Source of the DNA: Bacteroidales bacterium
GTDB taxonomy: Bacteria > Bacteroidota > Bacteroidia > Bacteroidales > UBA932
Direction of reading: 5' to 3'
Length of the DNA: 53,866 nucleotides
Assembly (NCBI GenBank): GCA_017458265.1
Contig: JAFTFV010000029.1
Location: forward strand, 1 to 53,866
The notes under the pieces are model-generated. The model made no database searches and was not told the DNA's origin. It saw nothing but the letters and a program-made list of their open reading frames with translations. Made by a program: the position numbers and the translations under genes. Shown one piece after another: positions 1 through 53,866 of the stretch (the stretch's first letter is position 1; the number at the start of each line of letters is the position of its first letter).

Positions 1-604
1 AGCGGCTGGGATCAAGGTTCATGCCCACGAATGAAAGAGCCTCATTCATGGAGTAGGAGTCCTTGAGGAGCGTATATTTCTGCTCGATGTAACCGCCGCC
101 TACAGGAAGGCGCATGACCACTGTCGAATCCGAAGAGGCCTCAGGAATATACTGGAAGGTGAACTTCCTGGTGTCGATAGCCGTAGGGGCATAAACCGTA
201 AAACCAAGGCTGGTCTTTTCCGGCTGAAGGAGAATGAGGTCTTCCTTGGAATAGGTTGTATAATCCTTCACTTTTACTGAATACGGCTGTGCACCGCGGG
301 TTGTGAAGGTCACTGCAAGTTTCTCATTTTCAAGTACCAGAAGCTGAGCCTCTGCCGCTGCCGCTTCATTGAGTGATGCATCGGAATAGACCGGGGCCTG
401 GACTTCGGGGACATCGGCGAGTTCCGGATGCTCTGCACGATATGCGCTGTCAAGCTGCCACTGGGCATATTCCTCGGCCACCCTCGCTGAGTCAAGCTGA
501 GCCTGGATTGCCTGCTGTTTCTGGACCTGGCGGCTCTGGTAGCCCATGAAGCCGAACAGGATGAGTGCTATAAGTACAAATCCGATAATTGAATTCTTAT
601 CCAT
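1..604 (-). CDS. yidC: Membrane protein insertase YidC, N-terminal part (cut by window edge)
   Basis: About 201 N-terminal residues are present and the frame runs off the left edge without a stop. The protein opens with MDKNSIIGFVLIALILFGF, one membrane segment typical of YidC in Gram-negative bacteria, followed by a Gln/Ala-rich linker and the start of the large periplasmic domain (LENEKLAVTFTTRGAQPYSV, residues about 93-112). YidC inserts proteins into the inner membrane with or without SecYEG. The start at 604 is supported by AAGGAGG about ten bases upstream; that ribosome site lies inside the last codons and stop of the DUF349 gene, six bases away, so the two are probably translationally coupled. 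The catalytic transmembrane domain lies outside the window. Confidence 0.93.
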   Translation of the reverse strand, partial: MDKNSIIGFVLIALILFGFMGYQSRQVQKQQAIQAQLDSARVAEEYAQWQLDSAYRAEHPELADVPEVQAPVYSDASLNEAAAAEAQLLVLENEKLAVTFTTRGAQPYSVKVKDYTTYSKEDLILLQPEKTSLGFTVYAPTAIDTRKFTFQYIPEASSDSTVVMRLPVGGGYIEQKYTLLKDSYSMNEALSFVGMNLDPSR

Positions 605-610
605 CTTCTC

Positions 611-2389
611 TTATTCCTCCTTGGTTTCAAGATCGCGGATTTTCACCTTAAGTGCGTCAAGGCGCTCCTTGGCCGCGTCAATCTTTTCCTGCATCTGCGC
701 TTTGAGCTTTTCCGCACCCTTGGAGAGCGAGAAGAAGCCGATATTGTTCTCGTAAGTCTGAATCTCCTGCTGAAGGGCATTGAACTGCTCCTTGAGTTTG
801 TCCTTCTCGGAAAGAGGCTTGCCGGAAGAAGGCCTCTGGGAGCCACCCTGATGGCGCTGTCCCCTGCCGCCGAAGCCGGGGAACTTTTCTGCCATAGCCT
901 CACGGTATGCGGCATTCAGGGCATCCTTTTCCTTGAACGGAACGAAGCCGATCTCATTCCACTTCTTTGCAAAATCGGCAGCGGCGCTCTCATCACCTGA
1001 ATAGGCCTTGATCTCCTCGATGAGGGCCTTCTTGGCGGTAAGATTTGCACCGAGGTTGCCCTGGCCGGCGGGACGGTTGTCCCTTGCGGTGAAGAATTCG
1101 TCGCATGCGGCGCGGAAACGCTTCCAGATCTGTTCAGACTTCTTGCGGGGCACTGCGCCGATTTCCTTCCACTGCTTCTGCAGTTCGATAAAACGGTCTG
1201 TAGTTGCCTTCCAGTCCGTGCTGGTCTTGAGGGATTCGGCCTCTTCGATGATGGCCATCTTTTTCTCCAGGTTCGCATTCATGCTGTCCTTGAATTCGGA
1301 GAGGGAAGCCCTCTTCCTCTCAAAGAACTTGTCGCAGGCAGCGCGGAAGCGGTCATATATCTTCTGGTTGTCCTTGCGGGTGGCAAAACCGATGGTCTTC
1401 CACTTTGCCTGGATTTCCTCGATTTCCTTGCTGAGGGTATTCCACTGCGTGGAGGAAGTGATTTCCTTTTCGGCAATGGCTTCCACCTGCTCGCAAAGGG
1501 CAGTCTTGGCCTGAAGGTTCTTCACCTGCTGCTCCTTGAGGCCTTCGAAGTGGGCCTGGTAGCGCTTGTTGATAACCGAAGTTGCGGCACGGAAGCGCTC
1601 CCAGATTTCGTCGCGGTACTCCTTGGCAACGGGGCCGAGATCCTTCCACTGTTCATGGAGTTTCTGAAGCTCCTTGAAGGCTTCCACAATGTTCTCGTTT
1701 TCTGCAAGGGCTTCTGCCTGTTCGCAGAATGCTGTCTTGGCCTCGAGATTCTTCTTGAAGTCAAGGTCGCGGAGTTCGCGGTTGATGTCTACGAGGTCGT
1801 AGAACTTGGTTATATGGAGCTGGTATGTGTCGTTGATGTCGCGGAAGTTCTGCTGGGGAACGGGACCAACCTCCCTCCAGCGGTTCTGGATGTCCCTGAA
1901 CTTGGGGAAGGCATCCTTCATGTCGCCGGGGTCCTCTACAAGGGCCTTCAGCTCTTCGATAATGGCCTGCTTTGCGGCAAGATTCTCTTCGCGGAGGGCG
2001 TCCTGCTGCTTGTTGTATTCGGCGCGTTCCTTCTTGTAATCGACATAAAGGGACTTGAAGCCGGCTTCGATGGCGGCAAAGGGGCTCAGCGAGCGGCTCT
2101 GAAGGGGAACGGTGCTTTCCACCTCGATGGTGTTCTCATCAGGTTCCTCTACGGTGTCTTCCTCGCCGGCGTCGGCCTTTTCCTTGGACAGACGCTTGTA
2201 GAAGGCCGATTTGATAGCCTCCGCCTCTTTTGACCTTTTCATGCGGTCTTCACTTTCCTTGAGGGACTGGAAAAGCTCTGTGAGCTCTGCAAGATTCTTG
2301 TCTGCAAAGTTCACGGCCGTCTCTTTTACCTCCTGTACTACATCTGCGGTTTCTGCAGGGATAACCTCAGGCTTGATTTCTTCACTCAT
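611..2389 (-). CDS. DUF349 repeat protein
   Basis: A 592-residue, highly charged, helical cytoplasmic protein with no signal peptide or membrane segment. After an acidic N-terminal third, about five DUF349 units follow, from roughly residue 135 to 510. They are recognisable by the recurring pattern W-(R/K)-x-(I/V/L)-G-x-(V/A) followed by a 'RFRAA-(C/T)' helix (for example WKDLGPVAKEY, WKTIGFATRK, WKEIGAVPRK, WNEIGFVPFK). The C-terminal 80 residues form a coiled coil after a Gly/Gln/Arg-rich stretch. The molecular role of DUF349 proteins is not established. It is the first gene of a unit with yidC and has a well-formed promoter facing away from trmD. Confidence 0.9.
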   Translation of the reverse strand: MSEEIKPEVIPAETADVVQEVKETAVNFADKNLAELTELFQSLKESEDRMKRSKEAEAIKSAFYKRLSKEKADAGEEDTVEEPDENTIEVESTVPLQSRSLSPFAAIEAGFKSLYVDYKKERAEYNKQQDALREENLAAKQAIIEELKALVEDPGDMKDAFPKFRDIQNRWREVGPVPQQNFRDINDTYQLHITKFYDLVDINRELRDLDFKKNLEAKTAFCEQAEALAENENIVEAFKELQKLHEQWKDLGPVAKEYRDEIWERFRAATSVINKRYQAHFEGLKEQQVKNLQAKTALCEQVEAIAEKEITSSTQWNTLSKEIEEIQAKWKTIGFATRKDNQKIYDRFRAACDKFFERKRASLSEFKDSMNANLEKKMAIIEEAESLKTSTDWKATTDRFIELQKQWKEIGAVPRKKSEQIWKRFRAACDEFFTARDNRPAGQGNLGANLTAKKALIEEIKAYSGDESAAADFAKKWNEIGFVPFKEKDALNAAYREAMAEKFPGFGGRGQRHQGGSQRPSSGKPLSEKDKLKEQFNALQQEIQTYENNIGFFSLSKGAEKLKAQMQEKIDAAKERLDALKVKIRDLETKEE

Positions 2390-2430
2390 AACTTATAGTT
2401 TATAAAGGTTTGTCAATTCTATATAGCTTA

Positions 2431-2461
2431 CAAATATAAGAATTATTACTATTTTTGCAAA
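2431..2461 (-). promoter_or_regulatory. Promoter of the DUF349-yidC unit
   Basis: Read on the minus strand this is TTTG, 19 bases, then TATATTTG, an exact match to the Bacteroidota sigma-factor consensus (TTTG near -33, TAnnTTTG near -7). Transcription would begin about 35-40 bases before the DUF349 start. Confidence 0.7.
2450..2457 (+). promoter_or_regulatory. -7 element for trmD
   Basis: TATTTTTG fits TAnnTTTG and lies 22 bases before the trmD start. No good -33 TTTG is seen at the usual distance. It overlaps the divergent DUF349 promoter. Confidence 0.5.
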
Positions 2462-2479
2462 ACAAAACAAGACCCAAGC

Positions 2480-3154
2480 ATGCGCATAGATATTCTCTCC
2501 GTAGTACCCGAACTTCTTGACTCTCCCCTCAGCCATTCAATACCCGGCCGCGCCGTAAAGAAAGGGCTGGTGGAAATACATGTCCACAACCTCAGGAAAT
2601 ACGGCCTTGGACCTCGCCAGAGCGTAGATGACTACTCCTACGGCGGAGACGCCGGCATGGTCATGATGGTGGAGCCCGTTTTCAGGTACATAGAGGAGCT
2701 CACATCGGAGCGCCATTACGATGAAATCATCTATATGGCTCCTGACGGTGAAATCCTTGATCAGGGAATCGCCAACGAACTTTCCCTGAAGGAGAACATC
2801 ATAATCCTTTGCGGCCATTACAAAGGAATTGACGAGCGCATCCGCGAACATCTTATAACCCGCGAAATCTCCGTCGGAGACTTCGTGGTCTCCGGAGGCG
2901 AAATTCCCGCCGCCCTCCTTGCCGACAGCATCATCCGCCTCATCCCGGGCGTTCTCACCGACGAGACATCGGCCCTTTCCGATTCTTTCCAGGACGGTCT
3001 TGTCTCCCCTCCGGTCTATACGCGTCCGGCATCTTTCAACGGATGGGACGTACCTGAGGTCCTGCTGAGCGGGAACCCGAAACTGATACGAGCCTGGCAG
3101 GACGAAAAGGCCGTAGAACGCACCCGTGAACGCCGCCCTGAACTGCTCAAATAG
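2480..3154 (+). CDS. trmD: tRNA (guanine-37-N1)-methyltransferase TrmD
   Basis: A 224-residue SPOUT-family enzyme that methylates G37 next to the anticodon in tRNAs reading CNN codons, preventing frameshifts. Visible family signatures are the N-terminal MRIDILSVVPELL, the DDYSYGGDAGMVM segment, the SAM-binding knot around CGHYKGIDERI and SVGDFVVSGGE, and a C-terminal domain ending in RERRPELLK. Length is normal for the family. The gene stands alone, divergent from DUF349, and ends just before a strong hairpin terminator. In many bacteria trmD sits with rpsP, rimM and rplS; here it does not. Confidence 0.97.
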   Translation: MRIDILSVVPELLDSPLSHSIPGRAVKKGLVEIHVHNLRKYGLGPRQSVDDYSYGGDAGMVMMVEPVFRYIEELTSERHYDEIIYMAPDGEILDQGIANELSLKENIIILCGHYKGIDERIREHLITREISVGDFVVSGGEIPAALLADSIIRLIPGVLTDETSALSDSFQDGLVSPPVYTRPASFNGWDVPEVLLSGNPKLIRAWQDEKAVERTRERRPELLK

Positions 3155-3163
3155 CACTACAGA

Positions 3164-3198
3164 AAAACAGCCCGCAATCGCTGCGGGCTGTTTTCTGG
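3164..3198. terminator. Bidirectional intrinsic terminator
   Basis: A perfect 13-bp stem (AAAACAGCCCGCA at 3164-3176, partner at 3182-3194) with a 5-base loop and U-tracts in both directions. It ends trmD on the plus strand and the predicted small RNA on the minus strand. Confidence 0.9.
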
Positions 3199-3267
3199 TT
3201 AGTTAGTAGTGTATTCTTAACTTAAGAAGGTTAATTTGTTGGTTAGAAGAAGCGTTTCATTTTTCTG
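3164..3267 (-). ncRNA. Predicted ~100-nt small RNA A between trmD and the TonB receptor
   Basis: An exact consensus promoter (next entry) fires leftwards and the strong terminator stops transcription about 100 bases later, giving a short independent transcript. Its middle is A/C-rich and mostly unpaired, apart from a palindrome TTCTTAA-C-TTAAGAA at 3214-3228. It holds a five-codon reading frame (MKRFF, stop) near its 5' end. No known RNA family was recognised. It could be a regulatory RNA or a micro-message; expression is inferred, not shown. Confidence 0.5.
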
Positions 3268-3270
3268 ATG

Positions 3271-3301
3271 CAAATATATGAATAGTTTTTTGAAACGCAA
3301 A
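3271..3301 (-). promoter_or_regulatory. Promoter of small RNA A
   Basis: On the minus strand: TTTG, 19 bases, TATATTTG. Both boxes and the spacing match the Bacteroidota consensus exactly. It lies beyond the 3' end of the TonB receptor gene and serves no other minus-strand gene before the terminator. Confidence 0.65.
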
Positions 3302-3335
3302 ATTTTTCTAACTTTTCCTTTATTAATAAAAATTT

Positions 3336-5537
3336 TTAAAAATTAAGGGCCAACTTAAGGGTCCAGTTTCTTGGAGCCTGGGGGTAAACTCCAATCCCGG
3401 AATAAACCGTATCGGAAGCCGGATCATAGCTCTCCCAGCGCCACCCGGACGCATAATACAGATTGTTCAGGAGATTGTTCACGTATGCAGACAGCACAAG
3501 CGTCGAGCGGCCTATAAACTTCACGGTGCGCCTTGCCATCACATTAACAACACCGTAGGCGGGAATCGCCATCTCTTCCCGCATCGAATTGTCAAGATAC
3601 TGCTTCCCCACATATTTGTAATCGGCAGTGAACAGCCACTTGGAGGAAGGCGTTGCAGAGAAACGGATCATTCCTATGGCCGACGGCGACATCAGCATGG
3701 TGGTCTTGCCGTAATGGACAGCGTGAGTCGCTGAGTAATCCTCATACGGGACATATGAGGTATAATCGGCAATCTCGTTGACTGAGAGCGTAAGGTTGCC
3801 GTCGGCACGGAGCCATCGGCCTACCTGCCAGGCGGCGGCAAATTCAACGCCCCTTCTCCAGGCGCGGGGGACGTTCTCCTTGATGGCATATCCCGAAGAC
3901 GAAAGCTTTCCCGTTTCAAGCAGCATGTCCGTATACTCCATCAGGTATACGTTTGCCGATGCAGAGAGTCTCCTGCCCCCGAACTGCCAGCCCAGTTCGA
4001 TGTCGGTCATCTTTTCGGGGACTATATCGGCCCCGTCCCCTTTGACGTTCTCCTTGATGTCTCCCCTGCCGGGCTCGCGGTTGCCGAGGGCGACGGAGGC
4101 AAAGAAACTGTGCCGGCCGAACAGCGCCTTGACGCCGGCCCTGGGGTTGAAGAAATCCCACTTCCGGTGATAATTGAGCATATCGGCAGGGTTTGAGCCG
4201 TATTCGATGAAATCGTCGTCACGGCCGTCAAGATCGTAGCCGATGGTTCTGTATTGGAGGTCGGCATAGGCGGTGAGCCATGCGAAGGGATGGTATTCCG
4301 CCCTCGCAAAAACGTTGGCTTCCTTTTTCCACCCGGTGTTGCCGTACCAGTCCACATCCCCGTAATTGTAGGACGAGCCAAGCTGTTTTGTCCAAAGGAG
4401 TTCTCCCCAGTGGCCTCCCCTGTATTTGGAGAAGTTCACGCCCGCAGTGAGATCAAGCCCGCGCGTGCTGTAGCGGAGATTAGAATTAAGGACCCACAGG
4501 TCGTTGTCCATCATCTTGCGGTAAGTCATGTCGGAACGGGCGGGAGTTCCCTCAGGGAGGTTCGTAAAGCCGTAATTCTTCAGCTTCTTATTGCTTTTAT
4601 AATACTCGTCGTAGCCTTCTCCGTTGGTATAATTGAGAGTTGTACTCCATGCAAGGTTCGGCCTAAGAGCACGCGTGTAATTGCCCTGGAAATGGTTCTG
4701 GACGTAATTGTCTGTCTGGTTAGGGTAATAATACACATTCCCGAGATCATCGTAATACTCTCCGGCACCGTTATATGTCCTGTCCTTCTTGTACTGCTCG
4801 ATGTCTATGCCGTCCCAGGTGATTCCGCTCCGCTGTTTTCCCCTCAGATAAGTAAAACGGAGGGACTGCCCGCGTCCAAGCCAGCCCAGCATGAAAAATG
4901 CCGAATTCGACTGCACGAAAGCATTCCGGATATAACCGTCAGTGGTTCCCTTTGCATACGCCGCGCTTGCATACAGCCCGTGCCTGCTAATTCCGGTCGA
5001 ACCCGAATGCGTAACCATCTGAGTATCGTATGAGCCCCAGCTGTGTTCCGTCCTGCCCCAGCCCTTAGGCGTTGCGAATGCGGTGTTCATATTGATGCTG
5101 GCGCCGAAGGCACCCGCGCCGTTTGCGCTTGTGCCAAGGCCTCTCTGGACCTGTACGCCGGAAATGAGCGCAGTTAGCGCCGGAATGTTAACCCAGAAGA
5201 CTTCCTGGGATTCCGCATCGTTGAGCGTAATGCCGTTAAGCGTCACATTGATCTGTGAGCCCTTGCTGCCGCGGATAGTCATTGCAGAATTGCCAAGGCC
5301 CGTGCCGCCTTCGTTGTAGGTTACCACGGAAGGCAGCAGGTTCAGGGTCATCGGAATTGAATTGGATGGATTCTGGGACTCGAGCTGAGCCTTGCCCATT
5401 TCGGAAAAAGTGACAGGAGTGTTCTTTCCTGCACGGGATGCAGATACAACAACGGAGTCCAGGCGTTCAACCTTCTCCTGTGCCGATGTAGTGGCACACA
5501 CGGCAGCCAGAGCTGCCACAAAGCATAGTTTTTTCAT
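3336..5537 (-). CDS. TonB-dependent outer-membrane receptor, probable thiamine transporter
   Basis: A 733-residue receptor of BtuB/OMR type. It has a signal peptide (about residues 1-19, cleaved near TTSAQ), a TonB-box-like segment DSVVVSA (about 27-33), a plug domain (about 38-150, with MTIRGSKGSQINVTLNGI), and a long beta-barrel ending in the outer-membrane signature LKLALNF. It lacks the N-terminal carboxypeptidase-like domain of SusC proteins, so it is a vitamin-type receptor and not a glycan porin. A TPP riboswitch sits directly upstream, and in Bacteroidota such switches control thiamine receptors; the substrate is therefore inferred to be thiamine or a close relative. No inner-membrane partner such as pnuT is in the window. 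Confidence 0.88.
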   Translation of the reverse strand: MKKLCFVAALAAVCATTSAQEKVERLDSVVVSASRAGKNTPVTFSEMGKAQLESQNPSNSIPMTLNLLPSVVTYNEGGTGLGNSAMTIRGSKGSQINVTLNGITLNDAESQEVFWVNIPALTALISGVQVQRGLGTSANGAGAFGASINMNTAFATPKGWGRTEHSWGSYDTQMVTHSGSTGISRHGLYASAAYAKGTTDGYIRNAFVQSNSAFFMLGWLGRGQSLRFTYLRGKQRSGITWDGIDIEQYKKDRTYNGAGEYYDDLGNVYYYPNQTDNYVQNHFQGNYTRALRPNLAWSTTLNYTNGEGYDEYYKSNKKLKNYGFTNLPEGTPARSDMTYRKMMDNDLWVLNSNLRYSTRGLDLTAGVNFSKYRGGHWGELLWTKQLGSSYNYGDVDWYGNTGWKKEANVFARAEYHPFAWLTAYADLQYRTIGYDLDGRDDDFIEYGSNPADMLNYHRKWDFFNPRAGVKALFGRHSFFASVALGNREPGRGDIKENVKGDGADIVPEKMTDIELGWQFGGRRLSASANVYLMEYTDMLLETGKLSSSGYAIKENVPRAWRRGVEFAAAWQVGRWLRADGNLTLSVNEIADYTSYVPYEDYSATHAVHYGKTTMLMSPSAIGMIRFSATPSSKWLFTADYKYVGKQYLDNSMREEMAIPAYGVVNVMARRTVKFIGRSTLVLSAYVNNLLNNLYYASGWRWESYDPASDTVYSGIGVYPQAPRNWTLKLALNF

Positions 5538-5538
5538 A

Positions 5539-5615
5539 GTTCCTTACGGCGGTATGAACCGCATCAAGTTCAAAGGGTGTAATCTCAACCGGGAGTTTCC
5601 CGATACCCCTGTATT
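5539..5615 (-). promoter_or_regulatory. TPP (THI-box) riboswitch
   Basis: On the minus strand the order of conserved elements is ACAGGGGT, a CGGG-loop-CCCG hairpin, TTGAGAT, ACCCTTTGAACTTGAT, a GCGGT-TCAT-ACCGC hairpin, and GTAAGGAAC. This is the THI-box pattern. The aptamer begins immediately after the stop of the glutaminyl cyclase gene. Its 3' strand contains the AAGGA that would serve as ribosome site, with the receptor's AUG only a few bases further. Thiamine pyrophosphate binding would therefore be expected to block translation initiation directly. Confidence 0.9.
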
Positions 5616-6365
5616 TTATTTTTTCAGTTCTATCCTGTACATGCGGGGCCAGTTCTTGCCGGTAAGGTAAATATGGCCCTCAGAGTCAGCTGCAATGCCG
5701 TTGAGCACATCGGTATCCTTTGTCCGGAGACTTGCAGGAAGAAGCCCCCTGCAGTCTACCGTTGCCTCCACCTTGCCGTTTGAAGGATTGATGATGGCAA
5801 TCATGTCTGACGTATATACGTTTGCCCAGATTTTTCCGTCAATCCACTCCAGCTCATTCAGGTACTGGAGCGGCCTGTCCCTGAGCGTGACACGAAGGCG
5901 CCTTGTCACTTTCAGGTCCCCGTCCATGAAATAAAGGGTGGAAGTGCCGTCGCTTGCGATGAGCTGCCTGCCGTCAGTAGTTAGCCCCCATCCTTCACGG
6001 GGATATGCTACAGTAGACTTGTAGGTGAGCGTTTTTGCATCATAGCGGAACGCCAGTTTATTCGTCCAGGTAAGGACATACAGCTCGTCTCCCAGGACAG
6101 CGGAGCCTTCCCCGAAGTACTTTGCCGACAGCTTCTTGACCGAAGTGGGTTTTCCGCTTTCAAGGTCTACAGTCCTGATTGAACTCTCTCCCCACTGGCC
6201 GGTGGTTTCATAGACTACTCCGTCATGGAAAAACAACCCTTGCGTATATGCATGGGCATCATGCGGATATTCCTGAAGTACCTTTACCCTGTACTCCTTC
6301 ACCTGCGCATTGGTGCAGGAGCACACCAGAAGGGCAAGTATCAATATGGCCACTTTGCTTTTCAC
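5616..6365 (-). CDS. Glutaminyl-peptide cyclotransferase-like lipoprotein
   Basis: A 249-residue protein of the plant/bacterial glutaminyl cyclase type (five-bladed propeller), which converts N-terminal Gln of proteins or peptides to pyroglutamate. Visible family features are HDAHAYTQGL (residues about 35-44), YETTGQWGES, the central LTWTNKLAFRYD, and LNELEWIDGKIWANVY, then LNGIAAD near the end. The N-terminus is hydrophobic and ends in a lipobox-like VCSC, so a periplasmic or outer-membrane lipoprotein is likely. The start is GTG. A TATTTTTG box ends four bases before it, which would make the mRNA nearly leaderless. No terminator follows, and the riboswitch and TonB receptor are probably on the same transcript. 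Confidence 0.87.
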   Translation of the reverse strand: MKSKVAILILALLVCSCTNAQVKEYRVKVLQEYPHDAHAYTQGLFFHDGVVYETTGQWGESSIRTVDLESGKPTSVKKLSAKYFGEGSAVLGDELYVLTWTNKLAFRYDAKTLTYKSTVAYPREGWGLTTDGRQLIASDGTSTLYFMDGDLKVTRRLRVTLRDRPLQYLNELEWIDGKIWANVYTSDMIAIINPSNGKVEATVDCRGLLPASLRTKDTDVLNGIAADSEGHIYLTGKNWPRMYRIELKK

Positions 6366-6369
6366 AGCG

Positions 6370-6377
6370 CAAAAATA
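6370..6377 (-). promoter_or_regulatory. -7 element for the glutaminyl cyclase gene
   Basis: TATTTTTG on the minus strand, ending four bases before the GTG start. No clear -33 box is seen. Confidence 0.4.
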
Positions 6378-6399
6378 CTAATAATTCCACAAAAATCCT

Positions 6400-6407
6400 T
6401 ACCTTTG
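6400..6407 (+). promoter_or_regulatory. -7 element for rnpB
   Basis: TACCTTTG lies just before the 5' end of the RNase P RNA. The -33 region reads only ACTA or TACT at the expected spacing. Confidence 0.5.
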
Positions 6408-6412
6408 CCGTG

Positions 6413-6733
6413 CATAAATGGCAGGGCGATCTGTCGCGGCGTCTTTTGGCGCTGAGGAAAGTCCGCACAGGACAGGGCACCCGTCTGCGGAAAGCGCAGC
6501 AGGGAGTAATCTTTGGCAAGGCGTAACAGAAAACAACCGCCGGAAGGCAAGGGTGAAAACGCGGGGTAAGAGCCCACGACTGTTTGCAGCGATGCAATCA
6601 GGGTACGCCACACGGGCCTGCAAGACCAAATATACCGGCAGCTAAGGGCTGCCCGCTCTTTGCCGGGGGGTAGGTTGCGAAGATAAATGACAGATTCAAA
6701 AACAGAAAGCGGCTTACGGCCCTGCCATTTTTT
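6413..6733 (+). ncRNA. rnpB: RNase P RNA, class A
   Basis: The catalytic RNA of RNase P, which removes 5' leaders from pre-tRNAs. Conserved blocks are visible in order: GAGGAAAGTCC (6457 on), AGGGTGAAAACGCGGGGTAAG followed by GAGCCCACG (about 6549-6580), and ACAGAAAGCGGCTTA (about 6702-6716). Helix P1 is a perfect 10-bp pair, ATGGCAGGGC at 6418-6427 with GCCCTGCCAT at 6719-6728. A run of T follows directly, so P1 may double as part of a terminator. Ends are accurate to a few bases. Confidence 0.95.
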
Positions 6734-6765
6734 AGCTTGCGCAGTGTTTTGGCACAAGCGTGTTT

Positions 6766-6773
6766 TATATTTG
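6766..6773 (+). promoter_or_regulatory. -7 element for the RHS gene
   Basis: TATATTTG, 23 bases before the ATG of the RHS gene. A TTTG lies upstream, but the 14-base spacing is short. Confidence 0.5.
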
Positions 6774-6796
6774 CATTGAAATAAGATTTTAATGCC

Positions 6797-9700
6797 ATGA
6801 ATCGAGTAACACTAAGCGCCTTTTCATCAGTTCTTTTTCTTCCTTTTTCTTTTTTATTATCCGATTATTCAGTCCTGGCCCAGGTTACAGGAGACGCCCT
6901 TTACAAGCGCGGTGCCACAGTTCTTGAGAACACCTATCCTCCATCTCCGGAGCCATCGTCAGCGGTTAAGTATTCAGACCTTCCGATGTCCTACTGTGAA
7001 GGCATCGTAGATCTTGCCGTTCCCATTTATACCCTAACTGGCCGTGAGTTGGACATTGACCTGTGTTTCCATTATCGCAGCGGCGGCATCCGCTTGGATG
7101 AGATTGGCGGAGTTGCCGGTCTTGGATGGACCCTTGAGGCTGGTGGATGTATCACCAGGACAGTTGTTGACATGCCGGATGAGTTTGAGTCTGTCTACAT
7201 GACCCACGGGATGCCAAGTGGCAGTCTTCTAGCGGATTTGGAATCAATGACGGAGAATACATCCGGCAATGCATTCCTCCGTGATGTACTGTGGCATTAC
7301 AGGGACGTGAGTCTTGACCGTTACAGTTACTCATTCTGCGGTCTTTCCGGAACGTTTGTCATCCTTGATGACGGGTCAGTCTTCCACTTGAGCGGTCCAG
7401 GAGTGGAGATAGTGCCACAAACTGATGAGACTTCCCAAGGGATATCCAGTTTCACAGTACGCGGTCCTGATGGAACAGTTTACATGTTCGGCGATAAGGA
7501 GAGTACCCGCCACTGCGGCAGTTCCGAGTCCCAGATCACTCCTGGTATCGGACAGGCAGATGAATGGACTGCTACCACGGCCTGGCACCTGAGCAGCATC
7601 GCCAGCGCCAGCGGGTGCGAGACGGCCACTTTCAACTATACCGATGGAGATATCTGGAAACGTGACATATGTCCTTTAACGGAGACGGCGGCATTTACGC
7701 AGAGCGGTCTTAACGGATACAGTCAGACCTTTTCAAATCAGAGCAACTACATCAGCAGCCGCTACACTGCCCGCTTCTTGAGCAGCGTCACCCTCAGCGG
7801 TTACACTGCCGTTTTCACATATTCATCAGATACTGGAAATCACTATCACACGGGAGGGGACGGCTGGTCATCATCTCAGAACTGCCCTCGCCGGCTTACC
7901 CGGGTGGATATCAGTTACGACAACAACCTCCTTCAGCGCGTGGAGGTGGGAACGGAGAAAGACCTCTATGACGGCCGTATCATCCTTGGTAGTCTCCGTT
8001 ATTATCGTGGCGGAGAGCTGGATGACAAGTGGAACTTTTCTTATGCAACCCGTACCAGCACTGTATCACGCTATTCACGTGACTGGTATGGTTACTATAA
8101 TTCCGAGTGTGAAGACGGCGGCTCTTCTCGCAACCGTATCTGCCCTTTCACGGTCAATCAGTCGTATGGGACCCTTCAACGCAGTTATGGTACTCCCAAT
8201 GGGTCTGCCGCTTCATATATGAGTCTTACCCGTATTAGCCATGACAAGGCAGTTACGACCATCGAGTACGAAGGCAGCGAGATTACCAGCCAGGGACAGA
8301 CGGCACCGGTGGGCATACGTGTCAAGCGCATCGCCGTTCAGGAGGATCGCTTTTCAGTCCTGAATCGCACCTTCACTTATGAGAATGGCGTATGTATCGG
8401 CCCATTTGTTCCGCTTTCCGATTACTATACCGATGTCAGCTGCACCCAGTCTTTGGAATCCAGTAGCGGAGGTATCCCTGTAGGCGTCGTATACACATGG
8501 GGCTTCTCTGTTCATGAGAGCTCCGTCACGGGTGGTTTGGGAATCGAAGCGAGCCGCATTCTTTACGGCAGGGTGACTGAGGACGTGACCAGCGGCAGTC
8601 TGTTGTCAGCGGGCGGCCCTCGGACGGTTTATACGTTCTCTACCGGCGGAGTCCGCCTCTCCTCCGTGAGTACTATTTCCCGTTTTCCCGACACTTGGTA
8701 TGACAGGTACAATGCGGCTTCACAGTCGGTCGGTGTTCCCATCCATCCCTGGACTGGAGTCAGGAGCGGATATGATGAGAGCGGTCCCGACAGTCCGGCC
8801 CTCCTGATAAAGAAAGAGACCTATGCCTGGGAAGGCAGTGGCCACACCCTTGTCGAAAGTGAGGATTACTCCTACGACACCCCTCGGCGGCGCAGCGTCC
8901 TTCTGGACTACAAAGTGAGCCAAGTCATGCAGCGCTATCAAAGCGGAGACCTTCGGTACTCAGACATGTATCACTATCCTGTCTATGGCCACGATTCCCC
9001 CGGCAACGTTCCTGTCAAATCCGTTCGCGTCAGCTACCACCCGGGTGGGAATGACACGACTACTGTAAGAAGCGCATATAAAGGTCGCGGAGACCTTAGC
9101 ATTCCACCCCGCCTGTCAAGTGTCGCCCATGACAATGGTGACCGTACCCGTCTTGTCCGCTACACTTACCCTGATACATGGACAGATGGTCCAACATGGG
9201 CCACATCCCTTAAACAGGCCCACGTGCTGAGTGTGCCTCTGAAGACGACATATGGTTATGTGGACAGTTCCTATAATGGCAATATCCCATACCAGCCGCT
9301 GTTTGTCCCCATAATAGTCGAGCCCGTCATCATACAGGATGGACCGGTACTGTACGAGACTGACCGCGAATATGGCTGGTATGAAATCGGCGGTGCACAG
9401 CGTCTGATGCCCCACCGAACCATTGAGTTCACAGACGGCCTCGAGTCTTGGAGTGAGGAGATCCTTTCCCGTGACACTTGGGGAAACCCTTCATCCGTAA
9501 AGATTAAGGGGCATCCCATCACTTTCGTTGAGTGGGGCCTTAACGGTCTCTATCCATTGACCATCACGGAAGGAACGGGAGCGGATGCTCATATAAATAC
9601 GTATACATGGCTTCCGGGCATCGGACTTACGTCAGAGACCACCCCTTCGGGAGTAACCACTTCTTATGAGTATGATGGCGCAGGCCGCCTAACTGCTGTA

Positions 9701-12700
9701 AAAGATGAGTCTGGCCGCACAATAGAGTCGTATGAGTACCATCTCATGGCCGATGCCTCTGGTCGCCGGAGCCGTCGACAGAGAACATACCGCGATGCTT
9801 CCGGGACAATCTGTTCTGAGAGCGTCCTATGGTGGAACGAACTCGGTCTTCTGAAGGAGGCTATCTCTATCGGCCGTTCCGGAACTGGGTCTGACCTTGT
9901 AACGGCTTCTGACAGGGATTATCTCCTGCATGATGATGCAAGAACCTGGCTCCCTTATCCCGCGGATACAGATGGTGGGCTATTCCAGGCAAACGCATCC
10001 GCCGCAGCTGCTACATATCACTCAAATGCCCTTGCCTATGTAATGAAAGCATATGAGGAGTCATCCAGAGACCGTGTTCAGCGGACTGCCCTTCCAGGGT
10101 ATGCCGGTTCACACGAGGATGTACATGATACAAGGGTGAATCCGTCTTTCCCGCTGCTTGAATGGGATGAGACTGACAATACTGTTGTCCAGAATGGCAC
10201 ATGGCCTCAGTGGAGCGTAAGGGACGATTATACTGTGGATGCAGACGGACGCCGTAAGAGCGTTCTCACGGACGGAGTCGGCCGCACCCTTGGTACTACC
10301 TCAGACGTAAGATATGTCTATGACAGACACGATCGCCTCCGTGCTGTTGCTCCGGGTGGGACAGTTCTAACCGATACGCTTAATATGTGGCGCTATCGCT
10401 ATGACAGCATAGGCCGTCTGAACGCCAAGGCTCTACCTGGGTGTACAGACGCGATGCGCTTCAGTTATGATACGGAAGACAGGATAATCAGCGTGGCTGA
10501 CGGTGATGGTACCCGTGAAATGGAGTATGACGTTCATGGCCGCATAGTGCGTGTATATCACAATTCAACTGCAGCGGGTAGCGTCCGGGGACTAATTGAA
10601 GAACATAGCTACGACAGCGAGTTGCCTGCTGCTACGGCACTCTTTGTCCAGGCTGGAGAGCCGGTATCGTGGAGCGGTCCAGTGACCGGGCTTGAGACTG
10701 GTAACAGAATGGCTTTGATCGGCACTGAAGGCAGCGTCGAAGGATATATCAACTCAGTCATACGCTATGATAACCGCGCACGCAAGTCCGTACAGGTGAG
10801 CCTGTATCCTGATGGAGGCATCCACAAGACGAACTATGAATATGACTTCAGCGGCGAAGTGATACGGGAAGTGGAGTCATATACATGTGGCTCCTCCAGC
10901 GATGTTCTGGAGCACCGATATACCTTCGACAACTGGGAACGGTTGGTATCCTCAGTTTCCACATTGTGCATCGGCGCAAACAATACTGTGTCAAGGGATA
11001 GTACCGTATACAGTTATGATGCCCTTGGCCGATTGGGAAGCCGCGTGTCATACAGTGGCGTCTCCCCCACCCTGACCACAACTGACACCTATACCCTCCA
11101 GGGCTGGCTGCAGGAGAGAGCTGTCTCCACCTCCGGCAGCGGAGTCATCTATAGCGAGTCCCTTGACTACGATTCGGTCACAGGTCTCAGCGGTATAACG
11201 CCATCGTATACTGGGAAGATAACAAAGAAAACTCAGACGATAGCTTCGTCATCGGCCGGCGCTACTTCCACAAGATACGAGGGCTATGCTTACGACTCCC
11301 TAGCTCGGCTTAGCCGTGTGGTCCCATCACTGGGCGGAGCGGCAGTGTACAACACTGACCGGAGAGGGAACGTTCAAAGCATTGTTCATTATCGTCCCAA
11401 TGGAAGCCAGCTATTTTCGGAAGAGTTTGCCTACGGTGGTGACAGGCTTACCTCTTTGACAAATCTCACCCATCCGGATGGTGTGCAGTTCCAATACGAC
11501 GCTATGGGCCGCATGGTCACGGATGGCATGTCCGGGACAGAAATAAACTATAACAGGATAGGAGAAGCGCAAAAAGTCATCTCCGGTGGCTCAACTTTGG
11601 TAAAATTTTCCTATCTTGCAGATGGTACCCTGGAGAGTGCAGCGGATGCAGGAGGAGAAGGTCTGGTGTACCGCGGCTCTTTGATATATAGAAGAGGCAG
11701 TAATGGAACGCTCAACCTGGAAAGCGCATCGTTTGGTGCCGGCCGTCTCACTCCTTCCGGAGTGCGTTATCATGTGACGGACCATCTTGGCAGTGTGATG
11801 GCCGTCGTTGACGGCACCACCGGCGACGTTCTTGAATCCGGCATATACGGAGTGTACGGAGCACGCACTGCGCTGGTCGCTAATACCGGCACCACGAGTG
11901 GAACTCGGCAGCGCTTTACCGGCAAGGAAGACATGGGAGTAGAGTTCGGTGTCCCATATACGGACTTCGGTGCCCGGCACTATGCCCCCGCCCTTGGCCG
12001 CTGGACCACGCCCGACCCCCTGAGCGAAGACTACTACCCCACCAGCCCATACGTCTACTGCAACGGTGATCCTGTGAACCTGGTGGATACGGATGGAAGA
12101 GATATATTCATCTCTAATTATAAGTATTCAGCTGGAAAACTATATAATGAATTTGGAAAGACTGTTTTACTTAAGGATGTACCTCGCTTTGTTAGAAAAG
12201 CATTCAATGCTATTCAGATAATTAATAGCACAGAGAAAGGAGCACAATTAATTAGCAATCTTTCCGACTCTGATAATAGTTTTTACATCAGAAAGTCAAA
12301 TATAAGTTCCTTTTCCGCCCTAAATGTACGAGGCGCTAATGCTAAAGCCATTAATGAACAGAACGCAGAAAAATATAGCCCTATTGAAGTTGGGTCAGGA
12401 GGGATAGTAAAATGGAATTCACATGGAGCATTAATACCAACCACAGAGGGAGGGAAAGTAAATCCTGTCATTGACCTCGCTCATGAACTGTTTCATGCAG
12501 CAGATGCTGATAATGGGCTATTAGATAATCGAAAAGTTATGGGATTGAAAAAAAATGAATGGCAAGCTGTCTTCAATGAAAATTTGTTACGTGATCAGTT
12601 GAATCTTCCATTAAGAACACATTATACTTGTGGATTCGACGAGTCTGGACGATTCATAAATGGTGTTGGCCCAGAAATGTTGAGCAACGGACAACCAATA

Positions 12701-12721
12701 TTTCCTTCCTGGTATCATTGA
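6797..12721 (+). CDS. RHS/YD-repeat protein with C-terminal HExxH metallopeptidase-like toxin domain
   Basis: A 1974-residue polymorphic-toxin-type protein. It has a signal peptide (about residues 1-29, cleaved near VLAQ). A long beta-rich shell domain follows, then from about residue 960 multiple YD repeats (such as YEYDGAGRL, YRYDSIGRLN, YSYDALGRL). The RHS core lies at about 1650-1770, including YHVTDHLGSV, RFTGKEDMG, DFGARHYAPALGRW and PVNLVDTDGRD. After the core the variable tip (about 1771-1974) changes to AT-rich DNA. It carries HELFH (His1896, Glu1897, His1900) and a later NEWQAVFNENLLR...LPLRTHY segment. These resemble the NleD-like M91 zinc peptidases seen as RHS tips; zinc binding and toxicity are inferred. 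No T9SS tail domain or T6SS partner is seen, so the export route past the periplasm is unknown. Confidence 0.9.
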   Translation: MNRVTLSAFSSVLFLPFSFLLSDYSVLAQVTGDALYKRGATVLENTYPPSPEPSSAVKYSDLPMSYCEGIVDLAVPIYTLTGRELDIDLCFHYRSGGIRLDEIGGVAGLGWTLEAGGCITRTVVDMPDEFESVYMTHGMPSGSLLADLESMTENTSGNAFLRDVLWHYRDVSLDRYSYSFCGLSGTFVILDDGSVFHLSGPGVEIVPQTDETSQGISSFTVRGPDGTVYMFGDKESTRHCGSSESQITPGIGQADEWTATTAWHLSSIASASGCETATFNYTDGDIWKRDICPLTETAAFTQSGLNGYSQTFSNQSNYISSRYTARFLSSVTLSGYTAVFTYSSDTGNHYHTGGDGWSSSQNCPRRLTRVDISYDNNLLQRVEVGTEKDLYDGRIILGSLRYYRGGELDDKWNFSYATRTSTVSRYSRDWYGYYNSECEDGGSSRNRICPFTVNQSYGTLQRSYGTPNGSAASYMSLTRISHDKAVTTIEYEGSEITSQGQTAPVGIRVKRIAVQEDRFSVLNRTFTYENGVCIGPFVPLSDYYTDVSCTQSLESSSGGIPVGVVYTWGFSVHESSVTGGLGIEASRILYGRVTEDVTSGSLLSAGGPRTVYTFSTGGVRLSSVSTISRFPDTWYDRYNAASQSVGVPIHPWTGVRSGYDESGPDSPALLIKKETYAWEGSGHTLVESEDYSYDTPRRRSVLLDYKVSQVMQRYQSGDLRYSDMYHYPVYGHDSPGNVPVKSVRVSYHPGGNDTTTVRSAYKGRGDLSIPPRLSSVAHDNGDRTRLVRYTYPDTWTDGPTWATSLKQAHVLSVPLKTTYGYVDSSYNGNIPYQPLFVPIIVEPVIIQDGPVLYETDREYGWYEIGGAQRLMPHRTIEFTDGLESWSEEILSRDTWGNPSSVKIKGHPITFVEWGLNGLYPLTITEGTGADAHINTYTWLPGIGLTSETTPSGVTTSYEYDGAGRLTAVKDESGRTIESYEYHLMADASGRRSRRQRTYRDASGTICSESVLWWNELGLLKEAISIGRSGTGSDLVTASDRDYLLHDDARTWLPYPADTDGGLFQANASAAAATYHSNALAYVMKAYEESSRDRVQRTALPGYAGSHEDVHDTRVNPSFPLLEWDETDNTVVQNGTWPQWSVRDDYTVDADGRRKSVLTDGVGRTLGTTSDVRYVYDRHDRLRAVAPGGTVLTDTLNMWRYRYDSIGRLNAKALPGCTDAMRFSYDTEDRIISVADGDGTREMEYDVHGRIVRVYHNSTAAGSVRGLIEEHSYDSELPAATALFVQAGEPVSWSGPVTGLETGNRMALIGTEGSVEGYINSVIRYDNRARKSVQVSLYPDGGIHKTNYEYDFSGEVIREVESYTCGSSSDVLEHRYTFDNWERLVSSVSTLCIGANNTVSRDSTVYSYDALGRLGSRVSYSGVSPTLTTTDTYTLQGWLQERAVSTSGSGVIYSESLDYDSVTGLSGITPSYTGKITKKTQTIASSSAGATSTRYEGYAYDSLARLSRVVPSLGGAAVYNTDRRGNVQSIVHYRPNGSQLFSEEFAYGGDRLTSLTNLTHPDGVQFQYDAMGRMVTDGMSGTEINYNRIGEAQKVISGGSTLVKFSYLADGTLESAADAGGEGLVYRGSLIYRRGSNGTLNLESASFGAGRLTPSGVRYHVTDHLGSVMAVVDGTTGDVLESGIYGVYGARTALVANTGTTSGTRQRFTGKEDMGVEFGVPYTDFGARHYAPALGRWTTPDPLSEDYYPTSPYVYCNGDPVNLVDTDGRDIFISNYKYSAGKLYNEFGKTVLLKDVPRFVRKAFNAIQIINSTEKGAQLISNLSDSDNSFYIRKSNISSFSALNVRGANAKAINEQNAEKYSPIEVGSGGIVKWNSHGALIPTTEGGKVNPVIDLAHELFHAADADNGLLDNRKVMGLKKNEWQAVFNENLLRDQLNLPLRTHYTCGFDESGRFINGVGPEMLSNGQPIFPSWYH

Positions 12722-13171
12722 AGCCCTTTTTATGACACTTCGTTAAAGGCTAATAGTTTTTTGTTCAACATTTAATATTCAACACTTTATGCATAATCAC
12801 ATCTGCCCTAAGTCGTCCCTGATAAACGACGGAAGGTAGGCTGTAAAAAGCCTAAAAATAGTGACGATCTTGATTAGAATAGTTGCTTGTGAATTAGGAT
12901 AAGTTGTTTTTTAGTTATCTGGATAGTATATCCAGCGTAGTGTCAAAGCTATGACAACCGACGTCCTCAAGGAGTATACCAGAAGAACGGTTACACCAAG
13001 CTGTCCATTGGTCCTCTTAAGTGTTGATGCACAACACTTATATGCTTGACTTGTTTTTTTCCTGGCAATTCCCGAAATCGCGAAGAAACGACACTGATTT
13101 CAAAGACTATTATTCCTGGGCATACGATACGCCTAATGTACTTATATAAACTAACATACGATTAAATAGAT
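12722..13171 (+). other. AT-rich spacer after the RHS gene
   Basis: 450 bases with no intact gene. The DNA is AT-rich like the toxin tip, contains short out-of-frame fragments, and shows no obvious terminator or consensus promoter. It probably consists of decayed RHS tip DNA; the clearest piece is listed separately. Confidence 0.5.
12947..13027 (+). pseudogene. Possible remnant of a displaced RHS tip
   Basis: An open stretch reads SYDNRRPQGVYQKNG, then YTKLSIGPLKC, then a stop. It is preceded by an in-frame stop and has no start. The composition looks coding, as for the last residues of an older toxin tip, but the assignment is a guess. Confidence 0.3.
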
Positions 13172-13726
13172 ATGCTGCGATTACTCTTTTTTATTCTTCT
13201 GGCATGCTTGGGATTATTCCAGAACAAACGCATTGAGTTAGATGTTCAAGGCTGTGAATTAACCGCACAATATGTTCTTCCCATGCCTTCAAGAGATTAC
13301 GATCTGCTTAGGGTCATAGGTAACGGATGTGAAGGTAGAGACCAGATTAGTATTTTTTCGTTTAAAGGTGGTGAATGTTTGTATATTACTAACGACGCGA
13401 GTCTGTGTACTATTGCAAACCTGGAGACTTACATTTCTAAGGAAGTGACATGCGAGTTGGCCGGTGATACCTGGAGGCGTATTGTTAACCAAGAATCGAA
13501 TTATTTTGCCGAAACATCTGGATATAACGAGAGTTCCGGCTTCTATCGTGACTGGCAATCATTTGATGTCTGCATCGGTTATTATGGTGTTCCAAGAGAT
13601 AAAAAGGAGTTGTTTGATGCTGCTATTGATAATCTTCGTGTGCGCAGGGTCTACTCAACGAGTAAGAATACCGCCACAAAAGTGTTTATCCTAACACCCC
13701 GCACGGCAAAAAATATTAACGGTTAA
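13172..13726 (+). CDS. Hypothetical membrane-anchored or exported protein, candidate immunity protein
   Basis: 184 residues, family not recognised. The N-terminus (MLRLLFFILLACLGLF) is a signal peptide or signal anchor; the rest is soluble, with several cysteines, and would face the periplasm. It lies 450 bases downstream of the RHS toxin tip on the same strand, with the same AT-rich composition unlike the surrounding genes. Immunity proteins commonly sit directly after RHS tips, so protection against the metallopeptidase domain is a reasonable guess, but the gap and lack of a recognised family keep it uncertain. No consensus promoter is visible before it. Confidence 0.6.
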   Translation: MLRLLFFILLACLGLFQNKRIELDVQGCELTAQYVLPMPSRDYDLLRVIGNGCEGRDQISIFSFKGGECLYITNDASLCTIANLETYISKEVTCELAGDTWRRIVNQESNYFAETSGYNESSGFYRDWQSFDVCIGYYGVPRDKKELFDAAIDNLRVRRVYSTSKNTATKVFILTPRTAKNING

Positions 13727-13987
13727 CACAATAATAATATCTTTGTTTCGGTTCCTATAAGCCAAATGGCGGTTTTCGTTTTTGCGATAATTGGTACTGC
13801 GTTACTGGATTCAGGTTTGATGACCCTACTTTTATAAACAAAGACGTTCATTGTTTTGGTTTGCGCAGTAGTTTGCTCCAGCAGGAAAAGCGGGTATTTC
13901 AGCAGCTCTGCCGCCTCGTCAACATCGGCCTCGTCAAGGAAAAGGGAGATGGAGAGTTCCTCGCCGCCCTGGGCCGAAGCTATAAGC

Positions 13988-14065
13988 GACGCGATGCGCC
14001 GCATGGTAACGGACGGCCCGTCCTGCGCAGAAATATGCTATAACAGGATCGGAAAAGTGCAAAAA
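13988..14065 (+). pseudogene. Fragment of an RHS core repeat
   Basis: 78 bases align without gaps to 11498-11575 inside the RHS gene, with about 64 identities by my count. The translations also match: DAMRRMVTDGPSCAEICYNR here, DAMGRMVTDGMSGTEINYNR there. Similarity stops on both sides. This is debris of a second RHS copy or of an earlier rearrangement. Confidence 0.8.
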
Positions 14066-14072
14066 CTAGAGA

Positions 14073-14104
14073 GGGTGACCATCTGTCAATTTGACCGGTC
14101 ACCC
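14073..14104. repeat. Nested inverted repeat between RHS debris and pgi
   Basis: GGGTGACC at 14073-14080 pairs with GGTCACCC at 14097-14104. Inside it GTCAA and TTGAC (14085-14095) form a second small stem. It may be the pgi terminator on the minus strand (a short T-run follows some bases later) or an end of the RHS island. Confidence 0.55.
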
Positions 14105-14127
14105 CAATGTATAAATATATCAAATAT

Positions 14128-15465
14128 TTACAGTCTCTCACGAATTGCTCTGGTAGCTTCTTCGTAACCGGGCTTTTCCAGAAGTGCGAACATGTTCTTC
14201 TTGTATGCCTCAACACCGGGCTGATTGAAGGGGTTCACTCCAAGGGTGTAGGCGCTGATGCCGCAGGCGAACTCGAAGAAGTACAGGAGTGCTCCCAGGT
14301 TTTTGGCATCCACCTTTTCCATGGAAACGCTTATCTGGGGAACGCCGCCGTCAATGTGTGCGAGCCTGGTTCCCAGTTCGGCCATGTGGTTGCAGTGTTC
14401 GACATGCTTTCCGGCAAGGAAATTGAGCTGGTCCAGATTCTGCGGGTCTGAGCCGATGACCACGCTTCTTTGTGCCTTCTCTACATGCAGTACGGTTTCG
14501 AACATCACGCGTGAGCCTTCCTGGATGAACTGTCCCATAGAGTGGAGGTCTGCTGTGTTGTTGACGCTGGCGGGGAAGATACCCTTGCCATCCTTGCCTT
14601 CCGATTCACCGTAGAGCTGCTTCCACCATTCTGCCACATAAGTGAGCTTGGGGTTGTAGTTTACGAGGATTTCGATGGATTTGCCGCACTGAGTGTGAAG
14701 GAGATTGCGGACGGCGGCATAGACAACTGCGGGGTTTTCTGCTGATTTCACGGAGAGGGCCTTTTCGGCTTCCAGGGCACCTGCGATGAGGCCCTTCACG
14801 TCAAGACCTGCAGCTGCGATAGGGAGGAGTCCAACGGGAGTGAGGACTGAAAAACGGCCGCCTACATTGTCCGGAACAACGAATGTCTTATATCCTTCCT
14901 GAGTGGAAAGTGTCTTGAGGGCTCCCTTCTTTGCATCAGTGATGGCTACGATACGGGTTGCGGCCTCGGCCTTGCCGTAGCGCTCCTCAATATACTGCTT
15001 GACGATACGGAATGCGACTGCGGGTTCTGTGGTGGTACCGCTCTTGGAGATCACGATGGTTGCAACGTTGCGTTCAGCGGCAAGGTCCATGAGTTCTGCA
15101 AGGTATTCCTCGGAGAGGTTATTGCCGGCGAAGACAACCTCGGGGGCGTCTTTTTTCCTGAGCTGCTTTGCGAAGTTGTGGCTGAGAGCCTCGATGACGC
15201 ACTTTGCGCCAAGGTAGCTTCCTCCGATGCCGATGGCAATCACGAGGTCTACGCCTTTCGCTTTCCAGTCTTTGCAGATTGTGTCAATGTCGCTGAGCAT
15301 CTCAGCAGGGATTTCAGAGGGGAGGTGCTTCCAGCCAAGGAAGTCATTACCTGCGCCTTTTTCGGATTCGAGTACGTCAAAAGCCTCGAGGGCCTTCTCT
15401 GCATATAAATCATATTTGCCGGTCTCAATGAAAGAGCCACAACCTGTTACGTCAATTTTTACCAT
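14128..15465 (-). CDS. pgi: Glucose-6-phosphate isomerase
   Basis: A 445-residue cytoplasmic enzyme interconverting glucose-6-phosphate and fructose-6-phosphate in glycolysis and gluconeogenesis. Signatures: IGIGGSYLGAKCVIEAL (about residues 77-93), VISKSGTTTEPAVAFR (sugar-phosphate loop), a GGRFSVLTPVGLLP block, and the C-terminal GVNPFNQPGVEAYKK with catalytic lysine. The length fits the shorter PGI form of Firmicutes and Bacteroidota. A TAACTTTG element lies about 25 bases upstream, so it can be transcribed apart from recX. Confidence 0.97.
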   Translation of the reverse strand: MVKIDVTGCGSFIETGKYDLYAEKALEAFDVLESEKGAGNDFLGWKHLPSEIPAEMLSDIDTICKDWKAKGVDLVIAIGIGGSYLGAKCVIEALSHNFAKQLRKKDAPEVVFAGNNLSEEYLAELMDLAAERNVATIVISKSGTTTEPAVAFRIVKQYIEERYGKAEAATRIVAITDAKKGALKTLSTQEGYKTFVVPDNVGGRFSVLTPVGLLPIAAAGLDVKGLIAGALEAEKALSVKSAENPAVVYAAVRNLLHTQCGKSIEILVNYNPKLTYVAEWWKQLYGESEGKDGKGIFPASVNNTADLHSMGQFIQEGSRVMFETVLHVEKAQRSVVIGSDPQNLDQLNFLAGKHVEHCNHMAELGTRLAHIDGGVPQISVSMEKVDAKNLGALLYFFEFACGISAYTLGVNPFNQPGVEAYKKNMFALLEKPGYEEATRAIRERL

Positions 15466-15490
15466 ATTGATTACTTGTTTGATTGAATTT

Positions 15491-15498
15491 CAAAGTTA
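15491..15498 (-). promoter_or_regulatory. -7 element for pgi
   Basis: TAACTTTG on the minus strand, overlapping the recX stop codon. No convincing -33 box is present. Confidence 0.45.
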
Positions 15499-15963
15499 AT
15501 GATTATTTTTAATAATAAGGTCAAGAATACTTGAAACTTCTTGATATTCGTATCCCCTCGAGAGTGCAAACTTCAGGAGCTTGAGCTTGCACTGGGGGTC
15601 TCCCTGAAGGGTACGGTACTTTGCGGCGAGGACGCTCTCCAGCTTTCTCGCCGCTTTTGGTTCCTCAATTTCGGACATTCCGGAAGCGATGTCGGCATCG
15701 GAGATGCCCTTTGAACGCAGCTGGAAGCGGATTTTGACGGGGCCCCAGCCCTGGATTGACGCCTTTTCACGGGCGAAGGCAGATGCGTAGCGCGCATCGT
15801 CTACATACCTGTCGGCAACAAGGGAGTCAACAACGCGCTTTGCAGCATCGGCATCCCCTTCGAGATCCCGCAGAGCCTTGGTATACATCTGGCTCCGGCA
15901 ATACTCTGCCTTGGAGCAGAGCCTCTGCAAACGGGAAAGGCACTTGTCGTAATCCATAGTCAT
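15496..15963 (-). CDS. recX: Regulatory protein RecX
   Basis: 155 residues built from three-helix RecX repeats: SRLQRLCSKAEYCRSQM at the start, then DRYVDDARYASAFAREKA and WGPVKIRFQLRSKGIS (about 52-82). RecX binds the RecA filament and limits its growth. Its start overlaps the stop of the patatin gene (TGATG), so the two are co-translated. recA itself lies about 3.5 kb away on the other strand, so recX is not in the classical recA-recX operon. Confidence 0.9.
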   Translation of the reverse strand: MTMDYDKCLSRLQRLCSKAEYCRSQMYTKALRDLEGDADAAKRVVDSLVADRYVDDARYASAFAREKASIQGWGPVKIRFQLRSKGISDADIASGMSEIEEPKAARKLESVLAAKYRTLQGDPQCKLKLLKFALSRGYEYQEVSSILDLIIKNNH

Positions 15964-18335
15964 CAGAAATTGAATCCAAGGGCGAAGTACGCACCTATCT
16001 TTTCAGAAAGCGAATTGTAGTGGAGAGTGAGCCTGACAGGGCCGATTATGGTATTGTATGCATACGAGATGCCGGCGCCCCAGAGAAGTTCACCGTCCGA
16101 AAAGTACTTGAATGCATCGAAATCATAGCATACGTTGCCTGTCGCAGTCAGATAATGATTACTGCCAAGCCTGAACCTTGTGTCCATCCTGCCAACAGCC
16201 ATATTGTTTCTTCTGAAAGCGGCGTTGTTGATGCCGATGAACGGAACCTGCTGGTCTATATACCTGCCGCGGAACTCGCCTCCTATGACATTTGCGTACG
16301 GTAGGGGTATGTTTTCTCCGATAATGGATCTGCCATATACCTGAGGTATGAAAGCCAGCCTGCCAAAGGTTAGGGGCAGCTTGGCATCAAAGGACACGAC
16401 GCCGAAATAGTTCTTCTCCGAGGAGAAAAGATCCGTAAGGGCCTCCGCACCTATTCCTGCCGACATTCCCCTCTCAGGGAAATACCCGTTGTCCAGACTT
16501 TCTTTCCTTACCGATGCGAAGAGGCTCTGCCAGTCCCCTTCCATCGCGGCGGCGTCATATTGTCCGACTACGGTGTCCGCCACCAGCTTTGTAGTATTAT
16601 GGTAGGAATTCCTGATACCCAGGCTGCATTCGTTGCGTCCCTCAAACTTGTTGGAGATATACAGTTCCTGGAACGTGTTCAGGAACGTAGTGTTGAAATA
16701 ATTGGTACCGAGTATGACCGATGTCCTGTCCGTCCAGCGCAACTTTCCCCTCAGATGCACTGATGGGAAATTGGGCGTCACATAGGCTGCATGCACATCC
16801 AGATAAGGATTGGTGCCGATTTTTGCAGTGATGTCCAATGAAGGGCCGCCCAGCGCATTCGTATTCAGGCCGAAGTTCAACAAGGCCGACACTATCTCCT
16901 CCGAATCTATCCTCATGCCGATTCCGAAACGGTGCACAGGGCCCTTCTGGCAGTGAATTCTAAGCCGATAAGGTTCCTCCGTGCCAAGGAGTTCGTAATT
17001 GATAAAATCAAATACGCCGCTGCCGAAAACAGCCGCCACGTCATCGTCCAGAATCCTGGTATTCACCAGCGAGCTGTCCCTGATATAAAGCTGCCTCCGG
17101 ATATAGTTTGCGTCCTTCTCCCTGAGTCCCGTTATCTCAACCTTGTCGATGAGAACCGGCTTCTGGGAGATGTCCCTTGCCGGTTTTCCCTGCAGCCTGA
17201 AGCCCTCATTGCCGATAATGCGCCTGAGCGAATCCAGCTGCGGAGCGCAGGCTTCCGCGGCATTGTAGCCCCTCAGGAGCATGAACTCCACGGCCGTATC
17301 GTCGAAGCTCATCATGTTGAACTCCTTCAAATCCGGCTTTATCGTCAGGTCCACCGATGCCATGCTCCTTTCGAAGGAATCCACAGAGTACATCCTTATG
17401 GCACCCTGGACGATGCTCATTATGCTTTTTGCATTGCCACGGCTGGCTGCAGGTGCATCCCGGAGCTCGATGCCGATAACGATATCGGCCCCAAGGTCCT
17501 TTGCAATGTCGGCGGGAAAATTGTTCCTCATGCCGCCGTCAACCAGAGCCATGCCGCCGGTCTGAACCGGAGCGAAGAGGCCAGGGATGGACATCGTCGC
17601 CCTCAGGGCCATGTTGATGTCTCCGCTGTGCCAGACCTTGGCCTTTCCGGAGATAAGGTCTGTGGAGACACATGCAAACGGAATGGGGAACTTGAAGAAA
17701 TCCGTCGAGTCGGAATAGCCCACTGTCCTCGAGGAAATGATATGATTGACATTCTCTCCATAAGCGACTCCGGTAGGGAGACTGGAGATAAGGTTGTCCA
17801 GGACCATGCTGGTGGCATCTTCAATTGCAGTTGCACTTGTGAACATGCCGTCCGTAATATCTGAAATACTCTGTGAAAGGTCCTCGTGACGGTAATAGAA
17901 TGGGAAAGACAGGGCGTACTTTTCCTTGTATGCCTTGCGGTGATATGGAACGAACTGCGGTTCTACCTTGTCCGAAAGGGCCATGGACCAGTCTATCTCA
18001 CGTATCAGTTCTTCCAGTTCCCCCGGGGTGTAGCCAAGCGCGTAAAAGCCGCCCAGAAGGCCTCCAACGCTGGTTCCAAGGACCATATCTATAGGGAAAT
18101 TGTACTGCTCCATATACTTCAGTGCGCCCACGGTTGCCGCTCCCTTGGCGCCGCCTCCGGATAGGACCAGGGCAACGACGGGACGGTGCCGGCGGATGCT
18201 GTCCGAGCGCGCCCTCATGTATGCGACGGCAGCATCGTCCGACGGGTCAAGGCCGAATCCTGCCGATGACAGTTCCTGTGCCGACACGGATGCCGCAGCG
18301 AACGCAAGGGATATGAGAAGCAGTATCTTTTTCAT
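15963..18335 (-). CDS. Patatin-like phospholipase with POTRA and outer-membrane barrel domains
   Basis: 790 residues. Signal peptide (1-19, cleaved after SVSA), then a patatin domain (about 50-310) with oxyanion loop LSGGGAKGAATVG, nucleophile elbow GTSVGG and the Asp dyad segment LVDGGMRNNFPADIA. A POTRA-like segment (about 385-465) follows, then a 16-strand-type barrel ending YFALGFNF. This is the PlpD/type Vd layout: a barrel that could display or release the lipase domain. Lipase activity is inferred from the intact Ser-Asp motif; the substrate is unknown. It is the middle gene of rlmN-patatin-recX, overlapping both neighbours. Confidence 0.9.
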   Translation of the reverse strand: MKKILLLISLAFAAASVSAQELSSAGFGLDPSDDAAVAYMRARSDSIRRHRPVVALVLSGGGAKGAATVGALKYMEQYNFPIDMVLGTSVGGLLGGFYALGYTPGELEELIREIDWSMALSDKVEPQFVPYHRKAYKEKYALSFPFYYRHEDLSQSISDITDGMFTSATAIEDATSMVLDNLISSLPTGVAYGENVNHIISSRTVGYSDSTDFFKFPIPFACVSTDLISGKAKVWHSGDINMALRATMSIPGLFAPVQTGGMALVDGGMRNNFPADIAKDLGADIVIGIELRDAPAASRGNAKSIMSIVQGAIRMYSVDSFERSMASVDLTIKPDLKEFNMMSFDDTAVEFMLLRGYNAAEACAPQLDSLRRIIGNEGFRLQGKPARDISQKPVLIDKVEITGLREKDANYIRRQLYIRDSSLVNTRILDDDVAAVFGSGVFDFINYELLGTEEPYRLRIHCQKGPVHRFGIGMRIDSEEIVSALLNFGLNTNALGGPSLDITAKIGTNPYLDVHAAYVTPNFPSVHLRGKLRWTDRTSVILGTNYFNTTFLNTFQELYISNKFEGRNECSLGIRNSYHNTTKLVADTVVGQYDAAAMEGDWQSLFASVRKESLDNGYFPERGMSAGIGAEALTDLFSSEKNYFGVVSFDAKLPLTFGRLAFIPQVYGRSIIGENIPLPYANVIGGEFRGRYIDQQVPFIGINNAAFRRNNMAVGRMDTRFRLGSNHYLTATGNVCYDFDAFKYFSDGELLWGAGISYAYNTIIGPVRLTLHYNSLSEKIGAYFALGFNF

Positions 18336-19357
18336 TTCGTTTTATGTTTTCCTGCAAGAAGGCCGCAGGCGGCAAAGATGTCCTCGCCTCTGGATGCCCT
18401 GATGGTTGCCATCACGCCAAGGGCGTTGAGGCGGTCACGGAAGGCGGTCATTTCTGCTTCTGAAGCCGGGGAATAGGGGAAGTCGGGAATCTTGTGGAAA
18501 CGGATCAGGTTCACCCTGCACTCAAGGCCGCGGAGCAGCTTGGAAAGCTCCTTGGCATGGGCAGGAGAATCGTTCCATCCCTTGAAAACCGTATACTCGA
18601 AGCTCACGCGGCGCTGGCCGGTGAAATCATATTTGCGGATAAGCTCAAGTATCTCCCTTGTAGGAAAAGCCTTTTCAACCGGCATCATCTCCACCCTTTC
18701 CACGGGATAAGGATTGTGAAGGCTGACGGCAAGATGGCACTTTGACTGGTCCAGGAATTCCCTGAGCCGTGGGAGCACGCCGATGGTGCTGAGCGTAATG
18801 CGTTTGGGACTCCATGCAAAACCCCAGGGAGCCGTGAGTATTTCCAGCGTCTTCTTCACGTTCTCCCAGTTGTCAAGAGGTTCTCCCATGCCCATGAAAA
18901 CCGTTCCTGTGAGCTCTTCGGCCTCATCTACGGCAAGGAACTGGGAGATGATATCGGCAATGGAAAGGTTGCCGTGGAAGCCCTGGCGGCCCGTCATGCA
19001 GAACTTGCAGCCCATCTTGCACCCGGCCTGGGAACTCACGCAGAGGGTTTTGCGGTCTCCGTCCGGAATCATTACCGCCTCGACGGCGTTGGAGCTGTCT
19101 CCGTCTACGGGGAAAAGGTACTTGCGGGTGCCGTCCGACGATGTGTGGACGTCTATGGGCATGGACACTCCAACCTCGTATTTCTCCGAGAGTCTTTCCC
19201 TTGCAGCCTTTGAAAGATTTGTCATCGCATCCAGCGAAAACACTCTTTTATGGTATATCCACTCCCCTATCTGCCTCCCCGCAAAAGCCGGGAGACCTTC
19301 TGATACGGCAATACTTACAAGTTCATCGGGAGTTTTCCCGCAAAGTCGAATTTTCAT
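18332..19357 (-). CDS. rlmN: 23S rRNA (adenine-2503-C2)/tRNA methyltransferase RlmN
   Basis: 341-residue radical-SAM enzyme that methylates A2503 of 23S rRNA and A37 of some tRNAs. The iron-sulfur cluster motif is CKMGCKFCMTG (about residues 113-123). MGMGEPLDNWENV and ITLSTIGVLP follow, and the catalytic C-terminal cysteine lies near FAACGLLAG. The start at MKIRLCGKTPDEL matches the family. The TAAATTTG element ends only four bases before it, suggesting a leaderless or near-leaderless mRNA. The stop overlaps the patatin start (ATGA). Confidence 0.96.
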   Translation of the reverse strand: MKIRLCGKTPDELVSIAVSEGLPAFAGRQIGEWIYHKRVFSLDAMTNLSKAARERLSEKYEVGVSMPIDVHTSSDGTRKYLFPVDGDSSNAVEAVMIPDGDRKTLCVSSQAGCKMGCKFCMTGRQGFHGNLSIADIISQFLAVDEAEELTGTVFMGMGEPLDNWENVKKTLEILTAPWGFAWSPKRITLSTIGVLPRLREFLDQSKCHLAVSLHNPYPVERVEMMPVEKAFPTREILELIRKYDFTGQRRVSFEYTVFKGWNDSPAHAKELSKLLRGLECRVNLIRFHKIPDFPYSPASEAEMTAFRDRLNALGVMATIRASRGEDIFAACGLLAGKHKTK

Positions 19358-19361
19358 GTTG

Positions 19362-19369
19362 CAAATTTA
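19362..19369 (-). promoter_or_regulatory. -7 element for rlmN-patatin-recX
   Basis: TAAATTTG on the minus strand, four bases before the rlmN ATG. The -33 region does not match TTTG. Confidence 0.45.
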
Positions 19370-19390
19370 CGATAATTCGGGAGATTTTCA

Positions 19391-19398
19391 TATCTTTG
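19391..19398 (+). promoter_or_regulatory. -7 element for recA
   Basis: TATCTTTG, 53 bases before the recA start. No LexA-type palindrome could be made out between it and the gene. Confidence 0.5.
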
Positions 19399-19451
19399 TA
19401 AGTGCGGTTTTACAGGATGCCCGCAAATGAAGAACTATTAAAAGAACCAGT

Positions 19452-20471
19452 ATGGCAAAAGCACCAGAAGAAATCAATGCTGCCAAGCTTAAAGCTCTGC
19501 AGGCCACCATTGACAAGATTGAGAAAGATTACGGCAAAGGCACCATCATGAAGCTGGGAGACCAGCCCGAATGGGATTCCTCACAGGTCATCCCCAGCGG
19601 TTCCATTTCACTGGACCACGCACTCGGAATCGGCGGATATCCCAAAGGCCGCATCATCGAAATCTACGGACCGGAATCCTCCGGTAAGACCACCCTCGCA
19701 ATCCACGCAATTGCAGAGGCCCAGAAAATGGGCGGCATCGCAGCTATCATCGACGCAGAACACGCCTTTGACCGCAGCTATGCAAAGGCCCTCGGAGTAG
19801 ACCTCGACACCCTCCTCATTTCCCAGCCGGACAACGGCGAACAGGCCCTCGAAATTGCCGACAACCTCATCCGCAGCGGCGCTGTGGACATCGTCGTCAT
19901 CGACTCCGTCGCCGCCCTCACCCCCAAGGCCGAGATTGAAGGCGAAATGGGTGACAACAAGGTAGGCCTCCAGGCCCGCCTTATGAGCCAGGCCCTGAGG
20001 AAACTCACCGCAAACATCTCCAAGACAAACACCTGCTGCATCTTCATCAACCAGCTCAGGGAGAAGATCGGCATCATGTTCGGTAACCCTGAAACCACCA
20101 CCGGCGGCAACGCCCTCAAGTTCTACGCATCAGTGCGCCTTGACATCCGCCGCACAACCCAGATAAAGGACGGTGAAGACGCCCTTGGCAACCACGTAAA
20201 GGTGAAGGTGGTGAAGAACAAGATGGCCCCGCCTTTCAAGAAGGCAGAATTTGACATTGTCTTCGGCGAAGGAATCTCCAGAAGCGGAGAAATCGTAGAC
20301 CTCGGAGTAGAACTCGACATCATCAAGAAGTCCGGTTCCTGGTTCTCCTACAATGACACCAAGCTTGCCCAGGGACGTGAGGCTGTAAAGAAACTCATGA
20401 TTGACAATCCTGAACTTGCAGAAGAGATCGAAGCCCGCATCCGCGAGGCTATGACCAAAGTCCAGGACTGA
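19452..20471 (+). CDS. recA: Recombinase RecA
   Basis: 339 residues, full length. Walker [12 protein letters not shown] (about residues 76-86), Walker [10 protein letters not shown], loop L1/L2 regions ([37 protein letters not shown]) and a C-terminal domain ending in an acidic helix. RecA drives homologous recombination and SOS induction. The stop overlaps the start of the next gene (TGATG). Confidence 0.98.
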
Positions 20472-22369
20472 TGGTGAAAAGACACCTTTCCACATTTGCA
20501 TCACTCGCATGGAACATCCTGCTGGTGATGCTTCTTTTTACCCTGTGCCGTCTCACATTCTTTGCCCTGAACAAGGGATTGTATCCTGAAGTGGGGGCGC
20601 CCGAGCTGCTCAGAATGTGCCTCGGAGGGCTGCGGTTTGATATATCGGCAATACTCTACACCAACTCCGTCCTGGTGTTTCTCTGGCTCCTTCCGCTTCC
20701 TGTCCGTGAGAAGGAGTGGTACAGGAAAACCCTGAAGATACTGTTCGTCGCGGCGAATTTCATCTGCATGGCTGCAAATCTCGGGGATTCCGTCTATTTC
20801 CCTTATGTGAGTCACAGGACAACTATGGGAGTGTTCCAGGAGTTCCAGGGAGACGGACAGGTATTCAAGATTCTCCTTAATGAAACTATCAGCCACTGGT
20901 ATCTTCTTCTCGAAGGGCTCCTCATGCTGGCCACGCTCATATGGCTTTATGCCGAGCCCGGAAAAGACAAAGCCAGATGGGTGGCAGCCGACTACATTCT
21001 CTCACTTGCCATCATCGCCGCCGTTCTCTATCCCTTTGTCGGAGGCCTCAGGGGCGGATTTGGTATCACGACGCGCCCCATTGCGCCTAATGATGCCAAT
21101 CTCTATACCGACAAACCTCTCCAGACCGGTATAGTACTCAATACTCCGTTCTGCATGTACAGGACAATCGGAGAACAGCCTTATCCGGAGTTCAATTTCC
21201 TTGAAGACCCATCGGCAATATTTCCCACAAGGAAACACTATGCCTCCGAAGGCATGCGTAAAAAGAATGTAGTCATTCTCATTCTCGAGAGCTTCTCTGC
21301 CTCTTACAGCGAATATCTCACCGGTTTGCAGGGGCATCCGCAGCCGGGTTATATGCCGTTTCTGGATTCACTCATGAAGGAATCCCTCATATTCCGCCAC
21401 TCCTACGCCAACGGCCGCATCAGCATAGATGCCCTGCCGTCGGTCATGTGCTGCATACCTGCGATAACAGAACCGTTTTTCCTGAGCCTGTACAGCCAGA
21501 ACATGATAAGCGGCATGGCGGCCGAACTGGGCAGGGAAGGCTATTCCAGCGCATTCTACCACGGTGCAAACCGTTCTTCACTTGCACTTGCAGGCTTTGC
21601 TCACCGCTGCGGTTTCCAAAGGGAATACTCCCGGGAAGACTATGCCGATGAGACCGACTTTGACGGCACGTGGGGAATCTGGGATGCCCCTTTCCTGCAG
21701 TACTTCAGGGAAGGTATCGGCAATCTCCCGGAGCCTTTCCTTGCAACAGTCTTTACACTCAGTTCCCACAATCCGTTCGCTCTTCCGGAAGGCGTATCAT
21801 ACCCGGAGGGCTCTCTTCCAATGCACCGTGTAATCCGGTATTCCGACGATGCCATCAGGGCGTTTTTCAGGGAAGCCCGGAAAGAGCCCTGGTTCAATAA
21901 CACGCTGTTTGTAATCACGGGTGACCATACAGGAGTGACAGACGTGGACGAATATAAGACCGACAACGGACGCTACCTTATTCCCATTCTCTTTTACACT
22001 CCGGACGGCTCCCTGAAAGGACTGAGGGAAGGAACCGCCCAGCAGCTGGACATAAAGCCAACGGTATATGGCTACCTCGGTTATGACAAGCCGTTCATGA
22101 GCATGGGGGTCAATCTTCTTGAAACGCCGGATGAAGAGACTTGTGCATTCTACTACAACGGGCTGTACGAGTTTGTCTCAAACGGATATCTCCTGACATT
22201 CAATGGAACCGGTTTCAGCGGCCTGTACCATTACACCACTGATCCTTTTCTGAATGAGAATCTGATATCTGTGGAAACGGAAGTGGCAGAAGAGATGGAA
22301 ATCCGTTTCAAGGCTCGCCTTCAGCAGCTTAACAGCCGCATGATCAACAATCAATTGACAGAAGACTGA
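20471..22369 (+). CDS. LtaS/MdoB-type membrane phosphotransferase (sulfatase fold)
   Basis: 632 residues: five N-terminal membrane helices (about 1-200), then a periplasmic sulfatase-fold domain. Metal-site motifs are VILILESFSASYSEY (about 274-288, Glu) and TGDHTGV near residue 485 (Asp-His). The nucleophile segment reads NGRISIDALPS; the usual Thr of LtaS is Ile here and the following Ser318 is the likely nucleophile. Such enzymes move phosphoglycerol or phosphoethanolamine groups from lipids to envelope glycans or lipids; the substrate cannot be told from sequence. It is translationally coupled to recA and overlaps the convergent gene by 19 bases. Confidence 0.88.
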   Translation: MVKRHLSTFASLAWNILLVMLLFTLCRLTFFALNKGLYPEVGAPELLRMCLGGLRFDISAILYTNSVLVFLWLLPLPVREKEWYRKTLKILFVAANFICMAANLGDSVYFPYVSHRTTMGVFQEFQGDGQVFKILLNETISHWYLLLEGLLMLATLIWLYAEPGKDKARWVAADYILSLAIIAAVLYPFVGGLRGGFGITTRPIAPNDANLYTDKPLQTGIVLNTPFCMYRTIGEQPYPEFNFLEDPSAIFPTRKHYASEGMRKKNVVILILESFSASYSEYLTGLQGHPQPGYMPFLDSLMKESLIFRHSYANGRISIDALPSVMCCIPAITEPFFLSLYSQNMISGMAAELGREGYSSAFYHGANRSSLALAGFAHRCGFQREYSREDYADETDFDGTWGIWDAPFLQYFREGIGNLPEPFLATVFTLSSHNPFALPEGVSYPEGSLPMHRVIRYSDDAIRAFFREARKEPWFNNTLFVITGDHTGVTDVDEYKTDNGRYLIPILFYTPDGSLKGLREGTAQQLDIKPTVYGYLGYDKPFMSMGVNLLETPDEETCAFYYNGLYEFVSNGYLLTFNGTGFSGLYHYTTDPFLNENLISVETEVAEEMEIRFKARLQQLNSRMINNQLTED

Positions 22370-23265
22370 ATCCTGCATCCAGACAGTTTGCCGGCGTGTT
22401 CCTCAGAGAGTACGCCGGCTTTTCTGAGCCCTTCAACGGTACACTCCCCTGCCGGATGATGCTTCCTGTAGAGCACAATTCCGTGAGCTTCGCTTTTTGA
22501 GATATATGGATGCTTGGAGAGTTCCTCCTCCGGAAGGGACCACAGAGGATAAGGTTCCGGCCTGGAACAGCTTATCAGGTCTTTGAGCCCGTCGTACTTC
22601 TCCCTGTCGAAATTCCGTATCTCCATCAGCTGTTCAGGCCTGGAAAAGCCTCCGAGGGCTTCCCTGTAAGAGACAATCCTGGATGCGAACCAAGGGCCGA
22701 TTCCCGGCAGTTCCACAAGGGAGGCGCTGTCGGCCTTGTTGATATCTGTCCTTGGGATGTCGATGAACGGTTCGAGGCGGCTGAAGACTGAATCGGCAAC
22801 GACGAAGGACCTGGCAAAATCTTCCGGTTTTCTGAAACGTCCGCCCTTTTTTCTGTAATTGTCGATGGCCTTCGCCTGCTTTTCAGAAAAGCCAAGGCGC
22901 TGAAGGTCAGTCACTGAAACGGTGTTTGGATTGAATCGGAAGGATTCCGCCTTACGGGGGACAATCCTGTCCCTTGCACTTGCCACGGATGCCTCCCTTG
23001 CAGATTCCCTGCGGATAATTACCGGGGAATCGTCCTTTACTTCCTCTGCTTCAGATTCCTCAAGGATACGCCTTGCGAGTGCGGCATCAACCACATAGAC
23101 CGTATCGGGACGGTCCCGGTCTGCCGCAAGTTTCAGTGAGGCGGCCCTGTGAATGAACAGGGCAACCTGATAGCCGATGATAAGGAAAACGAGCGCTATG
23201 GCTCCTACCGTAAAACTGCCTGAGAGCCCGCTATGAGTTTTCCCCTTCTTCCTCTCCTTCTCCAT
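22351..23265 (-). CDS. Membrane-anchored helix-hairpin-helix protein (ComEA-like)
   Basis: 304 residues: a basic cytoplasmic N-terminus (1-19), one membrane segment (about 20-36), a charged linker, then repeated helix-hairpin-helix modules. The modules are NPNTVSVTDLQRLGFSEKQA (about 118-137), DINKADSASLVELPGIGPWF (about 179-198) and a third diverged unit near the end. Modules of this kind bind DNA without sequence preference; in ComEA they bind DNA during uptake. Which process it serves here is unknown, since no other competence gene is in view. Its start lies 35 bases inside rsmI. Confidence 0.82.
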   Translation of the reverse strand: MEKERKKGKTHSGLSGSFTVGAIALVFLIIGYQVALFIHRAASLKLAADRDRPDTVYVVDAALARRILEESEAEEVKDDSPVIIRRESAREASVASARDRIVPRKAESFRFNPNTVSVTDLQRLGFSEKQAKAIDNYRKKGGRFRKPEDFARSFVVADSVFSRLEPFIDIPRTDINKADSASLVELPGIGPWFASRIVSYREALGGFSRPEQLMEIRNFDREKYDGLKDLISCSRPEPYPLWSLPEEELSKHPYISKSEAHGIVLYRKHHPAGECTVEGLRKAGVLSEEHAGKLSGCRIQSSVN

Positions 23266-23965
23266 ACCTGTTCTTCTTCCGGGGTTTTGAAGGCTGGGCG
23301 CCTTCCACTACTAATACTATTTCGCCTTTGGGGGCGTGGTCGGTGAACCAGGCGGCAACCTCTTCCAGCGTGCCGCGGCGGTGTTCTTCATGTACCTTGG
23401 ATATCTCCCTGGCAACTGAGCACCTTCTTGACGGGCCGAAGAAACCGGCCATCTGCTCAAGGGTTTTCACAAGGCGAAAAGGCGACTCGTAGAAAACCAT
23501 TGTCCTCGTTTCAGTTGAAAGCTGCTCCAGAAGGCTCTGGCGGCCCTTTTTCTGAGGGAGGAAGCCCTCAAAGACAAAGCGGTCGCAAGGGAGTCCCGAC
23601 GACACTATCGCAGGGATGCACGCAGTTGGACCGGGGAGGGTCTGCACTTCGATTCCTTCGTCTGCGCAGGCGCGGGCAAGGAGGAAGCCGGGGTCTGAGA
23701 TTCCGGGGGTGCCGGCATCGGAGATGAGCGCCACCTTGAGGCCTGACGATATCCTTTCCTTTACGGCCGTGACCTTTTCGTGCTCGTTGTACTTGTGATG
23801 GCTCTCGAGGCGGCCGTGGATGTCATAATGCTTGAGAAGGACAGAGCTTGTGCGCGTATCCTCTGCAAGAATGAGGTCTGCTTCCTTGAGAATACGGATA
23901 GCCCTCAAGGTCATGTCCTCGAGGTTTCCCACAGGGGTGGGAACGATATAGAGGATTCCGGCCAT
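23231..23965 (-). CDS. rsmI: 16S rRNA (cytidine-1402-2'-O)-methyltransferase RsmI
   Basis: 244 residues of the tetrapyrrole-methylase fold. Signatures: LYIVPTPVGNLEDMTLRAI (residues 5-23), LAEDTRTSSVLLKHY, ISDAGTPGISDPG (about 81-93), FEGFLPQKKGRQ, and VFYESPFRLVKTL. It methylates C1402 in the ribosomal decoding centre. The C-terminus is a charged extension that overlaps the start of the helix-hairpin-helix gene. It follows the small coiled-coil gene by three bases. Confidence 0.96.
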   Translation of the reverse strand: MAGILYIVPTPVGNLEDMTLRAIRILKEADLILAEDTRTSSVLLKHYDIHGRLESHHKYNEHEKVTAVKERISSGLKVALISDAGTPGISDPGFLLARACADEGIEVQTLPGPTACIPAIVSSGLPCDRFVFEGFLPQKKGRQSLLEQLSTETRTMVFYESPFRLVKTLEQMAGFFGPSRRCSVAREISKVHEEHRRGTLEEVAAWFTDHAPKGEIVLVVEGAQPSKPRKKNRYGEGEEEGENS

Positions 23966-23968
23966 GGC

Positions 23969-24178
23969 TCAATCGAACAGGGATCCTGTGAAATTGTCCT
24001 CCCCACCGGCAGGTTCTGCGGTGATGTCCAGCCCGGTGAAATCCACTTCTTCATCTTCCTGCGCCTGAAGCTCAGCAGAATACTGCTTGAGTTTTTCTTC
24101 CAGTGCATAGATTTTCTTCTTCAGTCCGAAGATTTCTTTTTCGAAATCTTTCAGTTTTTCTGCGTGCGTTTTGTCCAT
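23969..24178 (-). CDS. Small coiled-coil protein
   Basis: 69 residues. The first half is a lysine/glutamate heptad coiled coil (KLKDFEKEIFGLKKKIYALE); the second half is acidic (DEEVDFTGLDI). No family was recognised. It ends three bases before rsmI and looks like the first gene of that unit, which supports it being real. Confidence 0.6.
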   Translation of the reverse strand: MDKTHAEKLKDFEKEIFGLKKKIYALEEKLKQYSAELQAQEDEEVDFTGLDITAEPAGGEDNFTGSLFD

Positions 24179-24185
24179 AAATGAC

Positions 24186-24193
24186 TATATTTG
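24186..24193 (+). promoter_or_regulatory. -7 element for tdk
   Basis: TATATTTG, 26 bases before the tdk start. The -33 match is poor. Confidence 0.5.
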
Positions 24194-24219
24194 TCAAGTC
24201 AACATAACAAATTAAGGAA

Positions 24220-24795
24220 ATGTTTTTGGAAAATGCAAAAAAAGCGGGCTGCATTGAGGTAATTTGCGGCTCAATGTTCTCAGGAAAGACGGAAGAACTC
24301 ATCAGAAGGCTCAAAAGGGCGCAGTTCGCAAAGCAGAAAATTGCCACCTTCAAGCCCACCATAGACAAGCGGTATTCAGACCTTGATGTCGTCTCTCACG
24401 ATTCCCACAGCATTTCCTGCACACCCATCAAGTCCCCTTCCCGCATGCTCCAGATAGAGCCCGACGTCCAGGTCGTGGGTATCGACGAGGCTCAGTTCTT
24501 CGATGACAGCATCGTAGACGTATGCCAGGAACTGGCAAAAAGAGGCGTCCGCGTAATCATTGCGGGCCTTGACACTGACTTCATGGGCAAGCCCTTCGGT
24601 CCCATGCCGGGGCTTATGGCAATCGCTGAGGATGTCCAGAAAGTTCATGCAATCTGCGTCCGCTGCGGTTCACTGGCAAACCATTCACACCGCCTTTCGG
24701 ACAGCAAGAAACTGGTCGTTCTCGGAGAAAAGGAGTCCTATGAGCCTCTGTGCCGCCAGTGCTACTACAAGGCTATAGAAGAAGACAAGGCATGA
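24220..24795 (+). CDS. tdk: Thymidine kinase (type II)
   Basis: 191 residues. Walker [15 protein letters not shown] (about 13-26), Walker [13 protein letters not shown] (about 85-96), the [12 protein letters not shown] lasso segment, and a zinc site formed by CVRCGS and CRQCY. The enzyme phosphorylates thymidine in the salvage pathway. A ribosome site AAGGAAA-like stretch precedes the ATG. The stop overlaps the DUF389 start (ATGA). Confidence 0.96.
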
Positions 24796-25970
24796 ATCTC
24801 TGGGAGTATATAAACGAACACGCAAGGAAATACGTCTATATCTATGACGATGTAGATACCGCCAGCGCGGCTGAAAGGATCAAATCCGGAATCTGGTTCA
24901 AAGGCCCCAATGCCTGGATTCTGGCGTTTGCCATCGTACTTGCTTCCGTGGGACTCAATGTCAATTCCACGGCGGTAATCATCGGCGCAATGCTTGTCTC
25001 CCCTCTCATGGGGCCAATCATCGGCATCGGCCTTGCAATGGGGACTAACGACGTCGACCTCCTCAAATCGGCAGCCAAGAACCTGCTGGTGATGGTGATT
25101 ATTTCGCTGCTGGCGTCGGCACTGTTCTTCCTTGTCTCTCCCCTGTCGCTGGTGAATCCCACGGAATTGGAGGCAAGGACGAGTCCTACCATATATGATG
25201 TACTCATCGCCCTGTTCGGCGGCCTTGCCGGAATCCTTGAAAACAGCCGCAAGGAACGCGGAACGGTGCTCTCCGGCGTTGCAATCGCTACAGCCCTGAT
25301 GCCGCCGCTCTGTACTGCAGGATATGGCCTTGCCCATCTCAATGCCCATTTCTTCTTCGGAGCGCTGTACCTTTTCATCATCAACAGCGTATTCATAGCG
25401 CTTGCAACCTATATCATGGTCAAGTACCTCCGGTTCAGGACGGTCACGGGCATAAATGAGGATTTGGCAAAGAAACGCCGCAACATGATTTCGGCAGTAC
25501 TGGTCATAGTGCTTATCCCAAGCATCTGGTCGGCAATCAACCTCATAAAGGAAAACAATTTCGAAAGGAACCTTCGCAGTTTTGTGGAAGAAAACCGCCT
25601 TGTGGGCCCGCACAGCTACATTTACGAGTATGGCTCACACGGCAGGCATGCGAACCTTTCAATTGCAGGAGAAAGCCTGACAGACAGCCTCAGGCAGGAA
25701 TTCTTCAAGTCTGCCGCAAGATACAGGATCAAGGAATCCCAGATCACCCTTACAGAGCACTCGTTCGGGATGTCCCAGAACGAGATGAACGCCATCATAG
25801 ACGAAATCTACGACAAGACAGATGCCGAACTCTCCGAGAACTACGCCATGATGGAAGCGATGCAATCCCGCATTGACGAACTTGCATCAATGGTGGAAGA
25901 GCTTAAACAAAAGACTGACTCCCTGAGCCAGGAAGCCAGTCTGAACGGTCTGTCTGAAGATTCTATTTAA
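24792..25970 (+). CDS. DUF389 integral membrane protein
   Basis: 392 residues, starting at MNLWEYI (the in-frame stretch upstream is tdk read in another frame). It has a short N-terminal segment, about five to six membrane helices (about 35-230) with the hallmark [19 protein letters not shown], a soluble domain (about 260-350), and a C-terminal coiled coil ([20 protein letters not shown]). The function of the family is not known. It overlaps kbl tail to tail by eight bases. Confidence 0.9.
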
Positions 25971-27153
25971 GGACTCCCAGTTCCTTGCCTACCTTTATAA
26001 AGGCAGCGATAGCCTTGTCCAGGTGAGCCCTGTTGTGGGCGGCGGAAAGCTGCACACGGATGCGGGCCTGTCCCTGAGGGACCACGGGATAGTAGAATCC
26101 TGTAACGAAAATGCCTTCTTCTGCCATTCTGGCAGCGAATTTCTGTGACAGAGGAGCATCATATAGCATAACTGCGCAGATGGCACTCTGAGTGGGCTTG
26201 ATGTCAAAGCCTGCGGCCATCATCTTCTCACGGAAGTAAACCACATTCTCCATGAGTTTGGTGTGGAGTTCGTCAGATTCTTCGAGAATGTTGAAGGTCT
26301 CGATTCCGGCGGCTGCAATCATAGGAGGGATGGAGTTGGAGAAGAGGTAGGGACGGGAACGCTGGCGGAGCATGTCGATAATCTCCTTTCGGCCGGTGGT
26401 GAAACCGCCAACGGCACCGCCGAAGGCCTTTCCAAGGGTGCCGGTGAAGATGTCGATGCGGCCGTAGCAGTTGAATTTCTCTGCAACGCCGCGGCCGTGC
26501 TCACCAACTACACCTGCGCTGTGACTCTCATCCACCATTACAAGGGCATCGTACTTTTCGGCAAGGTCGCAGATCTTGTCCATAGGTGCCACGTTGCCGT
26601 CCATGGAGAAGACGCCGTCGGTGACGATGATGCGATAACGGCACTTCTGAGCTTCCTGAAGCTTGGCTTCGAGGTCTGCCATGTCTGCATTGGCATAACG
26701 GAAACGCTGTGCTTTGCAGAGACGGACGCCGTCGATGATTGAGGCGTGGTTCAGGGAGTCTGAAATGATGGCGTCATCGGCAGTGAAAAGAGGTTCGAAA
26801 ACGCCGCCGTTGGCATCGAAGCAGGCGGCATAGAGGATTGTGTCTTCCGTGTGGAAGAACTTGGAAACCCTGGCTTCAAGTTCCTTATGGAGATCCTGGG
26901 TACCGCAGATGAAGCGGACCGATGACATTCCGTATCCGCGGCCGTCCATTGCTTTCTTTGCTGCGGCAGCCAGCCTTGCGTTGTCACTCAGGCCAAGGTA
27001 ATTGTTGGCACAGAAATTAAGGGCCTTGGAGCCGTCCTGAAGGGTAATTTCGGCGCTCTGGGGCGATGTGATGATACGTTCTTTCTTGTAAAGTCCTGCA
27101 TTTTCAATGCTTTGAAGTTCCTGCTGCAGGTGCTGCTGAAATTTTCCGTACAT
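25963..27153 (-). CDS. kbl: Glycine C-acetyltransferase (2-amino-3-ketobutyrate CoA ligase)
   Basis: 396 residues of the PLP-dependent alpha-oxoamine synthase family. Signatures: NNYLGLSDNARL (about 54-65), DESHSAGVVGEHGRG, and the PLP-lysine segment TGTLGKAFGGAVGG (about 238-251). It cleaves 2-amino-3-ketobutyrate with CoA to glycine and acetyl-CoA, the second step of threonine breakdown. The start at MYGKFQQ matches the family; the open frame continues 106 codons upstream, but that part crosses the promoter and the divergent tdh gene. It is paired head to head with the threonine dehydrogenase. Confidence 0.95.
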   Translation of the reverse strand: MYGKFQQHLQQELQSIENAGLYKKERIITSPQSAEITLQDGSKALNFCANNYLGLSDNARLAAAAKKAMDGRGYGMSSVRFICGTQDLHKELEARVSKFFHTEDTILYAACFDANGGVFEPLFTADDAIISDSLNHASIIDGVRLCKAQRFRYANADMADLEAKLQEAQKCRYRIIVTDGVFSMDGNVAPMDKICDLAEKYDALVMVDESHSAGVVGEHGRGVAEKFNCYGRIDIFTGTLGKAFGGAVGGFTTGRKEIIDMLRQRSRPYLFSNSIPPMIAAAGIETFNILEESDELHTKLMENVVYFREKMMAAGFDIKPTQSAICAVMLYDAPLSQKFAARMAEEGIFVTGFYYPVVPQGQARIRVQLSAAHNRAHLDKAIAAFIKVGKELGVLK

Positions 27154-27174
27154 GGTCAAAAGTTTTTGTGTCGT

Positions 27175-27182
27175 CAAATTTA
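27175..27182 (-). promoter_or_regulatory. -7 element for kbl
   Basis: TAAATTTG on the minus strand, 21 bases before the kbl start, with a TTTG-like box about 22 bases further. Confidence 0.5.
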
Positions 27183-27216
27183 GCAAAATAATGTTGATTT
27201 TATACAAAAAAGCCGT

Positions 27217-27224
27217 TAAATTTG
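27217..27224 (+). promoter_or_regulatory. -7 element for tdh
   Basis: TAAATTTG, 29 bases before the tdh start, with GTTG 20 bases upstream as a -33 box. Confidence 0.55.
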
Positions 27225-27253
27225 CGAAATAGAAAGTAACAAACCGCATTGTA

Positions 27254-28207
27254 ATGACAAACGTACTAGTAATAGGGTCCACAGGACAGATTGGCTCGGA
27301 GCTCACTATGAAGATCCGTCGGGAAATTCCCGGCAGCACAGTTGTCGCCGGATACATCCCCGGCGCAGAACCAAAAGGCGAACTCCTTGAAAGCGGCCCG
27401 GCAGAGATTGCCGACGTCAGAGATGCAAAAGCCCTTTCCGACATCGTCTCCAAATACAAGATTGACACCATCTACAATCTCGCGGCGCTGCTCTCCGCAG
27501 TGGCAGAGCGAAAGCCCCTCCTCGCATGGGACATCCAGATGAACGGTCTTCTGAACATACTTGAAGTTGCCCGCGAAAAGGGCGTTGCAGTTTTCACTCC
27601 TTCATCCATCGGTTCCTTCGGCCCGGAGACTCCCCATCAGGGAACGCCCCAGGACACCATCCAGCGCCCCAGGTCAATGTATGGGGTTACAAAGGTGGCC
27701 ACAGAACTTCTGAGCGACTATTATTTCCATAAATATGGAGTGGATACCCGTTCGGTCCGTTTCCCGGGTCTCATATCCTATACCACGCTTCCCGGCGGCG
27801 GCACCACAGACTACGCCGTGGAGGTATACTATTCTGCAGTGAAGGGAGAAGAATTCGTCTGCCCCATCGCTCCCGGTACATATATGGATATGATGTACAT
27901 GCCTGACGCCCTCAAGGCCGCCGTAGACCTCATGCAGGCCGATCCTTCCCGCCTCAAGCACCGCAATTCCTTCAACATCGCATCCATGAGTTTCGAACCC
28001 GAACAACTCTTCGCAAAGATCCGCGAATATGTCCCCGGTCTCCGCGTCCGCTACGAGGTAGATCCGGTCCGCCAGGCAATCGCCACATCATGGCCGGACA
28101 GCATGGACGACAGCTGCGCCCGCGAAGAATGGGGTTGGAAACCGTCATTCACCCTTGACCAGATGACACAGGATATGCTGCTTCACCTGAGAGAAAAGCT
28201 TTTGTAA
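27254..28207 (+). CDS. tdh: SDR-type L-threonine 3-dehydrogenase
   Basis: 317 residues with an N-terminal Rossmann motif VIGSTGQIGSEL and the extended-SDR catalytic set: Ser near TPSSIGSFGP and YGVTK (about 142-146). The GLISYTTLPGGGTTDYAV segment is characteristic of the NAD-dependent threonine dehydrogenases of the epimerase-like type, unrelated to the zinc enzyme of E. coli. It oxidises threonine to 2-amino-3-ketobutyrate, the substrate of Kbl encoded divergently 100 bases away. Other epimerase functions are less likely given this pairing. Confidence 0.9.
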   Translation: MTNVLVIGSTGQIGSELTMKIRREIPGSTVVAGYIPGAEPKGELLESGPAEIADVRDAKALSDIVSKYKIDTIYNLAALLSAVAERKPLLAWDIQMNGLLNILEVAREKGVAVFTPSSIGSFGPETPHQGTPQDTIQRPRSMYGVTKVATELLSDYYFHKYGVDTRSVRFPGLISYTTLPGGGTTDYAVEVYYSAVKGEEFVCPIAPGTYMDMMYMPDALKAAVDLMQADPSRLKHRNSFNIASMSFEPEQLFAKIREYVPGLRVRYEVDPVRQAIATSWPDSMDDSCAREEWGWKPSFTLDQMTQDMLLHLREKLL

Positions 28208-28313
28208 TCGTTTGTATTTTATATAGAGATAATATTTATAATAATTTTCACAACTGATAATCAATAGATTAGCATATTTTTTAAAAAATATTCAAAAAAA
28301 ACTTTATAAAAAA
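28208..28313 (+). other. AT-rich DNA before small RNA B
   Basis: About 100 bases of very AT-rich sequence with A- and T-tracts, directly upstream of an exact promoter. It may act as an upstream activating region; no gene is seen. Confidence 0.4.
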
Positions 28314-28344
28314 TTTGCAAATCAAAGAAATTGTCGTACCTTTG
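28314..28344 (+). promoter_or_regulatory. Promoter of small RNA B
   Basis: TTTG at 28314-28317, 19 bases, then TACCTTTG at 28337-28344: an exact consensus match, preceded by a strongly AT-rich stretch. Confidence 0.7.
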
Positions 28345-28349
28345 TATCC

Positions 28350-28466
28350 GGATTGAGGAAGTAAGGGTTCTCCTCACGGAATCAATCTATTGGTTATTAG
28401 TTTTAGTGTTATTAATTATGTGGTTAGTAGGAGCGTCCGCCTGTGAAGGCCGACGCTTTCTGTTTT
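28350..28466 (+). ncRNA. Predicted ~115-nt small RNA B
   Basis: A short unit bounded by an exact promoter and a terminator hairpin. The 5' part folds as GATT-GAGGA, loop, TCCTC-acgg-AATC (28351-28384). A G/U-rich single-stranded middle follows (28390-28431), then the terminator stem. No known family (6S, SRP, tmRNA) was recognised. The G/U-rich middle is partly complementary to small RNA A. Confidence 0.55.
28432..28466 (+). terminator. Terminator of small RNA B
   Basis: AGCGTC-C-GCC, loop TGTGAA, GGC-C-GACGCT, followed by TTCTGTTTT. Confidence 0.75.
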
Positions 28467-28495
28467 ATATATAGTCTCAGACCATCCGGACATAC

Positions 28496-28520
28496 AAAAA
28501 AAGGCGCCATCGAAGGCGCC
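28496..28520 (-). terminator. Terminator of tRNA-Cys
   Basis: On the minus strand GGCGCC, six-base loop, GGCGCC, then seven T. It lies five bases after the tRNA. Confidence 0.85.
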
Positions 28521-28525
28521 TGATG

Positions 28526-28596
28526 AGGTGCGAAGCGGAATCGAACCGCTGTAGCAGGTTTTGCAGACCTGTGCCTGACCACTCGGCCATCGCACC
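28526..28596 (-). tRNA. tRNA-Cys (GCA)
   Basis: 71 bases on the minus strand. The acceptor stem GGTGCGA/TCGCACC, D arm GCCGAGTGGTCAGGC, anticodon arm CAGGT-CTGCAAA-ACCTG with anticodon GCA, and T arm AGCGG-TTCGATT-CCGCT all pair. The discriminator base is U, as expected for cysteine. CCA is not encoded. Confidence 0.97.
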
Positions 28597-28607
28597 GTAA
28601 GGGAATG

Positions 28608-28638
28608 CAAAGTTAAACCCTTTTTTGGAATATACAAA
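28608..28638 (-). promoter_or_regulatory. Promoter of tRNA-Cys
   Basis: On the minus strand TTTG, 19 bases, TAACTTTG, ending 11 bases before the mature tRNA. Exact consensus. Confidence 0.75.
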
Positions 28639-28639
28639 A

Positions 28640-29107
28640 TTATTTTTCCGGCTTCTTCTTGTTGAAGATTACGAACTCCGACATATAGAAATTGAAGAGT
28701 CCGGAGAAGCACAGACCTATCATGTTACAGATCACAGGCTCGAAGGAGTTGTCCTGCAGCCAGTCCAGGCTCACGAACAGGAAGTGGACGCCCTGCATGA
28801 CTATGAACTTTATGATGAAGGCCCCTACCCCGGCGGCATTGTAACCTGCAAAATGACGCCAGAAGGACCTTGCGCCACGATAGGAAACCCTTTCCTTCCA
28901 GACGAAGAAGTACGCGATGACGAAATTGGTCATTGCCGCAACTTCGAAGGAAATGACCGGAGCAATCCAGAAGCTGCCCCAGTAGTTCCCGCTGAAGACA
29001 TAATGAGACAGAATCCAGTGAAGTCCCAGATCGACAATGGTTCCCGCCAACGATGTCAGCGAAAACAGTATAAGTTTTTGGAGGATTTCCCTAAAGCTTC
29101 TGCTCAT
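28640..29107 (-). CDS. GtrA-like membrane protein
   Basis: 155 residues with four membrane helices, starting MSRSFREILQKLILFSL. The GtrA fold shows in SLAGTIVDLGLHWIL, the conserved TNFVIAYFFVWKERVSYR in helix two, and LFNFYMSEFVIFNKK at the end. GtrA proteins are thought to move undecaprenyl-linked sugars across the inner membrane; no glycosyltransferase partner lies nearby. A longer start at 29179 is possible in frame but would begin upstream of the TATCTTTG promoter element, which ends eight bases before this ATG. Confidence 0.85.
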   Translation of the reverse strand: MSRSFREILQKLILFSLTSLAGTIVDLGLHWILSHYVFSGNYWGSFWIAPVISFEVAAMTNFVIAYFFVWKERVSYRGARSFWRHFAGYNAAGVGAFIIKFIVMQGVHFLFVSLDWLQDNSFEPVICNMIGLCFSGLFNFYMSEFVIFNKKKPEK

Positions 29108-29115
29108 AGTAAAGA

Positions 29116-29123
29116 CAAAGATA
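29116..29123 (-). promoter_or_regulatory. -7 element for the GtrA gene
   Basis: TATCTTTG on the minus strand, eight bases before the ATG. Confidence 0.45.
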
Positions 29124-29127
29124 CAAT

Positions 29128-29135
29128 TATTTTTG
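29128..29135 (+). promoter_or_regulatory. -7 element for the acyltransferase pair
   Basis: TATTTTTG on the plus strand, back to back with the GtrA element. It favours the ATG at 29187 for the first acyltransferase, since earlier ATGs would lie at or before the transcript start. Confidence 0.5.
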
Positions 29136-29186
29136 GGAATGTCAGCATTTTCATCTAAATTAGCACCACTAAAACCCAAACCCGAA

Positions 29187-29993
29187 ATGCCCGACTATAC
29201 TATCAGTGTCGAGAAAATGTTCAAGGCGAAGTTCGGCCCCAAAACGCCGAAGCTTCTCATAAGCCTTGGCCGCAAACTCCTCCACGAAGAGTGGCTGAAT
29301 GACTTCTTCCGCAAGGGTTATACCGGTGTGGAATTTGCCGAACAGACGCTCAAGTATCTGAATGTCACAATCAACGTCGAAGGTCTCGAGAACCTGAAGA
29401 AAGACGGTACCATCTATACCATCTCCGGCAACCATGCCCTTGGCGGAATCGACGCCATTACGATGGTAGCTGTTTTCGGCCGGTATTTTGACGGCAACAT
29501 CAAGTGCATGGTGAACGATTTCCTCATGAACCTCCACCAGCTGGACGGCTTCATGATTGCCGTAAACAAGGTATCGCACGTTCAGGCCCGTGAACTAGCC
29601 AGGGAGACAGATGAAATCTACTCATCAGACAGTCAGATTTTCATGTTCCCTGCCGGCAAAGTCTCCAGGAGGATAAAGGGAAAGATTCAGGACGACGTCT
29701 GGACCAAGACCTTCCTCACAAAGAGCGTAAAATTCCACCGGGATATTGTGCCGATGCACTTTTACGGCAAGAACACATGGCGATTCTACTTCGTTGACTG
29801 GATTGGAAAGGTTACCGGCATCAACAAGAAGTTCCCCCTTGCAATGGCCCTTCTCGTAGACGAACTCTACCGCGCCCAGGGGAACACCTACAGGCTTGTC
29901 ATCGGCGAACCTATTCCATGGAGTCATTTCGACAATTCCAGACGCCCCGCAGAATGGGCACAATGGGTGAGGGAGAAAGTGTACGAATTATGA
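29187..29993 (+). CDS. PlsC-like O-acyltransferase, GlsA-like
   Basis: 268 residues. The acyltransferase block I is SGNHALGGIDAIT (an NH-x5-D form as in glycine-lipid acyltransferases), followed by KCMVNDFLMNL, FPAGKVSRR (block III) and IVPMHFYGKN (block IV). It overlaps the next gene, a GNAT/OlsB-like acyltransferase, by ATGA. In Bacteroides a GNAT N-acyltransferase (GlsB) and a PlsC-like O-acyltransferase (GlsA) together make glycine lipids: GlsB acylates glycine and GlsA adds the second fatty acid. That role is inferred here from the pairing; ordinary phospholipid acylation remains possible. Confidence 0.82.
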   Translation: MPDYTISVEKMFKAKFGPKTPKLLISLGRKLLHEEWLNDFFRKGYTGVEFAEQTLKYLNVTINVEGLENLKKDGTIYTISGNHALGGIDAITMVAVFGRYFDGNIKCMVNDFLMNLHQLDGFMIAVNKVSHVQARELARETDEIYSSDSQIFMFPAGKVSRRIKGKIQDDVWTKTFLTKSVKFHRDIVPMHFYGKNTWRFYFVDWIGKVTGINKKFPLAMALLVDELYRAQGNTYRLVIGEPIPWSHFDNSRRPAEWAQWVREKVYEL

Positions 29994-30976
29994 AAACAAT
30001 CATCCCCCCTGTAGACAAGGCCCTGCTGAAGGCCGAACTCAATGAAAAGACATTCCTGCGTGAGACCAACCGTGCAGGGAATCACCTGTATGTCGTTGGC
30101 CCAGAATCCGTGAACGTAATCAGGGAAATCGGCAGGCTTCGCGAAATAGCTTTCAGGGATGGCGGCGGCGGAACCGGCGAAGAGCTGGACAGCGACCAGT
30201 TCGACACAGACCCCGCATACGGCTACAGGCAGCTTGTTCTATGGGACCCGGAGGCCGAAGAAATCATCGGCGGATACCGCTTCTGCCTGTGCGACAAGGC
30301 GGTTTACACAAGGGAAGGCCAGCCCATCCTGACATCGTCCCACATGTTCGAATTCTCCAGGAGATTCCTGAACGATATCCTGCCATATACGCTTGAACTG
30401 GGCCGCTCCTTCATTTCCCTGGATTACCAGAGTTCCAAGGCCGGCTCCAAAATGCTCTACGCGCTGGACAACCTCTTTGACGGAATCGCCGCGCTGGGCG
30501 TGCTGTACCAGAGCCGCATCAAGTTCCTCTTCGGCAAGATGACCATATACAAGGAGTACCCTAAGGAAGCACGTGAGATGATCATGGTATTCCTCAAGAA
30601 GTACTTCGGCAAGGGCAGCCGCCTCATCCACATCCGTAAGGAAGTGAAGGTAGAGAGCCCAAAGAGGTACTCAAGACTCTTCAAGACTGGGAATTTCAAG
30701 GAAGACTACAAGATTCTCAAGGCAGAAGTCATGAAATACGGCGTTTCAATTCCGCCGCTGGTGAACACCTACATGAACCTCTCCCCTACCATGATATATT
30801 TCGGAACCGGCATAAATGACGAGTTCGGAGACATCTATGATTCGGGTATACTACTCGCCTTCGACGAACTGTATCCGGAAAAGATTGACAGGCACTCCAA
30901 GTCCTTTGCACGCCAGGGCCTGAGGAAGATAAAGGCCATCCTCAAGAATTTCCAGAAAATTCACAAGGTAAAGTAG
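29990..30976 (+). CDS. GNAT/'hemolysin' N-acyltransferase, GlsB/OlsB-like
   Basis: 328 residues, starting MKTIIPPVDKALL inside the stop of the previous gene. The acyl-ACP-dependent N-acyltransferase fold (OlsB type, often mislabelled hemolysin) shows in IREIGRLREIAFRDGGGGTG, LVLWDPEAEEIIGGYRFC, FEFSRRFL and TLELGRSFISLDYQ, with a C-terminal extension typical of the Bacteroidota form. OlsB acylates ornithine and GlsB acylates glycine with a 3-hydroxy fatty acid. Glycine is favoured because the Bacteroidota homologue GlsB acts on it; sequence alone cannot separate the two. Confidence 0.82.
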   Translation: MKTIIPPVDKALLKAELNEKTFLRETNRAGNHLYVVGPESVNVIREIGRLREIAFRDGGGGTGEELDSDQFDTDPAYGYRQLVLWDPEAEEIIGGYRFCLCDKAVYTREGQPILTSSHMFEFSRRFLNDILPYTLELGRSFISLDYQSSKAGSKMLYALDNLFDGIAALGVLYQSRIKFLFGKMTIYKEYPKEAREMIMVFLKKYFGKGSRLIHIRKEVKVESPKRYSRLFKTGNFKEDYKILKAEVMKYGVSIPPLVNTYMNLSPTMIYFGTGINDEFGDIYDSGILLAFDELYPEKIDRHSKSFARQGLRKIKAILKNFQKIHKVK

Positions 30977-30977
30977 G

Positions 30978-31682
30978 CTACTGTCTCACCGTGACATGGA
31001 AGCAGGTCTGCTTCCTTTCATATTTCACATAACACTCCTTGCGGTCGTGAAGGTCTTTCAGGACTTGTGAAAGCACGGCCCGAAGGTACTCAGGAGGCAC
31101 ATCTTCGTATGGACGGCCGCGAAGGTCGGGGACCTTCACATAATGCCAGTAGGATATATCGAAAGTGGTTCCGTAGCGGTGAGTGGAATTCTCGGAAGCA
31201 TTGGTATTGCCTCTTCTGAGCTTTTTCACATCCTCTTCGGTCCTAAGTACGGATGTAATGACAAGCTTATTGGGATTCAGTCCCTTGGAGGCAAGCGAGT
31301 CCAGGAAGTTTGTACCTATCCTGTCCAGAAGTTCCTTGGCACCCGGAATCAGATATGGAATGGAATGCGTCAGAGAATCGATTACATAGGAATCCGTATC
31401 CTCAAGCCTGACCAGTTTCTTTTTGGCATGCTCGGCCGCATCCCGGTCTGCCACGGGCGGAACTCCTATGGCCTGTGCCATACGGAGCTGGACATCATTC
31501 AAATCTGCAAACTCCCTGGCAAATTTGACATCGTAGACCCGTTTGGGATGATTCTCGATAGGGCCCAAGGCAAGCCATCTTTTCTCCTGGACACACCCGC
31601 GTACAGACATGAAAGCCCATGCAATCAGCACCAGAAAGACCAAAAGAAAAGAAATACGGTAATAAGCAGATTTTTTCATCAT
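30978..31682 (-). CDS. DUF5715 protein, M15-peptidase-like
   Basis: 234 residues with an N-terminal membrane anchor (about 8-27) and a periplasmic domain. The segment SVLRTEEDVKKLRR, then STHRYGTTFDISY and the C-terminal TCFHVTV, gives the His-x6-Asp...His layout of zinc D,D-carboxypeptidases of the VanY/M15 group. A role in peptidoglycan trimming is inferred. The start is the first or second of two adjacent ATGs (31682 or 31679). A TATTTTTG element ends two bases before them, so the mRNA may be leaderless. It converges on the GlsB-like gene one base away. Confidence 0.78.
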   Translation of the reverse strand: MMKKSAYYRISFLLVFLVLIAWAFMSVRGCVQEKRWLALGPIENHPKRVYDVKFAREFADLNDVQLRMAQAIGVPPVADRDAAEHAKKKLVRLEDTDSYVIDSLTHSIPYLIPGAKELLDRIGTNFLDSLASKGLNPNKLVITSVLRTEEDVKKLRRGNTNASENSTHRYGTTFDISYWHYVKVPDLRGRPYEDVPPEYLRAVLSQVLKDLHDRKECYVKYERKQTCFHVTVRQ

Positions 31683-31684
31683 CG

Positions 31685-31692
31685 CAAAAATA
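31685..31692 (-). promoter_or_regulatory. -7 element for the DUF5715 gene
   Basis: TATTTTTG on the minus strand, two bases before the first ATG. No -33 match. Confidence 0.4.
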
Positions 31693-31723
31693 GCAAATAA
31701 TTGTCTTTTCTTAAAATCTTTAT

Positions 31724-31731
31724 TAATTTTG
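31724..31731 (+). promoter_or_regulatory. -7 element for the lipid operon
   Basis: TAATTTTG with ATTG 20 bases upstream, 36 bases before the first gene of the four-gene operon. Confidence 0.55.
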
Positions 31732-31767
31732 TAAGATATAGAATATATATAGTTCTATTATGATAAT

Positions 31768-32484
31768 ATGAGTGAAGAAAATAAACAGGCAACACGAATC
31801 CAGACATCAATCCTCAACGGAATTGAAAAGAAAATCCTCGTCGCAATAGCGAAGAAACTCCCCTCCTGGGTAACTTCAGACATGCTCACTTTCGTGGGCT
31901 TTCTGGGCGCCCTTATCATTGCAGCCGGTTTTGCTCTCTCCAACCTTAATCTCAACTGGCTCTGGCTCACCTGCTTCGGCCTTTTTGTCAACTGGTTCGG
32001 AGATTCTCTCGACGGCAGTCTTGCCAGGGTACGCGGCACCCAGAGAAAGACTTATGGCTTTTACATCGACCACAACGTTGACGTCATCAACGAAACCATC
32101 ATGTTCGTCGGTGCAGGTACCAGCCCACTCGTGAACATGTCCTTCGCAATGCTGGCACTCGTAGCATACTTCATGCTCAGCGTCTACGTCTATATCAACT
32201 GCCATCTCAAGGGCGAGCACAAACTCACCTATGCCGGCCTCGGCCCCACTGAATTCCGCATCATCGTTGCCATAGTGTGCATCCTTTTCATGTACATTCC
32301 ATGGTTCACCGAATGGAAAAAGGACATCGTCCTCTTCCACAACCAGTTCAGCGTAGGTCTCTTCGACTATATAACAGTTGCTATCGCACTGCTCATCTTC
32401 GGATTCTATCTTGTGAGTTTCCTCAAGGATGCGGCATATTTCAAGAAGATAGACCCCATCAAGAAACCGGAAGACAACAAGTAG
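31768..32484 (+). CDS. CDP-alcohol phosphatidyltransferase family protein
   Basis: 238 residues with about six membrane helices. The family motif is complete: DGSLARVRG...GFYIDHNVD (about residues 76-99), the D-x2-G-x2-A-R-x8-G-x3-D-x3-D pattern that binds CDP-alcohol and metal. The enzyme joins a CDP-activated lipid or alcohol to a second alcohol in phospholipid head-group synthesis. Which one (phosphatidylglycerophosphate, an inositol lipid or another) cannot be read. It is first in an operon with an acyltransferase (3-base gap), an SDR and a DUF5686 barrel. Confidence 0.85.
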   Translation: MSEENKQATRIQTSILNGIEKKILVAIAKKLPSWVTSDMLTFVGFLGALIIAAGFALSNLNLNWLWLTCFGLFVNWFGDSLDGSLARVRGTQRKTYGFYIDHNVDVINETIMFVGAGTSPLVNMSFAMLALVAYFMLSVYVYINCHLKGEHKLTYAGLGPTEFRIIVAIVCILFMYIPWFTEWKKDIVLFHNQFSVGLFDYITVAIALLIFGFYLVSFLKDAAYFKKIDPIKKPEDNK

Positions 32485-32487
32485 GAA

Positions 32488-33348
32488 ATGGTCATTACAC
32501 CGGAACAGGCGCCGCAGCTTCATCCCATATTCGGCAAAAAGGGAGGAAAGGCCCTTTTCAAGTTTGGGCTCTGGCTCACAGGAATAAACAAGGTTAACTC
32601 CACGCACGAACACGTGGAGAAACTTGGCATTCCTCCCGGTCCTGATTTCGCAAAAGCCATTCTGGACGAACTAGGCGTAGATTTCCGGATTGGGAACGCC
32701 GACCGCCTTGAAAACCTTCCGGAAGGGCCATTCATATTCATCGCAAATCATATCTACGGCCACCTGGACGGCATATGCCTTGTAGACCTCTTCGGCCACA
32801 AGCGCCCGGAATCCAAGGTTATGGTAAACGAGTTCCTTATGTGGATCCATGGCCTTGCCCCCAGTTTCATATCCGTCAGCCCAACGACCAATGCCTCAAA
32901 AGGGACAACAGCCACCAGCATCAACGGCGTCAAAAACGCCCTCCTGCAGTTGCGCAGCGGTGCCCCCCTGGGCATTTTCCCTTCAGGTGCCGTTGCAGAC
33001 CTGAAGCCCCGGGAAGGATGGACAATCAGCGAAAGGGACTGGCAGGATGCCGCCATACGCCTCATCCGCAAGGCAAATGTGCCGATAGTGCCCGTCCGCT
33101 TTTTCGACTGCAACTCAAGGTTCTACTACCTCCTTGGCCTCATTGACTACCGCGTGCGTTTCATAAGGCTGTTCCACGAACTCACCAACAAGAGAGGGAC
33201 ATTCCCCCGCGTTGGTATAGGTGAGACCATAACAGTCGAACAGCAGAAGGCCGTTCCGGAGGAAGATTTCAAACAGTTTCTCAGGAGCAGCGTCTATGAC
33301 ATGCCCATGCCTGAAGAATTCATCAAACGTTCTGAATTATGGAAGTAA
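32488..33348 (+). CDS. Lysophospholipid acyltransferase family protein
   Basis: 286 residues. Acyltransferase block I FIANHIYGHLDGICL (about 86-100), substrate-region KVMVNEFLMWIHG, block III GIFPSGAVADLKP, block IV VPIVPVRFFDCNSRF. No clear membrane anchor. It is distinct from the GlsA-like gene 3 kb upstream. Its place between the CDP-alcohol transferase and the SDR suggests it acylates an intermediate of the same lipid route. It overlaps the SDR start by ten bases. Confidence 0.85.
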   Translation: MVITPEQAPQLHPIFGKKGGKALFKFGLWLTGINKVNSTHEHVEKLGIPPGPDFAKAILDELGVDFRIGNADRLENLPEGPFIFIANHIYGHLDGICLVDLFGHKRPESKVMVNEFLMWIHGLAPSFISVSPTTNASKGTTATSINGVKNALLQLRSGAPLGIFPSGAVADLKPREGWTISERDWQDAAIRLIRKANVPIVPVRFFDCNSRFYYLLGLIDYRVRFIRLFHELTNKRGTFPRVGIGETITVEQQKAVPEEDFKQFLRSSVYDMPMPEEFIKRSELWK

Positions 33349-34145
33349 AGACTGTACTTCTCACCGGAGGAAGCAGCGGTATCGGCGCTGCAACGGCTCT
33401 GCTGCTGGCAAAAAACGGCATAAAGGTTTATGCAGGTTCACGCCGCGGAACCGTAACTGACCCCCACCCAAACATTGTTCCCGTAAAACTGGACGTCAAT
33501 GACGCAGAGACCACAAAGCTCGTAGTTGACCGCATCGTCCAGGAAGAAGGCAGCCTGGATGCTGTCATCTGCAATGCAGGTGCAGGCATCTACGGCCCGC
33601 TGGAAGGAACCACTGAAGCAGAAGCCCGCGAACAGTTTGAAACCACCTATTTCGGCTCATTCAAGACAATTGAAGCATGTCTGCCGGTTTTCAGGAAACA
33701 GAACTTCGGACGCATCATAACCATCACTTCCGTAATGGCAGTCCTGCAGCTTCCATTCCAGGGGCTGTATTCCAGCGCAAAGGCTGCACTGCTGTCCCTG
33801 TCCCAGTCTCTGTCACTGGAGCTCAAGGGAACCGGAATCGAATGCTGCAGCATCCTTCCCGGAGACGTCGCAACAGGATTCACATCGGCAAGAAAGAAGA
33901 CTGAAGCTGCCCGGAAGGAAGATTCTCCATACAGGGAAAGGATGGAGAAGAACCTTGCCAAGATTGAAAAGGACGAGCTTGGAGGCATGTCTCCCGACGT
34001 AATTGCAAATGCCGTTTTCAAACAGCTCAGGCGCCGCCATATGGCTGTGAGGGTCATCCCACGCATAGATTATAAGGCAGTTGGTTTCCTGGTAAGAGTC
34101 CTTCCCGCAAAATGGGTTCTGGCAATTCTTAATCTCATCTATTGA
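33339..34145 (+). CDS. Short-chain dehydrogenase/reductase
   Basis: 268 residues, classical SDR. NAD(P) motif TGGSSGIGAATALLLA (residues 9-24), with SRRG suggesting NADPH; NAG at CNAGAGIYGP; catalytic Ser in ITSVMAV and YSSAK (Tyr, Lys). The C-terminus (about 247-268) is hydrophobic and could dip into the membrane, as in lipid-acting SDRs. The lipid operon context suggests a keto-lipid or keto-sphinganine substrate, but this is inference only. Its stop overlaps the next gene's TTG start. Confidence 0.85.
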   Translation: MEVKTVLLTGGSSGIGAATALLLAKNGIKVYAGSRRGTVTDPHPNIVPVKLDVNDAETTKLVVDRIVQEEGSLDAVICNAGAGIYGPLEGTTEAEAREQFETTYFGSFKTIEACLPVFRKQNFGRIITITSVMAVLQLPFQGLYSSAKAALLSLSQSLSLELKGTGIECCSILPGDVATGFTSARKKTEAARKEDSPYRERMEKNLAKIEKDELGGMSPDVIANAVFKQLRRRHMAVRVIPRIDYKAVGFLVRVLPAKWVLAILNLIY

Positions 34146-36613
34146 AAAGGTTCGCTCTCATATCGGCCCTGATTCTGCTCTGTACCAGTATGCTGGCGCA
34201 GAGCACACGCGTAAGAGGAAAGGTCATCGATGCCGAAACCGGAGAGCCCATCCCCTTTGTGAGCGTCTACTTTGACGGAACCACGATAGGTGTCTCGACA
34301 GACCTGGAGGGGCATTTCAGCCTGGAAACACGCTCTCCCGAAGCAAAGGTGCTGACGGCATCACTCATAGGCTATTTCCCTGAATCGCATAAAGTTACCC
34401 CGGGGTCCTTCTCAGAGCACAGTTTCTATCTGAAACCGGACGTAAGCCAGCTCAATGCCGCGCTTGTCAAGCCGGACAACCGCTACATCAAGTCCATACT
34501 AAAGAAAATCGACGCGGCACGCAGCATCCATAACCCGGACAAGATGGAAGACTGGACCACAGGCCTGTATTCGAAGATAGAGCTCGACGCCACCAACCTT
34601 GACGAGATAATGAGCGTTCCCTTCCTGAACAGGCACTTCGGGTTCATCATGGATTTTGCCGATACTTCCGTAGTTACCGGCAAAGCGACCTTCCCGTTCA
34701 TGATTTCAGAGAGCAGGTCTGAACTCTACCACTCAAAAGAAAGAGGAATCAACAGGGAGAAGATCGTAGCCAACCGCATTTCCGGCTTCCAGGAGGAAAA
34801 CACCATCAGTCAGTTTACCGGCGCCTTCCTTCTCAAAACCAACTTCTATGAATCCTCAATCGACATTTTCAAGATAAGGATTCCCAATCCCATTGCAGAA
34901 AGTTCGCATATTCTGTACAACTACTATCTGGTAGACAGCCTCAACGTGGAAGGCCGCAAGACATATGTTCTCCGCTTCCATCCCAAGAAACTGGTCACAT
35001 CCCCTACGTTTGACGGCCAGATGATGATCGATGCCGAGGATTTCGGCATACGCAACGTCCAGGCCACGCTTTCAAACGAATCCTCCGTCAACTGGATACG
35101 CCACATCTATCTTGATATCCGCAACACCCGCCTTCCCGACGGGCACTGGTTCCCCAAGGAAGAGGAACTCTTCATGAACCTCTCACTGTCTCTTAACGAG
35201 GAATCCAGGATCATCTCTGCTGTAGCGAACAGGAATATGGTCTACGACACTCCAAGGTTCGAAAGGGTGTCCGACTCCCCTGTCATGGATGAGAAACAGC
35301 CGGTCATAGTGCTCAAAAACGTTGCCCGCAGCGAAGAGATGTGGGAGTCTATGCGTCCGTACGAGCTCACACAGAGGGAAAAGGACATCTACACAATGGT
35401 AGAGACTGTTCAGGAGACTCCCATGTACAAGGCCACATACGCGATTGCACGCATGCTCGCAGTAGAGTACCTCGAAATCAAGCCGCTGAAATTCGAATTC
35501 GGAATGTGGGACCATACCATTGCCATAAACGACGTTGAAGGCTTGAGGCTGCAGCTTGGAGGACGCACTACCCATGACCTTACGGAAAGATTCCGGCTGG
35601 GAGGCTATCTCGCCTATGGTACAAGGGATAACGGATTCAAATGGTACGGACAGTTTGAATGGATGCTCAGCCGTCAGACATGGAGGAAACTCGACATCTG
35701 GGCCAAGAGGGATTTCGAACAGCTCAGCGGCGGAAACGATATTTTCAATTCTCAGAATTTTTTCTCTTCATTCCTCACCAAAAACGGTCCTTCCATGCAG
35801 AGCATGGTCAGGTCGGCCGGCATCAGGTACGAACATGAGTTCTCTCCGGACTTTACTGCAACCCTCCAGTACAGCAACCAGAGAATCTGGAGCAACGAAA
35901 GCGTCCAGCTGACGCGGAAAGACGGTTCCCTGGCAGAGAGCATCGGCAGCGACGAAATCAACCTTGGAATGCGGTTCTCCCATGATGAGAAAGCCACACG
36001 CAACTATTTCAAAAAGACTTACCTTTACACGCCATATCCCATTGTTTCCCTTAACATGCGCTATGCTTTCAAGGGCTTTGAACAGGATGCATTCCCGTAC
36101 CTGAGACTTGACGGAAACGTAACATGGAATACTCCCACCTTCCTCCTTGGAACAGGCAAGATGCTCTTTGGCGGCGGTTATATATACGGCAGTGTGCCAT
36201 ACCTCGTACTCAAACTGCACGAAGGCAATGCAAGTTATTTCGGAACCAGGCTTGCCTTCTCCTGCATGGATTACTACGAGTTCATTTCGGACCGCTGGCT
36301 GAATTTCTTCTATGAACACAACTTCAACAGCTTCTTCCTTGGGAAGATTCCGCTGGTAAAGGAACTTGACCTCAGGGAGGTCGTCACCTTCAGAGGGGCC
36401 TGGGGAACGCTCTCGGAGGCAAATAAAGAAAACGCTCCGTTCGTATTGCCATATAGTGCAGGAACTCTCGAAACGCCATACATCGAGGCCGGCGTAGGCA
36501 TAGCCAACATATTCCATTTCCTGCGTATAGACGCCTTCTGGCGCCTCACTCACCGCAGTGAAGAAAGAGGAAGGAACTTTACTTTAAACTTCGGAATAAA
36601 CGTGGATTTCTAG
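34142..36613 (+). CDS. DUF5686 outer-membrane protein with carboxypeptidase-like N-domain
   Basis: 823 residues. A signal peptide (1-19, cleaved near MLAQS), a carboxypeptidase-regulatory-like beta domain (about 22-100; VRGKVIDAETGEPIPFVSVY), a DUF5686 region, and a C-terminal barrel ending NFTLNFGINVDF. The start appears to be TTG, nested in the SDR stop (TTGA); no ATG lies near in frame. The family is common in Bacteroidota outer membranes and its role is unknown. Placement as last gene of a lipid operon hints at a part in envelope building. Its stop and that of trmO share the bases CTAG. Confidence 0.85.
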   Translation: MKRFALISALILLCTSMLAQSTRVRGKVIDAETGEPIPFVSVYFDGTTIGVSTDLEGHFSLETRSPEAKVLTASLIGYFPESHKVTPGSFSEHSFYLKPDVSQLNAALVKPDNRYIKSILKKIDAARSIHNPDKMEDWTTGLYSKIELDATNLDEIMSVPFLNRHFGFIMDFADTSVVTGKATFPFMISESRSELYHSKERGINREKIVANRISGFQEENTISQFTGAFLLKTNFYESSIDIFKIRIPNPIAESSHILYNYYLVDSLNVEGRKTYVLRFHPKKLVTSPTFDGQMMIDAEDFGIRNVQATLSNESSVNWIRHIYLDIRNTRLPDGHWFPKEEELFMNLSLSLNEESRIISAVANRNMVYDTPRFERVSDSPVMDEKQPVIVLKNVARSEEMWESMRPYELTQREKDIYTMVETVQETPMYKATYAIARMLAVEYLEIKPLKFEFGMWDHTIAINDVEGLRLQLGGRTTHDLTERFRLGGYLAYGTRDNGFKWYGQFEWMLSRQTWRKLDIWAKRDFEQLSGGNDIFNSQNFFSSFLTKNGPSMQSMVRSAGIRYEHEFSPDFTATLQYSNQRIWSNESVQLTRKDGSLAESIGSDEINLGMRFSHDEKATRNYFKKTYLYTPYPIVSLNMRYAFKGFEQDAFPYLRLDGNVTWNTPTFLLGTGKMLFGGGYIYGSVPYLVLKLHEGNASYFGTRLAFSCMDYYEFISDRWLNFFYEHNFNSFFLGKIPLVKELDLREVVTFRGAWGTLSEANKENAPFVLPYSAGTLETPYIEAGVGIANIFHFLRIDAFWRLTHRSEERGRNFTLNFGINVDF

Positions 36614-37269
36614 TCCCCGTAGGAGACAACCTCAAGAATATTGCCCGAGACCTTGAACCTAAGGTCTTTTCCGTCATATTCCATGGCATAAATCCTTGAA
36701 GGATCATCCTGATATGCAGGACGGGGATCAAGGGCAAGGACCTTTGCAAGTGCCGCTTTCTGCTTCTCAGAAAGGCCGATATTATCCGGGATAATGACAT
36801 TCAGCACAGCCCGGGGCGCCTCCCGGGCAAATCCGCATGCGGCATCGGGAACGGAATCGGCATATGCGATATACGGTTTGATGTCGTAGATGGGGGTGCC
36901 GTCGGCAAGGTCTGCGCCGGAAACCACAAGTTCCATGTCCTCTATCCTTTGAAGGCGTACACAGGAAAGGCCCAGAGAATTGGGATGGTATGGGGAACGG
37001 GTAGCAAAAACGCCAAGGGCGGTGTTCCCGCCAAGACGGGGCGGCCTCACCGTAGGCTGCCAGCTGCCTTTTGCAGGCTTGTTTGCACTGAAACCCCAAA
37101 TGAGCCAGATATGGCTGAAATCTTCAAGTCCCCTCAGCGCTTCCCTGACCCTGAATCCATCTTCGAAGACAATACGCCCTTCCAGTTCCTCAACCAGCGA
37201 GCTCTGGCGTGGAATGCCGAACTTTGAGCCAAAAGAGCCCCTGTAACGTGCTATGGGCGTGATTTCCAT
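36610..37269 (-). CDS. trmO: tRNA (N6-threonylcarbamoyl-adenosine-37-N6)-methyltransferase TrmO-like
   Basis: 219 residues, starting MEITPIARYRGSF (an in-frame ATG eight codons earlier lies inside the previous gene). TrmO/TsaA signatures: FGIPRQSSLV (residues about 19-28), FSHIWLIWGFS, RPPRLGG and VFATRSPYHPNSLGLS. The enzyme methylates t6A37 in tRNAs such as tRNA-Thr. It is the last gene of the gcv operon; its ATG overlaps the SEC-C stop (TGATG). Confidence 0.9.
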   Translation of the reverse strand: MEITPIARYRGSFGSKFGIPRQSSLVEELEGRIVFEDGFRVREALRGLEDFSHIWLIWGFSANKPAKGSWQPTVRPPRLGGNTALGVFATRSPYHPNSLGLSCVRLQRIEDMELVVSGADLADGTPIYDIKPYIAYADSVPDAACGFAREAPRAVLNVIIPDNIGLSEKQKAALAKVLALDPRPAYQDDPSRIYAMEYDGKDLRFKVSGNILEVVSYGD

Positions 37270-38495
37270 CAGGAGAGATATTTTCCGTGACAACGGCAGT
37301 AACGAAGACCGCTGCCGCAGGGACAGGGATCATCGGCAGCTACGTGCGGGATGGAGAAACCTATCGGGAAGTCGGAATCAATGGCGCCGAAACCGCTGGA
37401 TACAGTGGGCTCCGGCATTTTCCAGGAAGGATAATCTTCTGCAGGGGTTTCTTCAAGTCCTTTGGGAGCGATATCCGCAAGTTTCCAGGAGTCACGGTCG
37501 CACAGGCATTCCCCGGTTTCATTGGCGCTGCGGCCGCGGAGACACCACTTGGGGATGCTGTCGGCATAGTCACACACTATCTTGCAATATCCTTCCCATG
37601 CCGACTGAGGCACCTCCCCGGCACGAGGGGCATAAAAGATTGCGTCAAACAAGACTGGATTGGGGGCGTCAAGGTACTGGGCTTCAATCCAGGTGTCATG
37701 TTCGGCCTTTACAAGGGAGAAGCCGCTGTATCCCAGGCGTTTGTACAGCTCATCAAGGGCCATGCCCTCCGGCGTGCGCATTCCGACGATGAAATAGGGT
37801 GCACCTGCACCGGCCTCGTCGACATCGGCAAGGGAGAAATGCTTCACTCCCCTTTTCACTTTGTGCTCCTTACGCATTTCAAAGACAAGGGGGACGTCGT
37901 CAATGCTCGGGGATACCATGTTGTCTCCCCATTCGTTTTCGTATCGGCAAAGCTTGATGAGGGGGCTTCTGGTTATCATTTCCTCAAGTGAACGGAAATC
38001 CTTGTCCTTATGCTTTTCGTACCAGGCGAAAACCACGTCAAGAAAAGATTCCGTGGAGAGGATTCCGTAAAGGTTAAGGTACCCCAGACTTATTTTTTCA
38101 AACTCGTACTGGCCGCTTCTTTCCATCCTGCCGAAGACGGAATCAATCTCCGGAGACACTATTTCATAGATTTCGCGGCTAATCCACACCTTGTGGAAGT
38201 TCTCGTCCGAATCGTCATATTCAACTATTCCGGAGACTTCCACTATGGAGGGATAGTCTGCATAATCCATGTAGCGCACCCTTTCCGGACCGGCATGAAC
38301 AAGGTCCTTCAGAAGGCGGATGTCCCTTTCCATGAGATGAGACATCCACCTTCCGGGTTCCTCTTTGATATACCCGCACAGTTTGTCGAGCATCTGGGAC
38401 TTCCTGAGGCGTGACGGAAGGTCACTCCCCAGGATATCTCCGATGTCCTGAAGCTGGGCTTTTTCAAACCGGTCCAGTATGGTGCGAAGAGCCAT
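37269..38495 (-). CDS. SEC-C motif protein
   Basis: 408 residues, cytoplasmic, family not recognised over most of its length. The C-terminus is a SEC-C zinc motif, DPCPCGSGLRYCRCHGK (about 390-406), with cysteines spaced C-x-C-x8-C-x-C. SecA and many unrelated proteins carry this tail for protein or ribosome contact. The N-terminal 60 residues look like a helical SAP/Rho-N-like domain. Its ATG overlaps the gcvPB stop (TAATG), so it is made together with the glycine cleavage enzymes. Confidence 0.8.
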   Translation of the reverse strand: MALRTILDRFEKAQLQDIGDILGSDLPSRLRKSQMLDKLCGYIKEEPGRWMSHLMERDIRLLKDLVHAGPERVRYMDYADYPSIVEVSGIVEYDDSDENFHKVWISREIYEIVSPEIDSVFGRMERSGQYEFEKISLGYLNLYGILSTESFLDVVFAWYEKHKDKDFRSLEEMITRSPLIKLCRYENEWGDNMVSPSIDDVPLVFEMRKEHKVKRGVKHFSLADVDEAGAGAPYFIVGMRTPEGMALDELYKRLGYSGFSLVKAEHDTWIEAQYLDAPNPVLFDAIFYAPRAGEVPQSAWEGYCKIVCDYADSIPKWCLRGRSANETGECLCDRDSWKLADIAPKGLEETPAEDYPSWKMPEPTVSSGFGAIDSDFPIGFSIPHVAADDPCPCGSGLRYCRCHGKYLS

Positions 38496-39904
38496 TATTC
38501 AAGCGTGTCCTGATACTTGAGAATAGGGTTGCGTGCCGCTGCAGTCTCGTCCGGGCGGGAAATAGGTGCATTATGAGGTGCACCCTGCAGGATGGTGGGA
38601 TCCTGGGCAGCTTCTGCCGCAATCTTCCTCATCACCTCGATGAAGGCGTCAAGGGTCTCCTTGGACTCGGTTTCCGTAGGTTCAATCATGAGGGCCTGGT
38701 GGAAAAGGAGCGGGAAATAGATTGTAGGGGCATGGAAGCCGTAATCGAGAAGCCGCTTGGCGATATCAAGGGTCGTAGCGCCGTGAACATCGTCGTGGCC
38801 GCCGTCATTGATGAGGCCGTCGTACACGAATTCATGCTTGCAGACGCCGTCGATAGGGAGCTTGTACAGATCCTTGAGGCTTTCCTTGATATAGTTTGCG
38901 TTAAGGACTGAGTACTCGCCCACTTTCCTCAGATTCTGCTTTCCGAGAGAGAGGATGTAAGCATAGGCCTTGAGTATGACACCGAAGTTTCCGTGGAAAC
39001 CGGAGACAGTGATGTCAGGAAGGCAGTCCTCGAGTCTTTCTGCAACACCTACAGGGCCGCTGCCGGGGCCGCCGCCGCCGTGAGGGGTGGAGAAGGTCTT
39101 GTGCAGGTTCAGGTGCATGATATCGAAGCCCATGTCACCGGGACGTACAACACCCATCAGAGGATTCATATTGGCGCCGTCGTAATAGAGAAGGCCGCCT
39201 GCCTCGTGAACGAGCTTTGCGATGGTCTCGATTTCCGTTTCGAAAAGTCCCAGCGTGTTGGGATTTGTCATCATGATGCCTGCGATGCTGTCATCCAGAA
39301 GGGCCTTCAGGGCCTCGACGTCTATCCTGCCGTTGGAGAGGGACTTCACCTCCACCACCTGGAGACCGCATACTGCTGCCGATGCAGGATTGGTGCCATG
39401 GGCGCTGTCGGGGACGATGACCTTTGTACGGCCAAGGTCTCCGCGGTTCATATGGTACTGGCGCATGATCATGAGGCCGGTGAGCTCTCCGTGTGCTCCG
39501 GCGCAGGGGTCAAAGGTAAAGGTATGCATGCCGGTGATGGCGGCAAGAGCCTTGTTCATCTCCTGATATACCTTCAGTGCGCCCTTTGCAAGACCGGCAT
39601 GAACAAGCGGATGCAGACCGGCAAAGCCAGGAAGGGATGCAACCTCCTCATTGATCTTGGGATTGTACTTCATGGTACATGAGCCAAGAGGATAGAAGCC
39701 TGTGTCCACGCCGAAGTTCATCTGTGACAGATTGGTATAGTGGCGGACAACATCCGGTTCGCTCACCTCCGGAAGAAGAAGTGCACTTCCCCTCTTGAGG
39801 GCGGCGGGAATCTCTGCATGAGCAGGATAGCGGTTTTCAGGAAGTGAGTAACCTGTACGTCCTTCCCTGGATACTTCGAATATGAGTTTGTCGTAGTATT
39901 TCAT
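38495..39904 (-). CDS. gcvPB: Glycine dehydrogenase (decarboxylating) subunit 2
   Basis: 469 residues, the PLP-carrying half of split P-protein. Signatures: GSCTMKYNPKINEEVASLPGF near residue 75, HGTNPASA, YDGANMNPLMGVVRPGD and the PLP-lysine NLHKTFSTPHGGGGPGSGP (about 267-285). It decarboxylates glycine and passes the aminomethyl group to the lipoyl arm of GcvH. It begins two bases after the gcvPA stop. Confidence 0.96.
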   Translation of the reverse strand: MKYYDKLIFEVSREGRTGYSLPENRYPAHAEIPAALKRGSALLLPEVSEPDVVRHYTNLSQMNFGVDTGFYPLGSCTMKYNPKINEEVASLPGFAGLHPLVHAGLAKGALKVYQEMNKALAAITGMHTFTFDPCAGAHGELTGLMIMRQYHMNRGDLGRTKVIVPDSAHGTNPASAAVCGLQVVEVKSLSNGRIDVEALKALLDDSIAGIMMTNPNTLGLFETEIETIAKLVHEAGGLLYYDGANMNPLMGVVRPGDMGFDIMHLNLHKTFSTPHGGGGPGSGPVGVAERLEDCLPDITVSGFHGNFGVILKAYAYILSLGKQNLRKVGEYSVLNANYIKESLKDLYKLPIDGVCKHEFVYDGLINDGGHDDVHGATTLDIAKRLLDYGFHAPTIYFPLLFHQALMIEPTETESKETLDAFIEVMRKIAAEAAQDPTILQGAPHNAPISRPDETAAARNPILKYQDTLE

Positions 39905-39906
39905 GG

Positions 39907-41235
39907 CTATCCCTCCTTGATTACTTTAACGAGCTGATCAATCTCTTCCTTGCTGCGCTTTTCGGTGACGCAGAAGCTGACATAGCCTTCTTCCGTGTCG
40001 AGAGCGGCAAAGAAACCGGCTTTTTCAAGCCTTTGCTGCATATAACCCGGGAACTCCTTCGGCTTCAGGACAAATTCCTTGAGGAAAGGCTTGCTAGGAT
40101 AGACTTCCTCGAACTTTCCGGTCTTGAGAAGTTCGTCATAGAGGTAGTGAGCGCCGTCGGAACTCAGGCGGTTCACTTCCTTCATGCCCTGAGGGCCCAT
40201 AAGTGAAAGGTAAACCGTAACCCAGAGAGCCATGAGCGACTCGTTGGAGCATATATTGGAGCTTGCTTTTTCCCTCTTGATGTGCTGTTCCCTTGCCTGA
40301 AGTGTGAGAACGAAAGCCCTGCGGCCTTCCTTGTCGGCTGTCTGGCCTACGATGCGGCCGGGCATCTTTCTCACATGTTCCTTCTTAACGGCCATGAAGC
40401 CCACATAAGGGCCACCATAGCTGAGAGGAAGCCCAAGGGACTGTCCGTCGCCTACGGCAATGTCGGCGCCCCATTCTCCGGGAGTCTTTATAACTGCAAG
40501 GGCGGAAGGGTCACAATACTGCACGAAGACGGCACCCGCTGCATGGATTGCATCGGCAAAACCTTCGAGGTTTTCGATGATGCCGTAGCGGTTGATGGAA
40601 GGAAGGATGACTCCGGCAACGTTTCCGGAGGCCAGTTCCGCCTTGAGGGATTCAAGGGAGGATTCGCCTTCCTGCTGCTCTACATAGCCGATTTCGACTC
40701 CGTGGAAGCGGGCATAGTTTGCAACGACCTTAAGCACATGAGGCAGAAGCGTCCTGGACAGGAGCACCCTTGTCTTTTTCCTTGCTATGGCCGGGCACAT
40801 CATCATTGCTTCTGCCGCGGCGGTGGGGCCGTCATACATCGAAGCGTTGGAAACGTCCATGCCGGTGAGGGCGCAGATCATGCTCTGATACTCGAAAATG
40901 TATCGGAGCGTTCCCTGGGAAATCTCACACTGGTAAGGAGTATATGCGGTAAGGAATTCCGAGCGGGAAGTGATATAAGGTATCACCGAAGGGGTGAAAT
41001 GGTCATATGCTCCTGCCCCCACAAACACCTTGAGACGGCTGTTCATCGCATCAAGGGCCTGGAAGTAATCCCTGATTTCCTGCTCCGACATGGCGTCAGG
41101 AAGGGCATAGGCGCCCTTTTTCCTGCAGGAGACAGGGACGTCGGAATAAAGATCGGCGAGCTGTTTCACGCCGATCCTGTCCAACATAGCCTTTATATCC
41201 GCATCGGTATGCGGAATGTAAGGATTCTGGGCCAT
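39907..41235 (-). CDS. gcvPA: Glycine dehydrogenase (decarboxylating) subunit 1
   Basis: 442 residues, starting MAQNPYIPHTDADIKAMLD. An earlier in-frame start would run into gcvH. Typical segments are FVGAGAYDHFTPSVIPYI (about 74-91), TPYQCEISQGTL, GMDVSNASMYDGPTA and LPLSYGGPYVGFMAVKKEH. It lacks the PLP lysine and pairs with GcvPB to form the active P-protein. One base separates its ATG from the gcvH stop. Confidence 0.96.
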   Translation of the reverse strand: MAQNPYIPHTDADIKAMLDRIGVKQLADLYSDVPVSCRKKGAYALPDAMSEQEIRDYFQALDAMNSRLKVFVGAGAYDHFTPSVIPYITSRSEFLTAYTPYQCEISQGTLRYIFEYQSMICALTGMDVSNASMYDGPTAAAEAMMMCPAIARKKTRVLLSRTLLPHVLKVVANYARFHGVEIGYVEQQEGESSLESLKAELASGNVAGVILPSINRYGIIENLEGFADAIHAAGAVFVQYCDPSALAVIKTPGEWGADIAVGDGQSLGLPLSYGGPYVGFMAVKKEHVRKMPGRIVGQTADKEGRRAFVLTLQAREQHIKREKASSNICSNESLMALWVTVYLSLMGPQGMKEVNRLSSDGAHYLYDELLKTGKFEEVYPSKPFLKEFVLKPKEFPGYMQQRLEKAGFFAALDTEEGYVSFCVTEKRSKEEIDQLVKVIKEG

Positions 41236-41236
41236 A

Positions 41237-41617
41237 TTATTCGCCGATAAATGCCTTGTATGCAGCAGCGTCCATAAGAGCGTCAAGCTCTGATGCGTCG
41301 CTCATTTCAACCTTGATTATCCAGCTGCCGAATGCGTCCTCGTTGACCTTTTCGGGAGCATCCTCAAGCTCTTCATTCACCTCCACTACGGTACCGGAAA
41401 CGGGGCTGATAAGGTCTGAAGAGGCCTTTACGCTCTCAAGGGCGCCGAATTCTTCACCGGCGTCGACGGTGTCATCAACGTCAGGCATGTCGACATAGGT
41501 GATGTCACCCATTTCCTTCTGTGCATAATCGGAAACGCCGATAACAGCAATGTTTCCTTCAACTTTTACCCATTCGTGAGACTCGGAATACTTGAGTCCT
41601 TCAGCAATTTTAGACAT
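41237..41617 (-). CDS. gcvH: Glycine cleavage system H protein
   Basis: 126 residues. The lipoyl-lysine sits in EFGALESVKASSDL (Lys at about residue 64), inside the hammerhead fold beginning at HEWVKVEGNIAVIGVSDYA. GcvH shuttles the aminomethyl group between GcvP, GcvT and the L-protein. Eight bases separate it from gcvT. Confidence 0.97.
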   Translation of the reverse strand: MSKIAEGLKYSESHEWVKVEGNIAVIGVSDYAQKEMGDITYVDMPDVDDTVDAGEEFGALESVKASSDLISPVSGTVVEVNEELEDAPEKVNEDAFGSWIIKVEMSDASELDALMDAAAYKAFIGE

Positions 41618-41625
41618 AGTGTTTA

Positions 41626-43407
41626 TTACTTTTTATAGTTAGTTTGATAAAATCTTTTCTTGACAACCTTTCCGGGGAAAGTCTTCTTGCGGATTCTGAT
41701 CTGCAGCGGGGTATCCAGTGCCGAATATGCCTTGTCTACAAGTGCGAAGCAGACGCTCTTGTCAAGGGAAATGGAATGATATCCGGTTGTAACGACGCCG
41801 ACGGGCTGTTCTTCCAGGGTCTCCACGGGATAACCCGCACGCGGAATGGCCTTGTCCTCTATTTCGATGCCGACGAGTTTCTTTTCCAGGGCACCGGCCT
41901 TCTGGGCAAGAAGCGCTTCTTTGCCGATGAAATCCTTCTCATACTTGCAGAACATCCCAAGGCCGGCCATGACAGGGCTGATTTCCGGGCTGAGTTCATC
42001 TCCGTAAAGAGGGAGTCCCGCTTCAAAGCGGAGGGTGTCACGGCATCCAAGGCCGCAGGGAACCACGCCTGCGGCAAGGAAAGTCTTCCATAGTCCGACT
42101 ATGATTTCCGGAGTGGTATAAATCTCGAAACCGTCTTCTCCGGTATATCCGGTACGGCTGAGTATGAGGCGCTTGCCCTTGAATTCGAGGTCGCAAAAAG
42201 TATAGAACTCGAGGCCTTCGGCTTCTTTCATGCCAAGGACCTTGATGAGGGTTGACTCTGCTTCCGGGCCCTGGAGCGCAATCTGGCCCCATGCGGTGGA
42301 TTCATTGCGGACCTTGCAGTCAAAGCCCTTTGCATGCTCCTGAATCCAGGCAAAATCCTTGTCGATATTCGCAGCGTTGACAACGAGGAGGAAAGATTCC
42401 GGCTTGAATTCCCTGTAGACCAGAAGGTCGTCGACCACTCCGCCGTCGGGATAGCACATCATGCCGTAAAGGACCTTTCCGGCCTGGAAACCACGGATCT
42501 CATTCGTGAAGATATAGTTCACGAAATCCTCTGCGCCGGGGCCTTCAACAAAGATTTCTCCCATGTGCGACACATCAAACATACCCACTTTCTGCCTTAC
42601 GGCAAGGTGCTCCTCAGTGATTGAGGAATACTGGATGGGCATCATGAATCCTGCAAAGGGACTCATCTTGGCTCCAAGGGCAACGTGCTCTCCGTAGAGG
42701 CATGTCCTCTGAAGATCATCGATAATTTCACTCATAAGTTTTAGTAATTCTGTATTGGTTAGTTTGTTTATTCTGAGGTCTTCGGCCTGTGCGCCTTTCT
42801 CTTCCTGCAGCTCGCCGCAAATGTCCACGGCAGCTATCTGCACGGGCGCTGCAGCAACTTTCCTGAGTATGGCGGCAACGTCCGGGAGCGTATGGCTGCC
42901 CTGAGTCCAGGCAGTGCGCGCAAAATCCCTTGACATTATGTCCTTGTCAAGGGAAATGTACATCCTCTCCCCTCTCCTTTCGTCAAGCCAACCTTCAGGA
43001 ATGTCCGCGGGGCAGCCTTCCGGGCCGATGGTAAGGACGCTGCGGAGCATCGGATTGGTATCTTTCATGGTCTTGACCCAGCCGCCGCAGCTGAGAATGC
43101 CGCCAAATTCGGGGGCCTGGTCGTCAGTATGATTGTCCAGAAGAATGAGATTGAAAGGCTCCTTTTCCCTGGCGGCAAGAATATGAGTCATGTAGTGGTA
43201 ATCACCGCTGTCGATGAATCTCACGCGCGGAAGGGTGGCAGGAAGTGAATCTGCAACAGCTTTTTCGGCAGAGGAGCTACAGTAGCATGAGGTGCCTTCC
43301 AGCCCCGCAAAGGACAGGATATGAGCCTGATGGCCATTCTCCTGAAGCCAGAGGGGGAATTCCTCTTCTTGGTATACCCCGGAAAAATCTGTTACAAGTA
43401 CTTTCAT
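41626..43407 (-). CDS. gcvT: Arginase-fold domain joined in frame to aminomethyltransferase GcvT
   Basis: 593 residues in one open frame. Residues 1-224 are arginase-like, with GDYHYMTH, the metal motif LLDNHTDDQAPEFGGILSCG, MYISLDKDIM and AAVDICGE replacing the usual D-x-H-x-D, S-x-D-x-D and E positions. Residues 225-593 are a complete GcvT: GAKMSPFAGFMMPIQYSS, FDVSHMGEI, SRTGYTGEDGFEIY, RDTLRFEAGLPLYG. GcvT transfers the methylene group to tetrahydrofolate. Between the two lies an A/C-rich stretch (42736-42774) that looks like a leader, followed by ATG at 42735; a separate GcvT may start there. I chose 43407 because the promoter element lies between it and the earlier ATG at 43428. The arginase part's substrate is unknown. 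Confidence 0.85.
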   Translation of the reverse strand: MKVLVTDFSGVYQEEEFPLWLQENGHQAHILSFAGLEGTSCYCSSSAEKAVADSLPATLPRVRFIDSGDYHYMTHILAAREKEPFNLILLDNHTDDQAPEFGGILSCGGWVKTMKDTNPMLRSVLTIGPEGCPADIPEGWLDERRGERMYISLDKDIMSRDFARTAWTQGSHTLPDVAAILRKVAAAPVQIAAVDICGELQEEKGAQAEDLRINKLTNTELLKLMSEIIDDLQRTCLYGEHVALGAKMSPFAGFMMPIQYSSITEEHLAVRQKVGMFDVSHMGEIFVEGPGAEDFVNYIFTNEIRGFQAGKVLYGMMCYPDGGVVDDLLVYREFKPESFLLVVNAANIDKDFAWIQEHAKGFDCKVRNESTAWGQIALQGPEAESTLIKVLGMKEAEGLEFYTFCDLEFKGKRLILSRTGYTGEDGFEIYTTPEIIVGLWKTFLAAGVVPCGLGCRDTLRFEAGLPLYGDELSPEISPVMAGLGMFCKYEKDFIGKEALLAQKAGALEKKLVGIEIEDKAIPRAGYPVETLEEQPVGVVTTGYHSISLDKSVCFALVDKAYSALDTPLQIRIRKKTFPGKVVKKRFYQTNYKK

Positions 43408-43415
43408 ATAGTTTC

Positions 43416-43446
43416 CAAATGTACTCATTTTTTTCTACCTTTGCAA
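43416..43446 (-). promoter_or_regulatory. Promoter of the gcv operon
   Basis: On the minus strand TTG (GTTG), 20 bases, TACATTTG at 43423-43416, eight bases before the ATG at 43407. It overlaps the obgE promoter on the other strand. No glycine riboswitch is present: there is no room for one. Confidence 0.55.
43436..43443 (+). promoter_or_regulatory. -7 element for obgE
   Basis: TACCTTTG, seven bases before the obgE ATG. No -33 match; overlaps the divergent gcv promoter. Confidence 0.5.
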
Positions 43447-43450
43447 CATT

Positions 43451-44443
43451 ATGGCGGAGTCAAATTTCATCGATTTTGTTAGAATATTCTGTGCCAGCGG
43501 ACACGGCGGCGCAGGCAGCGCACACCTTCACAGGGCGAAGTACGTCCCCAAGGGCGGCCCGGACGGCGGAGACGGCGGCCGCGGCGGTCATATAATCCTG
43601 AGGGTAAACCCGCAGCTGTGGACGCTTATCCACCTCCGCTACCGCAAGGTTGTAAGGGCGGAAGGCGGCGGCAACGGCCAGGAAGCGCTCAAACGCGGCA
43701 AAAACGGGGCCGACATCGTCCTGGAAGTCCCCTGCGGCGTGGTAGTCAAGGATGCCGAGACTGAAGAAGTAATCACCGAACTGGTAGAACCCGGCCAGGA
43801 GTACATCCTGTGCCGCGGCGGAAAAGGCGGCCTTGGAAACAACAATTTCAAGAGCCCCACAAACCAGACTCCCCGATATGCCCAGCCCGGAGAAGAAGGC
43901 GTCGAGAGATGGTTCATCCTGGAACTGAAACTCCTCGCCGATGTCGGCCTGGTAGGCTTCCCGAACGCCGGAAAGTCCACTCTCCTGGCCGCAATCACAT
44001 CGGCAAAACCCAAGATTGCAGGCTATGCTTTCACTACGCTTGAGCCCAACCTCGGAATCGTCCGTTACCACGACGACCGTTCCTTCGTAATGGCCGACAT
44101 TCCCGGCATCATAGAGGGGGCGCATGAGGGAAAGGGCATCGGCATAAGGTTCCTGAGGCACATCGAGAGGAATTCCGTGCTGCTTTTCATGGTATCGGCA
44201 GAAGAGGAGGACATTGCAGGGAGCTACAGGATCCTTCTTAGGGAACTGGAACAGTACAATCCGGAACTGCTGGTCAAAGACAGGGTCCTTGCCATAACCA
44301 AGACAGACCTCATCGACGACAAGGAGAAAGCCAAAATACAGAAGAAACTGCCAAAGGACATACCCTCGGTGCTGATTTCTTCCGTTTCAGGCGACGGCCT
44401 CCCCGCCCTCAAGGACACGCTCTGGAAAGCCCTCAACAAATGA
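43451..44443 (+). CDS. obgE: GTPase Obg/CgtA
   Basis: 330 residues. The glycine-rich Obg domain (about 1-158; [14 protein letters not shown]) is followed by a G domain with [11 protein letters not shown] (G1), DIPGIIEGA (G3) and TKTDLID (G4). The variable C-terminal OCT domain is absent, as in the short Bacteroidota form. Obg acts in 50S ribosome assembly and the stringent response. Its stop overlaps the next start (ATGA). Confidence 0.96.
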
Positions 44444-45012
44444 GTATAATAGAACTGGACAAGCACGTAACCCTCTGGCTGAATACCCTCGGGAATCCAA
44501 CCACGGACGCGATATCCCTCTTCCTGTCCAACGCCAGGATATGGTTCCCGGCTTATGCCATCATCATGGGAATCATGATATGGCGCCTGGGATGGAAAAA
44601 GGGTCTTGTCGTGGTGGCCTCGCTGTTTGTCACGGTACTTCTCACAGACCAGATTTCGGCATACATCAAAGACGGTTTCGAGAGGCTCCGCCCCGCCTAC
44701 GATGCCTGGATGGTCGCAAACGGAGTGCGCTGCCCGGTGAGCCACGGAACGTATTTCTTCGGCTTCTTTTCCGGCCATGCAAGCAACACATTCGGCTTTG
44801 CGATAGCCTCCGTAATGGGCTTCAGGAACGACAAAAAACACTCCTACAGGGCTTATACCGCAGGAGTGATGATATGGGCTGTGCTCGTTTGCCTTTCCAG
44901 GGTGATGCTCGCCGCCCACTACGTGGGAGACATTCTGGTGGGAGTATGCTTCGGGCTCATCGTGGGCGCAACCGTAGCATATCTAACCCGCCTTGTCATA
45001 AAGCGGATATGA
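44440..45012 (+). CDS. PAP2-family membrane phosphatase
   Basis: 190 residues with about five membrane helices. The three catalytic motifs are KDGFERLRP (K-x6-RP, about residues 77-85), FSGH, and [12 protein letters not shown] (SR-x5-H-x3-D). Proteins of this type remove phosphate from undecaprenyl pyrophosphate, phosphatidic acid or lipid A. The substrate is not evident. It is coupled to obgE and overlaps murF tail to tail by 17 bases. Confidence 0.9.
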
Positions 45013-46246
45013 CGTTCTCCATCCTTATTCCCCTGGAGCCCTTCACAAGTACAGTGTAACCCGCAATAGGGTTTTCCTTGAGATAATCTGCAAGTTCTGC
45101 CGATGTCCTGAAGCATCTGTATTCCGGTGCGACGGCACTGAATTCCTCCCCTACCAGCGCCACATAGTCAAAACGGGAAAGGGTATCGGCAATCTTCCTG
45201 TGTTCTGCCCTGGAGTCTTCTCCAAGTTCACGCATGTCTCCGATCAAGGCTGCCGTCTTGCCTTCCGAAAGGGCAAGGTTGTCAAGGGCCAACGCCATTG
45301 ACGAAGGATTGGCGTTGTAGGCGTCTACGATAAGGGTATTGCGCTCTGTCTTCTGAATCTGTGAACGGCTGTTTGAAGGCCTGTAAGCCTCTACAGCCTT
45401 GATTGCATCCTCTTTCTTAACGCCGAAGAAACCGCCCACGGTAATTGCAGCAAGCGCATTGGCCGCATTGTAAGCCCCGGCAAGAGCAGTGTCGATGGTA
45501 ACGCCATCTATCGTGAACGAGAGCGTAGGCTGCTCCATCGTCACAGGACGGATATCGGCCCTGGAGGGATAATACTTCACAGAGTCCAGCCCCCTTGCCT
45601 CAAGCATCTCCTGAAGAACGGGGTCAGACCCGTTGGAGAATACTGTACCGCCATGGGCCTTGAGCCAGTCGTACAGGAGACCTTTCGCCTTCTTGACGCC
45701 TTCAAAACTTCCGAACCCCTGAAGATGCGCCTTGCCGACGTTGGTGATAAGGCCGCATGTGGGCTCTGCAACGGCAAGAAGGGGCTTCAGGTCGTCAGGG
45801 TGGCTTGCCCCCATCTCGATTATGCCGATTTCCGTCTCCTCAGTGAACTTGAGGACAGAAAGAGGTACGCCGATTTCGTTGTTGAGGTTGCCTTCCGTTG
45901 CCACAACCTTGAATTTGCTTGCAAGGACCGCGCGGATGAGTTCCTTCGTGGTGGTCTTACCATTGGTGCCTGTAAGGCCGACTACGGGTATTCCAAGAGC
46001 GCGCCTGTGCTCCAGAGCAAGCGCCTTGAGTGCTTCCAGGGTATCCGGAACGGTGATTACCCGGCTGTCGTCAGAACAGATACTGGCTACAGCTGCAATG
46101 GCGCCGGCTTCGAGAGCCTTGTCCACAAAGAGGTTTCCGTCGAAATTTTCGCCCTTAAGGGCAAAGAAAAGCTGACCCGGCCTGAGCGTGCGGGTGTCAG
46201 TGCAAACGCCTTCCGAGCGTTTGAAAATAGAATAAAGATCTGTCAT
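44996..46246 (-). CDS. murF: UDP-MurNAc-tripeptide D-alanyl-D-alanine ligase
   Basis: 416 residues, starting [15 protein letters not shown]. Mur-ligase signatures: [16 protein letters not shown] (about 15-30), ATP loop [16 protein letters not shown] (about 92-107), [10 protein letters not shown], and [14 protein letters not shown]. It adds D-Ala-D-Ala to the peptidoglycan precursor in the cytoplasm. An earlier in-frame ATG (46312) lies within dut and is rejected. The start overlaps the dut stop (ATGA); it is the last gene of tgt-lptF/G-dut-murF. Confidence 0.95.
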
Positions 46247-46674
46247 TTTCCTGTACTTCCAAAACCTCCGGCGCCGCGCTGAGTGGCATCCAGGGCATCT
46301 GTTTCCTCCCACTGAACGGTTTCGTGACGGGCTATAACCATCTGTGCGATTCTCTCTCCGGGCAGCACCTCGAAAGGCTGGTCGGAGAGGTTCACAAGGA
46401 TAACCTTGATTTCTCCGCGGTAATCGGCATCGATTGTTCCGGGAGTGTTGAGGACGGTTATGCCGTGCTTTATGGCAAGGCCGCTCCTGGGCCTGACCTG
46501 GGCTTCAAAGCCCTTGGGAAGGGCAATATAGAGGCCGGTGGGGACAAGGGTTCTCTGCAGTGGCTGGAGGACCGTCTTTTCCGTGATGTTTGCCCTCAGG
46601 TCCACTCCTGCAGACTGCTCTGTTGCATAGGAGGGAGTGGGATAGGGAGACTGGTTAACGATTCTGACTGTCAT
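46243..46674 (-). CDS. dut: Deoxyuridine 5'-triphosphate nucleotidohydrolase
   Basis: 143 residues with the trimeric dUTPase motifs: AGVDLRA (motif 1), RPRSGLA (2), [16 protein letters not shown] (3), GERIAQMV (4) and [10 protein letters not shown] (5) at the C-terminus. It converts dUTP to dUMP and keeps uracil out of DNA. The ATG overlaps the permease stop (TAATG). Confidence 0.97.
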
Positions 46675-47765
46675 TATTTGGGTGCTTTGACGTACAGTAC
46701 GAGCGCAATTATGGCATAGAGATAGTTTGGAAGCCAGATTGCGATGGATGCAGGCAGCGTATCCGTAACCACGAACATCTCACTGAACTGCATGAAAAGG
46801 ATATATGAGAAACCCAGAGCCGTGCCGGCTGCCAGGTTGAAACCCATGCCTCCGCGGCGTTTCTTCGTAGAGATGGATACGCCGATAATAGTGAGGATCA
46901 GTGCCGACAGAGGCAGCGAATAGCGGTTGTTCTTCTCGATGAGCGCCTGCTTCACGGATGCGTCACCACGGGATTTCTGGGTTTCGATGAGGTCGTTCAG
47001 TTCGGCCTCGTTAAGGCGCTGGATGGTATAGCGGTTCCTGAAAAAGTCGTCCCTTGTAAGGCTGAGTACGGTATCAAGCTGGCGGCCGGAACGGATATGG
47101 TCTGTCATTCCGTCTCCGTATTCACGGATAAACCAGTTTCTGAGTTTCCAGGTTCCGGTAACGGTGTCGAACTGGGCCGATTCTGCAGTTATCTTCGAAT
47201 GGAGCCGGCCGCCCGAGAGATCTTCGAGGGTGAAATTGTATGCCGTATTGTTATACGCGCTGAAGGATTCCAGGTAGACAAAACGGTCATTCTCCAGCTT
47301 GTAGTGCATGTCATGGCCAAGTTTGACCTTGCGCCAGGAGTTATATTTCTGTTCGAAATCCACCCTGGTGCCGTTCGCATGTGGAATCACCCACAAACCC
47401 AGTTCCAGTGACATGACAGCAATGAAAGTGGCCGACAGGAGATATGGCACCACCAGCCTGTGGAAGCTGATTCCGCTTGACAGGATGGCTATGACTTCAG
47501 AATCCGAAGTGAGCTTGGATGTAAAGAAGATTACCGTCAGGAACACAAACATCGGCGCGTACATGTTCATGAAATACGGGACAAAGTTCATGTAATAGTC
47601 AAAGACTATCTCATGGAGCGGGGCCTGCTTCCTCACGAAATCTTCAATCTTCTCGCTCACGTCGAAGATGATGATGATGACGGCAAGGAGAAGGATGGAG
47701 ACGAAGAACGTCACCAGAAACTTCTTTATAATGTACCAGTCAAGTTTCCCAAGTCCAAGCTTCAT
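46674..47765 (-). CDS. LptF/LptG-family permease
   Basis: 363 residues: three membrane helices at each end (about 10-110 and 285-360) flanking a periplasmic beta-jellyroll domain. Typical segments are [35 protein letters not shown], and [17 protein letters not shown]. LptF and LptG form the membrane part of the ABC complex that lifts lipopolysaccharide to the Lpt bridge. Only one copy is here; I cannot say which of the two it is. It starts inside the tgt stop (ATGA). Confidence 0.92.
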
Positions 47766-48904
47766 AGGCGTTCACGGAGTTTAGGTATGACTGAATTCTT
47801 CCAGGCTGCGAAATCGCCGGAGATGATATGCTCGCGGGCGGTTCTCACGAGATCCAGATAGAAAGAAAGATTGTGCTCGGAGGCAATCATGGCGCCGAAC
47901 ATCTCTCCCGATACGAACAGATGACGGAGGTATGCCTTTGTATAATGATGGTCTACGAAGGATGTCCCGGAGGGATCAAGCTCCGAGAAATCATCGGCCC
48001 ACTTGGCATTTCTCATGTTCATGATGCCGTTCCAGGTGAAGAGCATTCCGTTGCGGCCGTTGCGGGTGGGCATCACGCAGTCAAACATGTCCACGCCGCG
48101 GGAAATGCCTTCAAGGATGTTTTCCGGGGTTCCCACGCCCATCAGGTAGCGGGGCTTGTCTTCCGGAAGAAGAGGGCAGGTGTAATCCAGCATCTGGTAC
48201 ATCACTTCCGTAGGCTCCCCTACTGCAAGGCCGCCGATGGCATATCCGCCGCGGTTGGGGCCGTCCAGCGAAAGCGCATGGTCCACCGCCATCTTTCTGA
48301 GTTCCGGATACACGCAGCCCTGAATTATGGGGAACATGGTCTGGGAGTAGCCGTAGAGCGGTTCTGAGGCATCAAAGGCGGCGCAGAAGCGCTCCAGCCA
48401 GCCCTGAGTGAGTTTCAGTGACTTGTAGGCATACTTTTCGGTAGCGTTTCCGGGGCAGCATTCGTCAAGGGCCATGACTATGTCGGCACCGATGATGCGC
48501 TGGGTGGTGACGTTGTTCTCTGGAGTGAAGGTATGGCGGCTGCCGTCTATATGGGAGGCGAACCTGCAGCCTTCCGGCGTGAGTTTTCTGATGGGTGCGA
48601 GGGAGAAGACCTGAAAACCGCCGCTGTCCGTAAGGATGGGACGGTCCCAGTTCTCGAACCTGTGAAGGCCGCCGGCCTTTCTAAGTATGTCAAGACCGGG
48701 GCGCAGATAAAGGTGATAGGTGTTTCCCAGGATGATTTCTGCACCGATATCTTCCTTGAGGTCACGGTGATATACGCCTTTCACGGACCCGACAGTGCCG
48801 ACGGGCATGAAAATGGGGGTATGAATCTCTCCGTGGTCTGTAGAGATGACACCTGCGCGGGCGCTCGAGGAAGGATCGTTTGCTATCCGGGAAAATTTAA
48901 ACAT
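47762..48904 (-). CDS. tgt: tRNA-guanine transglycosylase
   Basis: 380 residues. Signatures: TDSGGFQVFSL (catalytic Asp region), MALDECCPG, QGCVYPELR, GGLAVGEP, and GVDMFDCVMPTRNGRNG (nucleophile Asp near residue 263). It swaps guanine for preQ1 at position 34 of tRNAs with GUN anticodons. The zinc ligands C-x-C-x2-C seen in most bacterial enzymes after the KDDF/ADDF block are missing: the segment reads DDFSELDPSGTSFVDHHYTKAYL. It is first in the tgt-lptF/G-dut-murF operon. Confidence 0.95.
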   Translation of the reverse strand: MFKFSRIANDPSSSARAGVISTDHGEIHTPIFMPVGTVGSVKGVYHRDLKEDIGAEIILGNTYHLYLRPGLDILRKAGGLHRFENWDRPILTDSGGFQVFSLAPIRKLTPEGCRFASHIDGSRHTFTPENNVTTQRIIGADIVMALDECCPGNATEKYAYKSLKLTQGWLERFCAAFDASEPLYGYSQTMFPIIQGCVYPELRKMAVDHALSLDGPNRGGYAIGGLAVGEPTEVMYQMLDYTCPLLPEDKPRYLMGVGTPENILEGISRGVDMFDCVMPTRNGRNGMLFTWNGIMNMRNAKWADDFSELDPSGTSFVDHHYTKAYLRHLFVSGEMFGAMIASEHNLSFYLDLVRTAREHIISGDFAAWKNSVIPKLRERL

Positions 48905-48925
48905 CTATTTATCCTTTTCAGAAAG

Positions 48926-48933
48926 CAAAGTTA
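48926..48933 (-). promoter_or_regulatory. -7 element for the tgt operon
   Basis: TAACTTTG on the minus strand, 21 bases before the tgt ATG. No -33 match. Confidence 0.45.
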
Positions 48934-48945
48934 AGGAAAATTTTG

Positions 48946-48953
48946 TACATTTG
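48946..48953 (+). promoter_or_regulatory. -7 element for the nucleoside permease
   Basis: TACATTTG, 29 bases before the ATG at 48983. It overlaps an in-frame GTG at 48953, which argues against that GTG as start. Confidence 0.5.
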
Positions 48954-48982
48954 TGAATCAAGACAACAATAACCTAAACAAT

Positions 48983-50266
48983 ATGCAAATCAAAATCAAG
49001 CCCATTTCGGTCAAGCTCGCAGTGCTGAACTTCATCGAGTTCGCTGTCTGGGGCGCTTACCTTACCTCTTTAGGCCGTTATCTCGGCAACATCGGCCTTG
49101 GGCCGCAGATCAAATGGTTCTTTGCCATGCAGGGAATCGTATCAATCTTCATGCCCACGCTCATGGGTATCGTTGCAGACCGCAAAATGGAAGCGCAGAA
49201 GGTTCTGGCCATGTGCCACGCCTTTGCCGGACTTTTCATGCTCGCAGCCGGCATCTACTGCATGAAAGCCGGCGATACAGTAGCATTCGCTCCCCTGTTC
49301 ACCCTGTACAGCCTGAGCGTGGCGTTCTTCATGCCCACCATCGCCCTTGTCAATTCCGTGGCCTATAACGCACTGGGCAAGGAAGGAATGGACCCTGTCA
49401 AGGACTACCCGCCCATCAGGGTTTTCGGAACCATCGGCTTCATCTGCAGCATGCTGCTCACCAACTTCCTTTCCATCGGCGGTGCACGTATGCAGGAAAC
49501 CTACGTCCAGCTCATTTCCTCCGGCGTCCTTTCCGTAGCAATGTGCGCATACTCGCTCACAATGCCCAGGTGCCCCGTCAATACCAGCGGTGAAAAGCAG
49601 AACCTTGCCGATGCCCTCGGCCTCAAGGCCTTCTCCCTGTTCAAGGACGGCCAGTTCGCAATCTTCTTCATCTTCTCCATGCTGCTTGGCGCATCCCTCC
49701 AGATTACCAACGGCTATGCAAACACCTTCCTGGGCTCATTTGCATCCAATCCCGCATATGCAGACGCCTTCGCAGTCAAGAACTCCAACGCCCTCATTTC
49801 CATCTCACAGGCCTCGGAGACCCTCTGCATCCTTCTCATTCCATTCTGCATGAAGAAGTTCGGCATCAAGAACGTGATGCTCATCGCAATGTTCGCATGG
49901 GTATTCCGCTTCGGGCTCTTCGGCCTTGGCAACCCTGCAATGCCGGGAGTGCTTCTGTTCGTCCTGAGCTGCATAGTTTACGGCTTTGCATTTGATTTCT
50001 TCAACATTTCCGGTTCCCTCTATGTAGAGCAGAACGCTGCCGAAGATATCCGCTCCAGCGCCCAGGGCCTTTTCATGATGATGACCAACGGCTTCGGCGC
50101 CACCATCGGCACACTTGCAGCCGGCGCAGTCGTAGACGCATGCGACGTGTTCAACACGCCCGCCAACTGGCCCAATGCATGGTATATCTTTGCAGGATAT
50201 GCACTTGTCGTTGCCATCCTGTTTATGATTCTCTTCAAGGATCCGGGCAAGAAGGCAAAAGCCTAA
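48983..50266 (+). CDS. Nucleoside permease, NupG/XapB-type major facilitator
   Basis: 427 residues, twelve membrane helices. The start at MQIKIKPISVKLAVLNFIEF follows the promoter element. Family features are FAVWGAYLTSLGRYL in helix one, GIVADRKM in loop 2-3, and RVFGTIGFICSM. The GLFMMMTNGFGATIG helix is typical of nucleoside:H+ symporters. Together with tdk it would support nucleoside salvage, though the genes are 24 kb apart. The stop overlaps the convergent small gene. Confidence 0.9.
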   Translation: MQIKIKPISVKLAVLNFIEFAVWGAYLTSLGRYLGNIGLGPQIKWFFAMQGIVSIFMPTLMGIVADRKMEAQKVLAMCHAFAGLFMLAAGIYCMKAGDTVAFAPLFTLYSLSVAFFMPTIALVNSVAYNALGKEGMDPVKDYPPIRVFGTIGFICSMLLTNFLSIGGARMQETYVQLISSGVLSVAMCAYSLTMPRCPVNTSGEKQNLADALGLKAFSLFKDGQFAIFFIFSMLLGASLQITNGYANTFLGSFASNPAYADAFAVKNSNALISISQASETLCILLIPFCMKKFGIKNVMLIAMFAWVFRFGLFGLGNPAMPGVLLFVLSCIVYGFAFDFFNISGSLYVEQNAAEDIRSSAQGLFMMMTNGFGATIGTLAAGAVVDACDVFNTPANWPNAWYIFAGYALVVAILFMILFKDPGKKAKA

Positions 50267-50517
50267 ACATCACGCTCCAGCAAGTCGCGTATGTTCATTA
50301 TACGCGTAGGAGTCAGTTCATATTGGACGTCGAAGCAGGTATAAAGCTGCCGGCGTCCAATTTTGTGATATGAGCTTGAGAAGTCGAAGTTGAACTGCAT
50401 CTGCCTGAGGGTATTGACGTCAAGGCTGGTCACACCCATGGACAGAAGGCGCCTCAGGATAAAGTTGTTGTTGTCCAGTATCCTGATCACCTTGTTTTTG
50501 TAATGCCGGGAGAGCAT
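50263..50517 (-). CDS. Small hypothetical protein (84 residues)
   Basis: Starts MLSRHYKNKVIRILDNNNFI, with GGAAGG five bases before the ATG. The body (RRLLSMGVTSLDVNTLRQM, then FDFSSSYHKIGRRQLYTCFD) recalls small proteins often found on Bacteroides mobile elements, but I cannot name the family. The frame stays open to 50709, where its first start-like codon falls inside the promoter. The extra N-terminus is AT-rich and unlike protein, so I regard it as leader. It overlaps the permease gene tail to tail by four bases. Confidence 0.55.
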   Translation of the reverse strand: MLSRHYKNKVIRILDNNNFILRRLLSMGVTSLDVNTLRQMQFNFDFSSSYHKIGRRQLYTCFDVQYELTPTRIMNIRDLLERDV

Positions 50518-50625
50518 CTGCCTTCCGGCATTGTGGTACCAAGTATGAGATTCCTTGATTTTCAGCGATTTAGACCAATCGTGGTACAAATGCGGTACCA
50601 AAATTTGAGAGGTGAAAATAAACTT

Positions 50626-50689
50626 CGATAAGCAAAAAAGAGGGTGAAGAAAACTTTTAAAAAAATGAAAAATTTTCCGAAGCTTATCG
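50626..50689 (-). repeat. Inverted repeat in the leader of the 84-residue gene
   Basis: CGATAAGC at 50626-50633 pairs with GCTTATCG at 50682-50689, enclosing 48 mostly A/T bases. It could fold in the transcript and influence translation. Confidence 0.4.
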
Positions 50690-50706
50690 TTATTTTTCTC
50701 CCGGAA

Positions 50707-50738
50707 CAAAGATAAGAAAGGTTTTTGACATCACCAAA
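50707..50738 (-). promoter_or_regulatory. Promoter upstream of the 84-residue gene
   Basis: On the minus strand TTTG, 20 bases, TATCTTTG: a close consensus match, placing the transcript start near 50701. Confidence 0.6.
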
Positions 50739-50839
50739 GCTTACAACAACTTTGGTCGCGCGGAAGAATTACTTTGGCGTGACTTTGCGATTTCGCGGAT
50801 GGCCCTCGGGACGTTCTCTATTCATCCACTATATACGAA

Positions 50840-50870
50840 ATCCCCGACAGAAGTTGTACCTGTCGGGGAT
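50840..50870 (-). terminator. Hairpin terminator after the phage-like genes
   Basis: A perfect 11-bp stem, ATCCCCGACAG at 50840-50850 with CTGTCGGGGAT at 50860-50870, with a nine-base loop. It follows the minus-strand block by 36 bases; the T-run after it is short. Confidence 0.7.
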
Positions 50871-50906
50871 AACGTAATAGAAAGGATGTTGAACTAAGTC
50901 GGATGA

Positions 50907-51986
50907 CTACCCAATGTCGTAACCACCGGCAGTTTGTCCACCACCACTGGACTGCTTGGTGAAAACCTTGCTGGCCACGGAGCTGGAGACACCGTCCTTG
51001 ATGGCGATGGCCTTCACAGTGGCAGAATCGCTCAGATTGAACCCTGCGCTATACAGGTTGCTGGATGCGGTAGGTGTACTGCCGTCAGTGGTGTAACGGA
51101 TCTGCGCACCCGAAGGACCGGTGATGGTCACCTCAGTGCTGTCCGTGAACGAGGTCTCACCACTAATCACGGGAGCCTCTACGGTCTCAGTCTGGCTGCC
51201 GGTGCCGGTGCCGGAGTTACTGCCTCCGGAATTGTTGTTTCCGGAGCCACCTGAGCCAGAGGCTGAGTCGTCTCTGCCCTCTTCGTTGGATTCAGAACCG
51301 TCCGGAGTCCACTTGCACTCTGCCAGCATGGCCTGGGACTTCACGCCGTTACCGGAGTCTACATAGTAGTAGCGGAGGAAGATCTTCGGAGCAGCTGCGC
51401 TAAAAGCGCCGTGCTTGGCCAGGAACTCGGCCCGGAGGTCGATGACAGAAGCATCGGGTTCTTCGACCAGCTTGATGGTCACGGCCTTGTCATGAGCACG
51501 GGAAACACCGTTGGACTGGCCTTCGGATGCCTCAATGACCAGGAAGATACCGCCGTTGTCGGCGATGGCGCGGTCCAGCTGGAAGGTGAACACGTTGCCG
51601 TGGCACACCACGGTGGCCTCGCTGGGGGCCTCGACGGAGTTCAGCTCCGGAGGAGTTACCATGGGCTGGCCGCCCAGGGTGACAACCCAGTAGTTCAACC
51701 GGGTGAAAAGGTTGGATCCGGAAATCTTGGCGCTGGTACCCAGCACGGACTTACCGGACTGCGAGAGGGCGAGCTTGTTCCAGGCAAGGATCTGCTCGTT
51801 GGTCAGGTTCTTCCACATAGTGGTGAGCATCTTGAAGACGCTCTTGACCTTGGCCTGGTCCGCAGTGCGGACCGACCCGCCGTATCCGCGGTTGCGGATG
51901 TACTTGCGAGTCTTCATCTTAGCGGCGGTCACGCCCTTAGCGCTGCCGCTCATTTCCTCGAAGGCGATGGAAGGAATGTACTTCAT
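50907..51986 (-). CDS. Phage-like structural protein with chitobiase-type C-terminal domain
   Basis: 359 residues. The N-terminal 100 residues (MSGSAKGVTAAKMKTRKYIR, then WKNLTNEQILAWNKLA and SGSNLFTRLNYW) have the W-N-x-L and 'NLFTRLN' pattern of small virion-associated proteins in Bacteroidota prophages. A beta-rich middle follows, then a Ser/Gly/Asn low-complexity linker (about 230-265). The end is a domain like the C-terminal chitobiase/hexosaminidase fibronectin-like module (ITGPSGAQIRYTTDGSTPT, about 291-309). This suggests a surface decoration or receptor-contact protein; it is not an enzyme. Its ATG overlaps the spanin-like stop (TGATG). Confidence 0.6.
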   Translation of the reverse strand: MKYIPSIAFEEMSGSAKGVTAAKMKTRKYIRNRGYGGSVRTADQAKVKSVFKMLTTMWKNLTNEQILAWNKLALSQSGKSVLGTSAKISGSNLFTRLNYWVVTLGGQPMVTPPELNSVEAPSEATVVCHGNVFTFQLDRAIADNGGIFLVIEASEGQSNGVSRAHDKAVTIKLVEEPDASVIDLRAEFLAKHGAFSAAAPKIFLRYYYVDSGNGVKSQAMLAECKWTPDGSESNEEGRDDSASGSGGSGNNNSGGSNSGTGTGSQTETVEAPVISGETSFTDSTEVTITGPSGAQIRYTTDGSTPTASSNLYSAGFNLSDSATVKAIAIKDGVSSSVASKVFTKQSSGGGQTAGGYDIG

Positions 51987-52468
51987 CAGACTTTAAGTTT
52001 AAGGTTAGTGAATAAATGGAATAAAAAGAAAAGCAGTACTGCTATGCTTGTAGCGATAAAGACCTCCCCGGCAGTCATCTTCAGCTTCTGCCATCTGGAG
52101 AGAGGTTTTTCAATATAAATATCCTCCTTAACCACACGGTCCCTGTACAACAGGGAATCCCTCCAAACCACCTTGGTTTCCACCGGAACGGGCTGTTTTA
52201 CGGCCTTTGTCTCCAAGGAATGATGCAGCACACCTCCGGATACCGAAGCGGTCGATTTAGCGTATTTATTCTCCAGCACGGAGGCGGTATCTAGGGTGGC
52301 CACCTTCTCCACAATCACCGGCAGCTCTATGAAAGCAGTGTCGTGGACCGTCTCTACCACTGTCTTAACCTCCACCCGGGTACTGTCCGACTCCAGAAGG
52401 GGCCGGGCAGTACCACAAGAGGCCGTGAGAATGGCAAGAACAAGCGGAAAGCAGGTGGAGGACTTCAT
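51986..52468 (-). CDS. Spanin-like lipoprotein with C-terminal membrane helix
   Basis: 160 residues. The N-terminus is a lipoprotein signal ending in LTASC. A periplasmic stretch rich in Val, Glu and Thr follows, and one membrane helix lies at about 133-153 (VFIATSIAVLLFFLFHLF). A lipid anchor at one end and an inner-membrane helix at the other is the layout of a unimolecular spanin, which fuses the two membranes in the last step of phage lysis. The neighbouring holin-like gene supports this. No sequence family was recognised. Confidence 0.6.
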   Translation of the reverse strand: MKSSTCFPLVLAILTASCGTARPLLESDSTRVEVKTVVETVHDTAFIELPVIVEKVATLDTASVLENKYAKSTASVSGGVLHHSLETKAVKQPVPVETKVVWRDSLLYRDRVVKEDIYIEKPLSRWQKLKMTAGEVFIATSIAVLLFFLFHLFTNLKLKV

Positions 52469-52477
52469 AGGTTAAGG

Positions 52478-52747
52478 TTAGGATGAAGTTTGTTTGTCAT
52501 GTTCGATGACATCTTTGAGTTCCGCCTCGAACTTGCGGAACTTGACATCATAGGATGCCTTGACGCCCAGGATGGCACCGCAGAGAACCAGCAGCTCGCT
52601 CACGATGGAAATCGCGGAGCTGGCAATCTCCCCGAGCGGCGGGATGAAGAAAAGGCACACGCCGGCAATAAGCACCCCACAGCTGAAACTCGCTATGGCG
52701 ATGACTCCCTGAAGGCGGGTAAGTTCCATTTTCTTCCTCTCTGACAT
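52478..52747 (-). CDS. Holin-like small membrane protein
   Basis: 89 residues with two membrane helices (about 15-35 and 42-64) and a charged C-terminal tail (FRKFEAELKDVIEHDKQ). Size, topology and position directly before the spanin-like gene fit a phage holin. No endolysin gene is seen next to it. Confidence 0.6.
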   Translation of the reverse strand: MSERKKMELTRLQGVIAIASFSCGVLIAGVCLFFIPPLGEIASSAISIVSELLVLCGAILGVKASYDVKFRKFEAELKDVIEHDKQTSS

Positions 52748-52751
52748 AGGG

Positions 52752-53513
52752 CTAGAAGTTTACGTCAATTTCATTGTCACCACGGACCAGGAACGCATAC
52801 AGGAAAGGGTCGTGCCCCGTATCCCAGAATCCAATAACCCTTTCCTCCATGGTGAAGACCCCTTCCCTGATACGGCACTCTCCCATACCGTCGCATTCCG
52901 GATTGAACTGATTGCCGCCACCGGGAACAGGTACAAAAGCGTCGATATCCTGAGGGAAGTCCACCAACGTAACTTCCCATGGAAGGTCCCTGTATGCGTA
53001 AGAGCAACCGTAAAATTCCATATGGAGGAAGGCCCAGTGCTCAAAGGACACGAAGAAAGAGTCGGAGCCCAGCCGCAGGAAATTGTCCGGAGCCCCGATG
53101 GTCAGCTGATGGCGCGTACCCTTGATGGTATTGGAGCCTTGGTTGAGCATCGGGTACAATGCCTGTATATAGAAGGTAAGCGCTCCCTTTTCATAGAATC
53201 CCGGCACCTTCTCAATGCAGATGGTATTGCGGTCCTTGATCCAGGACTTGAGGACTGTACCACCGTCATAACGGTAATTCCTTCCGGAAAACGTGCGCAC
53301 CTCCTCAAAACGGCAAAAGATACCGGCCACGGCACTGCGGTCTATCGAGAGGGCCGGAACGTAGATTTCCGGATTCTGATTCAGGCGGTAACGCACATCC
53401 ATGGGGTCAATGGTGAACTTGGCGTTCAAAACGACATAGTTGTCCGTCTGGTAGGACTTGAACAGGATCCTGTCCGCTCCGAAGTTATTTCCTGTGCTGT
53501 AAAACATATCCAA
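52752..53513 (-). CDS. Hypothetical phage-like protein
   Basis: 253 residues, no signal peptide or membrane segment, rich in aromatic residues and predicted mostly beta. No family recognised. The start MDMFYSTGNNFGADRIL lies twelve bases after the previous gene and the stop four bases before the holin-like gene, so it belongs to the same unit. Probably structural, by position only. Confidence 0.65.
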   Translation of the reverse strand: MDMFYSTGNNFGADRILFKSYQTDNYVVLNAKFTIDPMDVRYRLNQNPEIYVPALSIDRSAVAGIFCRFEEVRTFSGRNYRYDGGTVLKSWIKDRNTICIEKVPGFYEKGALTFYIQALYPMLNQGSNTIKGTRHQLTIGAPDNFLRLGSDSFFVSFEHWAFLHMEFYGCSYAYRDLPWEVTLVDFPQDIDAFVPVPGGGNQFNPECDGMGECRIREGVFTMEERVIGFWDTGHDPFLYAFLVRGDNEIDVNF

Positions 53514-53525
53514 ATCCGATTGAGG

Positions 53526-53858
53526 TTAAACGATTACGCCGGCACCGAATACCACGGATGGCTTGCAATAACTGCCACCCCTATGGGCGAAAGTGAGCTG
53601 ACCCTTCCCGTCACGGTTGTACATGTATACCAGGTAAGACTGAGGGATTATATGTCCCTGGTCATCCATTCCACGCCCAAGGCACATTCCGGAGCCCAGG
53701 CACTCCGAAGGAATCTCCGAAGACAGATAAACTTCAGACGAAGCGATATTGCTGTGTCCCAGGCATACAGCGCTGAAACTGGCCACCGGAGCCCCTGTTG
53801 AGAAATCCACCTCCAGGGAGGAAACATGGCTTTCCTCCGCCACATCCAAATCCGCCAT
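53526..53858 (-). CDS. Hypothetical protein, possibly cut by the window edge
   Basis: 110 residues from MADLDVAEESHVSSLEVDF. The frame has no stop between this ATG and the window end eight bases away, so the true start may lie outside. Composition (Ser, Gly, Val; four Cys) is beta-like; no family recognised. It is the most upstream visible gene of the phage-like unit. Confidence 0.55.
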   Translation of the reverse strand: MADLDVAEESHVSSLEVDFSTGAPVASFSAVCLGHSNIASSEVYLSSEIPSECLGSGMCLGRGMDDQGHIIPQSYLVYMYNRDGKGQLTFAHRGGSYCKPSVVFGAGVIV

Positions 53859-53866
53859 GGTATAAA

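What the first reader, a model, noticed from the sequence alone, without database searches (positions are those of the whole stretch)
41626..43407. An arginase-fold domain is fused in frame to GcvT at the head of the gcv operon
One uninterrupted frame encodes a compact arginase-like domain with apparently intact metal ligands (GDYHY, DNHTD, SLDKD) and then a full GcvT. The joint (42736-42774) looks like an A/C-rich 5' leader followed by its own ATG, so the locus may make both a 593-residue fusion and a 369-residue GcvT. An arginase-type hydrolase tied to glycine cleavage suggests a link between amidine or guanidino-compound breakdown and one-carbon supply. I do not know of this fusion.
Basis: partly seen in the sequence, partly recalled or inferred. 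Interest (0 to 1): 0.75.

Follow-up and report, generated by a model that had tools for sequence, protein, structure and literature searches.

The report
Arginase-like domain fused to GcvT
In three species of uncultured gut bacteria, two neighbouring genes of the glycine-cleavage operon form one open frame, joining an uncharacterised arginase-fold protein to the glycine-cleavage enzyme GcvT, while an apparent second start site could still make GcvT alone.

Summary
One minus-strand frame (593 aa from 43407, 600 aa from 43428) encodes a 224-aa domain and a full GcvT; gcvH, gcvPA and gcvPB follow. The same frame and joint occur in assemblies of two other species, UBA4360 and RGIG2692, so it is not an assembly error. 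In 48 of 80 named loci the two genes are separate but adjacent or overlapping. The joint aligns with the C-terminus of unfused relatives, shortened, and also looks like a translation start: 0 of 330 internal ATGs score as high. Best reading: stop loss between coupled genes, with GcvT also initiated internally (inferred). The domain is arginase-family by profile. Its six metal ligands are invariant in 102 of 102 sequences, but the catalytic-His position is always Cys and the guanidinium Glu varies, so the guanidino-compound idea is weak. The gene pairing is widespread in the genus; the fusion is derived. One other genome has a lipoate-ligase-GcvT frame.

The parts
42736..43407 (-). Arginase-fold domain (called ARG here), 224 aa, first part of the fused frame; alternative upstream ATG at 43428
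   Evidence: Translation. 33 of 40 family members match PF00491 at E up to 1, though not the window copy itself; hhalign 97.2% to canonical members. Six metal ligands invariant in 102 of 102.
41626..42735 (-). GcvT (aminomethyltransferase), 369 aa plus stop, with its own ATG at 42733-42735
   Evidence: TIGR00528 376.4 bits against a cut-off of 235.85; PRK00389 427.3 bits; GCV_T and GCV_T_C.
42736..42774 (-). Joint: encodes the shortened C-terminus of ARG and looks like a translation initiation region for GcvT
   Evidence: Aligns with the C-terminus of unfused relatives. Start-matrix score reached by 0 of 330 internal ATGs and by 2 of 40 true starts; 3 of 4 Leu codons are CTA or TTA. Similar DNA in G073 and G070.
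41237..41617 (-). gcvH, next gene downstream, 8 nt from the fused gene
   Evidence: PF01597 E 8e-41.
39907..41235 (-). gcvPA (glycine dehydrogenase, N-terminal subunit)
   Evidence: PF02347 E 5.6e-126.
38495..39904 (-). gcvPB (glycine dehydrogenase, C-terminal subunit)
   Evidence: PF21478 E 1.4e-25.

Best explanation
It is a genuine, rare, in-frame gene fusion. In this Bacteroidales genus an arginase-fold gene (ARG) often sits directly upstream of gcvT, its stop lying within about 30 nt of the gcvT start. Probably once (two origins are not excluded), an in-frame loss removed the last ~8-10 codons of ARG, its stop and the spacer, so that ribosomes translating ARG read on into GcvT (the sequences are shown, the event is inferred). 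The A/T-rich start region of gcvT was kept inside the frame, so GcvT alone is probably also made by internal initiation (inferred). The GcvT part should act as the normal T protein (inferred from its family). The ARG part is under purifying selection and is probably still a binuclear-metal hydrolase, but with an altered active site (Cys at the catalytic-His position), so its substrate is probably not arginine or agmatine (inferred).
For: Same fused frame and joint in UBA4360 and RGIG2692. Separate genes, adjacent (up to 60 nt) or overlapping, in 48 of 80 named loci (joints shown). ARG homologous through ...INKLTNTELLKL. dN/dS of fused ARG 0.107, within the unfused range 0.090-0.271 (101 non-independent pairs). 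Internal ATG: start score reached by 0 of 330 internal ATGs and 2 of 40 true starts; upstream A+T 0.76 against a median of 0.72 for 69 unfused gcvT starts. One clade of fused genes is not rejected on the concatenated alignment (p-AU 0.768). An LplA-GcvT frame in G121 shows that GcvT has taken a different N-terminal neighbour too.
Against: The free trees do not group G070 with the other two, and ARG alone gives p-AU 0.08, so two origins or transfer of the joint are not excluded. Synonymous conservation at the joint is not exceptional (rank 76 of 570 and 139 of 517 windows). The base at -3 of the internal ATG is C, whereas A at -3 is a positive determinant in a Bacteroidetes species (abstract of PMC6847099). 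The start matrix rests on 40 ORFs whose starts were taken as the farthest ATG. No protein or RNA data were available.
Confidence: 0.72

Rival explanations
1. Functional metabolic fusion: ARG hydrolyses a guanidino or amidine compound (for example guanidinoacetate to glycine and urea) and hands the product to glycine cleavage.
For: Arginase-family kinship; six metal ligands invariant; close linkage to gcvT in the genus; no PF00491 match elsewhere in the window's genome. An atypical arginase, OspR, works without the His and with Ser at the Glu277 position (PMC10028609, passages), so the changes do not exclude a ureohydrolase.
Against: Cys at the catalytic-His position in 102 of 102; Glu277 position E in 75 of 102, otherwise G 20, A 5, S 1, D 1. 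The loop after SxDxD is two residues shorter than in canonical members. Linkage is not absolute: 3 of 11 genomes without a gcvT match still carry ARG, and the strong relative in G466 has no gcvT in the 11 kb fetched. The paper searches listed nothing in support.
Confidence: 0.15
2. Neutral or tolerated accident: the stop was lost without benefit, the fusion is a minor or harmless product, and GcvT is supplied mainly by internal initiation. (This can hold together with the best explanation, which does not claim a benefit.)
For: Fusion in only 3 of the listed matches among 239 ARG-bearing genomes and 3 of 101 in a second sample; a different neighbour, LplA, is in one frame with GcvT in G121; the internal start looks strong.
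Against: The frame has stayed open over dS of about 1 and in a third, more distant species, and ARG is not decaying.
Confidence: 0.4
3. An assembly or sequencing indel at the joint makes two genes look like one.
For: UBA4360 and RGIG2692 are titled as metagenome assemblies, the window's genome is in 67 contigs, and 48 of 80 named loci have two adjacent genes.
Against: Same joint in separate assemblies of two other species; the frame is homologous on both sides of the joint.
Confidence: 0.02

Closest known systems
Arginase/agmatinase family (PF00491, ureohydrolases)
   Same: Profile-level kinship and all six metal ligands.
   Different: About 220 aa instead of the ~280-300 of most canonical members aligned; GDYHY for GGDHS; no DP after SxDxD; Cys at the catalytic His; Glu277 position variable; extra invariant Cys and Trp.
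Peptide arginases such as OspR
   Same: Atypical arginase-fold hydrolases that lack the His proton shuttle and Glu277 (PMC10028609, passages).
   Different: [quoted passage not shown] UPF0489, the Pfam model I recall for such proteins (a link not stated in the passages read), matched 1 of 40 members, at E 0.077.
GcvT (TIGR00528), and GcvT-domain fusions such as dimethylglycine or sarcosine dehydrogenase (recalled, not tested)
   Same: Complete GcvT with an N-terminal partner in one chain.
   Different: The partner is an arginase-fold domain, not a FAD amine oxidase; the fusion was seen in three species only.
LplA-GcvT frame in G121
   Same: Upstream operon gene joined in frame to gcvT with an ATG kept at the joint.
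   Different: The partner is a lipoate-ligase catalytic domain; seen in 1 of the 139 gcvT-bearing genomes.

Membership tests
Arginase family (PF00491) | Profile similarity to the family | tested here: met
   33 of 40 members match PF00491 at E up to 1, best 3.1e-9; the window member does not. The G466 relative scores 47.7-47.8 bits and a genus member in G242 27.2 bits against a cut-off of 22. hhalign 97.2%, E 3.4e-11. The ARG profile's weak order-wide matches in G027, G029, G030 and G033 fall on canonical PF00491 genes.
Arginase family (PF00491) | Six metal ligands (one His, DxHxD, DxD) | tested here: met
   H71, D91, H93, D95, D154, D156 in 102 of 102 distinct sequences.
Canonical ureohydrolase (arginase/agmatinase) | Catalytic His (His163 of E. 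coli SpeB) | tested here: not met
   Cys107 in 102 of 102 aligns with the invariant His of canonical members by hhalign and in 2 of the 4 PDB alignments shown (1gq6, 4dz4; in 4rhm and 4rhl it faces Val). The position rests on alignment, not structure.
Canonical ureohydrolase (arginase/agmatinase) | Glu277 / SpeB Glu274 guanidinium contact | tested here: inconclusive
   E in 75 of 102, G 20, A 5, S 1, D 1; the window has E. Equal spacing of 43 residues from the last metal Asp in ARG and canonical members.
Canonical ureohydrolase (arginase/agmatinase) | Urea-releasing activity | not testable with these tools
   Needs protein.
UPF0489 | Match to PF12640 | tested here: not met
   1 of 40 members, at E 0.077.
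GcvT (TIGR00528 equivalog) | Score over the curated cut-off across the full length | tested here: met
   376.4 bits against 235.85, model positions 1-361 of 362.
Expressed two-domain fusion protein | One polypeptide of ~66 kDa in cells | not testable with these tools

The most novel reading that the evidence does not exclude
ARG is a new arginase-fold hydrolase family that uses a cysteine beside a binuclear metal site, makes glycine or a one-carbon donor from an unknown small conjugate, and works with the glycine cleavage system; in three species it was joined to GcvT with dual translation (fusion plus internal GcvT), so that a tethered and a free T protein coexist.
Probability: 0.15. Interest if true: 0.7.

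Novelty: new variant of a known kind. Interest (0 to 1): 0.42.

Why it matters
It is a clean natural case of two adjacent operon genes becoming one frame while the second gene's start region seems to persist inside the first gene's codons, in a phylum whose members lack Shine-Dalgarno sequences (abstract of PMC6847099). It also points to an uncharacterised arginase-fold family, closely linked to glycine cleavage in an uncultured gut genus, whose active site departs from canonical ureohydrolases.

Tried and rejected
Assembly error was considered and rejected (two other species). A frameshift origin was rejected, because the present frame is the one conserved in relatives on both sides of the joint. 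UPF0489 membership was rejected. Synonymous conservation at the joint as proof of dual coding was tried and is not strong by itself. RNA folding around the internal start gave no consistent signal in the three sequences. Presence of ARG with and without gcvT gave only a loose association: 98 of 139 genomes with a gcvT match and 3 of 11 without have ARG (counted by hand from the two tables, two partial ARG matches included). A plasmid protein search matched 869 records; of the five rows shown, four cover only the GcvT part, and the fifth, which aligns further upstream, is annotated as an ordinary gcvT gene with no gene annotated in the extra stretch. Paper searches listed nothing that I recognised as this fusion or this ARG family; there I saw titles and starts of abstracts of the listed papers only. 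In PMC11271267 the terms searched gave nothing of use (passages).

Limits of the counts. One search lists only the stronger matches of its 239 genomes. One search kept the best 80 of 383 loci, so describes the closer relatives; 80 of 81 ARG rows and 73 GcvT rows passed the coverage filters; 47 of the 72 rows with both parts (ARG identity at least 49%, fused rows kept); 100 places in 99 of the 101 ARG-bearing genomes; two with partial matches (G122, G159) were left out; 145 loci whose tblastn piece spans at least 181 query positions, 102 distinct; shorter or split matches were left out; 102 pairs, 101 with dS under 1.6 used.

Full report
Observation. The frame lies on the minus strand, from ATG 43428 (600 aa) or ATG 43407 (593 aa) to a stop ending at 41626. 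Its first 224 residues from 43407 hold GDYHY, DNHTD and SLDKD. The rest is a complete GcvT: TIGR00528 at 376.4 bits against a cut-off of 235.85, plus GCV_T and GCV_T_C. gcvH, gcvPA and gcvPB follow, and a divergent obg gene lies upstream.

Is it real? In 400 genomes drawn from the window's genus, 239 have a match to the first domain. In a second sample of 150 genomes at least 90% complete, 101 have ARG and the same three are the only ones with such a frame. By match and contig length G073 and G070 are UBA4360 (DGSO01000020.1) and RGIG2692 from goat omasum (JAFRPW010000033.1). The fused proteins are 91% and 73% identical to the window's. The joint reads INKLTNTELLKL-MSEII in the window and G073 and INKLTNIQLLKL-MSEII in G070. 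A search of 399 genus genomes, which did not list the window's own, for the joint DNA with up to 3 mismatches found only G070 and G073. An assembly error is therefore excluded for practical purposes.

How it arose. The genome collection gave 383 related loci, of which the best 80 were kept. Of these 80, 2 are fused; 48 have separate genes, adjacent (up to 60 nt) or overlapping; 24 have more DNA between them on the same strand (2 under 1 kb, 18 at 1-2 kb, 4 at 2-3 kb); 1 has gcvT on the other strand; 5 have no gcvT in the fetched stretch. Unfused close relatives typically end in EDLRINxETNxELY plus about ten residues and a stop, with the gcvT ATG a few bases away or overlapping. The fused joint is the same C-terminus shortened by about 8-10 residues, with stop and spacer missing. 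So the A/C-rich stretch is not only a leader: it also encodes the end of the first protein. On the concatenated alignment with the joint left out, a single fused clade is not rejected (p-AU 0.768; the constrained tree was 20 log units better than the free one). ARG alone (p 0.08) and GcvT alone (p 0.21) do not settle it, and the free trees separate G070 from the other two.

Does the inner start still work? A start-site matrix from 40 window ORFs gives the inner ATG a score of 5.35. None of 330 other internal in-frame ATGs reaches this, and 2 of 40 true starts do. Its upstream 25 bases are 76% A+T; the median for internal ATGs is 44% and none of the 330 reaches 76%; the median for 69 unfused gcvT starts of relatives is 72%. 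Three of the four Leu codons at the joint are CTA or TTA, which make up 63 of 1,484 Leu codons of the window ORFs (summed by hand). Against this: the base at -3 is C, whereas A at -3 is a positive determinant in Flavobacterium johnsoniae (abstract of PMC6847099), and synonymous identity at the joint is raised but not extreme (rank 76 of 570 and 139 of 517 windows). I judge dual products likely, not shown.

What is the first domain? The window copy alone has no Pfam, NCBIfam or PDB-sequence match at E up to 1. As a family it is arginase-like. 33 of 40 members match PF00491. All 21 PDB sequences matched by the profile are arginases, agmatinases or related amidino- and formimino-hydrolases, best E 1.3e-4. 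hhalign against ten PF00491 members from relatives (nine from other genera of the order, one from the genus) gives 97.2%. In 102 distinct sequences the six metal ligands never vary; neither do Cys107, Cys197, Trp110 and Trp167, and Cys43 is present in 99. Cys107 aligns with the invariant His of the canonical members and with His in two of four PDB alignments shown, while in the two trypanosome-type entries 4rhm and 4rhl (the name is my recollection) it faces Val. In E. coli SpeB the corresponding His163 is described as contacting the guanidinium group, and a paper cited there calls it critical for catalysis (PMC8049259, passages); that it is the same position is my inference from the spacing. 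Glu199 aligns with the Glu274/Glu277 position and is E in 75 of 102. Thus the metal site is kept, but two features used for guanidinium hydrolysis are lost or loose. OspR shows that an atypical arginase can lack both (PMC10028609, passages), so a ureohydrolase is not excluded. The ARG part of the fused pair is constrained like unfused ones (dN/dS 0.107 against a median of 0.166, range 0.090-0.271, 101 non-independent pairs).

Context. Of 100 strong ARG places in 99 genomes at least 90% complete, 81 share a contig with gcvT: 54 upstream on the same strand and 27 on the opposite strand, 79 of the 81 within 5 kb; 16 lie on another contig and 3 in genomes without a gcvT match. Genes between them in some lineages include a lipoate-protein ligase and an FGE-sulfatase-domain protein with a lipoprotein-like start. 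The window's genome has no PF00491 match. Outside the genus, 2 strong ARG relatives were found in an order-wide sample of 295 genomes; the one in G466 has no gcvT in the 11 kb read, and the one in G576 none in the 3.7 kb read. A shared role with glycine cleavage is thus plausible within the genus, but the substrate is unknown. In G121 a lipoate-ligase domain is itself in one frame with GcvT, which suggests that GcvT tolerates N-terminal neighbours and that a stop has been lost in this operon more than once.

Verdict. Real, rare and evolutionarily kept; the fusion is a derived variant of a gene pair that is widespread in the genus. The most likely mechanism is continued translation of two coupled genes with retained internal initiation. 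The specific guanidino-metabolism idea is weak. Interest is moderate.

Noticed in passing
L183:1267-3066 (-) (G121:C23): A 600-aa frame joins a lipoate-protein ligase catalytic domain (PF21948) to GcvT, with an ATG kept at the joint: a second kind of neighbour-GcvT fusion in the same genus.
   Followed up: partly
L113:4717-6171 (+): In some relatives a ~485-aa protein with a lipoprotein-like start and an FGE-sulfatase (PF03781) domain lies between ARG and gcvT.
   Followed up: partly
window 37272-38495 (-); similar-looking genes at L182:4757-5974 and L186:2616-3800: A 408-aa protein with a SEC-C motif and no other Pfam match follows gcvPB; by eye, similar genes lie near gcv or ARG in two other genomes.
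   Followed up: no
L137 and L187:5202-5945 (-) (G466); L138 (G576): ARG-family genes outside the genus with no gcvT in the stretch read; in G576 the next gene is a 5'-nucleotidase (PF06189).
   Followed up: partly
window 6797-12721 (+): A 1974-aa open frame, not examined.
   Followed up: no
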